The notes under the pieces are model-generated. The model saw only the letters and a list, made by a program, of their open reading frames with translations, made no database searches and was not told the DNA's origin. DNA of 36,020 nt from Methylobacter sp. (GTDB lineage Bacteria > Pseudomonadota > Gammaproteobacteria > Methylococcales > Methylomonadaceae): contig SCPZ01000067.1 of NCBI GenBank assembly GCA_004299305.1, forward strand, positions 1-36,020, written 5' to 3'. Shown piece after piece: positions 1 through 36,020 of the stretch. Every line of letters begins with the position of its first letter. Position 1 is the stretch's first letter. Made by a program: the position numbers and the translations under genes.

Positions 1-120
1 TTTTTGTTCGTATTCAAGGCGTAAAAATGGGCGCATAGCGAGCTATGCAACCATTTTTACAACGCAGAAGACGGACAAAAAGACCAGTCAGGTGGGTATA
101 TTTTTCGCAGGAAATCGCCT
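1..120 (-). repeat. MITE-like element, family A copy 1 (cut by window edge)
   Basis: This is the reverse-complement orientation of the elements at 21542-21698 and 25618-25825. Its right end (93-120) matches the left terminal repeat of those copies, read as AGGCGATTTCCTGCG followed by an ATATACCCA stretch. The core holds a dyad: GTAAAAATGG, then GCATAG/CTATGC, then CCATTTTTAC. The other terminal repeat lies off the left edge. The element stops about 30 bases before the permease start. No transposase is encoded. Confidence 0.8.
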
Positions 121-152
121 CAGACATCGTATAAATGTATTAAGGATTTGTA

Positions 153-1208
153 ATGACCGATTCACAAAAATGGTTGGCGCTCGCTTTTGTCGCAGGTTCC
201 GCCTGGCTGGTTTACCTGTTGGCGCCGGTATTAATGCCGTTTGCATTCGCGGTGATGCTGGCTTATTTAGGCGACCCGCTAACCGATAAGCTGGAAACCT
301 ACCGATTATCCAGAACCAAGGCGGTGTTGGTGGTTTTTTCTGGGATGACGCTGGTGTTCGTTCTGGTTTTATTGCTGCTTGTGCCTCTTTTGGAGTACCA
401 AGTCGAGAATTTTTTGACCAACCTGCCCGCCTATGTCGCGTGGCTGAATGAGTCTGTCGTTCCTTGGATGCAGCGGCGGTTTCATCTGGGCATCAGGCCG
501 GTTAATCTCAGTCAGATTGTTAATCTTGTTAAAGGTCACTGGGAGCAAGCGGGCGGTATTGCCGCGACGCTGATGAGTTCGGTTTCGCATTCCGGCGGGG
601 TGATAGCCGAATGGCTGATGAACCTGCTGTTAATTCCAGTGGTCACTTTTTATTTATTGCGCGATTGGGACGGCCTGATTGTCAAGGTCCATGATTTATT
701 GCCCCGGCGTGTGGCGCCTACCGCTTCCAAACTCGCTCGCGAAGTCGATATGGTATTGTCGGCTTTTGTCCGTGGCCAGTTTTATGTGATGCTGGCCTTG
801 GGCTGTATCTACAGTATTGGGCTGTGGATGACCGGTCTCGATTTGGCTTTGTTGATCGGCATGTTGGCCGGATTGGTCAGTTTTGTGCCTTATCTGGGGG
901 CTATCGTCGGCATCGTTACGGCCTGTATCGCGGCTTTGGTGCAGTTTCATGAGTTAATGCAACTGGTGCCGGTTGCGATCGTTTTCATCGTTGGGCAATC
1001 GCTGGAAGGCATGGTGTTAACGCCGATGCTGGTGGGCGATAAAATCGGTTTACACCCGGTTGCGGTGATGTTTGCGGTGCTGGCCGGCGGCCAGTTATTC
1101 GGCTTCCTGGGCATCCTGCTGGCATTGCCTGTTGCTTCGGTCATTATGGTATTGTTACGGCATGTGCATGATTTGTATCGGTACAGCGATTTTTATGGGC
1201 GGCAATGA
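153..1208 (+). CDS. AI-2E family transporter (PerM/DUF20-type permease)
   Basis: A 351-residue polytopic inner-membrane protein. Hydrophobic segments cluster at residues 5-40, 55-85, 145-175 and from 205 to the C terminus, with a soluble stretch at about 85-145. This is the usual AI-2E/PerM layout, and the length is typical. The C-terminal part has the family's glycine-rich helices (VSFVPYLGAIVGI and GQSLEGMVLTPMLVGDKIG). Family members are proposed exporters of small molecules or Na+/H+ antiporters, and the substrate cannot be read from sequence. The start is supported by an AAGGA-type ribosome-binding site a few bases upstream. Its stop overlaps the start of the next gene (ATGA), so the two are probably translationally coupled. 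Confidence 0.9.
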   Translation: MTDSQKWLALAFVAGSAWLVYLLAPVLMPFAFAVMLAYLGDPLTDKLETYRLSRTKAVLVVFSGMTLVFVLVLLLLVPLLEYQVENFLTNLPAYVAWLNESVVPWMQRRFHLGIRPVNLSQIVNLVKGHWEQAGGIAATLMSSVSHSGGVIAEWLMNLLLIPVVTFYLLRDWDGLIVKVHDLLPRRVAPTASKLAREVDMVLSAFVRGQFYVMLALGCIYSIGLWMTGLDLALLIGMLAGLVSFVPYLGAIVGIVTACIAALVQFHELMQLVPVAIVFIVGQSLEGMVLTPMLVGDKIGLHPVAVMFAVLAGGQLFGFLGILLALPVASVIMVLLRHVHDLYRYSDFYGRQ

Positions 1209-2035
1209 GATTCGGGTTTATTGTTTTTGCGCTTTGTTTGGTGCGTTTGCTGGGCGATGTGTGTTTAGCCGGTGATGAAAAGCGGGAAGCCGATTTTGCC
1301 GATGGCATTAACAAGACGCTGGTGATGGGCAAGGCGGTCTGGTTGGAATCCGAAGGAAAAAAGTTCCTCGGCCTTTATACGGAAACGGAAAAAGTCGATA
1401 GCAAAGGCGCCGTTATTATTCTCCACGATATGGGCGGGCATCCGAATCAGCAGCAACTGATTTATGGCTTGAGAGTTTTTTTACCCGAGCATAACTGGGC
1501 AACGCTTTCCCTGCAAATGCCGCTTCGTGAAGCAGGCGCTGAACAGGAAGATTATTATGCCTTGTTTCCAGAGGCGGCAGCGCGGATTCAGGCCGGAATT
1601 AGCTATGCAAAGAGTAACGGTGCGGAAAATATTGTGCTGGTCGGTTATGGTTTGGGCGGGCTGATGGGCGTTTATGCCCTGAGTGAGCAGGTGGCGGATA
1701 TTAAAGCGTTGGTGACGATCAGCCTATCGGTGCCGGTAACCGAAAACAAAGCGGCCCAAACGCTGGAGTTTATCAAGAAGATTAAGGTTCCTATGTTGGA
1801 TGTTTATGGCGCCTTGGATGTTTCGGATGTTACGGAAAGCGCCAGGGATAGACGTTTGGCGGCAAAAGAAAATGCGGGCTACCGTCAGATTAAAATCAAT
1901 GATGAAGGTCACGCTTATCTGCATGATGAAGGTTTGCTTGTTAAACGGATATACAGTTGGTTGGGAGTGACGGTGGGAGCGACTCCTGTTACTGCCCCAT
2001 CCCCGGAAGCGGCGTCTGCGCCAGCTGCCCAATGA
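1205..2035 (+). CDS. DUF3530 family exported alpha/beta-hydrolase-like protein
   Basis: A 276-residue protein with an N-terminal signal peptide (about residues 1-22, ending near CLAGDEK). The body has an alpha/beta-hydrolase look: a strand then HDMGGHPNQQ (oxyanion region), and GYGLGGLMGVYAL at the nucleophile-elbow position. There glycine replaces the usual GxSxG serine (GYGLG), so classical serine-hydrolase catalysis is doubtful. A late EGHAYLH fits the His region of the fold. The C terminus is an Ala/Pro-rich tail. DUF3530 proteins are periplasmic and of unknown function. The gene overlaps the permease by four bases. Confidence 0.82.
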   Translation: MRFGFIVFALCLVRLLGDVCLAGDEKREADFADGINKTLVMGKAVWLESEGKKFLGLYTETEKVDSKGAVIILHDMGGHPNQQQLIYGLRVFLPEHNWATLSLQMPLREAGAEQEDYYALFPEAAARIQAGISYAKSNGAENIVLVGYGLGGLMGVYALSEQVADIKALVTISLSVPVTENKAAQTLEFIKKIKVPMLDVYGALDVSDVTESARDRRLAAKENAGYRQIKINDEGHAYLHDEGLLVKRIYSWLGVTVGATPVTAPSPEAASAPAAQ

Positions 2036-2037
2036 TG

Positions 2038-2217
2038 CTAGAAAATCATTTCGTCCACGAAAAGCACAAAAAAGCACTGAAAATTCAAAGAGACATCAAG
2101 ACTCTCTTGAGTTTAACGAAGGGTTAGGGATCGTCAGTCAAAGTGTGAGTGGTTGAGCAATATATACTGATTTTTTTTCGTGACTTTCGTGTTTTTCGTG
2201 GACTAACTGCGGTTTTT
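2038..2217 (+). repeat. Inverted-repeat element, family C copy 1 (CACGAAAAGCAC type)
   Basis: It begins three bases after the DUF3530 stop codon. The left arm is GTCCACGAAAAGCAC and the right arm is its near complement (GTGTTTTTCGTGGAC), separated by about 110 bases. The flanks outside the arms (CTAGAAAATCATTTCGTCC on the left, GCGGTTTTT on the right) recur in inverted order around the copy at 25386-25546, so the element is longer than its hairpin arms. It is non-coding and could fold into a long hairpin that ends or protects the upstream transcript. Confidence 0.8.
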
Positions 2218-2329
2218 GATGGTTAAAGTAGGCCTTGAATAGGCCTAAATCTGTTACAATGTTCAGCTAACACAGCAGTGCATTGTCCGGCACTACGCAT
2301 TAACACTATCATAACAAGTTGAAATACAA

Positions 2330-4129
2330 GTGGATTTAAAACATATAAGAAATTTTTCCATTATCGCGCATATCGATCATGGTAAATCGACATTGGCGGA
2401 TCGTTTTATTCAAATATGCGGCGGCTTAAGCGCCCGGGAAATGTCAGCGCAAGTGCTTGACTCCATGGACATTGAGAAAGAGCGCGGCATTACCATTAAA
2501 GCGCAGAGCGTCACGCTGGATTTTAAGGCGAAAGACGGCGAGACTTATCAGCTTAATTTCATTGACACCCCTGGGCATGTGGATTTTTCTTATGAGGTTT
2601 CCAGGTCTTTAGCGGCTTGCGAAGGCGCGTTGCTGGTCGTTGATGCGGCTCAGGGCGTTGAGGCGCAAAGCGTTGCCAACTGTTATACGGCGATAGAACA
2701 GGGGCTGGAAGTGGTGCCGGTGCTGAATAAAATCGATTTGCCTTCTGCTGAACCTGAGCGGGTGCAGACTGAGATCGAAGAAGTGATCGGCATTCCGGCC
2801 GATGAGGCGTTGATGATCAGCGCTAAAACAGGGCTGGGTGTTCAGGATGTGCTGGAGCAGCTGGTGCTGAAAGTTCCGCCGCCGCAAGGCGACACGGCAG
2901 GCCCACTACAGGCGTTGATTATCGATTCCTGGTTCGACAGTTACCTGGGCGTGGTATCGCTGGTCAGGATTATGCACGGCAGCATCCGCAGAAAGCAGAA
3001 GATTACGATCATGTCCACCGGCAAGTCGTTTATCGCCGAAAAAGTCGGGGTTTTCACGCCTAAACGCTTGGAAAAAGACATTTTAAATACCGGCGAAGTC
3101 GGCTATGTCGTGGCCGGTATTAAGGATATTTTCGGCGCACCGGTCGGCGACACCATCACCTGGACCGATAACCCGGCTGCTGAGCAGCTCACTGGGTTTC
3201 AAAAGGTGCAGCCGCGCGTTTTTGCCGGCTTGTATCCGGTCAGTTCCGATCATTATGAGGATTTGCGCGAGGCGCTGAAAAAATTAAATCTCAATGATGC
3301 TTCCTTGTATTTTGAGCCGGAAACCTCGCAGGCTTTAGGTTTCGGTTTCCGTTGCGGTTTTCTAGGTATGTTGCATATGGAGATTGTGCAGGAGCGTTTG
3401 GAAAGGGAATACGATGTCGACCTGATCACCACCGCGCCTACCGTTATCTATGAAGTTATTACCCATAATGACCAGATCCTGATGATCGACAATCCGGCAA
3501 AGTTGCCGGATATGGGAACTATCAAAGAAATCAGGGAGCCTATTATCCGGGCTAATATATTGGTTCCTGAGACCTATTTGGGTGGCGTGATTACCCTGTG
3601 CATAGAAAAGCGCGGCGTGCAAAAAGACATGCAGTACGTCGGTAGACAGGTGTCGCTACATTATGAAATGCCGCTCAGCGAAGTAGTGCTGGATTTTTTC
3701 GATCGCTTAAAATCGGTGAGTCGCGGCTTTGCATCGTTTGACTACGAGTTTTTGCGCTTCCAACCGGCCGAGCTGGTTAAGCTGGATGTGTTGATTAATG
3801 CCGAAAAAGTGGACGCGCTGTCGATCATCGTGCATCGCGATCTAAGCCAAAACAGGGGTCGGGATCTGGTCGAAAAGATGAAAGACCTGATTCCACGGCA
3901 AATGTATGAGGTTGCGATACAGGCGGCCATCGGCTCTAAGGTCATCGCCCGCTCCACCGTTAAGGCGATGCGGAAGAATGTAATTGCCAAATGTTACGGC
4001 GGCGATATCAGCCGTAAGAAAAAATTGCTGGAAAAACAAAAAGCCGGTAAGAAACGTATGAAACAGGTCGGCAATATTGAAATTCCTCAAGAGGCATTTT
4101 TGGCCGTTTTGCAGCTTAATAAGGAATAA
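2330..4129 (+). CDS. lepA: Elongation factor 4 (LepA), back-translocating GTPase
   Basis: A 599-residue translational GTPase that acts on the ribosome to remobilise stalled or mistranslocated complexes, with a reported role in 30S biogenesis. It has a P-loop HIDHGKST near the N terminus, switch [10 protein letters not shown] and NKID for guanine recognition, followed by EF-G-like domains II, III and V. The LepA-specific C-terminal domain ends in a lysine-rich tail ([19 protein letters not shown]). Length is standard. The start codon is GTG, directly before the conserved (D)[16 protein letters not shown] beginning of the family. lepB follows, as in many gammaproteobacteria. Confidence 0.98.
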
Positions 4130-4156
4130 CCGTAAGGGTACTCAGCAGTTAAAAAT

Positions 4157-4275
4157 ATAGAACACGGATGCCAAAAGTAGGCGCCTCTAGGCGCACGGAT
4201 TTGGCTGATATACACGGATTGAAACATTATAAAATCCGTTTCAATCCGTCTAAATCAGTGTCATCCGTGTTCTAT
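4157..4275. repeat. Inverted-repeat element, family B copy 1 (GAACACGGATG type)
   Basis: Perfect 14-bp terminal inverted repeats (ATAGAACACGGATG and CATCCGTGTTCTAT) enclose a second perfect 12-bp dyad, ACGGATTGAAAC (4214-4225) with GTTTCAATCCGT (4238-4249). The arm carries the subsequence AAAAGTAGGCGCCTCTAGGCG shared with family B copies at 5136-5338 and 19945-19983. It fills the gap between lepA and lepB and could form a long cruciform or RNA hairpin. Confidence 0.85.
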
Positions 4276-4310
4276 TATATCTTTTACCTTTTTACTTGAA
4301 ATATACGAAC

Positions 4311-5087
4311 ATGGATTACGATTTTTCCTTTTTTCTTGCCATCGCCACGCTGGTTACCGGGGTAATTTGGGGTGGATATTTGCTGGTACTTAAATCAAGA
4401 GGGGAGGTTTTTGATGAAGAAAATGAACCCTTGCTGGTAGAGTACGCACGTTCTTTTTTTCCGGTTGTGTTGATCGTGTTATTGCTGCGTTCATTTATAG
4501 CCGAGCCTTTCCGTATACCATCAGCATCGATGATGCCGACTTTACTGATAGGCGATTTTATCTTGGTCAATAAATTTACCTACGGAATTCGTTTGCCGGT
4601 TATCAATAAAAAAATTATTGAGCGGAGTGAGCCGAAACGCGGCGACATCGTCGTTTTTCGGTACCCTAAAGACCCGTCCGTCGATTACATCAAGCGTGTG
4701 ATTGGCTTGCCGGGCGACAGGGTTGCTTATTACGATAAAAAGCTGCATATCAACGGCGTAGCAATCAACCAGGTTTCTTTGGGGCGCTATCAAGGCGTAG
4801 GTCAAGGCGAGGATATGACCGGAAATGAGCATTTGCTGGAAGATTTGACCGGTGTTGAGCACAGTATTCTGATCAGGAATGGCTCGCTTTCAGCAGAAGG
4901 CGTTTATGTTGTGCCTAAAGGGAATTATTTTGTGATGGGCGATAACCGCGATAACAGTAATGACAGCCGTTATTGGGGTACAGTTCCTGAAGAAAACTTG
5001 GTTGGGCAAGCTTTTTTTATCTGGATGAGTTGGGATTGGCAACATAAAGGTGTGGGGCTCGACCGTATTGGCACCTTGTTGAAATAA
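4311..5087 (+). CDS. lepB: Signal peptidase I (leader peptidase)
   Basis: The inner-membrane serine protease that cleaves signal peptides from exported proteins. Two N-terminal transmembrane segments lie at about residues 4-27 and 48-63. The catalytic serine is in PSASMMPT (Ser73 from this start) and the general-base lysine is in YIKRVIGLPGD. The conserved GDNRDNSNDSRYWG box is near the C terminus. Length is 258 residues. I chose ATG at 4311 because the MDYDF start aligns with the family N terminus. An in-frame TTG at 4296 would add five residues, and neither has a strong Shine-Dalgarno. The family B1 element lies immediately upstream. Confidence 0.96.
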   Translation: MDYDFSFFLAIATLVTGVIWGGYLLVLKSRGEVFDEENEPLLVEYARSFFPVVLIVLLLRSFIAEPFRIPSASMMPTLLIGDFILVNKFTYGIRLPVINKKIIERSEPKRGDIVVFRYPKDPSVDYIKRVIGLPGDRVAYYDKKLHINGVAINQVSLGRYQGVGQGEDMTGNEHLLEDLTGVEHSILIRNGSLSAEGVYVVPKGNYFVMGDNRDNSNDSRYWGTVPEENLVGQAFFIWMSWDWQHKGVGLDRIGTLLK

Positions 5088-5135
5088 CCTGCGCTATACT
5101 CATGTGCGAGTAGTCAATGACTGTTAGCCTGCGCC

Positions 5136-5338
5136 AATAGAACACGGATGCCAACAGTAGGCCTCTCTACGACTTGCATGGATGCAGGAGATAGAGCAAT
5201 GCAGGAGCAATTGCCGAGGCGACACGGATAAGACGGATTTACACAGATTTTTTCAAAATAGTCTGGATTTTAAATCGGTGATTATCTGTTTAATCAGTGT
5301 CGCCTAGAGGCGCCTACTTTTGGCATCCGTGTTCCATT
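5136..5338. repeat. Inverted-repeat element, family B copy 2, with nested insertion
   Basis: The left arm (AATAGAACACGGATGCC, then AGTAGGC) and the right arm (GCCTACTTTTGGCATCCG, then TGTTCCATT) are near-complementary over about 30 bases. Internal sequence (GATTTACACAGATT and ATTATCTGTTTAATCAG) also pairs and resembles the element at 20108-20250. Relative to copy 1 the left arm is interrupted by a roughly 52-bp sequence at 5167-5218. The whole element occupies the lepB to DUF4845 gap. Confidence 0.85.
5167..5218 (-). repeat. Nested short repeat N, copy 1
   Basis: The sequence runs CTACGACTTGCATGGATGC, then AGGAG, then GAGCAATGCAGGAGCAATTG. Its reverse complement is nearly identical to 25723-25775, where it interrupts a different element (family A). 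Here it interrupts the left arm of family B copy 2. It contains the small dyad TGCATGGATGCA. Confidence 0.75.
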
Positions 5339-5397
5339 AATCATTTTTAGCATACGCTGAATAGTTACCTTAATTTTTAAATCATCTGGAGAACAAA

Positions 5398-5775
5398 ATG
5401 AATTTATCACCTAAACGTCAGCAAGGTTTAACCTTGATTTCGCTGGTCTTTCTTCTGGGGCTGATCGGATTTTTTGTCTTATTAACACTCAAGATAGTGC
5501 CGATTTATCTGGATCACGGCAAGGTAAAGAGCGCATTGGAAGCGTTAAAGGCAAGTCCTGATCTTGAAACAAAAAGCGAGTTCGAAATCAGGGACAGCTT
5601 AAATAAACGCTTTAACATTAATTATGTTTATGATGTTAAACAGGATGATATTAAAGTTATCAAGCATGGCAGTTACGTGAAAGTGGATATCGAGTATGAG
5701 ACTGTCGTGAAATTGGCCGGTAACCTGAGCGTATTAGCCGAGTTTCATGACACTATTGAGGCCGGGCAAGAGTGA
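5398..5775 (+). CDS. DUF4845 family membrane-anchored protein
   Basis: A 125-residue protein with an N-terminal pseudopilin-like segment (RQQGLTLISLVFLLG and onward, residues 8-34). A small soluble domain of about 90 residues follows, with alternating charged strands. DUF4845 proteins regularly sit between lepB and rnc in gammaproteobacteria and are uncharacterised. The start has a good GGAGA ribosome-binding site. The stop overlaps the GTG start of rnc. The position suggests co-expression with the processing genes rather than a pilus role. Confidence 0.88.
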   Translation: MNLSPKRQQGLTLISLVFLLGLIGFFVLLTLKIVPIYLDHGKVKSALEALKASPDLETKSEFEIRDSLNKRFNINYVYDVKQDDIKVIKHGSYVKVDIEYETVVKLAGNLSVLAEFHDTIEAGQE

Positions 5776-6455
5776 TAAAAAAGCCTGAAGAGTTATGTAA
5801 AAAGTTGGGCTTGGCGTTTAATAACCCCCGGCTTTTTACCATGGCTTTAACGCATCGAAGCGCAAATTCGAGCAATAATGAACGTTTGGAGTTTTTGGGT
5901 GATTCAATTTTGGGTTTTGTAATCGCTCATAAATTATATGAGTTATTTCCGGCGGCCAGCGAGGGTGTTTTAAGCCGGTTAAGAGCAAGCTTGGTCAATC
6001 AGGGGTCGTTAGCGGAATTGGCTAGGAAACATCGGTTCGGCGATTATTTGCTGTTGGGTTCAGGGGAGTTGAAGAGCGGCGGTTTTCGTCGCGATTCGAT
6101 TTTGTCTGATGCAGTGGAAGCCATTATCGGCGCGTTGTACAACGATCAGGGCATGGATGCTTGCCAACAATGGATCTTGCAGCTATTTGATGAAAAGCTG
6201 AAAAATTTGTCGCTGGAAAATTGGCGGAAAGATCCTAAAACTCAATTACAGGAGTTAATGCAATCCAAAAAAATGGAGTTGCCGGATTATACGTTAATGA
6301 CCATGTCCGGGCTTGCTCATGAACAAACTTTCAAAGTTAAATGTACCACGCCATTATTAGCAGAGGCTTGTATCGGTACCGGAAACTCCAGGAAAAAGGC
6401 CGAGCAGTCGGCGGCGGAGCTCATGCTCGAATTATTAACTAAGGACACTAAATGA
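5772..6455 (+). CDS. rnc: Ribonuclease III
   Basis: The double-strand-specific endoribonuclease that processes rRNA precursors and structured mRNAs. The 227-residue protein has the signature NERLEFLGDSILG near residue 37 and the second acidic site DAVEAIIGALY near residue 113, which together supply the Mg2+ ligands. A C-terminal double-stranded-RNA-binding domain (about 155-222, with the GNSRKKAEQSAAELML helix) follows. The start is GTG and overlaps the DUF4845 stop. The gene overlaps era by four bases (ATGA), the standard rnc-era arrangement. Confidence 0.98.
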   Translation: MIKKPEELCKKLGLAFNNPRLFTMALTHRSANSSNNERLEFLGDSILGFVIAHKLYELFPAASEGVLSRLRASLVNQGSLAELARKHRFGDYLLLGSGELKSGGFRRDSILSDAVEAIIGALYNDQGMDACQQWILQLFDEKLKNLSLENWRKDPKTQLQELMQSKKMELPDYTLMTMSGLAHEQTFKVKCTTPLLAEACIGTGNSRKKAEQSAAELMLELLTKDTK

Positions 6456-7333
6456 ATTGTGGTTTCGTCGCCCTGATTGGGCGCCCCAATGTCGGCAAAT
6501 CAACATTAATGAATCATTTGTTGAAGCAGAAAATCAGTATCACCTCACGGAAGCCGCAAACAACGCGGCATCGAATTCTCGGTATTAACACGACCGACGC
6601 AGGGCAGGCTATTTATATGGATACGCCAGGCATGCATAACAGTGAAAAGCGGGCCTTGAATCGTTATTTGAACCGGACCGCTGATACGACCTTGCTGGGC
6701 GTCGATGTGATCGTCTGGCTGATCGATGGATTGTCCTGGCATGAATACGACGAGGAAATCTTCAAGAAACTGGAGCAGGCGGGGTTGCCAGTTATTCTTG
6801 CCGTTAATAAAGTCGATAAGGTAGCGGACAAGGAGGCTATTTTAACGTTCTTTAACGAAGCCCAGCATCGTTTCCCGTTCAAGCATTTGGTGCCTATTTC
6901 GGCATTAAAAATGACAAATCTTGAACAGCTGGAAAGTTTGATCATGGGACTGTTGCCTGAACAGGATTTGATTTACCCGGAGGATCAGGTTACTGACCGG
7001 TCCGAGCGGTTTTTGACTGCTGAAATCGTCAGGGAAAAACTGACCAGACGGCTAGGCGATGAGCTGCCTTATGCGCTTACGGTAGAGATCGAACGCTACG
7101 AAGAAAAACCCAATATCACCAAAATATACGCAATTATCTGGGTGGAGCGCTTAACCCAAAAGAATATTGTGATCGGCAAGGACGGCGAGATGCTGAAAAA
7201 AGTCGGCACCGACGCACGGCATGATATAGAAAAGCTACTTGGGCAGAAGGTTTATTTGCAACTTTGGGTTAAAGTTAAAAAAGGCTGGTCGGATAGCGAA
7301 CGCGCCTTGCAAAGCCTGGGCTTTAATGACTGA
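6452..7333 (+). CDS. era: GTPase Era
   Basis: A 293-residue Ras-like GTPase fused to a KH RNA-binding domain, needed for 16S rRNA maturation and 30S assembly. G1 is GRPNVGKS at about residues 10-17, followed by switch sequences ending in DTPG and by NKVD. The C-terminal KH domain is marked by IVIGKDGEMLKKVGTDAR. Length is normal. It starts inside the rnc stop and its last eight bases overlap recO, so rnc-era-recO is one translationally coupled unit. Confidence 0.98.
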   Translation: MNCGFVALIGRPNVGKSTLMNHLLKQKISITSRKPQTTRHRILGINTTDAGQAIYMDTPGMHNSEKRALNRYLNRTADTTLLGVDVIVWLIDGLSWHEYDEEIFKKLEQAGLPVILAVNKVDKVADKEAILTFFNEAQHRFPFKHLVPISALKMTNLEQLESLIMGLLPEQDLIYPEDQVTDRSERFLTAEIVREKLTRRLGDELPYALTVEIERYEEKPNITKIYAIIWVERLTQKNIVIGKDGEMLKKVGTDARHDIEKLLGQKVYLQLWVKVKKGWSDSERALQSLGFND

Positions 7334-8198
7334 ATCCGCTGTTTATTTGCAGCCTGCTTTTATTCTGCAGCAGCGCAAATACCGGGAAACCAGTCTGATT
7401 ATTGATGTGTTAACCCGGGATTTTGGCCGGATTTCTTTGCTGGCCAAAGGCGTCAGAAAAGCAAAGTCCAAGACAGCGGGGTTGCTGCAACCATTTATCC
7501 CCTTAACGCTTTCCTATTTTGGCAAGGCAGAGTTAAAAACACTGAGTGATGTCGAGCGTAGCGCTTGTTCCCCTCAGGCTGGCGGCATCTATGCCATTCC
7601 TGGAGATTGCCGCGCCGGTTCCCTACCGGCTAGCGGCATACACTCCATCCCTGGAGATTGCCGCGCCGGTTCCTTACAGGCTAGCGGTATACACTCCATC
7701 CCTGGAGATATAATTCAGCGGCCAATGGAGCTAAAGGGGCTTGCGCTTTATTGCGGTTTTTATGTCAATGAGTTGGTTGCTTGTTTTTTGCACAAATACG
7801 ATCCTCATCCCGATGTGTTTAGCTATTACGGCGAATGTTTGTCCGGTTTGGCTGACGGCTCTAACAGGGAATCGGTATTACGGCTGTTTGAGCTTAAGCT
7901 AATGGAGTGTGTGGGTTACGGTTTGCAGTTGGGATATGATGGCAATGACAAACCTATCGATGCCTTAAGGAAATATGACTTCAATGTAGGCCAGGGGCCG
8001 GTTGAAGCGATGAATGGGCGGTTTTTAGGCAAGACCTTGCAGGCGCTAAGTTCCAAGGAATTGAGCGATCCTCAGGTTTTAAGCGAAGCAAAAATATTAA
8101 TGAGGACGGTCATTGATGTTTATTTGCAGGGCAGGCAACTTAAAAGCCGGGCGGTTATTAATAAAGTCTTCGCAACTGCTCAGCGGCTGGAGAAATAG
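7326..8198 (+). CDS. recO: DNA repair protein RecO with in-frame repeat insertion
   Basis: RecO works with RecR and RecF to load RecA on SSB-coated gaps. The N-terminal OB fold (residues 1-77: ETSLIIDVLTRDFGRISLLA, then KGVRK) and the C-terminal helical domain (from RPMELKGLALYCGFYVNELV, about residue 132) are well conserved. Between them lie about 54 extra residues containing two near-identical 17-residue repeats (DCRAGSLPASGIHSIPG, 94-110, and DCRAGSLQASGIHSIPG, 111-127) and a diverged first copy. The total of 290 residues compares with roughly 240 for the family, and removing the insert restores normal length. The start ATG lies inside the end of era. The protein is probably still functional because frame is kept and the insert falls at a domain junction, but this is inference. 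Confidence 0.93.
   Translation: MTESAVYLQPAFILQQRKYRETSLIIDVLTRDFGRISLLAKGVRKAKSKTAGLLQPFIPLTLSYFGKAELKTLSDVERSACSPQAGGIYAIPGDCRAGSLPASGIHSIPGDCRAGSLQASGIHSIPGDIIQRPMELKGLALYCGFYVNELVACFLHKYDPHPDVFSYYGECLSGLADGSNRESVLRLFELKLMECVGYGLQLGYDGNDKPIDALRKYDFNVGQGPVEAMNGRFLGKTLQALSSKELSDPQVLSEAKILMRTVIDVYLQGRQLKSRAVINKVFATAQRLEK
7558..7709 (+). repeat. 51-bp tandem repeat inside recO (three units)
   Basis: Units at 7558-7608, 7609-7659 and 7660-7709 have a period of exactly 51 bases (17 codons). Units 2 and 3 differ at only a few positions and unit 1 is more diverged. Each of the better units holds two small dyads: CTCCATCCCTGGAG, and GCCGG with CCGGC around TTCCCTA. This is palindromic repeat DNA that has become coding. 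Confidence 0.9.
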
Positions 8199-8239
8199 AG
8201 CGCGGATTAGACTGTCGAATTTAAAAAAAATCAATTTTT

Positions 8240-8404
8240 TCCACGAAAAGCACGAAAAGCACGAAAAAAATGAATGGAGAAAAAGTGCGAAAAGAGCAGG
8301 GTATCAATCCATTTAAAGCATTTTTTGTCACTATACCTGGAGCAACACCGGACCAAGTTTGAGCTATAAAAGATTTTTTTTCGTGCTTTTCGTGCCTTTC
8401 GTGG
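8240..8404. repeat. Inverted-repeat element, family C copy 2
   Basis: Arms TCCACGAAAAGCACGAAAAG and the facing CTTTTCGTGCCTTTCGTGGA are complementary over about 32 bases with two mismatches and are separated by about 100 bases. This is the cleanest copy of the family also seen at 2038-2217 and 25386-25546. It fills the recO-pdxJ gap, and the right arm ends 16 bases before the pdxJ start, so its folding could affect pdxJ translation. Confidence 0.85.
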
Positions 8405-8420
8405 ACAGAGAGTAATATTA

Positions 8421-9185
8421 ATGAGTAACACACAAATCCTATTAGGCGTGAATATCGATCACGTCGCTACCTTAAGGCAGGCCAGGGGTACGCTTTATCC
8501 TGAGCCGATCCAGGCTGCATTAGTTGCGGAGCAGGCCGGCGCTGACGGCATTACCGCGCATTTGCGGGAGGATCGTCGGCATATTCAGGACAGGGACATC
8601 TATTTATTAAAAGAAATGCTGCATACCCGGTTGAACCTGGAAATGGCGGTGACCGATGAGATGGTCGGAATCGCTACCAAAATACAGCCGTATGCTTGCT
8701 GTCTGGTGCCGGAAAAACGGGAAGAATTAACCACCGAAGGTGGCTTGGATGTCGCAGGCAACTTGCATCGCCTGCAATGGGCGTGCGATAACTTGGCGAG
8801 CGCAGGCGTTGAAGTATCGTTATTTATTGATCCTGATGAAATGCAGATCGATGCGGCGGTAAAAGTCGGCGCACCGGTTGTTGAATTGCACACGGGCTGT
8901 TATGCCGAGGCGAGCAGTCCGCTGCAGCAAGCTGAAGAGTTGGAGCGTATCAGGCAGGCTGCGGCTTATGCGTACAGCCTTGGATTGCAAGTTAATGCCG
9001 GACATGGTTTGAATTTTTATAATGTTGAAGCGATATGTGCAATACCGGACATAGTGGAGCTTAATATTGGCCATTCGATTATTGCACAGGCGGTATTTTC
9101 AGGCCTGGCTCAGGCGGTCAAGGATTTGAAACGGATTATGCGCAACGCAAGATTCATGCAGGGCTGTCCGGCCCGGCACCCTTAG
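8421..9185 (+). CDS. pdxJ: Pyridoxine 5'-phosphate synthase
   Basis: A cytoplasmic TIM-barrel enzyme that condenses 1-deoxyxylulose 5-phosphate with 3-amino-2-oxopropyl phosphate to give pyridoxine 5'-phosphate, the last ring-forming step of de novo vitamin B6 synthesis. Its 254 residues begin with the family signature [16 protein letters not shown], and [20 protein letters not shown] follows. VNAGHGLN and [14 protein letters not shown] form the phosphate-binding end. Start is ATG just after the family C hairpin. In many relatives acpS follows pdxJ; here it is replaced by a phosphatase gene. Confidence 0.97.
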
Positions 9186-9247
9186 GGTAAATGCAAATAC
9201 GCTCCCGGCGGATTTGTGTAGCAGTTTTTTTGAGTTAAGGAAAACGC

Positions 9248-9982
9248 GTGGCGCTGGAATTTTATCAATTAACTTCAGCAGGTGATCGAGAGATTAACCA
9301 GGATTTTATGGCGCATGTTATCAATGATAGTTATGCGCTGTTTGTTGTTGCCGATGGTTTAGGCGGTCATCATGCCGGGGAAAAAGCCTCCCGTTTTTTT
9401 GGTCAGGGCTTGCTCAGGTTTGCCGATATTTACAGCAAACAGATGGCGGAGAACCCGGTTGATACTTTTTCGGTGTGGATTGCTGCGGCTGTCAATGAGA
9501 TGAAAAGGCTGTTTGCCTTCGATAAATCGGGTGACGATGCGCATACAACCTGCGCTGTTCTTTACCTGGATGAACGGCAGGTATTGACTGGACATTGCGG
9601 CGATACGCGGATATACAGGATGAATCCACAACGGATATTGTGGCGAACCTTGGATCATTCTATTCCGCAACAATTACTGAGTGAAGGCAAGATCACCGAA
9701 CAGGAGATGGCTCAGCATCCTGACCAAAACCAATTAACGCGTACCATCAATATCTTGAAAGCGCATGAGGTGGATATTAATGTGTATCCATCCATGAAAA
9801 AAGGCGAGACTTTTATGCTTTGCAGTGACGGTTTCTGGGAATATGTAAAGCAAGCCGAGCTATTGCAATTGGCCCAGCCTGTCAGTGGCAAAGATGAACT
9901 GGGCAAGCTGGCTCGATTAGCAGTACTTCGCGCTCACGGGAAAAGCGACAATGTTACCGTTCAGTGGGTGAGACGGCGTTAA
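9248..9982 (+). CDS. PP2C-family serine/threonine phosphatase
   Basis: A 244-residue single-domain Mg2+/Mn2+-dependent phosphatase of the Stp1/PrpC type. Motifs are NQD (17-19), VVADGLGGHHAGE (from residue 33), GHCGDTRIY, LCSDGFWE and the C-terminal KSDNVTV, together supplying the metal-binding aspartates. It probably opposes a Hanks-type kinase or acts in a signalling circuit, but no partner kinase is in this window. The GTG start is preceded by TTAAGGAAAA. It lies 62 bases after pdxJ and could be co-transcribed. Confidence 0.92.
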   Translation: MALEFYQLTSAGDREINQDFMAHVINDSYALFVVADGLGGHHAGEKASRFFGQGLLRFADIYSKQMAENPVDTFSVWIAAAVNEMKRLFAFDKSGDDAHTTCAVLYLDERQVLTGHCGDTRIYRMNPQRILWRTLDHSIPQQLLSEGKITEQEMAQHPDQNQLTRTINILKAHEVDINVYPSMKKGETFMLCSDGFWEYVKQAELLQLAQPVSGKDELGKLARLAVLRAHGKSDNVTVQWVRRR

Positions 9983-10027
9983 ATATTAGGCTTAATCTAT
10001 ATCCGTATCAAGTGAGGTTAATAAACT

Positions 10028-10180
10028 ATGAAATCTGAATTTACAGCAATTATTAAGCAGGATGGCGAATGCTGGCTTGGCTGGGTCGAAGAAATCCCTG
10101 GCGCGAATGCGCAGGAAGAGACAAAAGAAGAATTGCTGATTAGTCTAAGAGAAGCAGCCAAAGATATTTTGGAGCATTAA
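10028..10180 (+). CDS. hicB: HicB-family antitoxin-like protein, probably C-terminally truncated
   Basis: A 50-residue protein beginning MKSEFTAIIKQDGECWLGWV, followed by EEIPGANAQEETKEELLISL. This is the partial RNase-H-like fold of HicB antitoxins. Homologues I recall continue about 15-20 residues past the LREA..DILEH helix, whereas here a stop follows at once. The adjacent hicA remnant also lacks its own start, so a single deletion could have removed the hicB 3' end and the hicA 5' end together. A GAGG-type ribosome-binding site lies 12 bases upstream. With no intact toxin it would be an orphan antitoxin. Confidence 0.75.
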   Translation: MKSEFTAIIKQDGECWLGWVEEIPGANAQEETKEELLISLREAAKDILEH

Positions 10181-10346
10181 TTCGGCACTTATCAAAGTAT
10201 GGTTGCGAATTAGTTAGAGAGGGGGACGGCATTCGATATGGAAAAACAAGCATACTGGTGATATGTCCGCCGTTCCCCGTCACAATGAAATAAAAGAACT
10301 TATGGCTCAAAAAATTTGCTGAGATCTTGGTATTGGTGAGCCATAG
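10180..10346 (+). pseudogene. hicA: hicA toxin remnant (start lost, one frameshift, one internal stop)
   Basis: From 10180 the frame reads IRHLSKYGCELVREGD, which matches HicA mRNA interferases after their first few residues. The match then shifts frame and continues as HSIWKNKHTGDMSAVPRHNE and IKELMAQKIC. Adding one G to the five-G run before ACGGCATTCG would restore a continuous REGGRHSIW reading. A TGA at 10320-10322 replaces the basic residue expected in KIC(K/R)DLGI, and DLGIGEP then ends at TAG (10344-10346). The HicA histidine (HSIW) and the VPRHNEI motif are recognisable. There is no usable start codon. I consider it dead. Confidence 0.85.
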
Positions 10347-10423
10347 TAACCCAAAAAAATTCGCCCCTGATCTACAGCCAAGTTTAACCCAATATTCAGC
10401 AGAGCTTTGCGTTAAATGCCAAG

Positions 10424-11392
10424 CTAATGCGGCATTGAAAAGCCGTGTTTTTGCATACGGTAAAGCAAGGTGTCGCGAGAGATGCCCAGCAGCTTTGCAG
10501 ACTTACTGCGATTGCCTTTAGTGCGGTGCAGGGCTTGATGTATTAAATCGGCCTCTAAGGAATCCAGTTGCAGGCCGTTTTCAGGCAGGGTGAAATTATT
10601 CGTTGCTACAGGCGCATTTAGGATATTTGGGGTGGTAAATTCAGACGGGAGGTTTTCCGGCTCGATGATTCTACCGGCCAATAAAATACTGAGTCTCTCG
10701 CATAAATTACGTAATTCACGAATATTGCCCGGCCATGGGTAGGCTTTCAGCGTTTTTAAGGCCTGCTTACTGAATTTGGGAGCGGTTAAGGTATGCGCAT
10801 TCTCGAATAATGCTAAAAAGTGTTTGATCAGCGACTCAATATCCTCAGTGCGCTGTGCCAGTGGCGGCAGTTCTAAGGGCACAACATTCAAACGGAAGTA
10901 CAAATCAGACCTGAATTCTCCGATTTCGATTTGTTTATTCAGGTCAGCGTTGGTTGCAGAAATAATGCGGACATCGACTTTGTAAGGCTTGATTTCGCCG
11001 ATAGCAAGGCATTCCCCGCACTCAAGAAAACGCAATAATTTTGCCTGAATCGACAGCGGTAAGGAATTGATTTCATCAAGAAACAGGGTGCCGCCATCGG
11101 CCGCTTGGAAAAGGCCTTGCTTATCGGTGGTCGCTCCGGTAAACGAGCCTTTTTTATGGCCGAACAATTCGGATTCGATCAGGCTTTCAGGTAATGCCGC
11201 ACAATTTAAGGTGATGAAGACTTTGTTGGCGCGGGTGCTGGCCTGTTGAATCGCGGTGGCGAGTATTTCCTTGCCGGTGCCGGTCTCGCCTTTAAGCAAC
11301 ACAGTGACGTCGGTAGCGGCAACGATTTTGGCGCTACGGATTAAGGAATCCAATGCAGGAGATTGACCGATGATCGCGTTGAAATGATCCAT
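10424..11392 (-). CDS. Sigma-54-dependent transcriptional activator (AAA+ plus Fis-type HTH)
   Basis: A 322-residue bacterial enhancer-binding protein without an N-terminal sensory or receiver domain. The AAA+ core has Walker A GETGTGKE (35-42), the sigma-54 contact loop as GSFTGA (82-87, variant of GAFTGA), Walker B GGTLFLDE (100-107), and the R-finger region [14 protein letters not shown]. The C-terminal Fis-like helix-turn-helix is [20 protein letters not shown]. Lacking a sensor it may be regulated by a partner protein or by its own level, as in PspF. It lies nine bases downstream of the TauE/SafE gene, so the two probably form an operon. I saw no convincing -24/-12 promoter nearby. Confidence 0.93.
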
Positions 11393-11401
11393 AGAACCCT
11401 C

Positions 11402-12130
11402 TTAATGTAGTGCTGAGTGTGTGGTAATCGCCATGGGATTAAGCCAAGGCAGGGCCGCCAGCAAAGCTAGCGCAATCATGAACAGGCCGATAGCCTGTTT
11501 GAAACGCGGCATTCTGGACAACCTTGTTAATAAGCTGGTCATTATACCCACTCCCATGACGGCAGGTAAAGTTCCCAATCCGAAAAACAGCATAGTCAGC
11601 GCGCTTTGGCGGATGCCGCCTGCGGTTGCGGCGAGCGCCAAAGCCGAATAGACCAAGCCGCAAGGCAGCCAGCCCCAAACCATGCCAAAAAGATAAGCTT
11701 GGCTGCGATTTTTTACCGGGATCAGCTTGCGGCCAAAAGGCTCGATTTTTTTCCAGAAACTCAGGCCGATTTTTTCAATATAGGCAAAGCGGGGGAACCA
11801 TCCGGCTATATAAAGTCCGGCGCTGGTCATGATGGCTGCGGACAGTAATTGCAATAGCCGATGTCCGTTGATTTCGCCCATCGGCAGGGTGATCAACGCT
11901 TCAATAACACCTGCTAATGCCCCGGCTATTGTGTAACTGGTGATGCGACCGATGTTGTAATTAAAGACAAAGGGCAATAGTCGGTTTTTGTTATTCCGTA
12001 TTTCCGGGCTGAGGCTTAATGTTAAGGTTCCGATAATGGAGCCACACATGCCGATGCAATGCATACTGCTGAATAGGCCCATGGTAAAGGCGACCAGGGT
12101 GGAGGTGGTAAAGGCGAGGTCAAATTCCAT
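11402..12130 (-). CDS. Sulfite exporter TauE/SafE (DsbD_2/UreH-like) family membrane protein
   Basis: A 242-residue polytopic inner-membrane protein with about six hydrophobic segments. The first carries the signature GLFSSMHCIGMCGSI, where paired Cys residues sit in the membrane as in CcdA/DsbD-like and cytochrome-oxidase-associated proteins. A second conserved motif is WGWLPCGLVYSAL. Relatives are linked to metal or thiol handling during oxidase maturation, but no oxidase genes are in this window. It is followed by the sigma-54 activator on the same strand. Confidence 0.88.
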   Translation of the reverse strand: MEFDLAFTTSTLVAFTMGLFSSMHCIGMCGSIIGTLTLSLSPEIRNNKNRLLPFVFNYNIGRITSYTIAGALAGVIEALITLPMGEINGHRLLQLLSAAIMTSAGLYIAGWFPRFAYIEKIGLSFWKKIEPFGRKLIPVKNRSQAYLFGMVWGWLPCGLVYSALALAATAGGIRQSALTMLFFGLGTLPAVMGVGIMTSLLTRLSRMPRFKQAIGLFMIALALLAALPWLNPMAITTHSALH

Positions 12131-12156
12131 AGTCGCAGGGCGTCATTAAAAAAGGT

Positions 12157-12184
12157 GCAAGGCAAAAGGCGCAAGGCAAAAGGC
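12157..12184. repeat. 14-bp direct repeat, two perfect copies
   Basis: GCAAGGCAAAAGGC occurs twice back to back in the gap between pyrF and the TauE/SafE gene, with partial copies on both sides (AAAGGT and GTAAAG). It resembles the GGTAAAA heptamer array on the other side of pyrF. Confidence 0.8.
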
Positions 12185-12222
12185 GTAAAGAGGGCCGACA
12201 TGCCACCCTTTTTGACTCGAAT

Positions 12223-12948
12223 CTATTGAAACTGCGCAAGAATCTGGCCCTGAATCTTCTCTGCCATCGCTTTGCGGTTTTCGGCATCGCGGATAGGCCT
12301 TCCTACGACGATATAATCGGCGCCGTTTTGGAAAGCCATTTCTACGCTGACGACGCGTTTCTGGTCGTCCTCTTCGCGGTTATCGACCGGTCTGATACCT
12401 GGCGTGATAACGAGCAGCTTATGATCCAACTCCTCTCGTAGCATAGCGACCTCAAGTCCTGACGATACAATGCCGTCGCAGCCGATTTGCAAGGCGCGTT
12501 TGGCGCGGGATAAAACCAACTCGCGCACATCGCAGGCAAAGCCTAAATCGTCAAGGTCGCCGCGGTCCAGACTGGTCAATGCGGTTACCGCCAATACCTT
12601 AAGCTCGCCTTTTTCCTTGGCGGCAGCTTCCATGATCGCGTCGTTGCCGTGTATCGTGGCAAGATCGACGCCCTTGCTGCTTAAGGCTTTAATGGCCCGG
12701 CCCACGGTGGCGGGAACATCAAAAAACTTCAAGTCGACAAAGATTTTTTTATTTTGCTGCTTTAACCATTCAATAAAACCGAAATAATCGCCCGACATAA
12801 ACAGTTCCATGCCGACTTTATAAAAGATCACCGAATCGCCGAGCTCTTCCACCAAAGCCTGCGCTTCGGGGATGCTCGGGACATCCAGCGCCATGATTAA
12901 GCGTTCGCGGACTGGGATGGGTTTAGTTGAGATAAATGAGTGGGGCAT
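12223..12948 (-). CDS. pyrF: Orotidine 5'-phosphate decarboxylase
   Basis: Converts OMP to UMP, the last step of de novo pyrimidine synthesis. The 241-residue TIM barrel has the catalytic DxKxxD array in FVDLKFFDVPATV (Asp72, Lys74, Asp77) plus the upstream Lys44 in FYKVG. The phosphate-binding end is GADYIVVGRPIRDAEN. The N terminus has a short extension before RERLIMALDVP. An internal methionine (residue 19) could be an alternative start but would cut into the first strand. The gene is flanked by short tandem repeats on both sides. Confidence 0.96.
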   Translation of the reverse strand: MPHSFISTKPIPVRERLIMALDVPSIPEAQALVEELGDSVIFYKVGMELFMSGDYFGFIEWLKQQNKKIFVDLKFFDVPATVGRAIKALSSKGVDLATIHGNDAIMEAAAKEKGELKVLAVTALTSLDRGDLDDLGFACDVRELVLSRAKRALQIGCDGIVSSGLEVAMLREELDHKLLVITPGIRPVDNREEDDQKRVVSVEMAFQNGADYIVVGRPIRDAENRKAMAEKIQGQILAQFQ

Positions 12949-12962
12949 GGTTAAGATACAAA

Positions 12963-12993
12963 GGTAAAAGGTAAAAGGTAAAAGGTAAAAGGT
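12963..12993. repeat. Heptanucleotide tandem repeat (GGTAAAA, 4.4 copies)
   Basis: GGTAAAA is repeated four times plus GGT, ending exactly at the base before the rhodanese stop codon. Pure heptamer arrays are prone to slippage, so copy number may vary between strains. It lies between two co-oriented genes, upstream of pyrF, where length change could alter spacing to a promoter or ribosome-binding site. Confidence 0.9.
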
Positions 12994-13377
12994 TTATTCG
13001 GTCACTAAGCCTTGTTCATGCCAAGCCTGTATTCCACCATTCATTAAGTAAACCTTGGAAAATCCCGCCGCCTTTAACATCAGTTGGGCTTGTGCGGAAC
13101 GTAGTCCGGCTTGGCATTGGGTGATGACGGGGAGGTTTTTATAGCGTTCAAGTTCCGGTAGCCGTTCATTCAGCTGGGATAGCGGTATATGAATGGCGCC
13201 GTGAATATGGTGTTCATTCCAGTCGCTATTTTCACGCACATCGACAATAACCGCCTTGTTCCTGACACGCATGGTTGCCGCTTCTTTAGCCGAGATAACA
13301 TCTGTTTCCGCCATCGCAAAAGGGCTGATCATTAACAAAAAAACACCAATCCGGCAATACCTTGAAGATAGACCCAC
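12994..13377 (-). CDS. Periplasmic rhodanese-like domain protein
   Basis: A 127-residue protein with an N-terminal signal peptide (about 1-23, cleavage near AMA/ETD) followed by one rhodanese domain. It has VIVDVRENSDWNEHHIHGAI and an active-site loop, CQAGLRS, with Cys88 as the likely persulfide-carrying residue. The loop length is that of single-domain PspE/GlpE-type sulfurtransferases. It presumably handles sulfane sulfur or thiols in the periplasm; the acceptor is unknown. It is transcribed toward pyrF. Confidence 0.9.
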   Translation of the reverse strand: MGLSSRYCRIGVFLLMISPFAMAETDVISAKEAATMRVRNKAVIVDVRENSDWNEHHIHGAIHIPLSQLNERLPELERYKNLPVITQCQAGLRSAQAQLMLKAAGFSKVYLMNGGIQAWHEQGLVTE

Positions 13378-13480
13378 TTTAACGCTCCCGAATAATCAGT
13401 CGATATATCCGGCATATATTACCGGAACTTGTTTTAACGGTGAATGTTAAAATTCACTATTGCCACAATAGTCCTCGATT

Positions 13481-14401
13481 ATGAACTCAACATTGATACA
13501 AATGACCTTGATAATGGTGTGTGGTGCAGTCTGGCGTTTTGCTAAACCGGCGGGTTTGTCAGCCGAGCAAACGCGTCGGGTGCTGACCACCGTGGTCTAT
13601 TATTTGCTGCTGCCGGCCATGGTTCTGGAGGTCTTATGGTCTGCGGACATAGGTTTGCACTCGTTCCAGTATACCTTGTTGGGCGTGGGCAGTATTGTTT
13701 TTGCGATGTTTTGCCTTTGGATGGTTGGCGCACTGTTCAAGTTTGAAGGTCGGCGTATGGGAGCGATGATACTGGCGGCTGCATTCCCCAATGTGACCTA
13801 CCTGGGTTTGCCGGTTTTGGAGCAAACCTTTGGCAGTTGGGCCAGGTCGGTGGTCATACAAATGGATTTGTTTGCTGTTACGCCGTTATTGTTTACCGTC
13901 GGTGTTGCGGTCGTTCGGTACTATGGCGAAGAAACCGCAGAAAAGCCAAGATCGCTATGGCTGTTTTTTAACGCACCGCCGTTCTGGGCGGCGGCAGTTG
14001 CAGTTATCCTGAATCTTAACGGTGTCGTTGCTCCTGAGTGGTTTTTTGGCGTACTGAAAAAATTATCCGCCGGGGTTGTGCCGTTAATGCTGTTTTCCTT
14101 GGGGCTGGCTTTAAGTTGGGAGGCCGTGTCCATTCGTAATATCCCCTATGTTATTCCTGTTATAGCCATTAAGATGGCGTTGATGCCTTTAGTTGCGATG
14201 TTTTTAGCCGGATATTTGCCTATAGCCGATGAATACAGGGCTGCGGCCGTGCTTGATCTATCCATGCCGAGCATGTTGTTAGGCCTGGTTTTTTGTGATC
14301 GCTACCGCTTGGACAGTTCTCTGTACGCGATGGCGGTAACGTTAACGACGATAATCAGCCTGATTACCTTGCCGTTCTGGTATAGCGTGTTGCAGGGGTG
14401 A
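13481..14401 (+). CDS. AEC family permease (auxin efflux carrier-like)
   Basis: A 306-residue inner-membrane carrier with about ten hydrophobic segments in two halves. Family features are AAAFPNVTYLGLPVL in the first half, a central hydrophilic break near residue 150, and DLSMPSMLLGLVFCDRY near the C terminus. AEC carriers move small organic anions (malonate, malate and similar); the substrate here is unknown. It is divergent from the rhodanese gene with about 100 bases between them, and convergent with the hybrid kinase across a strong hairpin. Confidence 0.9.
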   Translation: MNSTLIQMTLIMVCGAVWRFAKPAGLSAEQTRRVLTTVVYYLLLPAMVLEVLWSADIGLHSFQYTLLGVGSIVFAMFCLWMVGALFKFEGRRMGAMILAAAFPNVTYLGLPVLEQTFGSWARSVVIQMDLFAVTPLLFTVGVAVVRYYGEETAEKPRSLWLFFNAPPFWAAAVAVILNLNGVVAPEWFFGVLKKLSAGVVPLMLFSLGLALSWEAVSIRNIPYVIPVIAIKMALMPLVAMFLAGYLPIADEYRAAAVLDLSMPSMLLGLVFCDRYRLDSSLYAMAVTLTTIISLITLPFWYSVLQG

Positions 14402-14445
14402 TAAATGGCGCGTAATGCCCCGTCTTAAACCGGAAGGCTGGTTTT

Positions 14446-14474
14446 CTCGTTCCCACACGCTGCGTGGGAACGAG
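14446..14474. terminator. Perfect 11-bp stem-loop between convergent genes (CTCGTTCCCAC repeat)
   Basis: CTCGTTCCCAC (14446-14456), a seven-base loop ACGCTGC, then GTGGGAACGAG (14464-14474). It lies between the ends of the AEC and hybrid-kinase genes and so could end both transcripts, although it lacks a clear U tract. I recall sequences of this form as dispersed palindromic repeats in gammaproteobacterial genomes, so it may be a repeat serving as a terminator. Confidence 0.7.
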
Positions 14475-14497
14475 AGGAAGTATTTATTTTCCATGGG

Positions 14498-17400
14498 CTA
14501 CAATGTGTCCAGATAGTTGCTTACGTTGGCCATTTCCGTCTCAAAACGGGACAGCTGCGCGGTTAATGCTTCGATCCGCCCGGCTTTGCCGACTTGTTCC
14601 ATTTCGGCACATAGTTCGCCCAGTGCCAAGGCGCCTACTGAGCGCGCCGAGGACTTAAGCTTATGCGCCAGCGCACCCACCTGCGCCGATTGTCCGGCTG
14701 CATAGGCGATCTTTAATTCCGCTGCAATCTGTGCCGCGCTGCTGCGAAAATCCTGTAGAAATTCACTGACCACCACCGGATCATCGCCCACCAGCGCTTT
14801 AAGCACACTTACGTCCAACGGTATGACCGGTAAATTTGGGGCGGATTTGGCAACGGTCGGCAGCCATTTTTTCAGCATGGCTTTCAGCTGCACTAGCTGT
14901 ACCGGCTTGCTCAGATAGTCGTCCATGCCGATGGCGCGGCAATGTTCGGCTTCGTCCTTGAGGGCGTTGGCAGTCAGCGCCACGATAGGGATGTGACGGG
15001 ACGCTTTTTCTTTGGCGCGAATGGTGGTTGTTAGTTCATAGCCATCCATCTTCGGCATGTGCAGATCGGTGAGCAGCAATGCGTAGTCGCCGCTCTGCCA
15101 GCATTCCAGCGCCTGACGACCATCGTCGGCCATATCGGCGGCAAAACCGAGCAGCGCGAGTTGACGTTGGATTACCTTCTGATTCGTTTCGTTGTCTTCG
15201 GCCACCAGAAGCAACCGACCCTGAAGCAGGGCCGCCTCGCGCGACGGCGCTTGGAACTCCGCCTCAATGTTGTCGGGCTGGAGCCTTGTTTTTTCCTGCA
15301 GCGCCCGTCCGGCGCTGATGGCTACTGCCGTGAGCATAGTCCATCGAGTCAGGATATTGCCATCCACCAGCACCGCATCGGCGCCTTCCAGACGCGGTTT
15401 GCGGCGCTGCCCGCGATTAATGACAACGAAGCGTATGTCCTGTGCCGGGCGGGCGCGGGAAAAGGTGCGCAGTTCATCCAGCGGTGATGGCGCACCGGCG
15501 GTATCGATTATCCACACCCACAGGGCGGATGTTTTAGCCGCGCGTTGTTCCCGCGCCGCGACCAGATCGGACGCTCGTTCGACGATTGCGCCACCGTGTG
15601 CAAGATACGCGGCAACATCGTCGGCCAGACTCTGCGAGTCGCCCACCACCAGGCAGGAAAGTCCGGCGACCAGGGATTCTGTCGCCTCGGCCTCGGCTGG
15701 TAGCGGTATGACGGGCAGGCTTACAGTGAAGATGGAGCCCTTGTCCGGCACGCTTTGCACAGCGATATTGCCGCCCATGAGTTCCACCAGATGGCGGGCG
15801 ATGGTTAATCCCAGCCCGGTGCCGCCAAAGTGCCGGGTGGTGGAGGCATCCGCTTGAGTGAAGGCGCTAAACAACTTCGACAGGGTCTCGTCATTCATAC
15901 CGATGCCGTTGTCGATAATACTAATTTCTACTATGATCTTTCGACTAGGCTCAAGACAGGCCTTTCGGCTACGCTCCGGGCTGGGCTTGGCCAATATAGC
16001 TCGCACCGATACCCGGCCCGGTTGCTCCCTGCCGCTGGAAAACTTGATTGCGTTGTTAACCAGGTTAACCAGTACCTGGCGCAAACGCCCGGAATCGCCC
16101 ATAACTTGCGCGGGCAATGCCGGATCGGTAAATAGCGTGAGCTCCACCCTTTTATTGTCGGCTAGGCGACCCAGCATCTCGCAGACTTTTTCCACTACCT
16201 CGGCTACCGACATAGGCAGGTGTTCAATCTCCAACTTGCCGGCCTCTATCCTGGAAAAGTCGAGAATGTCGTCGATGATGCTCAGCAAGGCATAGGCCGA
16301 ATCACGGATGAGGTCGACCATCTCGACCTGATAGCCTTTGAGGCTGGTCTGCTGTAGCACATCGACCATACCGATCACGCCGTTCATGGGGGTGCGGATC
16401 TCGTGGCTCATGGCGGCGAGAAACGCCGACTTGGCTTGGTTAGCCTGTTCGGCATCAAGCCGGGCATGTTCCAGATCCGTGGTGCGTGCAATTACCTTGT
16501 TTTCCAGCTCTTCGTTGAGTGTATGCAGCGCCATTTCTGCCGATTTGCGCTCGGTGATGTCCTTGATTACGCCGTCGTATGACAGCAGTTTCCCGGAACC
16601 GTCCTTGAACAGGATGGTCGTGTCGCTGATCCAGCGAATTTGTCCGTTTTTACAGATGATGCGATGCTCAAGGGGCGGGACATCTTGCCCTGCCAGAATC
16701 TGGCGTATTTGCGCCAAGACCCGTTCGCGGTCCTCCGGTACGACCATCTGAATCCACAGTTGGGGGTTGGCGCTAAATTCTTCCGCCGTGTACCCGGTCA
16801 CCGTTAAGCAGGCCGCACATTGTATAGTCTCCGCATAAAAACCGTTGTCCATGTGCACCGTATACAGATAATCCGTGAGTCCCTCGGTGATGCGCCTGTA
16901 ACGCTCTTCGCTTTCAAGTAGCGCTGTCTCCGCCTGTTTACGCTGGGTGATGTCTTCGTAGATACCCAATACGCCGATGAGCTGGTTGTCATTACATAAC
17001 GGCACTTTGGATATGTGCAGCTGGATCGTGTTGCCGTCCGTTGTCGTCATTGGCTCTTCGTAATCCAGCTTGGGCTGGCCAGATACGATCACGGCCTTGT
17101 CGTCGGCGCGGTATAACTCGGCTCTATCCTTCCAGCCCATTTCAAAATCGGTTTTACCGATGAGTTCATCCGGGTTGGAGAATCCGGCATCTTTCGCAAA
17201 GAGCGTATTGCAGCCCAGGTAGCGCGAATTCTGATCTTTCCAGAATACGCGGGCAGGTATATGTTCCAAGACCGCCTGAAGCAAATTCTTCGCTTGTTGT
17301 AGCGCGTCCTCGGCGTGCTTGCGCTCGCTGACATCGCGCACGATGCCCACTCCATGCCAGCGTTGCTTGAGTTTGACCGATGCCAGCGATAGTTCGATCG

Positions 17401-18139
17401 GGAATTCGCTGCCGTCCTTACGTCGCGCAACGAGCTCCAGCAGGATGCCAACAGCAGCGCCGACTCCCGTTTGTTGAAAGTGGGGCCAGGCCTTGAGGTG
17501 GGCTTCTTGGTAAGCTTCCGGTGCGAGGAGCCGGTGCAAATCCTGTCCCATCATCTCTTCGGCGCAGTAGCCGAACATGTGTTCCGCCGCCGGGTTCCAG
17601 ACCACGATGTGTCCGTCGTCGTCGATCATCAGCACTGCGTCCAGCGCGGCAGTGCTGATGGCGCGGCAGCGCTCCTCGCTCTCGCGCAGCGAAGCGGTGC
17701 GTTCCTCTACTTGCTGTTCGAGCAGGCGATTGTGGTTGGCGAGAAAATCACTGTATTCCTTCAGGCGCAGCAGATTGCGCACCCGCACCCGCAGTTCGGA
17801 GAGGTCCACCGGTTTGCCGAGGAAGTCTTCCGCGCCTGCCTTCAGTCCGCGCAACTTGGACTCCCGGTCCTCCAACGCGGTCACCATGATAATCGGGATG
17901 GGCCGGGTGCGGGCATCCGCCTTGAGCCTTTTGGCGACCTCGAAACCGTCGAGGTCGGGCATCATAATGTCGAGCAAAATAAGGTCGGGCAGTTGTTCCG
18001 CCACTGAAGCCAATGCCTCTTCGCCGCTGGCGGCGCTACGAACCGCATGGCCTTCGGCGTCAAGTAAGTCCGCCAATAGCGTACAGTTGAACTCATCGTC
18101 GTCCACCACTAGGATGATGGCTTGTTTACTTTGTTCCAT
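14498..18139 (-). CDS. Hybrid sensor histidine kinase (REC-PAS3-HisKA-HATPase-REC-HPt)
   Basis: A 1213-residue protein with no obvious transmembrane segment. Order: REC (8-125, phosphoacceptor Asp57 in LLDIMMPD), a short coiled coil (126-155), PAS 1 (156-275), PAS 2 (285-405), PAS 3 (413-533), a coiled coil, HisKA with His579 in [12 protein letters not shown], and HATPase_c with N box [16 protein letters not shown] and [19 protein letters not shown] degenerate receiver follows (826-945), then a true REC (975-1094, Asp1025 in [11 protein letters not shown]) and an HPt domain with His1159 in [14 protein letters not shown]. It thus contains a complete BarA/ArcB-type phosphorelay. Residues about 717-733 of the ATPase domain derive from repeat DNA. 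Its DNA-binding partner is not in the window. Confidence 0.95.
15937..15985. repeat. REP-like sequence (family D) embedded in the hybrid kinase gene
   Basis: TTTCGACTAGGCTCAAGACA and then GGCCTTTCGGCTACGCTCC match the dispersed CCTGAGCCTGTCGAAGG type (seen intact at 21471-21490), read on the opposite strand. In the kinase frame it encodes roughly [17 protein letters not shown], between the N box and the DNGIGM box, where other kinases have a short loop. Confidence 0.7.
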
Positions 18140-18180
18140 GTCGATTCCTTGAGGTTAAGAGGGCTTTCCGTTTAAGGCGG

Positions 18181-18201
18181 GACACATGACACATGACACA
18201 T
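18181..18201. repeat. Heptanucleotide tandem repeat (GACACAT, three copies)
   Basis: Three perfect head-to-tail copies of GACACAT lie in the 158-base gap between the diguanylate cyclase and the hybrid kinase, about 40-60 bases upstream of the kinase start. It could affect kinase expression if copy number varies. Confidence 0.85.
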
Positions 18202-18297
18202 GCAAGGCTTAACCTTGGCTGTCCCGGCTTAAGTTGGTAACCGAAACTTTTGCTTGCCTTAATTGACTGGCTTCAAATTGGAAATCGCAAATTGTCT

Positions 18298-19761
18298 TCA
18301 ATGTTCAGCTGTCTGAGCAAAGTGGTAGCGGGATTTCCCCGAACCTTTAGCCGAATACATCGCTTGATCGGCAATCTTTAACAACGATTCGGAATCGTTG
18401 CCGTCGTGAGGGAAAAAAGCAACACCGATGCTGGTTGTGACGTAGGCTAATTCATCCCCGATATGGACTGGTTGGCTAACAGCCTCTAATAGCCTGTCCA
18501 GCATCACCCGGCAATCATCCTGCCATTTCATATCACCCAACACAATAACAAACTCATCGCCTCCGACCCTGGCGACCGTGTCATTGCTCCGTACCACGCT
18601 TTTAAAGCGCTTCGCTATTTCGCGTAACAACTGGTCGCCTGCGGCGTGACCAAAACGGTCGTTTACCGGCTTAAAGCCATCCAGGTCGAGATAGCAAACA
18701 GTAAATATTTCCTTGGATCTTTCAGCATGAGCGATAGCCAGTTCCAAACGATCAGCCAGGAGGAAACGGTTAGGAAGGCCGGTCAGTGCATCATGGTTTG
18801 CGATAAATTCCAGCTTGTGCTGTCGCTGGAACAACTGGGACACGTTGGAAAATACCCCAACGTAGTTAGTGACTACGCCTTGTTCATCTTTTATTGATGA
18901 AAGCGTCAACCACTCGGTCTCGAGTTCCCCGCTAGGCTTACGGTTTTGGATCTCGCCGCACCAGTGTCCTTTGGTCTTGACCGTTTCCCATAAAGCCGAC
19001 GAAAAGTCTTGATCTGCAAAACCCGATTTAAGCGTGTTTAAGTTTTTCCCGAGCAATTCTTCGCGGCTAAGATTGCAGCTCTGGCAGAACACAGGGTTAA
19101 GGTCGACGATATTGGCTTCTGCATCGGTTATGCAGATCGTATCTAGGGTGTTCTCAAATACATTGGCGGCAAGGCGAAGCTTGGCTTCCGCTCTTTGCCG
19201 TTCAATGATTTCCTTCATCAGGTGCAGCGTTCGGCTGGAAAGGCTGTCATACATCGAGAGTATAGTCTCGATAAGTACCTTCATGGCCCCGCTCATTTCC
19301 TGTTTTGCTTGAGTCTTGGCCTCTTCCAAGGACAAGCCGGATTGTATGCAACATACGATCTTGGCCATGTGCATGTCGCTATCCAGAATATGATAAGCCA
19401 ACCAATGGGTGAGGAATGAGAGGATATCCGCAACAATCTGATCCAAAGGCGTGATGTTTTCCTCGCTTTTTAGGCTAAGCAGGGTTTCAACAAAGCTGCG
19501 GTGGGCTCGTTTATGTTCAGCTTCCAGCTCGTCTTCATGGAAATATTGGGACCAGATAGTTTCTTCGGTGCGAAAGTGATAAGCGGCATACTCTGACAGT
19601 TCGGTAAAAATACTCTCTAATGTGTTGAAGTCGGACTGATGCGCCAAGTGATTGGCCAACATGTTAATTAAATCTATCAATCGACGGTGCTGTTCATCGA
19701 TACGTGCGATACGGGTTTTGAAATTGTCGTTCCAGGGGAATATTTCGGTTGTGTTTGTCAT
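18298..19761 (-). CDS. Bacteriohemerythrin-PAS-GGDEF diguanylate cyclase
   Basis: A 487-residue soluble protein predicted to make cyclic di-GMP in response to O2 or redox state. The hemerythrin domain (7-135) keeps all seven di-iron ligands: His25 (DEQHRRL), His62 and Glu66 (HFRTE), His83 and His87 (HKRAH), His124 and Asp129 (HILDSD). A helical linker follows, then a PAS domain (198-308) and a GGDEF domain (320-482) with an intact GGDEF at 400-404. The RxxD inhibitory site (RSND, 391-394) lies five residues before it, so product inhibition is likely. No EAL domain is present. The upstream position on the same strand as the hybrid kinase suggests a shared signalling role. Confidence 0.95.
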   Translation of the reverse strand: MTNTTEIFPWNDNFKTRIARIDEQHRRLIDLINMLANHLAHQSDFNTLESIFTELSEYAAYHFRTEETIWSQYFHEDELEAEHKRAHRSFVETLLSLKSEENITPLDQIVADILSFLTHWLAYHILDSDMHMAKIVCCIQSGLSLEEAKTQAKQEMSGAMKVLIETILSMYDSLSSRTLHLMKEIIERQRAEAKLRLAANVFENTLDTICITDAEANIVDLNPVFCQSCNLSREELLGKNLNTLKSGFADQDFSSALWETVKTKGHWCGEIQNRKPSGELETEWLTLSSIKDEQGVVTNYVGVFSNVSQLFQRQHKLEFIANHDALTGLPNRFLLADRLELAIAHAERSKEIFTVCYLDLDGFKPVNDRFGHAAGDQLLREIAKRFKSVVRSNDTVARVGGDEFVIVLGDMKWQDDCRVMLDRLLEAVSQPVHIGDELAYVTTSIGVAFFPHDGNDSESLLKIADQAMYSAKGSGKSRYHFAQTAEH

Positions 19762-19944
19762 AAAAAACGGTCCATATTATCGCTTCGGCAATTTGAATTT
19801 GTTGATTACATCATGTTAAGAACGGGTTGTCGCTATGATGTTTTATACAAGATACCTCTTTTATAATATGTAAAACTAAAGTGGCCGTTATTGTCCAGAC
19901 AAATAATGTCTTAATTTAAGGTAGATTTATCATAATCATCTGCG

Positions 19945-19983
19945 TCGCCTAGAGGCACCTACTTTTAGTATCTGCGTTCCATT
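19945..19983. repeat. Family B half-element (right arm only)
   Basis: TCGCCTAGAGGCACCTACTT, then TTAGTATCTGCGTTCCATT matches the right arm of family B copy 2 with a few changes. No matching left arm is found upstream. It lies in the 19762-20326 intergenic gap between the cyclase and the DUF5329 gene. The rest of that gap is AT-rich and holds the element at 20108-20250 and no gene that I can see. Confidence 0.75.
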
Positions 19984-20107
19984 GTATTTGCGGTTTATTT
20001 TTTGCGAGTTACCTTAGGCAAAACTTTCCGATGGACATTGCATTTAATTTATGATGTGCTAAATTTCGATGCACAAATGAATTTAAAGTCATTTAACCTA
20101 AAAAAAT

Positions 20108-20250
20108 CAGTTAGCCACAGATTTACACAGATAATCACCGATAAAACATTTGGTTATGCAGTATGAGTATTTCACCCAATGGGTGTCTCAAAGAATTAAT
20201 GTAATCCATTGTTTATCTGTTTAAATCTGTGTCCATCCGTGGCTCAACTG
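20108..20250. repeat. Inverted-repeat element, related to family B (CAGTT.GCCAC type)
   Basis: The left arm CAGTTAGCCACAGATTTACA continues CAGATAATC. The right arm reads, reversed, as CAGTTGAGCCACGGATGGAC and then ACAGATTTAAACAGATAA. The arms pair over about 40 bases with small gaps and surround an approximately 60-base centre. The inner sequence matches the inner part of family B copy 2, but the outer ends differ. Confidence 0.75.
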
Positions 20251-20326
20251 CTCTTTTCAGGTTTAACGATTTTATAAATAATGTTTTGCGTCTTTTGGGA
20301 TTATTAGTCAAGGGTCAAGTCTTCGT

Positions 20327-20707
20327 ATGAACCGGTTCATCCTTACCATCGTCTGTGCCCTTTGGTGGGCTATATCGTCTGCCACTCCGACCGCTGAGCC
20401 GGTCAGGGCGGAGATCGAGGCCTTGTTGGCTAAGCTGCAAGCATCTGGCTGCCAGTTCAACCGTAATGGCTCCTGGTATACCGGGGCAGAAGCCAAGGAC
20501 CACCTCTTGCGCAAGCTTGAGTACATTGAAGACAAGGGTACGGTCCAAAGCACTGAGCAGTTCGTTGAGCTTGCTGCATCCAAGAGCGGCTTATCCGGCA
20601 AGCCGTATCAAGTTAAATGCGGGAGCGAGTCACCGGTGGAAAGCCAGTTGTGGCTCTCCAAGCAGCTGAGCGTCCTGCGTCCGTTGTCAAGTCGGTCCAA
20701 GCCATGA
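20327..20707 (+). CDS. DUF5329 family exported protein
   Basis: A 126-residue protein with a signal peptide (about residues 1-20, cleavage near SSA/TPT). It has an IEALLAKLQASGCQFNRNG segment and the family core YTGAEAKDHLLRKLEYIEDK, then a C-terminal FVELAASKSGLSGKPYQVKC. Two cysteines (near 42 and 98) may form a disulfide. The family's function is unknown and it is presumably periplasmic. The gene stands alone between repeat elements, and the ribosome-binding site is weak. Confidence 0.85.
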   Translation: MNRFILTIVCALWWAISSATPTAEPVRAEIEALLAKLQASGCQFNRNGSWYTGAEAKDHLLRKLEYIEDKGTVQSTEQFVELAASKSGLSGKPYQVKCGSESPVESQLWLSKQLSVLRPLSSRSKP

Positions 20708-20824
20708 GAGTCTCCTGCAATCAGCCACCTACTCCCTCCATCAAGAGGACGTTTTGAGACAAGACATCGCCCCTTGTGATGAATGCTAGGCTCTAAATAA
20801 ATATTATCCCAACATGGAATTATT

Positions 20825-21427
20825 ATGAAATCCTTTCGCCTTATTGTTCTTATTTTTCTTGCTCAAATGCTTCAAGGATGTGCAACGGAGGCTGTGATGC
20901 GCATTGGAGACCTTAGCGAAGCCATCATTGAATATAAGGGGTATCAGGCTGCATATGCCGACGATAACACCTTAGCGGTTCGTTACCAGACGGAATTATC
21001 GCATGAAAAATGGGCTAACATATCCCTTGGTTCATTCAACCATGTGCCGATTGCTTCATTAAATCAACAAGCGATCGATCGAGCAGATCTAATCGTAGAA
21101 TGCTCTGCACCACACACAAAACCTCTAATATCGCTACCGCCTCAAATACCGCTTTATCAGCATTACAGCCTATCAGACATGAAAAACGATAAGGCGCCCC
21201 TTAGTGCATACGCCAGCCGTTACAACCTAATTCTACTCAGACATAATTCAACTCATCCTGAAGAAGTGGAGGTAAAAACAATTGGGGTTTCACCATGCCC
21301 ATATCATGAACCGTGGGCGCCTTATGTACGCGCCGCACTTCTTCCTTTCTCTGTAGTTATTGATATCATCAGCTCACCTCTAGTAGCATTTTCTTTTTTC
21401 GCTACAGGAGATGCGCCATGGTGCTAG
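20825..21427 (+). CDS. Hypothetical lipoprotein
   Basis: A 200-residue protein with a lipoprotein signal: a hydrophobic stretch (5-16) and lipobox LQGC with Cys19 as the acylation site. The mature part has no motif I recognise. A hydrophobic segment near the C terminus (about 168-192, ALLPFSVVIDIISSPLVAFS) could be a membrane helix, as in some YceK-like or DUF-type lipoproteins where SPL..AF also occurs. It is slightly AT-rich relative to the housekeeping genes. It follows the DUF5329 gene by 117 bases with no clear coupling. Confidence 0.75.
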   Translation: MKSFRLIVLIFLAQMLQGCATEAVMRIGDLSEAIIEYKGYQAAYADDNTLAVRYQTELSHEKWANISLGSFNHVPIASLNQQAIDRADLIVECSAPHTKPLISLPPQIPLYQHYSLSDMKNDKAPLSAYASRYNLILLRHNSTHPEEVEVKTIGVSPCPYHEPWAPYVRAALLPFSVVIDIISSPLVAFSFFATGDAPWC

Positions 21428-21470
21428 TATTCAGTCAATCCTAATTTTGACGGGTAAAAATAATCCGTTC

Positions 21471-21490
21471 GTCCTGAGCCTGTCGAAGGA
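21471..21490. repeat. REP-like sequence (family D)
   Basis: GTCCTGAGCCTGTCGAAGGA, a widespread dispersed repeat type, lies 44 bases after the lipoprotein stop. A related sequence is embedded in the hybrid kinase gene at 15937-15985. It sits next to a family A element. Confidence 0.7.
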
Positions 21491-21541
21491 TGAGCGGATT
21501 TACGCTCAGCCAAACGGTTTTTACACGGAAAACGGGGCCTT

Positions 21542-21698
21542 AGGCGATTTCCTGCGAAAAATATACCCACCTGACTGGTCTTTTTGTCCGTCTGCTGCGT
21601 TGTAAAAATGGTTGCATAGCTCGTGCGCCCATTTTTACGCCTTGAATACGAACAAAAATCCTGCGCCATTTGGGTATATTTATTCTTGGCAATCGCCT
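21542..21698 (+). repeat. MITE-like element, family A copy 2 (complete)
   Basis: Terminal inverted repeats of 28 bases (AGGCGATTTCCTGCG to ATATACCCA; TGGGTATATTTATTC to AATCGCCT) match at 22 of 28 positions. The central dyad GTAAAAATGG with CCCATTTTTAC is present, but its tip has lost four bases (CTAT) relative to copies 1 and 3. The length is 157 bases and there is no coding content. The region from 21428 to 22032 holds only this element, the family D repeat and the tRNA terminator. Confidence 0.85.
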
Positions 21699-21965
21699 TA
21701 GTTGCCAGCAATTCCCAATTTAAAACCCTGCTAAAATAAATTTTATCAACATTCCAGAACAAAGCCTTCTCAGCACAAAACAAATCCGATGAATTCCCGG
21801 CTGATATGTTTCTCGCCGTTTTTGCCTTGATTACTGGCGAGTACATAGCGTTGATTGCCGGTCAGTGGGTGAATATCCCGAAGTAATGCCACCGTCTGAG
21901 TGATAAGCGGTACTATGTGCGCATCTTTCATTTTCAATGAATCTCGTTGTCCTTCGTTGAACAAT

Positions 21966-22001
21966 AAAAAACCCGCTAAGCCAGATAACTTGCGGGTTTT
22001 T
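21966..22001 (-). terminator. Rho-independent terminator downstream of tRNA-Ser
   Basis: On the minus strand the stem AAAAACCCGC pairs with GCGGGTTTTTT around a 15-base loop and ends in a T tract. It lies about 32 bases past the 3' end of tRNA-Ser. Confidence 0.85.
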
Positions 22002-22032
22002 GATGTTCTTTGCATCTCGTTGAATGCTTGAT

Positions 22033-22120
22033 TGGCGGAGAGAGAGGGGTTCGAACCCTCGATACGTTGCCGTATACACACTTTCCAGGCGTGCGCCTTC
22101 GACCACTCGGCCATCTCTCC
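22033..22120 (-). tRNA. tRNA-Ser (anticodon GGA)
   Basis: Read on the minus strand, the acceptor arm GGAGAGA pairs with TCTCTCC and is followed by G and an encoded CCA. The D arm is GGCCGAGTGGTCGAAGGC. The anticodon loop CTGGAAA gives anticodon GGA (serine UCC/UCU codons). A long variable arm (GTATACGGCAACGTAT) of class II type and the T loop GGTTCGAACCC are both present. A terminator follows. Confidence 0.96.
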
Positions 22121-22237
22121 TATTATGTTGCCCCCCCGTAGATCACGGGAAGCCGGGTAGGATAATCGATATTACGTTTTGACGCAATGTTCTTCTTTCC
22201 GGCACGCCGCTTCTGCATCCATGCAATTATGAATCTT

Positions 22238-24154
22238 CTACTTTGGGGAACTGCTACTCTCTTCAGTTAAGGCTTCCAGCTCATCCCATCGTTTGTAAAC
22301 TTGTTCCAGTTTTTCATCGATCTGCTTCAGTTCGTCCAGGGTTTTGGTAACGACAGTTTGATCTTTTTTGTAGAACTCGGGCGCACTGATTTGCTGGTTT
22401 AATTCCGCTTGCTTGGTTTCCAGTTCGCTAATCAATTTCGGTATGTTATCCAGTTCCTGCTGCTCTTTGAAACTTAGCTTTTTTTTCGTTGTGGTGCGCG
22501 CCGGTGGCTGTGCAGACGGTTTTTCTTGTTTGCTTACTTTGGCTGTTTCCGCCTGTTTTACTTGTTTAACATGGTTCATCCAATCGCTATAGCCGCCGAC
22601 AAACTCATCAACTTCGCCTGAGCCGTCCAGCACAAAGACGCTGGTCACTACGTTATCCAGAAAAGCTCGGTCATGGCTGACCAGCAATAAGGTGCCGTCA
22701 AAGTCGACTAGTTTTTCTTCCAGTAGCTCCAGGGTTTCCAAATCCAGGTCGTTGGTCGGTTCATCCATGATGATCAGGTTGGAAGGTTTGGTAAATAATC
22801 GCGCCAACAACAAGCGGTTTTTCTCGCCGCCCGATAAACTTTTTACCGGGGAACGCGCTCTGGCCGGGGCAAACAGGAAATCGCCTAAGTACGACATCAC
22901 ATGGCGTTGGTTACCCGCGATTTCGACAAAATCATTGCCGTCGGCGACGGTATCGGCAACTGTCATGTTTGGGTCGAGTTGATCGCGCAACTGGTCGAAG
23001 TAGGCGATTTCCAACTTGGTGCCTTGCTCGACCGTGCCGCTGTTAGGTTCCAGCTGCTTTAACAGCAATTTTAACAGGGTCGATTTACCAGCGCCGTTAG
23101 GCCCGATAAGACCGATTTTGTCGCCGCGTTGAATCAGTGTGGAAAAATGCTTAACAATCGGCCTATCCTCGTAACCAAAGCTGATGTCGTCAACTTCGAT
23201 AACTTTTTTACCTGAGGCATCGCCCCTGTCCAGGGATATTTTGCTGGTGCCTTGGGTGTTGCGGCGTTGGGAGCGTTCGTTACGCAATTTTTCCAGCGCC
23301 CTGACTCGGCCTTCGTTGCGGGTGCGCCGGGCTTTTACGCCCTGTCTGATCCAGACTTCTTCATCAGCCAACTTTTTGTCGAATTCGGCATTCTGGTTGG
23401 CTTCATCTTCCAGCGCAGCGGCTTTACGGGTCAAATAATCGTCATAACTGCCTTGCCAGGACACTAGGTTGCCGCGATCCAGGTCGATTATGCGGGTCGC
23501 CAGCTTTTGCAGAAATGAGCGGTCATGGGTTACAAATAAGACTGCGCCTTGAAAATTCAGCAGCTGGTCTTCCAGCCAGGTAATACTTTCAAAATCCAGG
23601 TGGTTGGTCGGCTCATCAAGCAATAACACTTCAGGTTCGATGACCAAGGCTCTGGCCAAGGCTACGCGCCGTTTCCAGCCGCCGGACAAGCCGTTGATTT
23701 TTAATTCGCCGGGCAAGTCCAGTTTGCTTAAGGTGGTCTCAACCCGTTGCTGAAAATGCCAGCCGTTATGGGCTTCGAGTTTGTGCTGTAAGTCGCCCAA
23801 TTCATTCAGGGCTTTGTCGTCATCGTAGTCCATGGTTAAGGACATCGCATGATAACGGGTAATCCACTCGCCCAACTCGCCAAGGCCTCCGGCCACTGCA
23901 TCGTAGATGGTCGCATCGTCAGGCAATTCGGGTGTTTGTTCCAACCAAGCCAGTTTTAATTCAGGCTGCCGCCAGATGTCGCCGTGATCGGCCTGGATGT
24001 TTCCGGCAATGATCTTCATTAAGGTGGATTTACCCTCGCCGTTACGGCCTAACAATCCCACTCGTTCCCCTGCATCCAGCTGAAATTCGGCATTGTTTAA
24101 TAAAGCATGAGTTCCATAAGCGATGGAAACGTTGGACAATCGTAATAAGGGCAT
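22238..24154 (-). CDS. uup: ABC-F family ATPase Uup
   Basis: A 638-residue soluble protein with two tandem ABC ATPase domains and no membrane segments. Domain 1 has Walker A GRNGEGKST near residue 36, LSGGWKRRVALARAL, and LLLDEPTNHLD. Domain 2 has GPNGAGKST, LSGGEKNRLLLARLF and LIMDEPTNDLD. A linker between them (about 235-310) is rich in charge, and a C-terminal coiled-coil domain (about 565-635) after a Lys/Pro linker is typical of Uup rather than EttA. Uup affects precise excision of transposons and ribosome function and binds DNA through the C-terminal domain. It begins one base after the cinA stop (TAAAATG). Confidence 0.95.
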   Translation of the reverse strand: MPLLRLSNVSIAYGTHALLNNAEFQLDAGERVGLLGRNGEGKSTLMKIIAGNIQADHGDIWRQPELKLAWLEQTPELPDDATIYDAVAGGLGELGEWITRYHAMSLTMDYDDDKALNELGDLQHKLEAHNGWHFQQRVETTLSKLDLPGELKINGLSGGWKRRVALARALVIEPEVLLLDEPTNHLDFESITWLEDQLLNFQGAVLFVTHDRSFLQKLATRIIDLDRGNLVSWQGSYDDYLTRKAAALEDEANQNAEFDKKLADEEVWIRQGVKARRTRNEGRVRALEKLRNERSQRRNTQGTSKISLDRGDASGKKVIEVDDISFGYEDRPIVKHFSTLIQRGDKIGLIGPNGAGKSTLLKLLLKQLEPNSGTVEQGTKLEIAYFDQLRDQLDPNMTVADTVADGNDFVEIAGNQRHVMSYLGDFLFAPARARSPVKSLSGGEKNRLLLARLFTKPSNLIIMDEPTNDLDLETLELLEEKLVDFDGTLLLVSHDRAFLDNVVTSVFVLDGSGEVDEFVGGYSDWMNHVKQVKQAETAKVSKQEKPSAQPPARTTTKKKLSFKEQQELDNIPKLISELETKQAELNQQISAPEFYKKDQTVVTKTLDELKQIDEKLEQVYKRWDELEALTEESSSSPK

Positions 24155-24155
24155 T

Positions 24156-25382
24156 TTAAAGTTCTTTATGTTGTAAATAACGTCGTAATAAATCCAGTGC
24201 CAGCAACGCCGCCTGATTCTGCTTGCGCTTGATAGGGCCGACTACTGAATGGGTGGTTTGATGAAATCCGTCTCGAGTCAGCAAGGTATTATATAGAATA
24301 ATGGCTTGGTCTTTATCGTGAAATGTTTGCTTATCCCCGGCGTAGAGCTGAACCAGCACAAAATCGGCGTCCCCGGTCTTGTCTATTTCTGCGGCAATGG
24401 CTTGTGCGCTTGCCATCAAATCATCGGCATTGACGTCTATCGCCAGTTTTTGCCCCAGTCTTTGCTGGGATTGTTCAAAGCGCGTTTCCAGTAGCCAGGG
24501 TAAACCGATGCATTTGGCCGCCAACAAACCTTGGCTGGCTGTTTCAACCACGGCCAGTGTGTGTTTTCCGGCGGTCATCAATTGATCGACTGTAAAAACC
24601 AGGTCGCCGCCGACCTGTCCTAAGCCATCAATGGCAAAAACAGGATCGCCCAGCTCTGCTGCAACTTTGGACGCCAATGAGTTTACGGCAGCCTCTGGAT
24701 AATCATGAGGAAATAACAGCTTGGTTTGTACATCGTCCGAGCCTGCCCGAAAACCTAATTGCACTTGGGGCGGAATTTCAATTGCGCCGATGCATTGCTG
24801 TATGGCCGATTCGCCTATGCCTAAGGTTTTAATAGTGACAAGTTTGTTGGGCCGCAAGACAAACCGGCTTGCCAGTGTCGGTTGGATGGATTCCAGGAAT
24901 AAATGGCGCATTTCGGTGGGTACGCCGGGTACAAAAGCAAACCAGCAGCGCCCGGCTTGTAGGGAAAAACCCGGCGCAGTGCCCCAGGCATTGTCGATAC
25001 GCTCGGCGCCTTTTGGAAACATGGCCTGCTTGCGGTTAGATTCGGGCATGGTCCGGTTTCTGAGCGTAAAGAAGCGCTTAATCTGCTCAAAGGCAATGTT
25101 GTCGAATTCCAGCGGCAAGTCGAACGCTTTGGCGACGGCGTCGCTGGTCAAATCATCGCTGGTCGGCCCCAGTCCTCCTGTGCAAATACAGCAATCTGCG
25201 CGGACTGAAATTTCCCGCAACAAGGCTATCAGGTCGTTTAGCTTGTCGCCTACGGCAGTATGCCGGGTTACGGTAAAGCCCATTGTGACGACTTGCTCCG
25301 ATAGCCAGGCTGCATTGGTATCGACGGTTTGTCCGGTAACGACTTCTTCTCCTTGGGAGAATATTTCTAGGGTTGGGTTCAT
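24156..25382 (-). CDS. cinA: CinA-like protein (MoCF domain plus degenerate amidase domain)
   Basis: A 408-residue CinA homologue. The N-terminal MoaB/MogA-type domain (about 5-170) has EIFSQGEEVVTGQTVDTNA, CTGGLGPTSDD (67-77) and FVPGVPTEM. The C-terminal CinA/PncC domain normally hydrolyses nicotinamide mononucleotide using a Ser in AESCTGG, but here the equivalent is VETASQG (279-285), and much of the domain is divergent. The amidase activity is therefore probably lost while the N-terminal pyrophosphatase-like half may remain. It is co-transcribed with uup. The family C copy 3 element begins four bases upstream of the start. Confidence 0.9.
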   Translation of the reverse strand: MNPTLEIFSQGEEVVTGQTVDTNAAWLSEQVVTMGFTVTRHTAVGDKLNDLIALLREISVRADCCICTGGLGPTSDDLTSDAVAKAFDLPLEFDNIAFEQIKRFFTLRNRTMPESNRKQAMFPKGAERIDNAWGTAPGFSLQAGRCWFAFVPGVPTEMRHLFLESIQPTLASRFVLRPNKLVTIKTLGIGESAIQQCIGAIEIPPQVQLGFRAGSDDVQTKLLFPHDYPEAAVNSLASKVAAELGDPVFAIDGLGQVGGDLVFTVDQLMTAGKHTLAVVETASQGLLAAKCIGLPWLLETRFEQSQQRLGQKLAIDVNADDLMASAQAIAAEIDKTGDADFVLVQLYAGDKQTFHDKDQAIILYNTLLTRDGFHQTTHSVVGPIKRKQNQAALLALDLLRRYLQHKEL

Positions 25383-25385
25383 CCT

Positions 25386-25546
25386 AAAAACCGCGGTTTA
25401 TCCACGAAAAGCACTAAAGACACTAAATAAAACAATATGTTGTATTGATTTAGTAACTCACCCTTTGGGTAACGGCCTACGGTTTGATAACCTTTTGGAG
25501 TTTTTCGTGCTTTTCGTGTTTTTCGTGGACGAAATGATTTTTCTAG
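25386..25546 (-). repeat. Inverted-repeat element, family C copy 3
   Basis: TCCACGAAAAGCACTAAAG on the left and CTTTTCGTGTTTTTCGTGGA on the right form the arms. Read on the minus strand, the element and its outer flanks (CTAGAAAAATCATTTCGTCC and GCGGTTTTT) match the copy at 2038-2217, including part of the centre (GGGTGAGTTACT against GTGTGAGTGGTT). It is immediately upstream of cinA, so it may carry or block the cinA-uup promoter region. Confidence 0.82.
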
Positions 25547-25617
25547 GTTCATGGGGAGGTTGAAGGTGTGGGGTATGGTAAATACTTTAGGCTTGTATAA
25601 ATGTGATGGCTGGGATT

Positions 25618-25825
25618 AGGTGATTTCCTGCGAAAAATATACCCAACTGACTGGTCTTTTTGCCCGTCTCCTGCGTTGCAAAAATGGTTGCATAGCTCGC
25701 TATGCGCCCATTTTTACGCCTCGGCAACTGCTCCTGCGTTGCTCTACCTCCTGCATCCATGCAAGTCGTTGTAGACGAACAAAAATCCTGCGCCATTTGG
25801 GTATATTTATTCTTGGCAATCACCT
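25618..25825 (+). repeat. MITE-like element, family A copy 3, with nested insertion
   Basis: Same orientation as copy 2. The ends are AGGTGATTTCCTGCG and GGCAATCACCT: the fourth base differs from copy 2 at both ends in a pairing-preserving way (C to T on the left, G to A on the right). The central dyad is complete, and 53 extra bases are inserted at 25723-25775. The region 25547-25922 has no gene. Confidence 0.85.
25723..25775 (+). repeat. Nested short repeat N, copy 2
   Basis: CGGCAACTGCTCCTGCGTTG, CTCTACCTCCTGCATCCATG and CAAGTCGTTGTAG replace the five bases TGAAT found at this place in family A copy 2. The reverse complement of 5167-5218 is the same sequence with a few changes. A more diverged relative may lie at 28395-28432. 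Confidence 0.75.
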
Positions 25826-25922
25826 TAAAGATTGAAAGTAGTGCTGTATATTCTGAATGGATTTGTAATAAGTTGATATTAAAACACTACAAAATTGTAA
25901 ATGGGGGGCGAATGCCGATTAC

Positions 25923-27431
25923 TTAATTTCTACTTAATATATAGGGGATGCCTATGTTTGCATGTTGGGCAAAATGTTTAAAGGCAATAAAATCTTCTTC
26001 AGTGAGTGGTCGGCCACTAATTCCGCAATCGGTATAAATTAAACCAATCGGTTTTTTATTGAAGAAGATAGGCATCATGAAACTTTCGTTTTTTCCGGCT
26101 ATATGAATATCATGAAGTGTATATAACTTGGAATTAACTGAAGGTTTAGCCCAAAAAGCTTGAGAGCCGGACATAGCATGAAAAAAAAGATTAGGCGGTT
26201 TTTCTGAAATATTGAAAATGATCTTGTGCTCATAGCTTTTTTTTCGCCAGCCTAAAGACAGCTTTTCTATAAGGGACTGTTTATCAGTAGCTAACAAGGA
26301 GAAAATGGCTCGATCCATGCCGATACCTCGATAAATTCCCTCAAGCACCGTTTCCAACAACAGATTAATATCACGCTGGTCACTTATTAAGGAGGTTATA
26401 GTTTGTAAAATCTGTAGTTGCAGTTGTTTCTTATCGAGAGTCGGTGATGATTCCTCCGAGTCAATAGATCGATTTAGACTGCTTTGAATGAGCATCGCGG
26501 CGTCAGTGGCTCCAAATTGACTGGCAATATCAGATGCGGTGCTGGTATTTTTTTTAAGACGCTCAGTTATAACTTGTTTGGATTGATTGGTAAGTCTTTC
26601 AATTTTCCTGACGCAATCAGCATATTTTCTTGATTCGGCATTGTCTTTTAATGCCTCGGTAATTTCATAACCTAATTGAACCAGACCTACTCTGGTATTT
26701 TTGGATAATGCATTGGGTTTGATCGATTCTTCAATCAAACCGCCTAATTTCCAGGCCTTGCTTAAGCAGGCGCTAAGCTCTGTTAATTTAAAGCCCAGTA
26801 CTTTTTTCTCTGCATCTTCGCGGCTGTAATTTTCTTTGTTTATCAGCGCTTGGATGCGCTCGCCTTGTTCACCGCAAAAGCACCAAAAAGAAATGCTGCC
26901 AATATGATTGAGTAATGTAGCAATAAAAATCTCTTCCGGTGATGGATCGTTTATCGCAATTGCTATGGATTTTGCATGTACCGCAGCATGAATAGCTTGG
27001 GCAATTTCTTCGTTGGCTTGTCGTTTATTAACTGAGGATAAAATGGATTCAAAAAAGGAGCAAACCAGTGTTAATTGGCGAATAACTTCGCAACCAATCA
27101 AAATAATGGCTAGCGATACAGTAACTATTTTCTGGCGGGATGGATTGTAATGAGGGGTGTTGCTGATTTTTAATAACTTAACCGTCAGATTTGGATCATG
27201 CAAAATAACAGATGCCAATTCCGTCGCACCTTTTCTATGATCGTTCAAAATATCGTGAATCTTTAGTGCGGTATTGGAAAAAATCGGCATTTCTACATTG
27301 CACAGAACATGTGTCCATTCATTAAGAGAATGAGGTTCTTCTATGATTTTTGGGGGAGGGGCTTGCAGATTCATTGCTATTTTGTTGATATTTAGACGAG
27401 AGGCATTCAAATCAAGATTAATGTGTATCAA
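25923..27431 (-). CDS. HDOD-GAF signalling protein
   Basis: A 502-residue soluble protein. The N-terminal HDOD domain (about 38-240) has IFSNTALKIHDILNDHRKGA and VILHDPNLTVKLLKISNTPH, the typical HDOD opening, and lacks the catalytic HD pair. A helical linker follows, then a GAF domain (about 345-495), marked by LLLETVLEGIYRGIGMDRAI near its start and KKPIGLIYTDCG late. HDOD-GAF proteins act in chemosensory, surface-attachment or c-di-GMP circuits. The start used here is TTG, overlapping the stop of the upstream gene (TTGA). An ATG at 27374 (residue 20) is a plausible alternative, and neither has a clear ribosome-binding site. Confidence 0.88.
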   Translation of the reverse strand: MIHINLDLNASRLNINKIAMNLQAPPPKIIEEPHSLNEWTHVLCNVEMPIFSNTALKIHDILNDHRKGATELASVILHDPNLTVKLLKISNTPHYNPSRQKIVTVSLAIILIGCEVIRQLTLVCSFFESILSSVNKRQANEEIAQAIHAAVHAKSIAIAINDPSPEEIFIATLLNHIGSISFWCFCGEQGERIQALINKENYSREDAEKKVLGFKLTELSACLSKAWKLGGLIEESIKPNALSKNTRVGLVQLGYEITEALKDNAESRKYADCVRKIERLTNQSKQVITERLKKNTSTASDIASQFGATDAAMLIQSSLNRSIDSEESSPTLDKKQLQLQILQTITSLISDQRDINLLLETVLEGIYRGIGMDRAIFSLLATDKQSLIEKLSLGWRKKSYEHKIIFNISEKPPNLFFHAMSGSQAFWAKPSVNSKLYTLHDIHIAGKNESFMMPIFFNKKPIGLIYTDCGISGRPLTEEDFIAFKHFAQHANIGIPYILSRN

Positions 27432-27898
27432 TGAACTGTATCGGATTGCGTTTTGTTTAGGCGGATTCTGCTCAAGCCAAATCTTTCAAATTCATTAGAC
27501 CATTTATCTTCCGCCTTAGAAATAGCTGCAAACAGTTCTTCCGTCTCAATGGTATGCATATTATTCACTTTCTGATCTGTCAACGCATCCCGTTGCGCCA
27601 ATCTTGAAATTAATTCGTCCCAAAATGAATCATCTTCAAATTTTTCAATATACGCCAATGCGGGAGATTCTGCTTCGAATATAAAAGATTCTGAATATTT
27701 TTTAAGATGTTTGTCAAAGTCAATCAAATCATCGCAATCCATGTCCTTGGCATAAGACATTAATTTTTGAAACAAATTAGAATATTCTTGCGTGTCGCTT
27801 CGATCTTCCGAATCGTGTGAATGCAATATCCAGTCGGTCACGTAGATTAAATCGAGCAATATTCGATACTCTGATTTTGTGAAATTTATTTTTTTCAT
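27428..27898 (-). CDS. Hypothetical acidic helical protein, partner of the HDOD-GAF protein
   Basis: From the chosen ATG the protein has 156 residues, beginning MKKINFTKSEYRILLDLIYV. It is acidic, predicted mostly helical, with no signal peptide and no motif I recognise. An upstream TTG at 27970 would add 24 residues, but the ATG gives the more natural N terminus. Its stop overlaps the HDOD-GAF start by four bases, so the two are almost certainly translated together and may interact. Function unknown. Confidence 0.72.
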   Translation of the reverse strand: MKKINFTKSEYRILLDLIYVTDWILHSHDSEDRSDTQEYSNLFQKLMSYAKDMDCDDLIDFDKHLKKYSESFIFEAESPALAYIEKFEDDSFWDELISRLAQRDALTDQKVNNMHTIETEELFAAISKAEDKWSNEFERFGLSRIRLNKTQSDTVH

Positions 27899-28226
27899 GG
27901 GGCAGCCGGCTTCCGTAAGGACAATCGTTAATTGACGTAAGAGTATAAACGCATGGTTAATCTTGTCCAACTTGTAACGAGTAGTCAGTCATTTTTGTTG
28001 TGCCGAGTAATGTTTTTGGTTCATTGCAAGACCTGCGAGGTAAGAAAAAATCGTAGGTTTTTATTGCAATCGCCTAAGTTGACTGAATGAGGGTAAATTT
28101 AGTAATCGGATGTGAATAGCTTGAAGTAACAGCTGGGCAAGCTCCTGTTTTGCACAATTTCTGCGGATAAAGCTGTGGATAACTCGTTATAGGCTGCGTA
28201 ATGGATTGATTCAGCTTATAAAATTA

Positions 28227-28251
28227 AAATTGTATAAACTTTGTACAATTT
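28227..28251. promoter_or_regulatory. Operator-like dyad (AAATTGTA-N9-TACAATTT)
   Basis: A perfect 8-bp inverted repeat with nine bases between arms. The size and spacing suit a dimeric repressor site. No gene obviously starts downstream, so it may be a remnant control region. Confidence 0.4.
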
Positions 28252-28432
28252 ACTGTCTAGCCCTCATAATTCTCCGGCTTTCTGCACAAATTCCTGGAAG
28301 CGCTTGATGATGAATCAGGCGAATGGATTGATGTATTGTTCAAGGGTAACTACTCACCTTATGCTAATGCTAGCTTTTGTCATGTTCAAAGCTTCCGCTC
28401 CTGCTCACGCTCCTTACCTACATCCATGTAGG

Positions 28433-28488
28433 CAAAGCCAGCTTTGAACTCCTATAGCACATTTTTCTGGAGTCCAAAGCTGGCTTTG
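28433..28488. repeat. 20-bp inverted repeat (CAAAGCCAGCTTTGAACTCC)
   Basis: The arm at 28433-28452 pairs with 28469-28488 at 19 of 20 positions around a 16-base loop. Each arm also holds the self-complementary AAAGC..GCTTT core. Just upstream, CCTACATCCATGTAGG (28417-28432) is a smaller hairpin in a context resembling short repeat N. Confidence 0.8.
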
Positions 28489-29343
28489 GACTGTAAGAAT
28501 CGACTTTGTGGTTAAAAAAGGGGGGAGTAGTTACGTTCAAGGTTTGCTTTTTTCGGTGTCTTCATATATTTCTGGCCGCCGCTGGCTAATAAGCTTTGTT
28601 TGCTTCGTCAGGAACTACCTTCTACTTCGATAGTTGTGGGCGTTTTTTATATATCCGAAAGTCGAATCGTTCGCCCAAAAAATCTTGAAATCGGATAGGT
28701 TGGGGCAGCAATGAGAATTGTTGGAGCCGTAAGGAGATATTTAGTTTGTTTCTCAGGTGGGGGATGGCTACTGGTTGTTTTGCACTACAAAACTGATTAT
28801 TACTGGTTGATTACCACCTTTTAAGGTAAACTGTTTGGCAATAAACGGCATATTATTGTTTAAATATCATGTGGTTGATATTGGTGGCCTGAAAGTTGCT
28901 TTTATTTCGGTTGCGCATTGACTGGTAGTTGCATAAAAATTAGTTATGATCTGGTGCCCCTCATACCGCTTGCCTATAACATATTATTTTTAATAAAATG
29001 GCCAGTTAATGTGTAACTCCTGATTAATCTTTGATTATGACATCAAAAATACCATCCCAATGGATACTATAGCTACATCCATAGTTGTGTCAGTTTATAT
29101 AAAATGGCTCTACATCTAGTTGAATGTAGATCGATAAAAATGCAGATTATTACAATGCCCTCTTAGAGTTAAACCTCAACGCTTTAGGGCGAAAATATTA
29201 TTGCATGTTTTGCATTACCCACCTAATTAAATCCTTCATCTATAAAATACGTAAGAGTTATTTGTAATTTTAATTAACAAATATCGATATATTGTGATTT
29301 TAATGTTAATCCTTATTTTTCCATTCGCATTGCCCCAACAATT

Positions 29344-30432
29344 ATGAGCATTAGATATTTCACATTCTTATTCTTTATCTGTCTAATTTTGTCTGCTTGT
29401 AATCAAAAAGAACCTATTGCTAGTTGTTCTTCTGAAGATACACAAAAGTTAATTGGCCGAATTCTTACTGAGCAGACAGAAAAATTAACTGTTGATAAAA
29501 AATATGACTATTATGACGGTACTTTTGTTTTTGGTGCATCCAAAATTAGAGCGTTATTGGATCAAATTCAAGTGGTATTTGAAAGCATTGGAACGGTTAA
29601 AGATGACTCAAATAACAGCGATAAAGTTTGTAGTGGGCTATTAAAGGTTACGGTTCCCGTGACTATGCTTGATGATGTTAACCTGGTGCGAGATGCGCAA
29701 CATCAAATTAAAATTGCTCAGTACGCAATGCAATTAAACATTAAAAGTAGCAATAATATTTTTACTCAAGAGGTGAGCTATACCGTGAAATCTGCTGGTG
29801 ATGGTAAAAAGTCGCATATTGAATTTGAAAGCACTGCATGGGTAAAATTACTTGATGAAATTACAACTGATGTATTATTAAAGCCCACATTAGAAACACA
29901 AGATATCGATCCTATTCAGTTTACTGAGCAACCAAAGCAAGATGCCAAGAATTTGAAAGCTGAATCAGGGCAGATTAGTTTGGAAACGAATGAGCCCAGA
30001 GCCATACAACAAAAACAAGGTCTGGATAAATTAAATAAAGAATTGCTCGAAGCGGAACAAGTTCAAAAGGAACTGCTTCAAGAAAGATCCTCTCAGCCAG
30101 TTACCATGCAATCATCACAATCTTCCTCAACTGTAAAGAAAATGTATCCAAGTTTCAATTGTAGTAAAGCAACAAGGTCAACGGAAATTGCAATTTGCGA
30201 GAATGAAGAATTGGCTGCTTTAGATGTAAAAAATATGAAGCTCTATATTAAAGCGAAATCCAGGGATATAGACGATGTAGCTACAAAAGAAGTATGGAAG
30301 AAATCAATTAAATCAAAATATGCTTGTGGAGCGGATGTTGATTGCATAAGAGAAGTTTATAAAGAATCGATTTCAGGTTATGAATGTATTGCTGAAGGCA
30401 AAGAACCAGGTTGTGATGCTGTTTCTCAATAA
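29344..30432 (+). CDS. Lipoprotein with C-terminal LprI/DUF1311-like domain
   Basis: A 362-residue lipoprotein with lipobox LSAC (Cys19). The N-terminal part (20-195) is an unfamiliar domain with two cysteines. A Gln/Glu/Lys-rich coiled-coil region (about 200-260) follows. The C-terminal 90 residues open with PSFNCSKATRSTEIAICENE and ELAALD, the start of LprI-like (lysozyme-inhibitor, DUF1311) domains, and keep their paired cysteines (CGADVDC, then YEC). It may guard cell-wall enzymes or act at the envelope, but the specific role is inference. Codon use is AT-rich compared with the neighbouring chromosome and the ribosome-binding site is poor. Confidence 0.78.
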   Translation: MSIRYFTFLFFICLILSACNQKEPIASCSSEDTQKLIGRILTEQTEKLTVDKKYDYYDGTFVFGASKIRALLDQIQVVFESIGTVKDDSNNSDKVCSGLLKVTVPVTMLDDVNLVRDAQHQIKIAQYAMQLNIKSSNNIFTQEVSYTVKSAGDGKKSHIEFESTAWVKLLDEITTDVLLKPTLETQDIDPIQFTEQPKQDAKNLKAESGQISLETNEPRAIQQKQGLDKLNKELLEAEQVQKELLQERSSQPVTMQSSQSSSTVKKMYPSFNCSKATRSTEIAICENEELAALDVKNMKLYIKAKSRDIDDVATKEVWKKSIKSKYACGADVDCIREVYKESISGYECIAEGKEPGCDAVSQ

Positions 30433-30604
30433 ATTAACAGTGAATGCGTGATTTATAAAAATTTCAGATGAAATTAAATGTATTTTAGTGTGTATGATGT
30501 TGTAGTCATTTGTGTTAATAATACTGTTGTCATGTCAGTATTTTATTAAAAAGCAATTGAGTGTAATCGTGGTATTATTGGCAATATAACATTAAGGGCG
30601 ATAA

Positions 30605-31471
30605 ATGACTGAGAAAAATAATCAAACGATTGAGCTGCATCCGCTTTGCACTTACTTTCCGAGGATGTCTGAGGCCGAGTTTAATTCGCTTAAAGATAAT
30701 ATTAAAAATAACGGACAAACACACCCTATTTACACACTTGACGGCATGATTTTGGATGGTGGTAATCGTTATCGCGCGCTATGCGAACTTGGTATTGAGC
30801 CGGTTATTGTTGAGTATACAGGCACTAACCCTACGCAATTCATCTTGTCGTCAAATTTACATCGTAGACATTTAACTCAAGGTCAGTCGGCGGCTATCGT
30901 ATCGGCTTCTCAAAGTTGGGTGAATGCTCAAGTAGGGCATCATTCCCAATTGTGCAGCACAGCGCAATTAGATACAGCGACAGCCAGGGCTAAACAATCC
31001 GGCGCAGGTCATCGTACTCAGCAGTTAGCGGATAAGCTGGTCAAGGAGGCGCCGGCAGAGCTGATAAAGGAAGTTATAGACGGCAAAAAAAGTCTGAACA
31101 AAGCCATTAAAGAGATCACGCCTCCTAAGCCTGTAGTGTCAAAGCCTGAGCCGGTTCCGGCTGTTGAGCAAGAAAGCCTAGAGGATCAGTTGAACGGCAA
31201 TGATCCGTTGAGTAGCATTATTGACGATCAGCAAGGTGCGATAAAAACCTTGAAAGCTGATAACAACGCCATGGTGAAAGTGTTTGAGCCTGACGATAGG
31301 ATTTCAGCTTCGCTTGAAGAGGTTCAAAGATTAACCGAACTGAACAGGATTTTGAACGAGCGCATCAATGAATTGATGCATGAGAAGAACGAAGCGAGTA
31401 AGGCGGCCAGCTACTGGAAAGATGAGTTTTTAAAACTCGAAGCAGAGTTTAACAAGGGAGTTACAAAATAA
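30605..31471 (+). CDS. ParB N-terminal-domain protein (phage/plasmid type)
   Basis: A 288-residue protein. The ParB/Srx-like N-terminal domain (9-90) has the nucleotide-binding motif DGGNRYRAL (51-59) and SSNLHRRHLTQGQSAAIV. A helix-turn-helix-like region (about 120-165, TARAKQSGAGHRTQQLADKL, then KSLNKAIKEI) follows, then a Pro-rich linker and a C-terminal coiled coil (about 235-285). Such stand-alone ParB-like proteins are common on plasmids, phages and integrative elements as regulators or partition factors. There is no parA and no integrase here. A good AAGGG ribosome-binding site precedes the start. Confidence 0.85.
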   Translation: MTEKNNQTIELHPLCTYFPRMSEAEFNSLKDNIKNNGQTHPIYTLDGMILDGGNRYRALCELGIEPVIVEYTGTNPTQFILSSNLHRRHLTQGQSAAIVSASQSWVNAQVGHHSQLCSTAQLDTATARAKQSGAGHRTQQLADKLVKEAPAELIKEVIDGKKSLNKAIKEITPPKPVVSKPEPVPAVEQESLEDQLNGNDPLSSIIDDQQGAIKTLKADNNAMVKVFEPDDRISASLEEVQRLTELNRILNERINELMHEKNEASKAASYWKDEFLKLEAEFNKGVTK

Positions 31472-31497
31472 TATTCAGGCCCAAAGAAAACCTAATC

Positions 31498-31803
31498 ATG
31501 TTCGCGCTACCCTCCCTATGGAACCTAATCATCTCCACCCTTGTATTTTTCATCACAGTTAGGCATCTCCGCCGTTATCTGGAGGAACAAGGATTACCCA
31601 AAGGCATGACACGCGGCGCACTGGTGTTTGCAATGGCCTCCTTGGTGTCATGTGGGGCAGGGGCGATGGTGGATTGGGCGCAAGAAAAAATAGAGGGGCC
31701 GCAACCGGTAGCAAAACACTCGGATGATTTGTCGCAGTTGTTGAAAGTGATTGGTCAAAAGCAAACCGGGACTGCCGAATTAAAGGAGCCGGATTCGAAT
31801 TAA
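31498..31803 (+). CDS. Small membrane protein of unknown function
   Basis: A 101-residue protein with two predicted membrane helices (about 6-24 and 39-58), a basic loop between them (RHLRRYLEEQGLPKGMTRG) and a hydrophilic C-terminal tail. I recognise no family. It starts 27 bases after the ParB-like gene, so the two are probably co-transcribed. A holin-like or partition-anchor role could be imagined but nothing shows it. Confidence 0.7.
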   Translation: MFALPSLWNLIISTLVFFITVRHLRRYLEEQGLPKGMTRGALVFAMASLVSCGAGAMVDWAQEKIEGPQPVAKHSDDLSQLLKVIGQKQTGTAELKEPDSN

Positions 31804-31850
31804 AAACTTAACGGCGCTTATTAATCTCCAAATATCCAACGGAAAACAAA

Positions 31851-32192
31851 ATGACCAGCGATAGTCAAAAAATAGAAATAGCTAAAAAATTCGCGAAGCT
31901 TCATGAAACGCCATTTGCTGTATGGACGCCTGATAAGGAGTATCTGTCAGATGATGAGCGTTATTTGGCTGTTTACGAGAACCTTATTATTGGCGTTTAT
32001 GGTGATTGTTGTGGGCTTAATGCTGAGTATGATGAGGAGGGAAACTTAATAAATGAAGCCACTGAGTTCGAGGTTGAAGTTGATCGGTTTGAATCAAAAG
32101 GCGGTGGTGAAATGTTTTCTTTTGAAATTACAAGTGAATCGACAGGGATAAGTAAATTCATTGAAGATCATGGCAGGCATGGTGATTGGTAG
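31851..32192 (+). CDS. Small acidic protein of unknown function
   Basis: A 113-residue strongly acidic cytoplasmic protein with a helical start (IEIAKKFAKLH) and several predicted strands. A short Cys pair (GDCCGLNAEYDEEGN) is the only feature. Its size and charge resemble small phage or plasmid accessory proteins. It lies 47 bases after the membrane-protein gene with an ACGGA-type ribosome-binding site. Not recognised. Confidence 0.65.
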   Translation: MTSDSQKIEIAKKFAKLHETPFAVWTPDKEYLSDDERYLAVYENLIIGVYGDCCGLNAEYDEEGNLINEATEFEVEVDRFESKGGGEMFSFEITSESTGISKFIEDHGRHGDW

Positions 32193-32372
32193 GTCGTTCA
32201 ATTTACAAATAGTGCGCGATGTTCAACTTTAATCGGCCTCCGGGAAGCGGCTGGTAAGTGTAAGGAGGGTAAATTCTACTGCCCGTTTTCATGCTTTAAT
32301 TTTTTGGCATAAAATATGGCCAGTATTGTGGTACAAAATATACTCGACACGGGCACGGATTGCGGCTTTTGT

Positions 32373-32592
32373 CCCCCTCTCCCTGCGGGTATAAGTATCT
32401 ACACAAGTACCGGCTCCTTCTCCCTTGAGGGAGAAGGTTGATGAGGGGGATATAAATGCTTGTTTTTATTCTCCTCACCCCAGCCCTCTCCAACAGGAGA
32501 GGGAGCCAGGTTAACTTGCAACCCATTGTATTTATGGTGCAAAAAAGTTATGTAGATAGTTATGCCCTGCGGGAGAGGGATGGGGTGAGGGG
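32373..32592. repeat. Nested palindromic repeat cluster (CCCTCTCC/GGAGAGGG, family E)
   Basis: Outer arms CCCTCTCCCTGCGGGTATAA (from 32375) and its partner ending GCGGGAGAGGG (to 32579) pair over about 32 bases. Inside lie two tight hairpins: CCTTCTCCC-TTGA-GGGAGAAGG (32416-32437) and CCCTCTCC-AACA-GGAGAGGG (32484-32503). It sits between convergent genes and probably stops transcription in both directions. The gap 32193-32670 has no gene. Confidence 0.85.
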
Positions 32593-32670
32593 ATTTAAAA
32601 AAGCGCAAATCGTGAGCGCTCGCAGCATAACTTGCAGTTGCAGCCTTAATGGTAATTTTCAAACAGCCTC

Positions 32671-33546
32671 TTAGCGTGGAACGATATTGCCGTTGTTGTC
32701 GGAGAGGATAATTTCCACGCGTCTATTCAATTGACGACTAGCGGCAGAATCGTTGCCGGCAATTGGAAACCTTTCGCCGTAACCGCGCGTGTTGACACGA
32801 TCAGTCCTGATACCCATGTCGACTAACGCTATCCGCACGGCACTGGCGCGTCTGTCAGAAAGCGCCTGATTTAGGTCATTACTCCCCACGCTGTCGGTGT
32901 GACCTTCAACTAACACCTTGTATTGCGAATAGCGGGTGAGAAAATCGGCCAGTTTTTGCACATTGCGCATAGCGTTCGATTTCAGCAGCGCCTTATTGGT
33001 GTCGAACAATACGTCACCTAATGTGATCACCAAACCGCGTTCGGTTTCCTTGGCATTCAACGCCTTGAGCTCTATTTTCTGTTGAGCAATGACCGCTTGG
33101 TAACCCTTCGCATTGAGGTCAGCAGTCGCCAAAGCGGCAGCTTGGCGGTCGGCGATTTTTTCCACCAATACCAATCGCTTTGAGGTGATATCGGCTTCAA
33201 TCGTTTTCTCCTCAAGACGAACTGGGTCGCGTTTGATGGTATTAGCAACCACTAATTCTGCCGCTTTTCGTTTGGCGGTTTCCTGCGCAATTTCCACTTG
33301 TTGCTTAGCTATGTTGGCCAGATAGCTGACGGAGGTATCGCTTTCACCTTCATTAAAGGCTTGGTCTGCATTGTCTAGAGCTTCGCGCGCCTCTTTTAGA
33401 TCAACATTCGTAATCTTGGGATTGTTTCGTACATTGTCGTAACTGTTATGGGCTTCTGTAAGAAGCGAATTTTTCGGTTTGGAATCACAGCCGGAAACAA
33501 GCCCAGCAACGATCAGTATCATTGGAATGTATAGATTTTTAGACAT
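32671..33546 (-). CDS. DUF4398-OmpA family lipoprotein
   Basis: A 291-residue lipoprotein with lipobox VSGC (Cys20). Residues 30-95 fit DUF4398 (helical, with EAREALDNADQAFNEGE). A long coiled coil (about 85-170) follows, then an OmpA-like peptidoglycan-binding domain (about 175-285) with LFDTNKALLKSN, VEGHTDSVGSNDLNQALSDR and the NRRVEI end. The Asp and Arg that bind diaminopimelate are present (DLNQALSDRRASAV). It likely tethers the outer membrane to the cell wall. It is the last gene of a minus-strand cluster with slipin and desaturase, 81 bases after slipin. Confidence 0.92.
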   Translation of the reverse strand: MSKNLYIPMILIVAGLVSGCDSKPKNSLLTEAHNSYDNVRNNPKITNVDLKEAREALDNADQAFNEGESDTSVSYLANIAKQQVEIAQETAKRKAAELVVANTIKRDPVRLEEKTIEADITSKRLVLVEKIADRQAAALATADLNAKGYQAVIAQQKIELKALNAKETERGLVITLGDVLFDTNKALLKSNAMRNVQKLADFLTRYSQYKVLVEGHTDSVGSNDLNQALSDRRASAVRIALVDMGIRTDRVNTRGYGERFPIAGNDSAASRQLNRRVEIILSDNNGNIVPR

Positions 33547-33627
33547 GATAAGCTCTTTGATGGTTATTGGGGCTACCGGCTTAGTTGGCAGCCGTTATTG
33601 GAATTTACGACCTGATGATTCTGACTT

Positions 33628-34506
33628 TCAGGCTGCGGCATTAGATGGCGCAAGCTCTGGATCAGACTCTTCTTTAGTCGCCAGCGCCAATGCCAGACTG
33701 GTTACGGAAGGGTTCAGGCTATCAATCATCGAACTCGGAATCAGGATTGTGGCGCCTCGCTCCTTGGTGGTTTCGTAAATAATATTCATGGCTCGAAGTT
33801 GCAGCGCTGCGGGATGGCCGGCGTAAATATTGGCAGCCTCGACAAACTTTCCGGCGATGGCCGCTTCAGCAGAGCCGAGAATCACCCGAGCCTGTTTCTC
33901 GCGTTCTGCCTGGGCTTGACGAGACATGGCATCTTGTAGCGCTTCGGGAATGGCGACGTCACGGATCTCCACCGAACTTACCGATATGCCCCATGGAGCG
34001 GTTTTTTGACCGATTTCGTCCTTCAAATGATCGTCAGCGTCCTTGCGATCGGATAACAGTGCGGCCAACATCGAAGATCCAATCATCTCGCGCAACGAGG
34101 TTTGCGCAACCCGGTCGATGGCTTCGCGGTAATTGGTGATGGCTAACGCCGCTTTTTCGGCATCGTAGACATGCCAGAAAATGATTGCGTCGACGTTGAC
34201 CGGAACCGTGTCCTTGGTTAGCGCCTGTTCGGCGTTAAACGCTGTCGTCTGGATACGTTCATCAATGACTGCGACCACATTGTCGAAGATCGGGATAATG
34301 ACAAACATGCCCGGCCCTTTGACGCTTTGCAGTTTGCCCATTCTCAGGATGACGAACTTCTGCCAGGCGTTGGCCATTTTTAATGACAGCCCGATAATAA
34401 CGGCTAGACCAAAGAACGCCAGTGCCAGAGAGTGGCTTCCCCAGCTGCCGATGGCCAAACCCGCGAGAATACAGATGGCGACCAGGAATGATGTGATTGG
34501 ATTCAT
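33628..34506 (-). CDS. Slipin (SPFH/band 7, stomatin-like) family protein
   Basis: A 292-residue membrane scaffold protein. An N-terminal hydrophobic hairpin (about 4-40) anchors it. The SPFH domain begins near FVILRMGKLQSVKGPGMFVI and continues with VDAIIFWHVYDAEKAALAIT. The helical region ends in the family's VSSVEIRDVAIPEALQDAM and a QAQAEREKQARVI coiled coil. Stomatin-like proteins form oligomers in membrane microdomains. Often a NfeD partner is adjacent, but here none is; instead a hydroxylase and an OmpA lipoprotein flank it. Confidence 0.93.
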   Translation of the reverse strand: MNPITSFLVAICILAGLAIGSWGSHSLALAFFGLAVIIGLSLKMANAWQKFVILRMGKLQSVKGPGMFVIIPIFDNVVAVIDERIQTTAFNAEQALTKDTVPVNVDAIIFWHVYDAEKAALAITNYREAIDRVAQTSLREMIGSSMLAALLSDRKDADDHLKDEIGQKTAPWGISVSSVEIRDVAIPEALQDAMSRQAQAEREKQARVILGSAEAAIAGKFVEAANIYAGHPAALQLRAMNIIYETTKERGATILIPSSMIDSLNPSVTSLALALATKEESDPELAPSNAAA

Positions 34507-34524
34507 ATTGAATGCTCTTTATGT

Positions 34525-34707
34525 TTAATTGCGTAGCTTAAAATGTACCTGCTGCGACATATTATTTCTGTGCGGCAGCGCACCAACAACTGGCAGTTTG
34601 ACCGGTTTGGCGGGTTTTTTCCTGTTGACGGATTGATCAGCATCGTCGATAAACGGGGTAATAAGCGCTGCAATAGAACCTTTCAATAATTTCACGGCAT
34701 TTTCCAT
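34525..34707 (-). CDS. Small ORF with DapA-like N-terminal segment
   Basis: A 60-residue ORF whose ATG overlaps the stop codon of the desaturase gene (TAATG), with slipin starting 18 bases after it, so its position looks like a translated gene. Residues 7-18 (LLKGSIAALITPF) closely resemble the first strand of 4-hydroxy-tetrahydrodipicolinate synthase (GSIVALVTPF). The remaining 40 residues do not, being Lys/Pro-rich. It is either a dapA fragment captured here or a chance likeness in a small coupled protein. No ribosome-binding site is obvious. Confidence 0.45.
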   Translation of the reverse strand: MENAVKLLKGSIAALITPFIDDADQSVNRKKPAKPVKLPVVGALPHRNNMSQQVHFKLRN

Positions 34708-35744
34708 TACGGATATAACGGTTTTGATGAAACCGCAAGTGTGTGAGATTTAAAGGGGGCGCGCTGCATGTCTGGCCTATCACCATAAACCATGCTGATA
34801 ATTTCCCTTTTTGCTTCCAGCCAGTCGCGAAGCTCATCTCCAGGCGCAAAAGCGCGTTTTTCAGCTTTGTAATAGGCTGCTTCGGCAATCATCGCGTTAA
34901 GATTAAAATCCGGTTCGTAGACCGGAACAGGAGCTGGATTTACCGGGGTAAAGCCGAATTTTACCAAGCCAAAAACGGTCTGCGGCGAGCTGTTTTTAAT
35001 GCCGATTTGCGCAGGCTCGCGTTCTGTGAAGGTGCCGAACAGCCTATCCCATATCGAAAACACCGCGCCGTAGTTAGTGTCGTGCTCGCTACGTTCCGTT
35101 GAATGGTGCGCGCGGTGCAAAGAGGGTACGATAATGACCTGTGCCAAGCGTTTTTCGCCGCGAAATGAAATATTGCTGTGATGAAACATGACGAACAAGG
35201 TCAATAGAATTTCATTGGTCAGGACCATCTTCTTATCTACGCCGAATAGGACAATATAAGCCGATTTCAGCATGGTAAGGATTAGCAGCTCGGTAATATG
35301 CAGCCGGAATGCAGTCGAGACATTCAAATAAGGGTCGTTGTGATGCACTTTGTGGAACATCCACAAGCTATCGAAACTGTGGCTGATTCTGTGCCAGCAA
35401 TAGAGTAGCAAATCCAGCAACAGAAATGACAGCAGGGCTTTCCAGGCAGCTCCTTCGATATAATTCAGCAGCCCCCGGCCTGAATAACGATCGGCCACCA
35501 GCAATAAAGGCATCACCGACGCTGAGATAATAAGACTGTTAAAAATAAACAGACCGGCATTGGTTTGGTAAGACTGACGCAATTGTTTAAAGGAGAATCT
35601 GCGATTTGGGAAGCTAAACTCAAAGGCCGATAGTACGACAAAAGCAGTCGGCAGGATAAACGTCGCTAAATCTCCCGACATGCTTGAGAACTCTGTTAAA
35701 TTGAATTTAACAAAAGTGATGAGTGACATAATTTCGCTAGACAT
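34707..35744 (-). CDS. Sterol desaturase / fatty acid hydroxylase family protein
   Basis: A 345-residue integral membrane di-iron enzyme of the FA_hydroxylase superfamily. About four to five hydrophobic segments surround the histidine cluster: HRISH (118-122), HKVHH (131-135), HH (188-189) and HRAHH (210-214). This matches the HxxxH/HxxHH pattern of the family. Substrates in bacteria include sterols, hopanoids, carotenoids and fatty acids, and which applies is not visible. It heads an apparent operon toward slipin. Inner methionines (residues 6 and 22) are possible alternative starts. Confidence 0.9.
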   Translation of the reverse strand: MSSEIMSLITFVKFNLTEFSSMSGDLATFILPTAFVVLSAFEFSFPNRRFSFKQLRQSYQTNAGLFIFNSLIISASVMPLLLVADRYSGRGLLNYIEGAAWKALLSFLLLDLLLYCWHRISHSFDSLWMFHKVHHNDPYLNVSTAFRLHITELLILTMLKSAYIVLFGVDKKMVLTNEILLTLFVMFHHSNISFRGEKRLAQVIIVPSLHRAHHSTERSEHDTNYGAVFSIWDRLFGTFTEREPAQIGIKNSSPQTVFGLVKFGFTPVNPAPVPVYEPDFNLNAMIAEAAYYKAEKRAFAPGDELRDWLEAKREIISMVYGDRPDMQRAPFKSHTLAVSSKPLYP

Positions 35745-36020
35745 TGATTTTTCCTAGGTACAAAACTGCGTGAACTTTGGTGCAAGTAAGAACAGTGACA
35801 AATATTTCATCATGTATGGATCAAAGAACCGGACAGTTGCGACGGCTCTTTGGTAATCGAAGCTTCATAACCGTGCCGCTTAGGAATGAAATAACTTAGG
35901 TACGCGATGCTCAACTTTTAAACCTCAACCAATGACTCAAAAAGCAAAGTCGGGTTGCCCATTAGTTTTCCCAAGAAGCAGCCCATAGTGTGGGCAAGCA
36001 GTTTACGGATGAAACGGTTA
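35745..36020. other. Upstream region without a supported gene
   Basis: 276 bases from the desaturase start to the window end. It presumably contains the promoter of the envelope operon, but I see no convincing -35/-10 pair, no RNA gene and no family A-E repeat. A short reading frame from 35816 ends within 30 codons and is not supported. Confidence 0.5.

Follow-up and report, generated by a model that had tools for sequence, protein, structure and literature searches.

The window, by which we mean the whole 36,020 bp stretch of Methylobacter sp. DNA analysed here, contains a recO gene whose reading frame is open across all 290 codons and which carries three head-to-tail 51-nt units at spacings of 51 and 51 according to a repeat finder (Table 1); Tandem Repeats Finder assigns the array a period of 51 and a score of 209. 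Identity is 73% between units 1 and 2, 71% between units 1 and 3, and 94% between units 2 and 3, and unit 1, the most diverged, is probably the oldest of the three. A first-pass annotation of this DNA had described three in-frame 51-bp units, two of them nearly identical and each holding small palindromes, and these observations are borne out: unit 2 folds as two hairpins when analysed as DNA, with z = -5.5 (+ strand) and -5.6 (- strand) relative to shuffled sequences. Its location of the array is likewise correct except for the start, since unit boundaries set by comparison with empty sites in relatives give 7557-7709, or 153 bp, one base more than the 7558..7709 proposed.

Table 1. Coordinates of recO, its array of repeat units and associated structures in the window
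Feature	Position	Strand	Description	Basis or remark
recO	7326..8198	+	290 codons; 51-residue insert = residues 78-128	Pfam RecO_N, RecO_C; 3q8d alignment
element copy 1 in recO	7557..7607	+	encodes RSACSPQAGGIYAIPGD	model match 54.2 bits; 73% identical to copy 2
element copy 2 in recO	7608..7658	+	encodes CRAGSLPASGIHSIPGD	model match 75.8 bits
element copy 3 in recO	7659..7709	+	encodes CRAGSLQASGIHSIPGD	model match 67.8 bits; 94% identical to copy 2
codon left of recO insertion point	7554..7556	+	relative's empty allele GTCGAA^ATGATTCAG	recO site, 22 genomes
right flank ATA of recO array	7710..7712	+	starts with the A typical of +1 after non-tandem copies (68/68)	
hairpin A, copy 2	7608..7638	.	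12-bp stem, bulged; 5-nt loop	DNA fold; inner-stem covariation
hairpin B, copy 2	7643..7656	.	5-bp stem, 4-nt loop	DNA fold

Pfam places RecO_N upstream and RecO_C downstream of the insert, so the array does sit between the RecO domains as the annotation had stated. Alignment with E. coli RecO (3q8d) takes residues 9-78 to chain positions 5-74 and residues 130-280 to positions 75-230; the gap between them means that about 51 residues are extra and that their removal restores normal family length, again in agreement with the earlier claim. Structure models were unusable for the inserts in RecO (mean pLDDT 59.8, with residues 1-133 below 50) and in DnaN (mean pLDDT 32.5), a second host discussed below. 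All three units were recovered when the genome was searched with a covariance model of the element, built from 24 copies and applied to this genome at a threshold of E 0.01. A model search of the window alone returned the middle recO unit and one chance-level match only, presumably because adjoining matches overlap by 1 base, which would account for the loss of units 1 and 3. An Rfam scan of the window at the gathering score found a single tRNA and no known RNA family at recO.

Other repeats in the window are a 7-bp tandem repeat (AAAGGTA, 4.9 perfect copies, 12960-12993) directly after the stop of a minus-strand ORF at 12994-13377, a 14-bp repeat of 2.6 copies (12150-12185), and CACGAAAAG-like repeats following recO (8230-8400), with a similar repeat at 25492-25527.

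Dispersal of the unit and its residence in genes

The 51-bp unit is widely present outside recO. A DNA search with a 98-base query (approximately two units) gave 35 matches in the same genome with E no higher than 10, of which 20 fell below 0.005, and the covariance model gave at least 65 (150 of 2,871 candidates scored). Model searches found the element in every one of the 23 Methylobacter genomes searched, with 3-126 matches each. An order-wide search with stricter filters found matches in 60 of 201 genomes, 58 of which belong to the same family, and a class-wide search found them in 10 of 232, 8 of these outside the order. Carriage by phage or plasmid was not detected, there being no exact pattern match in viral_contigs and no match in a plasmid collection. 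The detailed analyses use the 55 strongest of the 65 copies of the genome under study, together with 60 stretches from the top of the match list of other genus genomes, in which 89 copies passed the score cut-off; all 89 are exactly 51 bp long. The genome also contains a second, related family of approximately 51-bp palindromic repeats, many copies of which end in CCATGGCAGTC or similar, arranged in tandem at 51-bp steps in places and lying inside ORFs in places (e.g. L120 G000:C2:3439-3642, L107, L113, L118).

Copies of the element reside mainly in genes. With both families counted, 42 of the 55 copies examined fall in open frames of 200 codons or more; some of these fall only close to the end of a frame, so that a different start could leave the copy outside. 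Hosts identified by Pfam include ValS (two sites), DnaN, GlnE, UvrD, FolP, RecO and a histidine kinase, as well as a glycosyltransferase, an aminotransferase, a nitrilase and an ABC ATPase, the last holding a copy of the second family. In ValS, GlnE, DnaN, UvrD, the aminotransferase, the glycosyltransferase, the nitrilase and the ABC ATPase, the Pfam match runs across the insert and is 13-22 residues longer than the profile stretch; in FolP and the histidine kinase the insert falls outside the matched stretch. When the 30 copies of this genome scoring at least 54 bits are combined with the 89 genus copies, 109 of 119 fall in open frames of 200 codons or more, compared with 77.1% of 3,777 positions drawn at random from these loci, and 83 of 119 have 40 codons on both sides, compared with 66.2% of random positions. 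This indicates that genes are not avoided, at least among high-scoring copies.

The first-pass annotation had interpreted the array as palindromic repeat DNA domesticated in recO. A palindromic repeat did enter recO in frame, but neither domestication nor the status of recO as a special case is supported, because the same element occupies dozens of other open frames in this genome. The insert is very probably selfish DNA in a coding sequence, not a RecO-specific domain.

Empty and filled sites in relatives

The recO site is readable in 22 of the 23 genus genomes and is empty in 9, while 5 carry 17 extra residues, 1 carries 34 and the genome under study carries 51; the remaining six hold off-size inserts of 27, 14, 11, 8, 7 and 6 residues, all of them in frame. 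Unit number thus varies as had been suspected, with 0, 1, 2 or 3 units in recO of different species. Comparison of the empty allele, GTCGAA^ATGATTCAG, with the filled one, GTCGAA-[51 bp]-ATGAGTCAG, shows that no base is duplicated. At dnaN (22 of 23 genomes readable) there are 13 empty sites, 7 with 17 residues, 1 with 34 and 1 with 21, and the element lies in the opposite orientation at GACGAT^AAAGTA; the DnaN alignment comprised 14 of the 22 genomes. At glnE (20 of 23 readable) there are 15 empty sites, 4 with 17 residues and 1 with 34, at CCCG^ATACC. M. tundripaludum SV96, for example, has an empty recO site and a single unit in glnE. Insertion at these three genes is therefore base-exact, 51 bp in length and without target duplication, in two reading phases and both orientations. 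In a family-wide search RecO was matched in 100 of 121 genomes, and among the matches listed outside the genus its halves adjoin with no insert seen.

These alignments rule out an ancient conserved RecO domain, the insert being absent from nine of the 22 genus genomes and from nine further Methylococcales sequences (L066-L069, L071-L073, L075, L076; L065, which has a stop, L070 and L074 were left out). It is also very unlikely that RecO has domesticated the insert for a function of its own. An insert or its remnant does occupy the site in 13 of 22 genomes, between two functional domains, but the 9 genomes without it, the six off-size inserts reduced to as little as 6-8 residues, and the occurrence of the same peptide in unrelated proteins all argue against such a role. 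Because the array is tandem and the assembly a draft in 144 contigs, an assembly artefact, or a local duplication of native recO sequence, was also considered. We consider this extremely improbable given that inserts occur at the recO site in independent assemblies (e.g. 27 residues in Ca. M. oryzae KRF1) and that the unit is found genome-wide with base-exact empty sites.

Presence of the insert was mapped on a tree built from the insert-free parts of RecO, DnaN and GlnE, in which some branches are weak; it requires at least 8 changes at recO, at least 6 at dnaN and at least 4 at glnE. This patchiness suggests that sites fill, empty or are exchanged often. In another genus of the family, one genome (G050, L256) has a ValS frame, identified by flanking sequence, with at least 2 units at each of the two sites occupied in ValS here. 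In six genomes (L182, L183, L196, L202, L209, L223) a single gene, whose open frame spans 600-652 codons within the stretches read, contains 1, 1, 2, 2, 4 and 2 units, respectively, all in frame. The 21-residue insert in dnaN of G006 (L138) contains a GTAG...CTAC palindrome nested inside the element with the frame open, and in glnE of G012 (L158) hairpin A has its loop in the opposite sense to that of the other copies, as a flip of the hairpin would produce.

Alignment of the flanks reveals a target signature. Position +1 is A in 68 of 68 copies that lack a following unit, though the model used to choose copies includes this column and so slightly favours A; at +2, 67 of 68 have A or T, and at -4, 53 of 62 have C. 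The A at +1 is also present in the three empty alleles (recO, dnaN, glnE). The target consensus is approximately C-N-N-N^A-W-A-A, with insertion just 5' of the A in either orientation.

Fold, tandem growth and reading frame

The element consists of a bulged 31-nt hairpin followed by a 14-nt hairpin, and each strand folds in this way as single-stranded DNA (consensus z of -3.1 and -3.5). Among 86 distinct copies, six pairs (6-26, 7-23, 8-22, 10-20, 12-18 and 37-48) exceed all 500 shuffles in Watson-Crick count. Pair 10-20, for example, is Watson-Crick in 80 of 86 copies compared with 34.3 by shuffling, and is compensated in 35. The outermost pair, 1-31, is unsupported (22 of 86), and the other hairpin pairs hardly vary and are uninformative. 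Pair 37-48 is Watson-Crick in 20 of 86 copies and A-C in 63, equivalent to G.T on the minus strand, while G.T never occurs on the plus strand; this hints, but only hints, that folding takes place on the minus strand.

Neighbouring units resemble one another more than chance would predict. Across 21 adjacent pairs, some of which share a unit, mean identity is 0.895 compared with 0.862 for shuffled pairs (0 of 2,000 shuffles as high), and the variable stem base is common to 16 of 21 pairs where 7.8 are expected. The target A is absent at nearly all inner unit junctions. Judged from these alignments, local duplication would be the simplest cause of the extra tandem units. Slippage, by which the first-pass annotation had suggested that unit number could vary, or unequal crossing-over is accordingly plausible for the added units, but the first unit is an insertion. 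Some neighbouring units have different stems that are each well paired (L202, L204, L223, L229), and in such cases a second element may have inserted beside the first.

The consensus has no stop in any of its six frames, and each unit adds 17 codons. At this base composition six open frames also arise in 12.6% of dinucleotide shuffles and 7.0% of plain shuffles, which makes the property weak as proof of design. Frame use is more informative: relative to target availability it is skewed for 61 copies (chi-square 56.3) and for 37 sites when one is counted per gene (chi-square 21.6, p = 6e-4). The 37 sites are distributed among the frames as 20 (the IARDGVYAASLSGTGAA frame), 6, 6, 3, 2 and 0, compared with expectations of 9.7, 6.8, 3.4, 7.4, 6.9 and 2.6, of which the smallest cells (2.6, 3.4) temper the test; copies near ORF ends, later array units and gapped copies of the genome under study were dropped from both tests. 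Because frame use is skewed and the off-size recO inserts are in frame, the sequence data favour a translated peptide under purifying selection.

An alternative in which the protein is normal, because the ribosome skips the inserted RNA or because that RNA is cut out, is suggested by the abundance of hairpins inside essential genes; it would also fit the six open frames, so openness by itself proves nothing. That alternative requires neither skewed frame use nor in-frame off-size inserts, yet both are seen, and we regard it as having very little chance of being correct.

A further reading is that the element has been shaped by selection to be protein-compatible, with a fixed length of 17 codons, every frame free of stops and residence mainly inside essential genes. 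We offer this tentatively and think it somewhat doubtful. In line with it, related repeats in another family of the class (L239-L253; G413, G307) have 0 of 14 copies in an open frame of 200 codons (the longest is 162; 2 of the 15 stretches contributed none at the cut-off). Their tandem units also seem less strictly spaced, at 50-53 in four pairs whose ends are approximate.

Mobility and comparison with known systems

Taken together, the element is very likely a selfish, non-autonomous coding palindrome that behaves like Rickettsia palindromic elements (RPEs) and expands in tandem and in frame. It would be moved in trans, by way of a folded strand, by a recombinase that may be a single-strand transposase of the HUH (Y1) type; extra tandem units would then arise mainly by local duplication, through slippage or unequal crossing-over; and the peptide would be translated and merely tolerated, with selection purging insertions in frames that yield bad peptides. 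In RecO, the element would have inserted into the linker that joins the OB fold to the helical domain and subsequently grown to three units in the lineage of this genome. The folded ends, the lack of target duplication and a flank conserved on one side are reminiscent of single-strand HUH (Y1) transposition, and IS200/IS605-type MITEs combine the same three features, their ends being hairpins. The empty sites of recO, dnaN and glnE agree with such MITEs in lacking a target-site duplication. No parent element or linked transposase of the present element was found in its genome: the six Y1-transposase loci (6/6) contain 0 element matches, revealing no mobilising enzyme, and a search for a parent element by its right end gave 28 matches, all 28 within whole-model matches and none separate.

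An overlapping explanation, differing in the enzyme and the family name, is that this is a REP-type element moved in trans by a RAYT (REP-associated tyrosine transposase). The hairpin is bulged as in REPs and no target is duplicated, and the genome does contain a Y1-transposase locus with GTAG palindromes. At that locus (L130, G000:C131) a Y1-type transposase match accompanies three GTAGGAGCGGGCC palindromes, possibly a RAYT-REP system unrelated to the element. Published REPs, bearing GTAG/CGTC, are short hairpins, some of which lie inside ORFs, including those of DNA-repair genes, with clusters coding for 43-82 residues, so far as the cited account describes them (PMC3733652). They are short imperfect palindromes of 20-40 bp, a range that includes the 31-nt hairpin A, although the whole unit is longer (51 bp). 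REPs of the GTAG type go with a linked RAYT that has the repeat on its flanks. Against this explanation, the consensus has no GTAG/CGTC end, starting with CGCC and ending with CGAT; the GTAG palindromes at L130 are of another kind; and no copy of the element was found at the six Y1 loci of this genome. Moreover, REPs are by that description mostly intergenic and predominantly head-to-head dimers (PMC3733652), in contrast to the 109 of 119 copies found here in long open frames and to the head-to-tail 51-bp arrays. We therefore think a RAYT origin unlikely, though deserving of consideration.

PARCELs share with the element a palindromic, tandem, in-frame organization with a fixed codon number per unit. 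They are described as 25-residue amphipathic units in ORFs lacking assigned functions (PMC2996958), unlike the 17-residue inserts in housekeeping enzymes found here. RPEs, with intragenic REPs the nearest systems in behaviour, are likewise scattered palindromes that sit in frame within unrelated genes and add a peptide to them; by published description they are approximately 150 bp (PMC10969869) rather than 51 bp. Relative to that description, the element is further distinguished by its two hairpins, six open frames, tandem in-frame arrays, measured target signature and free-living methanotroph host. A search of one literature collection found no published description of the 51-bp element, and in the accounts cited coding palindromes come mainly from Rickettsia and, among REPs, are the minority (PMC10969869, PMC3733652). 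Here, in a free-living genus with cultured strains, the beta clamp, ValS, GlnE and RecO differ by exact steps of 17 codons, and there are empty alleles for comparison and a target signature. Two questions thereby become testable: which agent mobilises coding palindromes, and with what frequency essential proteins gain peptides from selfish DNA. Annotators are also warned that such 17-residue inserts are not domains. We call the element a coding-palindrome variant, distinct from RPEs in its length and from REPs in its end tag.
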